Assembly: GCA_002780065.1 (NCBI GenBank)
Contig: PEWQ01000074.1
Coordinates: 1-18,209 of the forward strand
Origin: Candidatus Hydrogenedentes bacterium CG07_land_8_20_14_0_80_42_17
GTDB lineage: Bacteria > UBA8481
Length of the DNA stretch: 18,209 nucleotides
Direction: 5' to 3'
Shown here: piece by piece, positions 1 to 18,209 of the stretch
Position numbering within the stretch: the stretch's first letter is position 1
Layout of the letters: every line of letters starts with the position of its first letter
Notes under the pieces: generated by a model
Told to the model about the DNA's origin: nothing
The model's input: the letters and a program-made list of their open reading frames with translations, nothing else
Databases searched by the model: none
Program-made: the position numbers and the translations under genes

Positions 1-1119
1 CAAAAGTAAATAAAACCATCCTCGAAATAATAGCGAATTTCGAAGAGCATAAAGAATCATAACAGTGATCTTTGTTCGCGAAGAGAGTTCAGTCGATATA
101 CCCATATCATTATTCTGAATCCCTGTCTGAAATGGATACCATACCTCTTCTGCAAATCCCCACTGAAATGCTCCAAGCATTATTCTGTGCCGCAAATAGA
201 GAAGAGGATGCCGAGTAAGCGCAGAAAGCCATGCAGTAAAAAGTATTTTAAGTTCTTGCGGATTGCGGGTCATTTTCAACCTGTTTGGATTTTTTGGATT
301 GTAAATTTTCTCTACTCTGAACGGCTGATAAATACTTATCCAATCTTCGTAAGTCATATTCTTATTATTTTGAAAAACCTTCGGCACAGTCTTCTCACCT
401 GTCATTGCAGAAATTGCTGTGAGGTCGTGAGCCATAAACCACTGAGTCGGAAGATACGACGGCTCATCAATTAAAGTTTTAGTCGCAATCGCATTGAATA
501 AAACTAAAGATGCAAAGATTAAAGAGCCAATTACAATTTTTTTCTTCATCGATGTAATTGCATTTTTTAGTGTAATGTGACTCATCCAGAAACAGAGCGG
601 CAATACGGCAGTGATTGCGTTATGTCGAACTCCAATTGCATAAAGCAAAACAAAAAAATTCATACATAATAAAATCCTTTTCGTTTTGCACTCATCAACA
701 GTTGATGCTTTACTCAATAAACCTACAGCAAGAACTAAATCAGAACCCATTGCAACGTCTTTCCAAATCGTCGAGAGAAGCGCAATAACCGGAGGGAAAA
801 ATCCTATTACGAAAAGAAATAACAATGACAATTCTTTTCGAGATGACCTGGAATCGAGAATAAAAGCCATTCCGAGCCAAAATAAAAGGTTATTGAATAA
901 CAGCATTCCCTGCTGGCCCGGCCAAATCAAATCTATGAAATGCCATACAAAGGCCATCATCGGCGGATGCCAATCAGTGAAATGAAAGCTCTGCGCTTCG
1001 GTAAATTGCTCAAACGAATCCTTTGACATAAACCCTGGAAAGAAAAGATAAGTGACGGTAATAGCTCCAAGAAACGCCGCAAAATAAAGCAATAATCTTG
1101 ATTCAAATACTCGCTTCAT
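1..1119 (-). CDS. GT-C-like polytopic membrane protein, C-terminus missing at window edge
   Basis: An open frame of 373 codons reads without a stop from the ATG at 1119 to base 1, so the 3' part of the gene lies outside the window. The first hydrophobic segment (about residues 9-30) is followed by a periplasm-type loop with D34-S35 and D49-W50-H51-P52. Further hydrophobic stretches lie near 70-88, 97-117, 124-134, 149-164, 168-180 and 194-212. Other motifs are W119-K120-D121-V122 and R165-H166-N167. The early Asp-Ser, the HP loop, the WKD and the R(H/N)N motifs resemble uncharacterised GT-C-fold membrane glycosyltransferase-like proteins of the DUF6020 type, which probably use lipid-linked sugars; this is recognised from memory only. 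The start overlaps the stop of the amylase gene as ATGA, so translation is probably coupled. No Shine-Dalgarno (SD) sequence of its own is obvious. The substrate cannot be told. Confidence 0.8.
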   Translation of the reverse strand, partial: MKRVFESRLLLYFAAFLGAITVTYLFFPGFMSKDSFEQFTEAQSFHFTDWHPPMMAFVWHFIDLIWPGQQGMLLFNNLLFWLGMAFILDSRSSRKELSLLFLFVIGFFPPVIALLSTIWKDVAMGSDLVLAVGLLSKASTVDECKTKRILLCMNFFVLLYAIGVRHNAITAVLPLCFWMSHITLKNAITSMKKKIVIGSLIFASLVLFNAIATKTLIDEPSYLPTQWFMAHDLTAISAMTGEKTVPKVFQNNKNMTYEDWISIYQPFRVEKIYNPKNPNRLKMTRNPQELKILFTAWLSALTRHPLLYLRHRIMLGAFQWGFAEEVWYPFQTGIQNNDMGISTELSSRTKITVMILYALRNSLLFRGWFYLLL

Positions 1120-2414
1120 TTTTCTCGCGAATCAGAACGATTAGCAAAAGGTGAACTTGAGAAATGAAACTCTTCAATAATTTTTCCGCTCTTTTTAATT
1201 TTGATGAAAGAGTCGCTTGGATTTAATTTCAAATTATCTTTTCCGCTTCCGACAAAACAACTGCAGTACCCGTCATTCAAGCCGACAACCGCGCTTTCAT
1301 CTTCTTTTCTCATTTCGAAAATAAGTGTTCTCGAGCGATTATCCGCAAAAATGGGTTTAAATTCTCCGCTGAATAGAGCATTGTATTTTTTTCTGATTTC
1401 AATTAATTTTTTTACATGGAGTTTTAAATCAATGTCCTGCTTCGACGTATCCCAAAGCATATCTCCACGCGCCTCTTGAACATTTTTTTCAGAGAGCCCT
1501 ATTTCGTCTCCGTGATAAAGCATCGGAATGCCGGGAAGCGTGAGCAAAAAAAAGAATGCTTTAAATGTTCTTTCACGACCTGCAATTGAGATGAATCGTT
1601 CGGTGTCATGATTGCCGAGAAAGTTCCACGACATATTCAGAAAGCGTTTAGGATATGTTGCCTGCAGATTTGAAACTCGTTCCAGAAAAGTTTCGGGCGA
1701 GGAGTCTTCAATAAAGAAAGTCCGTATATTTTCCCGAAATAAAAAGTTAGTGACTCCGTCTGAAAGATTTTTATGTGCGTATTGCGGAGCAAAGTGCCAG
1801 TCTTCGATCCAGATCGGTTTGCCGCAAAGTTTTTTTTTGATTTCTTTCAAAAAATCGAATGGCAGAAGGTGCGCTGCATCCAGCCGCCAACCGTCGGCTC
1901 CGCTCCATCGATCAAGAACTTTTAGAATTTTCTTTCTGACTTCAGGCTTTTGCGCATCGAGTTTTGGAAGATGATTCCCATCCTTCCACATCATAGTTTT
2001 GTTTTTGTCCTTCATTATGTAGTAGCGTCTTCTTGAAACAGGATTTTTGAACCAAGGATGCTCATGAGAAGTATGATTGAAGACTCCGTCAAGTATCAAA
2101 AGCATGTTATTTTGATGAACCGTTTCGACAAGCTCGAGATAATCTCTGTAAGTTCCTAACATTGGGTCAATAGAATTGTAATCGATTGTGTCATATCTGT
2201 GAGGACTTCCCGCAGTAAAGATAGGATTCAAATATATTGCAGTGACACCGAGCTCTTTGAGATAAGGAATAGTCTCGGTGATACCGCGGAGCGTGCCGCC
2301 GTGAAAAGAATTATTTTCTTTTGATTGAACTACTTTGTCGTTTTTTTTCCAACGGTCAGGAAAGATCTGATAGACAATTTCTCTACCTGGAATGAATTTT
2401 CTTTTGTGAGCCAT
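1116..2414 (-). CDS. GH13 alpha-amylase family glycoside hydrolase (neopullulanase/cyclomaltodextrinase-like), cytoplasmic
   Basis: Cleaves alpha-1,4 (possibly alpha-1,6) glucans. I favour the ATG at 2414 (432 aa, MAHKRKFIPG...). A TTG at 2453 in the same frame would add 13 residues, and neither start has a clear SD. Numbered from the TTG, all GH13 conserved regions are present: DGVFNH (D122, N126, H127), GWRLD with nucleophile D192, the acid/base E217 in IWIED, and NHD with D283. The early YQIFPDRW motif points to the neopullulanase/cyclomaltodextrinase group, but the N-terminal CBM34 domain usual there is absent. There is no signal peptide, so it should act in the cytoplasm on imported maltodextrins. 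That fits the sugar-import operon about 2.3 kb away on the same strand. The 3' end overlaps the membrane-protein gene by 4 nt. A 23-bp stretch inside the gene is repeated exactly at 3493-3515. Confidence 0.93.
   Translation of the reverse strand: MAHKRKFIPGREIVYQIFPDRWKKNDKVVQSKENNSFHGGTLRGITETIPYLKELGVTAIYLNPIFTAGSPHRYDTIDYNSIDPMLGTYRDYLELVETVHQNNMLLILDGVFNHTSHEHPWFKNPVSRRRYYIMKDKNKTMMWKDGNHLPKLDAQKPEVRKKILKVLDRWSGADGWRLDAAHLLPFDFLKEIKKKLCGKPIWIEDWHFAPQYAHKNLSDGVTNFLFRENIRTFFIEDSSPETFLERVSNLQATYPKRFLNMSWNFLGNHDTERFISIAGRERTFKAFFFLLTLPGIPMLYHGDEIGLSEKNVQEARGDMLWDTSKQDIDLKLHVKKLIEIRKKYNALFSGEFKPIFADNRSRTLIFEMRKEDESAVVGLNDGYCSCFVGSGKDNLKLNPSDSFIKIKKSGKIIEEFHFSSSPFANRSDSREK
1433..1455. repeat. 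23-bp direct repeat, copy inside the amylase gene
   Basis: This stretch is identical over 23 bp, same orientation, to 3493-3515; the flanks on both sides differ. On the minus strand it encodes WDTSKQD of the GH13 protein. The two copies bracket about 2 kb containing the amylase 5' part and the toxin-antitoxin pair. Confidence 0.9.
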
Positions 2415-2703
2415 AATGCATTTTATAATAACGGAATATATTTTATTGAACAAGGTTTGGAAATTGATGCGGTTTTCTGAACCGCGCGCCCTTCGCTACA
2501 CAAGAGCCCCCGAAATATCATCGCCTTCACAGGCAAATCAACCCGTCGGGCGCGCCGCTTGCCGTTTTTGCAAGCCGCGTGAACGACGAATCTTGGTTGC
2601 GCGCGGTTGCGCGAAGCGACCACAGGGAGCGTAGCCAGAAACCCGTCGTTAGAAGAAAGCCACCGTTGCAATGTATCAAGCAAAAAACGCCACGGTTCAC
2701 TTG
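2415..2703. other. GC-rich intergenic segment with hairpins, no supported gene
   Basis: Between the amylase start and the toxin stop the composition turns distinctly GC-rich, with many CGCG/GCGC steps, unlike the AT-rich flanks. Two inverted repeats are visible. One is GCGGTT/AACCGC at 2469-2485 with a 5-nt loop. The other is GCTTGC/GCAAGC at 2557-2575 with a 7-nt loop, extendable outward past one mismatch. Short open frames exist on both strands (2416-2634 plus, 2423-2683 minus), but they have no SD and resemble no family I know. I read this as decayed or acquired non-coding sequence, possibly carrying the toxin operon terminator. Confidence 0.6.
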
Positions 2704-3027
2704 TTAAAAACCCAAAGCATATAGGATTGCTATCTTTATTTCTACAAGTCGATCATTTGATAAAGTCGCGATGAGAGAACCAAGGTGCGATTTTTCGACC
2801 GTGCGCAGGTGATCAAGATTCACGACGCAATCATTTTGCAGACCATCTTCAATCGACAAATGGACTTGCGATGGCACTTCTCGAATAGCCGACGTAATAG
2901 GCGCAACAGTAACCGTCTTCAGATATTCAATATGAGTAGCGCGAGTCAGCACAAGCACTGGCCGTTTTTTATCGGGCTTAGAAAACTTGTACCAACGGAT
3001 TTCACCGCGGCATATCAATCCGGCCAT
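2704..3027 (-). CDS. mazF: MazF/PemK-type mRNA interferase toxin
   Basis: Toxin of a type II toxin-antitoxin pair; family members are sequence-specific endoribonucleases that cut mRNA. The ATG at 3027 gives 107 aa and has a GGAG five nt upstream; a TTG at 3045 would add six residues and is less likely. Family hallmarks are RGEIRWYKF near the N-terminus, KRPVLVL with the catalytic-type Arg22, the VAPITS strand with Thr45/Ser46, and the C-terminal half with DGL, NLDHLRTV and the LG turn. The length matches the family. The start lies 13 nt inside the antitoxin gene in another frame, so translation is coupled. No frameshift or missing key residue is visible, so it is probably intact. Confidence 0.93.
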   Translation of the reverse strand: MAGLICRGEIRWYKFSKPDKKRPVLVLTRATHIEYLKTVTVAPITSAIREVPSQVHLSIEDGLQNDCVVNLDHLRTVEKSHLGSLIATLSNDRLVEIKIAILYALGF

Positions 3028-3245
3028 ACTTGCTCCGCTTCCCAACCGGCGTATTCCTCTCGTTTCTGCGGATGCTTTCGGTAACCCTCTCTGTGCTTGG
3101 CTTCAAGATCACGGTCACGCAATACTTTCAGCGCATCGATAAGCGCTTTCCGAGTAAAACCGGAGCGAGTCGTCTTTAGCCTACGCGCCGCGCTATCTAC
3201 CGCTGTAACAAGCGCGGGATCCAGAGTCATCTGAACAGTTCGCAT
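3015..3245 (-). CDS. Ribbon-helix-helix (CopG/MazE-like) antitoxin
   Basis: Antitoxin expected to bind and neutralise the MazF-type partner and to repress its own promoter as a dimer. The ATG at 3245 follows a strong GGAGG five nt upstream, giving 76 aa; the TTG at 3257 would overlap that SD and is rejected. The N-terminal half (VQMTLDPALVTAVDSAARR, then LKTTRSGFTRKALIDAL) has the strand-helix-helix pattern of RHH DNA-binding proteins. The charged C-terminal half, ending GWEAEQVWPD, is the expected toxin-binding tail. The antitoxin-first order and 13-nt overlap with the toxin are typical for this family. The palindromic operator upstream supports autoregulation. Confidence 0.9.
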   Translation of the reverse strand: MRTVQMTLDPALVTAVDSAARRLKTTRSGFTRKALIDALKVLRDRDLEAKHREGYRKHPQKREEYAGWEAEQVWPD

Positions 3246-3263
3246 TTCCACCTCCAAAGTGTA

Positions 3264-3281
3264 TAGCTATCATAATAGCTA
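3264..3281. promoter_or_regulatory. Perfect palindromic operator for the antitoxin
   Basis: TAGCTAT, a 4-bp spacer and ATAGCTA form a perfect 7+4+7 inverted repeat lying 19 bp upstream of the antitoxin ATG. It overlaps the predicted -10 box. RHH antitoxins usually bind short palindromes placed over their own promoter, so this is the likely autoregulatory site. Confidence 0.75.
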
Positions 3282-3298
3282 CTACGTGTCGGTGTCAA
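3269..3298 (-). promoter_or_regulatory. Sigma70-type promoter of the toxin-antitoxin operon
   Basis: Read on the minus strand, a perfect -35 TTGACA (3298-3293) is followed after 18 bp by a -10 TATGAT (3274-3269). The -10 lies in the centre of the operator palindrome. This is the best promoter match seen in the window. Confidence 0.75.
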
Positions 3299-3579
3299 CG
3301 GGAAAATAAGTTACGCAGCGATTCCGCAACGTGCGGAAAATTAGCGGGAAAAACGAGTCGGGAATTTGTTGCGAGGTCATAGAAACGCGGTAGAGCAGGG
3401 TATTTTCGGAAAAAGTCGGTCGCAGGATGACGAATTTCGGTTCAATCTGAGCAATGCCGGATTTTAGGGCAAAGGTATTACGTCTCGTTTTGTGTCCTGC
3501 TTCGACGTATCCCAAGGTTTGAATAGAGAATCGAGAGCTCTACATTGCCAATAAAGCGCTGTAGCCGTATCATCTTCAT
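3299..3579. other. Intergenic stretch before the GT4 gene, no supported gene
   Basis: This stretch lies between the antitoxin promoter and the glycosyltransferase start. An open frame from a TTG at 3515 down to 3282 on the minus strand has no SD, starts inside the 23-bp repeat and ends in the antitoxin promoter. I recognise no family and treat it as non-coding or decayed. Composition is more GC-rich than the glycosyltransferase gene that follows. Confidence 0.5.
3493..3515. repeat. 23-bp direct repeat, intergenic copy of an amylase-gene stretch
   Basis: Exact copy, same orientation, of 1433-1455. Here it sits outside any supported gene, about 65 bp before the GT4 start, at the right end of the GC-rich segment. 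The sequences beyond both ends of the 23 bp do not match. Confidence 0.9.
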
Positions 3580-4722
3580 GTGATTGAAAAACGAATTTTG
3601 ATGATATCGAATTTCTTTCCGCCGGATGCAGTTGGCGGAGCCGAGCGAGTGCTCTTCAATACTGCAAAATCGCTTGCTGAACGCGGATACGCCTTGAGGG
3701 TTTTGGCGAGACAATGCCATGAGACCGAAGAAGACACGAATATTGAATTCGAGGTACATAGAAGATTAAGATTTCACGGGGCTCATCCTCAAAATCTTGC
3801 AGGTCGAATTAGACATCTTCTATTTGAAGAGTATTTTGATTCTGAAAATGCAAAAATTGTTAGAGAGGAAATAAAAGATTTCAAACCTGACTTGCTATAT
3901 CTAAATGCGCTGACCGGGCTTTCGCATTCTCCGCTATGGACTGCGGCTCAATCGGGAATTCCATTAATAATTCATCTGCACGATTATTGGCTGAGAGATG
4001 CTTTATCCCATAAAAAATTAGGTTGGTTGAATAAGATTCTTTTTTCGATGCTGAAGAATTATCTTATTGTAACCGTTTCGGAAGCGGTAAGAAGATTAGT
4101 TATTAATTCTGGAGTCGCGCCGGAAAAAGTTGTTACAGTTTTAAATGCTTTATCAGAGGATTTTCCTGTATTAGATGAGAATGAGATTAATATGAGAAGA
4201 GGAGCTGTTTACTGCGGCAGAATTTCTCGAGCTAAAGGTTTGCATATAATTGCTTCTACTGGAACAGATGTTGATGTTTATGGGAATGGAGATAAAGAAT
4301 ATCTTGAAGAGTGCATAAAAAAATCCGAAAGTCGTATTCATTACAAAGGCTGTATATCTCATAGTGAGGTGACAGATGTATTTCGACGTTACGCTATCTC
4401 AATTCTCCCGTCATTATGGATGGAACCATGCCCTTTGGTTTTGCTTGAGTCGATGGCGTCAGGTTGTGTTCCTATAGCTTCTGATATTGGAGGAATACCC
4501 GAGGTATTGGGCAGAGGAGAAGACTCTGCAGGGCTTCTGATACCGCCGGGCGATGCTCAAGCACTTGAAGAAGCTGGAAAATTTCTTTTAGATAATGACA
4601 GTGTGAGATTAGATTATGCTAAAAGAGGAATTCAGAGAGTTAAGAGATTATTCAACTGGCAGAATTATGTCGACCGCATAGAAAAAAATATTAACGAAAT
4701 GATTTTAGATCAAACTGAGTAA
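3580..4722 (+). CDS. GT4-family glycosyltransferase
   Basis: Retaining GT-B-fold glycosyltransferase, probably moving a sugar from a nucleotide-sugar donor onto a surface polysaccharide or glycolipid. The N-terminal half has the GT4 opening KRILMISNFFPPDAVGGAE, and IHLHDYW at 131-137 marks the acceptor-side domain. The C-terminal half has the donor-site EX7E motif (E282 and E290 in MEPCPLVLLE), followed by SDIGGIPEVL and the IPPGDAQAL loop. The 380-aa length is normal. The start is uncertain: GTG at 3580 gives the usual MxxKRIL opening, ATG at 3601 would cut into the first strand, and no SD is seen at either. The gene is alone on the plus strand. Its last 13 bp overlap the convergent protease gene, and no terminator hairpin is visible between them. 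The acceptor and sugar cannot be deduced. Confidence 0.92.
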   Translation: MIEKRILMISNFFPPDAVGGAERVLFNTAKSLAERGYALRVLARQCHETEEDTNIEFEVHRRLRFHGAHPQNLAGRIRHLLFEEYFDSENAKIVREEIKDFKPDLLYLNALTGLSHSPLWTAAQSGIPLIIHLHDYWLRDALSHKKLGWLNKILFSMLKNYLIVTVSEAVRRLVINSGVAPEKVVTVLNALSEDFPVLDENEINMRRGAVYCGRISRAKGLHIIASTGTDVDVYGNGDKEYLEECIKKSESRIHYKGCISHSEVTDVFRRYAISILPSLWMEPCPLVLLESMASGCVPIASDIGGIPEVLGRGEDSAGLLIPPGDAQALEEAGKFLLDNDSVRLDYAKRGIQRVKRLFNWQNYVDRIEKNINEMILDQTE

Positions 4723-7049
4723 TAAAGTTCAATTAAAATTTTTGCTAATTTATTTGGCATAAACCAATCGCGTAATTCTCGAATTGTTGAAAGAAAATTA
4801 GTTGGAAAGGTTCTCTCTAAAAGACAAACTTTATTTGTCGCTGGAGATTCAGACGCAAGAATCGATGCGAGCGGCGAATATGCTGTGAAGTAAGTGTCTG
4901 AATAAGCTCTGGCTGTTTCTGATGAAAAGTCAGAATCGGTTGCAATTGCATAAATGTAGAATGTGTCTCCGAATGACAATAGCGGCGTCAAATCGATCGA
5001 ATCGGATCCGGTATTTGAAACTCCACTTGCAAGTAAAACTCCATCGTAGCCTTGATTATCTCTATCAGCATAGAGATCGAGTTTTACCACGCTTGTCTCA
5101 TTCTGCACTGCCAGCCATTTTGTGTACGCCGCATCTTTTGCAACTGAAGCAAGGCTGACTATCTTTACCGAAAGCGCTGAAGGAAAAATAACTCGCTGAG
5201 TTTTTGAAAAACGAATTGCGTCAATATATCCTCGCATTGAATGCGCAGAACCGAAAGAAGACGGTGAACCGAGATAGATAGTATCTGAAGTTGGAGGCGC
5301 TCCAGCGACTAACTTTGACGCTTCTGACTCGCCGTTAACGTAGAGTATCATTCCTTTGGGTCCGTAAGTTATTGCGATGTGATACCATTCTCCAGAATTG
5401 AGTCGAGTCGATGAAGTTATCGTTCCGGAATCAAAGAGAGAATACTGCAGCCGCGAATCGGTGAGGAGAACGAGATCGAGATTGCCCTTTGATTTTGCTC
5501 CAAGCCCTTTTTGAGTCAAAATAAAGCGTGTCTCTGAGAGCGCGTCGGGAGTGTATTTCATGTAAAACTCGATAGTGCCTGATTCCGAATTAATCGCCGA
5601 GACGTATCCGACATAGTCGTCATCTGCGTCGAGAAGAAGCGCGTTTCTTCCGCGCCTCCCCGCATTTGCCGATACTGATGCTGTTCGAATTTCGCCAGGT
5701 GCTGCAGTTGAAAAAGTGTCGGCTCGGATCGAATAAGTGTCATTCGAAAATGGAAATAGCGTCGAATAAAGTGCATTGGAAAGAAGGTTGTATAGGTCGA
5801 TGCGGCCCCATCCGGTTTCTTCGTCATAACCGCTCGGGCCAATATCTTTCGCAGTCGCATTCATCAAAGTAATTATGTTTGCTGGAGAAAATTCAGGTCT
5901 TATCGATTTTAAAAGCGCCGCCGCCGCAGTGACTAGCGGCGTTGCAAACGAAGTTCCGCTTTTGGATACAGTTGTTGCTCCGGGACTTAAAGTTAAAACA
6001 TTATCGCCCGGTGCAGCGACATCGACTCCAGACAGAGAAGAGGGAGTTCGATACGCGGAGAACGAAGCGCGTGTGTCGGAAGATGTTGTTGCGCCTACTG
6101 CAAACGCGTATAGAGAATTCGCAGGATATGCCACAAGAGAATCCACCGCCTCTGAGGCATTATTTCCGCTTGCGGCAAAAACCGGTATTCCGGAATTTCT
6201 TGCGTAAAGCAGAGCGTCTTCGATTGCATCGATCGTGTAAGCGATTGTTTCTCCGAGAGAAAGATTTATAGCGGTCGCTTTATTCTCGACGGCTTTTCGA
6301 ATGCCATTTGCTACATTGAAGTCAGACCCGCTTCCGTTCTCATCGAGCACTCTTACAAACATGACCTTTGCGCTCCAATCCACTCCGGCAATATCGATGC
6401 CGTTATTTGTTGCGGCGGCGGCCATGCCGGCAACCATTGTTGCATGTCCGGTTCCTGTGATTGGCTCAGACGGATCGCTGTCGCCGTCCAGAATGTCAAT
6501 TCCACTTGCAAAAACAACTCTCGATGAAAGGTCGGCGTGCGTTGAATCACCGCCGGTATCGATTATTGCAATGGTCTCCGAACTCGAACCGGTCGTGAAG
6601 TCCCATGCCTCGGTGCATCGCATGATTGCATGATGGTATTGAGAAGCAAACGACGGATCGTTTGGAACGGTTGAGAGCGAATGAAGTTTGAAATTTGGCT
6701 GAACGGAATGGCAAAGCCCTGAATTTTTGAGTTCGGATATTGCGCCTTCAACGGTAATTCCATTTCTGATTTTTAAGAGATGATAATTCGAGCCCGGTAA
6801 AATTGAAAGAGTCACATAACCCATCGAATGCATAGTTGAGACTGCCGCGGCATCGCGCGGAAGAACAACTATTTCTGTAGAACTATAAAGTGGAGATGGT
6901 GCTTGAGCGCGAGATGATATCAGCGACAATAGAAAAATAATGATGAATGAAATAAAAGTGATGCGTGATGAGTGATGAGTAAAGAGAAGTTTTTGGATTG
7001 AGGACTTATTATTTTGTTTTGTAAGGAAACTCTCAGAATCTTTTTTCAT
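4710..7049 (-). CDS. Secreted S8 subtilisin-like serine protease with LamG domain and truncated CFI-box-like tail
   Basis: Exported peptidase, last gene of the import operon. The start at 7049 overlaps the stop of the CBM48 lipoprotein gene as ATGA. The signal peptide has an unusually long n-region (about 30 residues, partly encoded by a 7-bp tandem repeat), a hydrophobic core at about 31-45 and a likely cut after AQA (48-50). A propeptide-like region follows to about 130. The catalytic residues are D164 (IIDTG), H202 (GHATMVAG, with Ala instead of the usual Gly), oxyanion N296 (AASGN) and S367 (GTSFATP), so it should be active. A LamG/concanavalin-like domain covers about 471-620 (EWYHIAITY, MILYVNG, RGYIDAIRFS). 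A beta-rich module spans about 625-735. The last 40 residues (CLLERTF, IRELRDWFMPN, LIELYYSV) match the CFI-box tail pattern but stop right after YYSV. The target is unknown; it could process the surface barrels or act on external protein. Confidence 0.93.
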   Translation of the reverse strand: MKKDSESFLTKQNNKSSIQKLLFTHHSSRITFISFIIIFLLSLISSRAQAPSPLYSSTEIVVLPRDAAAVSTMHSMGYVTLSILPGSNYHLLKIRNGITVEGAISELKNSGLCHSVQPNFKLHSLSTVPNDPSFASQYHHAIMRCTEAWDFTTGSSSETIAIIDTGGDSTHADLSSRVVFASGIDILDGDSDPSEPITGTGHATMVAGMAAAATNNGIDIAGVDWSAKVMFVRVLDENGSGSDFNVANGIRKAVENKATAINLSLGETIAYTIDAIEDALLYARNSGIPVFAASGNNASEAVDSLVAYPANSLYAFAVGATTSSDTRASFSAYRTPSSLSGVDVAAPGDNVLTLSPGATTVSKSGTSFATPLVTAAAALLKSIRPEFSPANIITLMNATAKDIGPSGYDEETGWGRIDLYNLLSNALYSTLFPFSNDTYSIRADTFSTAAPGEIRTASVSANAGRRGRNALLLDADDDYVGYVSAINSESGTIEFYMKYTPDALSETRFILTQKGLGAKSKGNLDLVLLTDSRLQYSLFDSGTITSSTRLNSGEWYHIAITYGPKGMILYVNGESEASKLVAGAPPTSDTIYLGSPSSFGSAHSMRGYIDAIRFSKTQRVIFPSALSVKIVSLASVAKDAAYTKWLAVQNETSVVKLDLYADRDNQGYDGVLLASGVSNTGSDSIDLTPLLSFGDTFYIYAIATDSDFSSETARAYSDTYFTAYSPLASILASESPATNKVCLLERTFPTNFLSTIRELRDWFMPNKLAKILIELYYSV
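6958..6978. repeat. Three tandem copies of a 7-bp unit inside the protease signal sequence
   Basis: GTGATGC, GTGATGA, GTGATGA on the plus strand. On the minus strand the 21 bp keep the frame and encode part of THHSSRIT, between the start codon and the hydrophobic core of the signal peptide. Confidence 0.85.
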
Positions 7050-7519
7050 GGAGCAACCAGAATTGAATTTTCATTTTCATCAGGCTTTCTTTCAACCGAA
7101 CGATTCGTAGGATCCGTTATCCATTTGTTTCCGCCGTCAATTACGATTTTGTAAATATATCGTCTGCCGTGTTCGAGATAAACGTCATCATTGAGGTGAT
7201 CGTACTGCGGCAATTTTACATTTTCTTTGTAAGGAACAGTTACCTCCCAGACACCGTCAGGTCTTTGTTTGAAAGGAATAGTGAATCTGTCGCCTTTTCG
7301 TATTCTGCCATTGTCGTTAGGCCCCCAGCGATTGAAATCACCGGCAAGATTAACTTCGGACGCTGATATGTCGTCGTAAACAAAAATATATCCGGTTCCG
7401 TCACCGATAATTTTAGGTCCCTCCAATCTTTCTCGAACGATAGATTTACAATTACTCGATAAAGCAAGCATTATAAAAGCAGTTAGAATCAAAAATATTC
7501 TATTTCGTTTTTCTTTCAT
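7046..7519 (-). CDS. Small lipoprotein (or secreted protein) with one AMPK-beta/CBM48-type glycogen-binding module
   Basis: The ATG at 7519 has an AAAGGTGAG SD. The N-terminus is basic then hydrophobic (NRIFLILTAFIMLAL) and ends at SSNC with Cys24. Asn at -1 is not a standard lipobox residue, so lipidation is likely but not certain. The rest is one glycogen-binding module: VNLAGDFNRW (W65), YIYKIVIDGG (K124), KWITDP (W133) and ENS (N151). These match the sugar-contact Trp, Lys, Trp and Asn of the AMPK beta subunit module. A stretch of about 25 residues (around 95-120) is longer than usual between two strands. The WITDP and ENS segments closely resemble the first module of the large barrel protein next door. 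It probably presents alpha-glucan at the cell envelope. The gene is coupled by ATGA to the protease gene; upstream is a 123-nt gap with a dispersed repeat. Confidence 0.88.
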   Translation of the reverse strand: MKEKRNRIFLILTAFIMLALSSNCKSIVRERLEGPKIIGDGTGYIFVYDDISASEVNLAGDFNRWGPNDNGRIRKGDRFTIPFKQRPDGVWEVTVPYKENVKLPQYDHLNDDVYLEHGRRYIYKIVIDGGNKWITDPTNRSVERKPDENENSILVAP

Positions 7520-7572
7520 GCTCTCACCTTTCTACTAAAGAACGAATAAAATAATTGGAAAAATAAAAATTG

Positions 7573-7620
7573 GAAAAATAAAATTTTCAATTTGCACTTT
7601 TCAATCTGCAATTTCAAATT
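7573..7620. repeat. Dispersed AT-rich intergenic repeat, copy A
   Basis: A 48-bp stretch matching 18045-18092 in the same orientation at 45 positions; the first 28 bp are identical. It lies in the 123-nt gap of the operon, preceded by two copies of a TTGGAAAAATAAA-like unit. Complementary AATTGGAAAA/TTTTCAATT stretches could pair. Confidence 0.85.
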
Positions 7621-7642
7621 TAATATCCTCTACTGATCACAA

Positions 7643-10600
7643 TTAAAACCTCGCATCGATATTGAACTCGAATCTGCGCTCTACTGCGAGTATTCTTTCC
7701 GCTTCTAAAACTTGATCCAATGCCTTTGAGATTGCGCCGCCGCCGTAAGCTGGAGGGCCTCTGCGAGCTCTTGCAAGCGCACTTCGCAAGAAGAACAATT
7801 GTCCCTCCTCGATATCTTCGTCGTTATACGGATTCACTCCGAAGCCGAAATTCATCGAGACATATTTTGAGAAGAAGTAGTTCAATCTGGCGCCTAAAGC
7901 GTAATATCTTTTCGTGGAGTTAGGTTCTCTTGTTATAGTCGGATCGTTCGGCAGAGAATATGACTTCAATCTTCCTGTAAGCGCAATCTGCATTCTTCTC
8001 GTGAGATCAAATCCGATGAGTCCCTTAAGCTCCATCGTCTGGAGCGCGTTCGTTAGGATTGTGTAATCGCGGTAGCGATGATTACCTTGCAAAGTCCATC
8101 GCCCGAGTTTCAAATAAAGGTCTTGTTTGAACTGCAATAAATCGCTTGCGCCTAGAACAGTGACGTCAGTGAAATTATTGTTGTCGAAATCAGCTTGATA
8201 AATTGAATTCGGAAAATCTTTTACTGTTCGATGAACTCCTTCAATTCCGTAATAAAAATTATCCGATTTGTATCTTCCTTTTAAAGTTAGAGTATTTTTT
8301 GTTGGAGTGACATTGACTAGATTTTGGTTTCTATCCAGCGTCATAGCCGTTCCGTCATCAATTCGATAACTTGCCTCTAGCCCTAGCCGCGAAAATGGAT
8401 GATAGACTGCACCGAAAACGCCTGTGAGATCCCTTTCTCGGCCGCCCAGCAGGTATTCCCCGGCATTGAGATAATTCCGTGCGAAATAATTTGCGCTTCC
8501 GTTTGGACGCAATCCGTCTCCGTTTTCATAAGCGATGAACGCAGAGTTTTTTTGCCGGCCTGCAATCTCTCCGAATAAATGACGCGTATCGGAACCAACT
8601 CTGATGTCCGCACCCCACAATTGATTATAATTTCTTCCGTTGGGAGTCAAATGAACAAGATAATCGTAGCTGTAGTGGTCTGATGTGCCGGGTATTGTGA
8701 CGTAACCTCCGGTGTTATCGGTGAACTGAGATGTCTGAGCAATGTCGCCTCCTGCCCATCCTCGCTCTGCAATTAATCCTCTCGCTGTTTCGTTGTGAAC
8801 GAATGTTGATCCTACTCGAAGGAACCTTCCGGTCCAGGTGCCTCTCGCGGCCCAAAGATCTTCTTGATTGATAATGTGGTCTGAACCTAATGCTTGAAAT
8901 TTCCATTTATCAAAATTCAATTCGCCGTAAAGTCCTTGCCAGCCGTTTAAAGTGTAGCCTGTGTAATTGTCGTCGGTGTTCCGCCTGACATCGTCGAACT
9001 TTCGACCGAACTTGAAAGCGCTCGGCCGCTCTTCGGTTGTAAAATAAACTGCATCGTCGAGCGTGTTGCGGAACGGATCGAGCATTCTCAATGGATCATT
9101 GAAGTCGGTAATTCTGCGACGCCTAAATAAAGAAACTCGACCCCATCCTTCGTCAAGCGTGACTTCTCCTTCGTTGAAATTAGTCTCGAATCTTCCTTCA
9201 TACTGATTGATGTCTGCCTCGACATATCCGGTAATGTTGTCTCCTACAGTGAAGAGCATTCTGGGCAGAAGATCGTATTTTAGCGGCGCAAAGCGTGTTC
9301 TTCCTGTGTCGACCTTTTCGCCATCAGGAACATTTCTCAAAACTGCAGAGCCGTAAAATCTGCCGGAAAAATAAACTCGCGAATTGTAAGGCGTATTGAA
9401 TGTCGGCTGATCAGGAAGCAGTTCGAGTTTGCCGCCTTTTCCTTTTACAATCGTAAGCCGCTTGTTGTCGCCATTTTCCCATTGCCCGTCAATTACAAAT
9501 TTCCAGCCGTAACGTCCCTCTTTTATATTCGCAGTTGCAACCCAAATTCCGTCGACGTTGCGAATAAGTTTTGTTTTGCTCGGATCCCATCCGTTGAAAT
9601 CGGAACCAATACTGACGCTGTTGGCGAATGGATCAATGTAACCAAACATTACTTTTTCATCAGAGGTCATGAAAGTATTACTCTTTGTAAAATCCGCTTC
9701 CAACGGGATTTGAATTGAAGCTACTGAACCGATGCCGGCATTTGAGCTATTGCCTTTGACCTCTTTCCCATCCGCACCAATAACTATTTTGCGATTGTCT
9801 TTATTCAGAGCGTCATAGTCTCCATCTTTCCTGAATTTATATTCATAAGTTCCAGGCTCGAGTTTGATAGTTGCAGACCACTTTCCGTCACTGCCCTTTA
9901 CGCATTCGGTCGGAGAACTCCAACCGTTCCACGCACCCATAATGTCGACTTTGTTTGCGCCAGGCGCATCGACGGCAAAGAGCACTCCGGCAGAAGGAGT
10001 TTGAGGAGCGGCTGGTATGGAGGCTTGAGGAGTTGCTTGCCCGCTTGAAGCTGTTGACTGCCTCGTTCCGGAAACTGTTATCTTCTGAAGTGGACTCCAT
10101 TCGCCATCAACAATTATTGAATAGTCGTATGCTCCGGGCTGAAGATTTAAAGTTGCTTTCCATTTATCATTGGAAGTTTTAATGCATTCAGCAGGAGCCG
10201 ACCAATTGTCCCACGAACCGATGACTGAAACTTTTCTCGCATCAGGAGCAGAAACAGTAAATGTAGTAATGCGTGTGTTCGTTGATTCTGATGCATGTTG
10301 AATAGGCGGAGGCTGAGGTGATGAAGAGATAGGAGCTGAACTTATTGGAGCGACAACCTCGATGATAGAATTTTCTCCACCAAGTCCGTCGTCTCCTTTT
10401 TTAGGATTCACAGGATCGGTTATCCACTCAGCATCGTTCACGACAAATTTATATTGGTATTTTCCGACAGGCAGATTAATTCTTGCCGACCAAACTCCTT
10501 GGCTGTTCTTTACGCAAACCAACTGGTCAGACCAGTTGTTCCATGAACCCATTACTGCAACTTTTTGAGCAGAAGGAGCTTTCAGAGAAAAAACCGTTTC

Positions 10601-10666
10601 GTTACCGGTCGCAATAACTAAATTGCCGATGCCTAAAATAAAAAACAAAACAAATATTTTTTTCAT
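7643..10666 (-). CDS. Outer-membrane beta-barrel protein with four N-terminal AMPK-beta/CBM48-type modules
   Basis: Large (1007 aa from the ATG at 10666) predicted surface alpha-glucan-binding barrel. The ATG shares one base with the stop of the preceding gene (TGATG); a GTG at 10675 would add three residues. A signal peptide (KKIFVLFFILGIGNLVIATG) is followed by four repeats of about 80-90 residues, near 24-105, 130-200, 228-298 and 335-410, joined by Ser/Pro/Gln-rich linkers. Numbered from this ATG, the AMPK-type sugar contacts are W45, K73, W81 and N99 in repeat 1 (complete). Repeat 2 has W155 and W190, but S183 replaces Lys. Repeat 3 has W249 and K277, but Y284 replaces the second Trp. 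Repeat 4 has W360, K389 and W396. From about 425 to the end the sequence is aromatic, with alternating polarity, and ends FEFNIDARF, as barrels do. It is probably a glucan-capturing porin or surface display protein; whether the barrel conducts sugar is not shown by sequence. There are no TonB-box or plug signs. Confidence 0.88.
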   Translation of the reverse strand: MKKIFVLFFILGIGNLVIATGNETVFSLKAPSAQKVAVMGSWNNWSDQLVCVKNSQGVWSARINLPVGKYQYKFVVNDAEWITDPVNPKKGDDGLGGENSIIEVVAPISSAPISSSPQPPPIQHASESTNTRITTFTVSAPDARKVSVIGSWDNWSAPAECIKTSNDKWKATLNLQPGAYDYSIIVDGEWSPLQKITVSGTRQSTASSGQATPQASIPAAPQTPSAGVLFAVDAPGANKVDIMGAWNGWSSPTECVKGSDGKWSATIKLEPGTYEYKFRKDGDYDALNKDNRKIVIGADGKEVKGNSSNAGIGSVASIQIPLEADFTKSNTFMTSDEKVMFGYIDPFANSVSIGSDFNGWDPSKTKLIRNVDGIWVATANIKEGRYGWKFVIDGQWENGDNKRLTIVKGKGGKLELLPDQPTFNTPYNSRVYFSGRFYGSAVLRNVPDGEKVDTGRTRFAPLKYDLLPRMLFTVGDNITGYVEADINQYEGRFETNFNEGEVTLDEGWGRVSLFRRRRITDFNDPLRMLDPFRNTLDDAVYFTTEERPSAFKFGRKFDDVRRNTDDNYTGYTLNGWQGLYGELNFDKWKFQALGSDHIINQEDLWAARGTWTGRFLRVGSTFVHNETARGLIAERGWAGGDIAQTSQFTDNTGGYVTIPGTSDHYSYDYLVHLTPNGRNYNQLWGADIRVGSDTRHLFGEIAGRQKNSAFIAYENGDGLRPNGSANYFARNYLNAGEYLLGGRERDLTGVFGAVYHPFSRLGLEASYRIDDGTAMTLDRNQNLVNVTPTKNTLTLKGRYKSDNFYYGIEGVHRTVKDFPNSIYQADFDNNNFTDVTVLGASDLLQFKQDLYLKLGRWTLQGNHRYRDYTILTNALQTMELKGLIGFDLTRRMQIALTGRLKSYSLPNDPTITREPNSTKRYYALGARLNYFFSKYVSMNFGFGVNPYNDEDIEEGQLFFLRSALARARRGPPAYGGGAISKALDQVLEAERILAVERRFEFNIDARF

Positions 10667-12369
10667 CAGAACCACATCTCCATCTTCATGTAAATGCGCG
10701 GGTCCGTCCTGCGCGTAGCATCAATAAGATTTGCATCCAGAGAGAGATTATCGTCAGTATGCCATCCTTGCCCGTATTCCAGCCAGACTTGCGAGTTGTC
10801 GCTCGGTTTATATTGAAGCTGAAAAAAACTGGAAGCTCTGGAAAAAAAAGCATCGACTATGCTTGTCGAAGGCTTTGCCGCGTCAATATCCGATGGCTTA
10901 TTTGTTATTATCCAATTGAGGTCGGGCCGGTCCATCCACAGCCATGCGCTCCGCCCTAAAATTTTCAGCCGCTTGTTGAACATGTAACTCGCCTCCAATC
11001 CTGTAATTTTAAATTCCACCGACCTGCGTCTTAAAAGTTGCGCGTCGGCCATCAATCCGCCCCATGTGCGGTTATACTTCAATGAAGCGTATAATTGCGA
11101 TTGAACAGGGTTTTTATCTCTGATGAAACGTCCTGCATCGAAATCCATCAGGTCGCGTTCGAGTCCGTACAAGGTTCTGTTTGCCATTACTCGAACCGAA
11201 AAGTTATGAATTAATTTGGTATTCATATCGACTTCGTTTCGCCGTGACAAAATGCGCCCTGGAAAAATCCTCATTCCATATTTGTCCTGATGCCTGAATG
11301 CAATGTTTATATCGTATCTAGGAACGTCCCAGAATAATTCGGAGTAAAGATCCTTCGAGATATTATCTCCGACAGATGTGTATGCTCCGTTCTGTATCTG
11401 ATCTCCGAATGTCATCCACTCTGCGCCGCGCCCAATATAATTATAGTATTTATTTCCGAAATAAAGAAACGATACGTTTGCGCCCCACCTGCCGCTCCAA
11501 GCCTTATCCAGCAGAACAAGATTTCTCAAATCGAATCCGAATGCATCGTTGTCTGTGGTGCCGATAGATGTGTTTTCTTGCTCATTCGAGGCAAGATTGT
11601 ACTGAAGAGAAAGGCTGGTGGATTTGTAGTTTGCCTGAAATGCGGTTCCTACTGCATAGTTTTTATACAATACATATCTCGGATAGTCATACCAGTAATT
11701 TTTTTGAGCGTAATAAACTTCATTCGCAATATTTAAATCCATATTGAATCTGTAATCATGACGGAGTTTTGCCGCGAATGCGTCGTTGTCCTCGCCTGAA
11801 AGGTTTTTTTTTGCTTTGTCGTCTGCATTTTGAAGATTAACTTCTCCCGACCATTTTCCTTTTGCAAGAGTGAAATCGCCGCGGCCGAGCCACCAGTTTG
11901 TTGCTATTCCTGAACCGAATTGATCGTAAGTAATGTAGAGAAGAGGATCACCCAGAGCAAGTCTGCCTTGCCTGTAAAAAAAGTATGATTCCAACCCTTT
12001 TTCATTATCGCCTGAATCGCGTGTAAATCTGAGTTTAGTGTGAGACTCGTTCAACCAAAAATTAGTAAGTCCTCTGAAGTTGTGAAGAATCTTTGCGTAG
12101 ATCTCAATTGGAGCCACAGGATATGCGTAAGCCCTCAGCTCGACTCTGGGATCACCCATTTCTAAATTCCACGCAGGCCGCTTCATGTTATGAGTAAATG
12201 CGCGATCGTATCCTGGAGTTCGATCATCATACTCTTTGTCCGCGTCTCTTCGCATTTCTCCAGAGAGATCAAAGTTGCCTTCGAATCTCACATTGCCGGC
12301 TTTAACTGAATCGGAAATTGTCAGACAAAAAATTAATGTCGAGAAGATGAATAGTTGACGGTATCTCAC
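10666..12369 (-). CDS. Porin-like outer-membrane beta-barrel protein
   Basis: The 567-aa protein starts at a GTG (12369) with an AAAGG seven to eight nt upstream. The signal peptide ends SVKA (cut after residue 24). The rest is rich in Tyr, Trp, Asn and Arg, with short alternating strands, and ends MKMEMWF, with the C-terminal Phe that the Bam machinery recognises in barrels. I recognise no specific family, and it lacks a plug or carbohydrate module. Its place, 48 nt after the binding-protein gene and fused by TGATG to the CBM48-barrel gene, suggests it serves the same transport system, as LamB does in enteric maltose operons; that role is inferred from context only. Confidence 0.82.
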   Translation of the reverse strand: MRYRQLFIFSTLIFCLTISDSVKAGNVRFEGNFDLSGEMRRDADKEYDDRTPGYDRAFTHNMKRPAWNLEMGDPRVELRAYAYPVAPIEIYAKILHNFRGLTNFWLNESHTKLRFTRDSGDNEKGLESYFFYRQGRLALGDPLLYITYDQFGSGIATNWWLGRGDFTLAKGKWSGEVNLQNADDKAKKNLSGEDNDAFAAKLRHDYRFNMDLNIANEVYYAQKNYWYDYPRYVLYKNYAVGTAFQANYKSTSLSLQYNLASNEQENTSIGTTDNDAFGFDLRNLVLLDKAWSGRWGANVSFLYFGNKYYNYIGRGAEWMTFGDQIQNGAYTSVGDNISKDLYSELFWDVPRYDINIAFRHQDKYGMRIFPGRILSRRNEVDMNTKLIHNFSVRVMANRTLYGLERDLMDFDAGRFIRDKNPVQSQLYASLKYNRTWGGLMADAQLLRRRSVEFKITGLEASYMFNKRLKILGRSAWLWMDRPDLNWIITNKPSDIDAAKPSTSIVDAFFSRASSFFQLQYKPSDNSQVWLEYGQGWHTDDNLSLDANLIDATRRTDPRIYMKMEMWF

Positions 12370-12417
12370 AAAATTACCTTTACTAGCCCAATATTGAGAT
12401 AGATTTTTGGTCTTCTC

Positions 12418-13788
12418 TTAACGGGAAATATTGACGTCGTCGAGAATAAGCCGATCAATTTCGCGGACTGCCTCTTGTAAAGCCTTTCTGACGCCTTCCT
12501 CGTTTCCTGCTCGAAAAGCTCGGTCGATTTGAGGCACCATTATCTGACCTTCTAAAACTCCGTAACGCGGAATTTTCGGTCTTGGTATTGCAGTGCGTAT
12601 CTGCTCCATGAATACAGCTAGAGCAGGATTATCTTTGAAATTGACGAGTGGCTCCGCGAGAGTTTGAACCGGAATCTGACCGAGAGCATTGCACCATCTT
12701 GCGTGAACTTTTGGAGAAGTCAGATATTTTAAAAACTCATAACATAATTCAGGTTTCTTTGTGGTCTTCAGAATTGCCATATCGGTTCCGCCGACATTTG
12801 TGGACGTGCCGACTTTAACTTTGCCGTTCGGAGTTTCTATTTCCCTAACATTTGGTCCTTCAGGAATTAATGCCACTCCGAAATCGACTCCGGCATTTTC
12901 AAATTGCTTCAAGTTCCACGGCCCCGAAATTATCATTGCGTATTTTTGATTCACAAATCCGCGGTCTGCTCCAAGCGCCCCCGGCAACCACGCTCCAGCT
13001 TCGATTTTGTCCCACACGAGCCGCGAAATTGCAGTCAAAGCCGCCACTCCGGAATCGGAATCAAGTGTGCAACGGAATTTTCCGTCCGCATCGACATTTA
13101 CAAAATCGGTTCCGAATGCATTGAAGAACGGAAGTGTGAACCAGAGAGACGAGTTCAATGCGATTCCATAAATATTCTGCGACGAGTCAGTTAGAGCCTT
13201 TGCAGTCTTGTAGAATCTGTCGTAATCCCATTTTGGCGATGTTGCTTCGAGCTCTTTCAGCGATGCCGGTGGAAATGGAACGTTTTTATCTCGGAAAAAT
13301 TTTCGGTTGTAATAAACCGCAACGCCCGTTATCTGGTCTGGAATGCCGTACACGCCGGTTTTTACCGAGCCGTCCGCCTGCCTTAGCGGAATTCGAACTG
13401 TCTCGCGCGCCGGAGGAGTAAAAGTTTTCAGATACGTTTCGATTTCAGGATCGACTTTATTGAGGTCGAGAATACTTTGTCCGTAAACGAGGTCGATTAA
13501 TTCACCTGCATCGACTCGGACAATATCAGGCTCGGTTCCTGTTATTGCGGCAAACTTAATCTTCTGTATGTGATCTGCAAAAGGAAGCCGCTCGATTCGT
13601 ACGTGAACTTCTTTCCCTTTTTCAGCCTTATACCACTTTTCGAAATCCTCCGCGATTTTAACGAATTCGTCGTGCTCTTCAGTTGCATAAGTCTCCCAGA
13701 TTACTATTTCGTTATCAGCGCTCGTTCGCGCACCGCCGCATGATGAAAAGAGAATAGCGATTAAAAAAAACAAAATAAAGTTTCTCAT
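12418..13788 (-). CDS. ABC transporter sugar-binding lipoprotein (extracellular solute-binding family 1, MalE-like)
   Basis: Binds the sugar outside the inner membrane and delivers it to the permease pair. The start at 13788 has a strong GGAGGAG and overlaps the upstream permease stop as ATGA. Lipobox FSSC places the lipidated Cys at residue 17. Family marks include EIVIWETYATEEHDEF at the start, TGTEPDIVRVDAGEL, YGIPDQITGVAVYYNRKFF, YAMIISGPWNLKQF and VGGTDMAILKTTKKPELCYEF. Length (456 aa) is at the long end but normal for the family. The alpha-glucan specificity is inferred from the neighbouring CBM48 proteins and GH13 enzyme, not from the binding site. Confidence 0.94.
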   Translation of the reverse strand: MRNFILFFLIAILFSSCGGARTSADNEIVIWETYATEEHDEFVKIAEDFEKWYKAEKGKEVHVRIERLPFADHIQKIKFAAITGTEPDIVRVDAGELIDLVYGQSILDLNKVDPEIETYLKTFTPPARETVRIPLRQADGSVKTGVYGIPDQITGVAVYYNRKFFRDKNVPFPPASLKELEATSPKWDYDRFYKTAKALTDSSQNIYGIALNSSLWFTLPFFNAFGTDFVNVDADGKFRCTLDSDSGVAALTAISRLVWDKIEAGAWLPGALGADRGFVNQKYAMIISGPWNLKQFENAGVDFGVALIPEGPNVREIETPNGKVKVGTSTNVGGTDMAILKTTKKPELCYEFLKYLTSPKVHARWCNALGQIPVQTLAEPLVNFKDNPALAVFMEQIRTAIPRPKIPRYGVLEGQIMVPQIDRAFRAGNEEGVRKALQEAVREIDRLILDDVNISR

Positions 13789-14894
13789 TCCTTAACTCCT
13801 CCTGCGGTCAATCCTTCGATAAGATATCGCTGAGTGAATAGAAAGAGAATTACTATCGGCATGACCGAGAAGCATGATGCGGCCATCATCTGCTCCCATT
13901 GAGTCTCATACTGTCCTCTGAACATTGCGAGCCCGACGGGTAAAGTGATCAGGTCTGATTCCGGAGTATTGACCAGCAACTGCCAGAGAAAGTTGTTCCA
14001 TTGCCCGACGAATGTGAGCAGAAAGAGAATGGCGAGTGAAGGCATGACGAGAGGAACTACGATTCGATAAAAAATAGTTGCTTCCGATGCGCCGTCCATT
14101 CGCGCCGCCTCAAAGAGCGAGTCCGGTATTCCGATCATCATCTGTCTCAGCATGAAGATGCCGAAGACATTTGCAAGATGCGGAACGACAAGTCCGAAGA
14201 TTGTGTTGATCCAGCCGAATCTGGTGACTAGCGCAAATTGAGGAACCATGAACATCATGCCCGGTATCATCATCGCGGACATGAATGTCCAGAACAAAAC
14301 CTGCTTGCCGGGAAATTCTTTTTTGGCGAAGACATAAGCCGCGAGCGCGCAGAGTACGACTGTGAGGAATGCGGTCGAGAAGGCAACCATAAATGAATTT
14401 CTAAGAAATTTTAAGAATGGATAATTTGGATTCAAAGCAATTTTACGGAAATTTTCTAAAGTATAAAGACTGTGCCATGCGGCAGACCACGAGCGATTTA
14501 TTGTGACTTGATACGAATAGTTTCCGCTAGGAAGAGAATTGGCAACGATCCAATTTTTGTCTTTGTTTAGGCTTGGGCTTTCAATCTTTTTATTTCCGTC
14601 TTGATCAGTAATCTCAAAAGTTATTCCGTCTGCTTCAGGCGCGGACCATCCGATTGTAAATGAACTGTCTGAAGTAAGCTCGGTGAGATCGTTCTTCATC
14701 TTACCTTCCGGAGCCGTTCCGACTTGAAGTTTGAACGGCCCTAGCACTTCGACGCGCTTGGGGATGAACTCAAAAGTCATTCCTTTTCCTTCGACTTTTA
14801 AAGATGTTGCGGTCATCCAGAAGAAAGGAAAGAGAACGAAGATAGTTCCAAGAACAAGGCATAAGAACATGAGTGTGCGTGTGATTGAGCGCAT
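13785..14894 (-). CDS. ABC sugar permease, MalG-type, with an about 95-residue periplasmic insertion
   Basis: Inner-membrane subunit of the importer. The EAA loop that docks the ATPase lies at 262-281 (EAARMDGASE...), followed by the usual two C-terminal helices and the ending LIEGLTAGGVKE. The first helix is at about 7-30. Relatives have about 25 residues before the YTLENF motif; here that motif is at 144-149. The extra region (about 40-140) is hydrophilic and predicted beta-rich (FTIGWSAPEADGITFEI, SGNYSYQVTINRSW), resembling an Ig or fibronectin III fold between the first helix and the core. Total length is 369 aa against the usual 270-300. The gene follows the MalF-type gene by 1 nt and overlaps the binding-protein gene by 4 nt. 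No ATPase gene is present in the window. Confidence 0.94.
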   Translation of the reverse strand: MRSITRTLMFLCLVLGTIFVLFPFFWMTATSLKVEGKGMTFEFIPKRVEVLGPFKLQVGTAPEGKMKNDLTELTSDSSFTIGWSAPEADGITFEITDQDGNKKIESPSLNKDKNWIVANSLPSGNYSYQVTINRSWSAAWHSLYTLENFRKIALNPNYPFLKFLRNSFMVAFSTAFLTVVLCALAAYVFAKKEFPGKQVLFWTFMSAMMIPGMMFMVPQFALVTRFGWINTIFGLVVPHLANVFGIFMLRQMMIGIPDSLFEAARMDGASEATIFYRIVVPLVMPSLAILFLLTFVGQWNNFLWQLLVNTPESDLITLPVGLAMFRGQYETQWEQMMAASCFSVMPIVILFLFTQRYLIEGLTAGGVKE

Positions 14895-14895
14895 A

Positions 14896-15894
14896 CTATA
14901 TCGCCTTCGCTGTGCGACTGCGCAGTTTCTTTAAGAGTATAGACGACAGTTTCCGCAATGACGGGCCTTCGCTTTGGAATGCGAAGAAAGAAAGTATCGA
15001 GAGCGGCAGAGAAATTATTAATAATGCTACCGATATTGCCGCGGCGTAACCGTATTCTTGAGCAACATAGAATTTAGAGAAGAGATAATATCCGGAGAGA
15101 TTGGTTGTGCCCTGCGTTGTTCCTCCGAAGAAAGGAATTGAATCGGGAAGTGTTTCGTAAGGTCGTCCTCCGGTCATGGCGTATATCTCTGAAAAAGCCA
15201 TTAGAGAGCCGAGAATTCCCGTCACGACGAGAAGTAAAGTTATCGGCTTAACCAAAGGCACTGTTATCTTTGTGAACTTCTGCCACGCTGAAGCTCCGTC
15301 GATATCTGCCGCTTCGTAAATATCCCGCGGAATGTTTTGAATTGCGGCAAGATAAAGGATCATGCCGAATCCGGAACCTTTGAGAACGACGGATACAGCA
15401 ATGCCGGGCATTGCCCACCAAGGGTCGGCAAGAATACCATTCTCAAATATTTTTTCTAGTCCCAAAGCCGCAGTGAGCTGATCGATGACTCCGTAATTCG
15501 GAGCGTAAATAGCGGTCCACACAACTGCAATAACGAAGAGGTCAAGTACATTCGGAAGATAGAAAGCTGCTCGGAAAAATTTTGCGCCGGGAAGTTCATT
15601 GCTAAGAATCGAAGCAAGAACTAATGATAAAGCTATGTTCATCGGTATAACTAGAACTGCATAATAGAGAGTCATGATTAAAGACCAATAGAAATTTGTG
15701 TCGTAAAGCAGTTTTTGATAATTCTCAAGTCCGCACCATTTCATATCAGAAAAGATTCTTGATAGGTCGGTGTAAATGGTCGCCTTCAGAAACGAGAGAT
15801 ATACGGAATAGACGGCAGGATAGAGCAGAAATACGGCAAAGACTGCAGTAAACGGCAGAAGAAATGGTATGACAGTTTTTAGCGAACGATTCAT
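14896..15894 (-). CDS. ABC sugar permease, MalF-type
   Basis: First gene of the import operon and partner of the MalG-type subunit. The ATG at 15894 is preceded by GGAG with a 5-nt spacer. Six hydrophobic segments and the opening IPFLLPFTAVFAVFLLYP are typical of the sugar-family permeases. The ATPase-docking EAA loop is at 194-213 (EAADIDGASA...). Length (332 aa) is slightly above the family average but no insertion is evident. The stop is 1 nt from the next start. The ATP-hydrolysing subunit (MsmX/MalK type) must come from elsewhere in the genome, as is common when one ATPase serves several sugar importers. Confidence 0.94.
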   Translation of the reverse strand: MNRSLKTVIPFLLPFTAVFAVFLLYPAVYSVYLSFLKATIYTDLSRIFSDMKWCGLENYQKLLYDTNFYWSLIMTLYYAVLVIPMNIALSLVLASILSNELPGAKFFRAAFYLPNVLDLFVIAVVWTAIYAPNYGVIDQLTAALGLEKIFENGILADPWWAMPGIAVSVVLKGSGFGMILYLAAIQNIPRDIYEAADIDGASAWQKFTKITVPLVKPITLLLVVTGILGSLMAFSEIYAMTGGRPYETLPDSIPFFGGTTQGTTNLSGYYLFSKFYVAQEYGYAAAISVALLIISLPLSILSFFAFQSEGPSLRKLSSILLKKLRSRTAKAI

Positions 15895-15938
15895 AGCTAC
15901 TCCGCAACTAAGAAAATTTTATTTTGCTTTCCAATATA

Positions 15939-15967
15939 TTCATAGAAGGTTCTCAAGAAATATTCAA
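15939..15967 (-). promoter_or_regulatory. Weak candidate promoter for the import operon
   Basis: On the minus strand TTGAAT (15967-15962) and TATGAA (15944-15939) are 17 bp apart, each matching the sigma70 consensus at four of six bases, 45 bp upstream of the first permease ATG. A separate TTGACA at 15975-15970 has no well-placed -10. Confidence 0.3.
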
Positions 15968-16051
15968 TTTGTCAATAGCGAATAATAGAGAAAATCGAGG
16001 ATTAAATCGTTTTATTGATAAAAGGGCAGATGAGGTGGAGGAGCAGGAAAA

Positions 16052-16100
16052 TTTCATTCGCACGGTAGCCGCCGGCTTTAGTCTGTGTTCTTGCATGAAA
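16052..16100. repeat. Palindromic REP-like intergenic element
   Basis: Nested inverted repeats: outer TTTCAT/ATGAAA, middle CACGG/CTGTG (with one G-T pair) and inner AGCC/GGCT around a 3-nt loop. The minus-strand text ACTAAAGCCGGCGGCTACC resembles REP-like palindromes I have seen in intergenic DNA of uncultured bacteria. There is only one copy in this window, so the class is tentative. Confidence 0.45.
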
Positions 16101-16123
16101 AGTAATTGGAATTTAAAAAGGTT

Positions 16124-16150
16124 GAGGCAGAAGTGGCGAGCTTCTGCCTC
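16124..16150. repeat. Perfect 10-bp stem hairpin
   Basis: GAGGCAGAAG, 7-nt loop, CTTCTGCCTC. A perfect GC-containing stem of 10 bp. On the minus strand it is followed by a short T5 stretch, on the plus strand by no T-tract, so it is either a minus-strand terminator, an operator or a structured repeat. Confidence 0.7.
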
Positions 16151-16173
16151 GTTAATGAATAATACCTTTCCGT

Positions 16174-16192
16174 CTTCTCGGAGGGCGAGAAG
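16174..16192 (+). terminator. Short hairpin followed by TTT
   Basis: CTTCTCG, 5-nt loop, CGAGAAG, then TTTCGG. The stem is perfect but the T-tract is poor. It lies 71 bp upstream of the plus-strand barrel gene, so it could also be a leader structure. Confidence 0.35.
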
Positions 16193-16263
16193 TTTCGGTA
16201 ATATTCTATTCGGCAGATGCGCGTAAAACTTAAGAGTATTTTTTCAATGTCGATAAGATATTT

Positions 16264-16965
16264 ATGATTAGTGTAAAAATATACCTTAAGAGTTTTGCTT
16301 CATACTTTAGCCTTTTTTTGCTTTTGGTAATTTTTTTATCCACAGCCTATGCGAAAAAGCGTGTTATTTCCGGAGATTTTGAATACGGAGAAAAATATAC
16401 GGATAACTTTGTTGCTCCCTCAGATGAGGATGTTTCGCAGGATGATTATGAATTTGACAGATATGTTTTCAGAAATTCGTGGCTTCAGTATGATCACCCA
16501 ATTCAAAAATCCGTGAAAGTTTCGATTAGAATTCAAGAGTCGGAAAAAGATTTTTCTGAGAGAGCGTATCTTAATAATTCGACAAAGTATGCTCAGATTC
16601 GAATGACTCTAGAACCTAAAGAAGGCTGGGCGATTTGGCCGCACGTTTCTATGAGAATACGGGATTACGTTAAAAATTCGATTGATAATGATATTACGAT
16701 TGCCGGATGCGAGGCGCGATACAGATGGGACATCAGACACAATGTTAGATTCGGAACCTCGTGGACTTCGACTCAATATCGAGAGAATAATTCTTTGGAC
16801 AGGCAGGCTGGAAGCGCCTTTATTTCCTATGAGAGGCCTCTATCCGAAGGCTTGACTCTGAGACTTCAAACTCGAGCGGAACAGACATCGTTCGAGAGGC
16901 AAAGCGCATTGCGCGAAAATTCTACAAAGGGATCTGCATCGGTGGGCTTCAGGTACGAGTTTTGA
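16264..16965 (+). CDS. Small predicted outer-membrane beta-barrel protein
   Basis: The 233-aa protein starts at an ATG without a clear SD. The signal peptide has a long hydrophobic core (SLFLLLVIFLSTAYA) and a likely cut after residue 30. The mature part alternates polar and non-polar residues, is rich in Arg, Ser and aromatics, and ends SASVGFRYEF, a typical barrel C-terminus. It is about the size of an 8-stranded barrel. I recognise no family. Its stop overlaps the TTG start of the SGNH hydrolase gene by 4 nt, so the two are probably made together. The role is unknown; it is much smaller than the two barrels of the import operon and shares no evident sequence with them. Confidence 0.75.
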   Translation: MISVKIYLKSFASYFSLFLLLVIFLSTAYAKKRVISGDFEYGEKYTDNFVAPSDEDVSQDDYEFDRYVFRNSWLQYDHPIQKSVKVSIRIQESEKDFSERAYLNNSTKYAQIRMTLEPKEGWAIWPHVSMRIRDYVKNSIDNDITIAGCEARYRWDIRHNVRFGTSWTSTQYRENNSLDRQAGSAFISYERPLSEGLTLRLQTRAEQTSFERQSALRENSTKGSASVGFRYEF

Positions 16966-18053
16966 TCTCATATAAAAAAAGGTTTGCTATATTAATATTT
17001 TCGCTCTTGCTATTTTTATTTTTAGCTGAGATTGGTGTAAGACTTCTGCCGTTCTTTCCGGTCAATGCGATGGGGCTTGTGATGAGGCCTGATCCTATAC
17101 TCGATCATTCGTTGAGACCTAACTCCAGAGGAAGAATGAAGAGCAGGGAATATGACGTTGTATACCGCATCAACAGTTTTGGCATGCGCGACGAACTTCC
17201 GAAAGAAAAAACAATATTGATTCTCGGAGATTCTTTCATGGAAGGATATGGCGTGAATCAGAACTTGATTTTGGCGGCAAGACTCAGGGCAATGGGACAC
17301 AATGTGATTAATGCGGGAACGAAATCTTATTCCCCTCTGCTTGAATATCTCTTTCTTAAACATAGAGGACTTGATTTAAAACCTGATACTGTGCTTCTCT
17401 TCTTTGATCTCTCGGATCCGGCGAACGACGATTATTATTCGAGAAGATTAATTAAGGATAGCGATGGAAAGCCGGAAAGAATAACGCCTAGAAGGAGCAG
17501 GATTTTGTTTCCTGAAGGAAGTGCTGGAGAGTGGCTTTCAGAGCATTCTGCTCTTTACGCATATTCAGTGCACGCTGCATTGAAATACTTTCCGATGTCT
17601 GATGCGGATATAGGATACGCGGGAGTTAACATAAATATGGATCCGCTTTTTCCCGGCCGCGATTCGATTCCTGATTCCGATTATTTTCAGAGATGGGATA
17701 CTTCGCTTGTTATGCTCAAAGAGATTGACGAATTTTTGAAGAGCAAAAATATATTTTTCGGGCTTGTCACATATCCTTATGGGCACGAGGTTTCGGCAGG
17801 TGCGTGGCGTGAGGGAAGAAAGGGACACGGATTTCCGCCGGGTGTTTCTTCCGACAGACCGTTCAGGTTTCTTGAACGCTGGGCTAAAGAAAATCACGTT
17901 TCAATATTTTCGTTGGATAAAGTTTTTAAGGCGTATCCAAATCCTAACGAACTTTATTATACGTGGGACGGACACTGGACGGCAAAAGGCCACGAAGTTG
18001 CGGCAATAGCAGTTGACGAGTGGCTCAGAACGTATAAAAAAATAGAAAAATAA
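16962..18053 (+). CDS. Membrane-anchored SGNH/GDSL-family hydrolase
   Basis: Ester hydrolase or acyl-transfer enzyme, probably acting in the periplasm on O-acylated glycans. The start appears to be TTG at 16962, overlapping the upstream stop as TTGA; no ATG precedes the conserved regions. An N-terminal hydrophobic segment (about 8-30) is an uncleaved anchor or signal. The catalytic blocks are GDS with S91 (ILILGDSF), G119 (NAGT), N155 in the PANDD stretch, and the DxH pair D336/H338 in TWDGHWTAKGH. All catalytic residues are present. The RPNSRGR and YRINSFGMRDE segments before block I are common in anchored SGNH proteins of envelope polysaccharide loci. The stop codon lies inside a dispersed AT-rich repeat. 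The substrate is not deducible; it may modify the polymer made by glycosyltransferases such as the GT4 enzyme, which is speculation. Confidence 0.9.
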   Translation: MISYKKRFAILIFSLLLFLFLAEIGVRLLPFFPVNAMGLVMRPDPILDHSLRPNSRGRMKSREYDVVYRINSFGMRDELPKEKTILILGDSFMEGYGVNQNLILAARLRAMGHNVINAGTKSYSPLLEYLFLKHRGLDLKPDTVLLFFDLSDPANDDYYSRRLIKDSDGKPERITPRRSRILFPEGSAGEWLSEHSALYAYSVHAALKYFPMSDADIGYAGVNINMDPLFPGRDSIPDSDYFQRWDTSLVMLKEIDEFLKSKNIFFGLVTYPYGHEVSAGAWREGRKGHGFPPGVSSDRPFRFLERWAKENHVSIFSLDKVFKAYPNPNELYYTWDGHWTAKGHEVAAIAVDEWLRTYKKIEK

Positions 18054-18092
18054 AATTTTCAATTTGCACTTTCCAATTTGCAATTTCAAATA
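18045..18092. repeat. Dispersed AT-rich repeat, copy B, overlapping a stop codon
   Basis: Matches 7573-7620 at 45 of 48 positions, same orientation. The first 9 bp supply the last two codons and stop of the SGNH gene (Glu, Lys, TAA). Internally it has two related units of the CAATTTGCA type. Confidence 0.85.
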
Positions 18093-18209
18093 TAACGGGA
18101 GACGCTCTGGAGGCACAGACGCCTCGCCAACGGCGGGGCCGTTCGGGAAGATAAGCCCTGTTCCCAACGGGTCCGCACAAAATGGGCGCAAACGCGTCAA
18201 AGAACGTGT
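18093..18209. other. GC-rich non-coding tail with hairpin
   Basis: Composition shifts from AT-rich to GC-rich right after the repeat. AACGG-CGGGG-CCGTT at 18129-18143 is a short perfect hairpin. No gene is supported, and the minus-strand open frame crossing it lacks an SD and overlaps the SGNH gene. Confidence 0.5.

Follow-up and report, generated by a model that had tools for sequence, protein, structure and literature searches.

The window analysed here, an 18,209-base stretch of DNA, is a complete contig (C29) of a 2.39-Mb MAG that comprises 207 contigs and is ~87% complete. Read along its minus strand from 15894 to 4710, it encodes a MalF-type and a MalG-type permease, a solute-binding lipoprotein (SBP), two candidate outer-membrane beta-barrels (barrel1 and barrel2, the latter preceded by four CBM48 modules), a small CBM48 lipoprotein (LP) and an S8 protease (Table 1). 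A preliminary description had placed these genes in a single run; all seven lie on the same strand where it put them, in a run larger than it reported. The genes follow one another closely: MalF and MalG are separated by 1 nt, MalG and SBP share a 4-nt ATGA overlap, as do LP and S8, and barrel1 and barrel2 share a 1-nt TGATG-type overlap, counted from the ATG at 10666. Its phrase 'strung together' fits these junctions and slightly overstates the run as a whole, because SBP and barrel1 are spaced by 48 nt and barrel2 and LP by 123 nt. A terminator search of the 123-nt gap found none that was prominent, an Rfam search of the locus matched no RNA, and the run is probably co-transcribed.

Table 1. 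Features of the locus, in window coordinates unless another locus is named.
Feature	Position	Strand	Support or remark
Candidate leader terminator/attenuator (10-bp hairpin and T-run)	16124-16150	minus	230 nt upstream of MalF
MalF-type ABC permease, 332 aa	14896-15894	minus	PF00528 E=3e-12; nearest NCBIfam UgpA/MalF, below cut-off
MalG-type ABC permease, 369 aa	13785-14894	minus	PF00528 E=1.5e-14; similarity to MalG/UgpE
MalG periplasmic insert, ~100 aa after TM1	14475-14789	minus	PF22058 (X25-like) E=0.0017, below cut-off; alignment
SBP lipoprotein, 456 aa, lipobox FSSC	12418-13788	minus	SBP_bac_8 E=3.6e-30
Barrel1, candidate outer-membrane beta-barrel, 567 aa, signal peptide, C-terminal MWF	10666-12369	minus	
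Barrel2, signal peptide, four CBM48 modules and predicted ~22-stranded barrel, 1007 aa	7643-10666	minus	AMPK1_CBM x4 E=1.2e-40
CBM48 module 1	10343-10606	minus	nearest to secreted GH13 modules of the same genome
CBM48 module 2	10052-10276	minus	lacks the conserved Lys
CBM48 module 3	9761-9994	minus	
CBM48 module 4	9431-9670	minus	orthologue of relatives' single module; 49% identity to G001's only module
Barrel2 barrel domain, conserved helical insert ahead of last strand	7646-9406	minus	alignments
Small CBM48 lipoprotein (LP), 157 aa	7046-7519	minus	CBM_48 E=1.5e-5; 53% identical orthologue at the same place in G001
Secreted S8 protease, LamG domain, CFI-box-like C-terminus	4710-7049	minus	Peptidase_S8 E=4.5e-47; Laminin_G_3
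Glycosyltransferase	3580-4722	plus	adjoins operon
PemK/MazF-like toxin gene	2704-3045		between GH13 and glycosyltransferase; E=2.6e-18
Cytoplasmic GH13, cyclomaltodextrinase-like, no signal peptide	1116-2453	minus	Alpha-amylase E=9.2e-54; NF041090 E=9.8e-78, below cut-off
MalG-CBM48 fusions in relatives	L026 6814-8190; L087 877-2250; L086 5846-7165		first periplasmic loop

The hairpin ahead of MalF is the strongest terminator-like site, with the total number of such sites not above that in shuffled sequences; no minus-strand gene immediately precedes it, and it might act as an attenuator. A divergent gene (16264-16965) encodes a small, secreted, beta-rich protein that ends in YEF, as a barrel might, and has no significant family match; an SGNH/AlgX-like gene follows it.

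The S8 protease is kept in two relatives, G001 and G270, and its C-terminus resembles a CFI box (E=4e-5 in the G001 orthologue, 0.077 in the window). Degenerate ends of this kind, found at 4713-4850 in the window, at 17483-17638 and 6400-6672 in L011 and at 5493-5630 in L027, are common to S8 proteases and a GH13 of G312, and could be a sorting signal.

An ABC importer and its partners

Both permeases belong to the BPD_transp_1 family and the binding lipoprotein matches SBP_bac_8/1 in Pfam, so that the locus holds the two MalF/MalG permeases and the solute-binding protein of a CUT1-type importer, bearing out the proposal that an ABC importer forms part of the same operon. The ATPase is encoded outside the window, on contig C183, where a MalK with an OB/TOBE domain adjoins a CBM48 gene and is followed by two GGDEF proteins; this MalK presumably pairs with the MalFG of the window. 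On contig C51 of the same genome, a CBM48-GH13 adjoins MalQ. In the relative G030, MalK lies within the same run as the outer-membrane genes, which MalK and two GGDEF proteins extend upstream. Two GGDEF genes thus stand right behind MalK in both G030 (L026 9121-12268) and the window genome (L131 2262-5113), a pairing that would be compatible with c-di-GMP control of glucan uptake.

The MalG proteins of G030, G312 and G270 carry a true CBM48 between TM1 and the transport core, together with a further stretch (AMPK1_CBM/CBM_48, E down to 1.7e-13). This site is a periplasmic loop, and at the same place the window MalG has a shorter insert that is possibly a relic of an X25-like beta-sandwich. We found no description of a MalG-CBM48 fusion in the open-access literature searched.

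Two paralogous candidate barrels and the CBM48 modules of barrel2

Barrel1 and barrel2 have signal-peptide-like N-termini, both end in F, and they are distant paralogues of one another (hhalign 95%, E=3.6e-8). Barrel1 has no match in Pfam or NCBIfam, a PDB sequence search returned no relative of either protein, and neither matches any Pfam or NCBIfam porin family, the LamB signature included. The structure prediction that the preliminary description had proposed was informative for one of the two: the barrel1 model is beta-rich and of low confidence (pLDDT 40), too poor to use, and was left out of the fold search, whereas the moderate barrel2 model (pLDDT 55 overall, pTM 0.48, barrel part often 60-90) resembles outer-membrane barrels, which are its top Foldseek and VIA-align matches throughout. 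Barrel2 is numbered here from the ATG at 10666, giving 1007 aa of a 1010-aa open frame.

TonB-dependent receptors align to residues 410/430-1007 of this pLDDT 55 model with their barrels from first to last strand (VIA-align Z 13-16; for example, BtuB 134-594), whereas 16-stranded porins cover just part of it. A full match to TonB-receptor barrels and a partial one to porins would be compatible with ~22 strands and a periplasmic N-terminus in barrel2. Two alignments begin at residue 335 and pair module 4 with the plug region of Cir and Fiu, a slight indication and no more that CBM48 might take the place of the plug; the PF07715 Plug domain was not found in barrel2, which has CBM48 at that N-terminal place, and neither barrel has one. 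Both proteins are probably outer-membrane channels, with a moderate model and fold match pointing that way for barrel2.

The carbohydrate-binding assignment is clear of its thresholds (138 bits against a CBM48/AMPK1_CBM cut-off of 26.8 for barrel2; 25.7 against 22.4 for LP), and a PDB search relates the modules to AMPK-beta, pullulanase and plant glucan phosphatases. The residues that contact glucan in AMPK (W100, K126, W133 and N150) have their equivalents in 41, 41, 39 and 36, respectively, of 42 barrel2-attached modules. Identity between module 1 and the CBM48 modules of the secreted GH13 encoded in this genome is 53-57%; modules 2 and 3 are similar to one another and to module 1. The window lineage has most likely gained three modules, because G001 has a single one that matches module 4 and modules 1-3 are kin to each other and to the GH13 CBM48. 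In the barrel2 homologue of G272 (L117 6074-8584), two domains of CBM20, a different starch-binding family, replace CBM48. The alpha-glucan theme of the preliminary description is thus upheld by intact AMPK-type binding residues, by this exchange and by linked GH13, GH57 and MalQ genes, including secreted CBM48-GH57 or CBM48-GH13 enzymes linked to the module in relatives. CBM48 alone does not establish uptake.

Conservation of the proposed outer-membrane module

The same gene order, which the preliminary description had proposed to seek in other genomes, is present in G001 (contig RFFU01000040.1, 'Candidatus Hydrogenedentota bacterium isolate J006'), the only other genome of the phylum in the set searched and a member of a different family within the same taxonomic order. 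Its locus (L011) runs uninterrupted as MalF-MalG-SBP-barrel1-barrel2-LP-S8-GH13, with the cytoplasmic GH13 gene (17654-19042) abutting the operon, whereas in the window the glycosyltransferase and PemK/MazF-like genes are inserted and the GH13 gene lies 2.3 kb away. Identity to the window is 48% for barrel1, 50% for the barrel domain of barrel2, 59% for MalG, 53% for LP and 43% for S8. Immediately after the operon's GH13, G001 also has an open frame of 3471 aa (L028 1065-11480) with a CBM48-like module near its start.

In a scan of genome contigs, the barrel domain alone as query gave no match and a two-row barrel profile matched G001's contig alone. The two-row barrel-domain profile then led to G030, G312 and G270, in other phyla, a five-row profile added 12 further genomes, and two more entered through barrel1. 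Searching elsewhere with barrel1 alone returned weak C-terminal matches only, several of which are the syntenic barrel1. Barrel profile searches of viral contigs and plasmids found none, and a phage or plasmid origin was dropped. In all, profile searches turned up a CBM48-barrel or its homologue in 36 annotated genomes. These span at least six phylum-level groups, since the window, G030, G270, G210 and G366 each stand for a separate phylum and additional positives fall in none of the five. The phylum of G210 has it in 17 of 20 genomes and that of G366 in all seven.

We annotated these loci with local profiles in all 36 genomes. The near-invariant run consists of barrel1, barrel2 and a CBM48 lipoprotein with one or two modules, often preceded by a PorV/UPF0164-like barrel. 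Because barrel1 and barrel2 are adjacent in 33 of the 36 genomes (contig ends or a missed barrel1 account for the rest), and because the order is kept in G001 at 43-59% protein identity, we dropped a chance neighbourhood as an explanation: gene order is kept across phylum-level groups. The ABC importer is the commonest partner of the module, although its placement varies. MalF directly follows the run in 16 genomes, namely G135 and 15 members of the G210 phylum; SBP immediately precedes barrel1 in three (G000, G001 and G030); G152, G366 and G405 have the importer on the same strand, a few kb downstream, and G237 has it within ~30 kb; and contig ends carry the two halves in G270 and G312. For about ten genomes, the stretch fetched holds the module and no importer, so that conservation attaches to the outer-membrane module rather than to the operon as a whole. 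The preliminary description had said that barrels occurring apart from ABC genes would count against it, and these genomes are a weak instance of that.

Proposed function and relation to known systems

We consider it probable that the operon lets a diderm bacterium take up alpha-glucan (starch, glycogen or maltodextrin) with neither SusC/SusD nor LamB and with its CBM48 modules in the periplasm. Secreted CBM48-GH13 enzymes, joined in relatives by CBM48-GH57, would shorten the polymer, and the resulting malto-oligosaccharides would cross the outer membrane through barrel1 and the CBM48-carrying barrel2. CBM48 on the periplasmic face of barrel2, LP and, in relatives, the CBM48 in the MalG loop may then retain the chains and hand them to the binding lipoprotein and on to MalFG-MalK, after which cytoplasmic GH13 and MalQ would complete degradation. 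Substrate and transport direction are read here from gene content. Points that speak against this reading are the weak barrel models, the genomes whose fetched stretch has no ABC genes beside the module, the separation of GH13 from the operon in the window and the place of MalK on another contig.

SusC/SusD-independent glucan import, the core of the preliminary description, is well supported as a reading of the sequences, with function and substrate putative. SusD_RagB (PF07980) is missing from all 14 module-bearing genomes, with a Bacteroides control positive, and Pfam finds no Plug or TonB_dep_Rec in the operon; a SusCD variant was dropped in view of the absent SusD. Plug receptors do occur in 12 of the 14 genomes (none in G030 or G312), and the window genome has a single one, beside tonB-like and btuFCD-like genes. 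With SusD absent and the sole Plug receptor in a btu-like locus, 'without SusC/SusD' is true of the genome as assembled, beyond the operon.

That description's placing of glucan binding at the cell surface finds no such support. N-terminal domains of even-stranded outer-membrane barrels face the periplasm. The barrel2 modules are expected there because they are N-terminal to a barrel that, as modelled, matches TonB-receptor barrels starting at the first strand, and they more likely serve periplasmic capture and hand-off, or as a plug, than as a surface net. The same pathway with surface-exposed modules that capture polymer outside, as SusE/SusF do, seems unlikely to us: LP could itself lie on the outside of the cell, genes for secreted CBM48-GH enzymes are close by, and one relative's barrel2 weakly matches SusF_SusE (E=0.0066), but the barrel2 model aligns to TonB-receptor barrels start to end with the modules where the plug enters, and the MalG-borne CBM48 of the three relatives is necessarily periplasmic. 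Beyond periplasmic placement, we entertain only tentatively the idea that barrel2 represents a novel type of glucan channel in the outer membrane, a barrel the size of a TonB receptor in which CBM48 or CBM20 replaces the plug and serves to gate or ratchet the pore independently of TonB, and in which the modules up to that of MalG form a periplasmic relay of long alpha-glucans to the ABC importer.

Two further readings concern what is moved and in which direction. The modules might have the cell's own material or other glycans as ligands while the operon imports a different oligosaccharide; SBP substrates are unreadable from sequence, and the best NCBIfam similarity of this SBP, far below cut-off, is to GanS (galacto-oligosaccharide). 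We regard this as quite improbable, given that CBM48, CBM20, GH13, GH57, MalQ and MalK, all alpha-glucan families, surround the locus. Still more remote is the export or display of an alpha-glucan, such as a capsule or glycogen-like exopolysaccharide, a reading that the alginate exporter AlgE among the fold matches of barrel2 and the adjoining glycosyltransferase gene would favor. An SBP with MalFG is an importer, the secreted GH13/GH57 and cytoplasmic GH13/MalQ enzymes fit catabolism, and G001 has no glycosyltransferase at the corresponding place, so export was dropped in favor of uptake.

The components are members of known families; what may be new is their architecture. In the open-access literature searched, we found no description of a CBM48-barrel, a paralogous barrel and a CBM48 lipoprotein feeding a MalFG, whether or not the latter carries CBM48. 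Starch oligosaccharides cross the outer membrane by three textbook routes: LamB-type porins, SusCD and single TonB receptors. If our reading is correct, a further route exists beside them in at least six phylum-level groups and is near-universal in two; it gives otherwise unannotated barrels and CBM48 lipoproteins a putative function and yields a testable claim on how long glucans are held between two membranes.

The Sus/SusCD locus of Bacteroidota likewise combines a dedicated outer-membrane barrel, starch-binding proteins and secreted amylases, whereas here SusD is absent, the operon lacks a TonB receptor, a barrel with CBM48 stands in for one with a plug and the ABC importer is in the operon. 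With the E. coli maltose regulon (LamB, MalEFGK), the window genome shares MalF, MalG, a MalE-like SBP, MalK and cytoplasmic maltodextrin enzymes; it differs in having no LamB match, a lipoprotein SBP, two non-LamB barrels with CBM48, and a periplasmic insert in MalG rather than MalF. Caulobacter MalA, a TonB-dependent maltodextrin receptor (see PMC6851124), is also a large barrel for moving maltodextrin across the outer membrane, but it works with TonB/ExbB/ExbD, and neither barrel here has a Plug domain. Finally, the modules share their fold and glucan-contact residues with the CBM48 of AMPK-beta and the N-terminal CBM48 of GH13 enzymes, yet here an outer-membrane barrel carries them, and in relatives an ABC permease has one as an insert.
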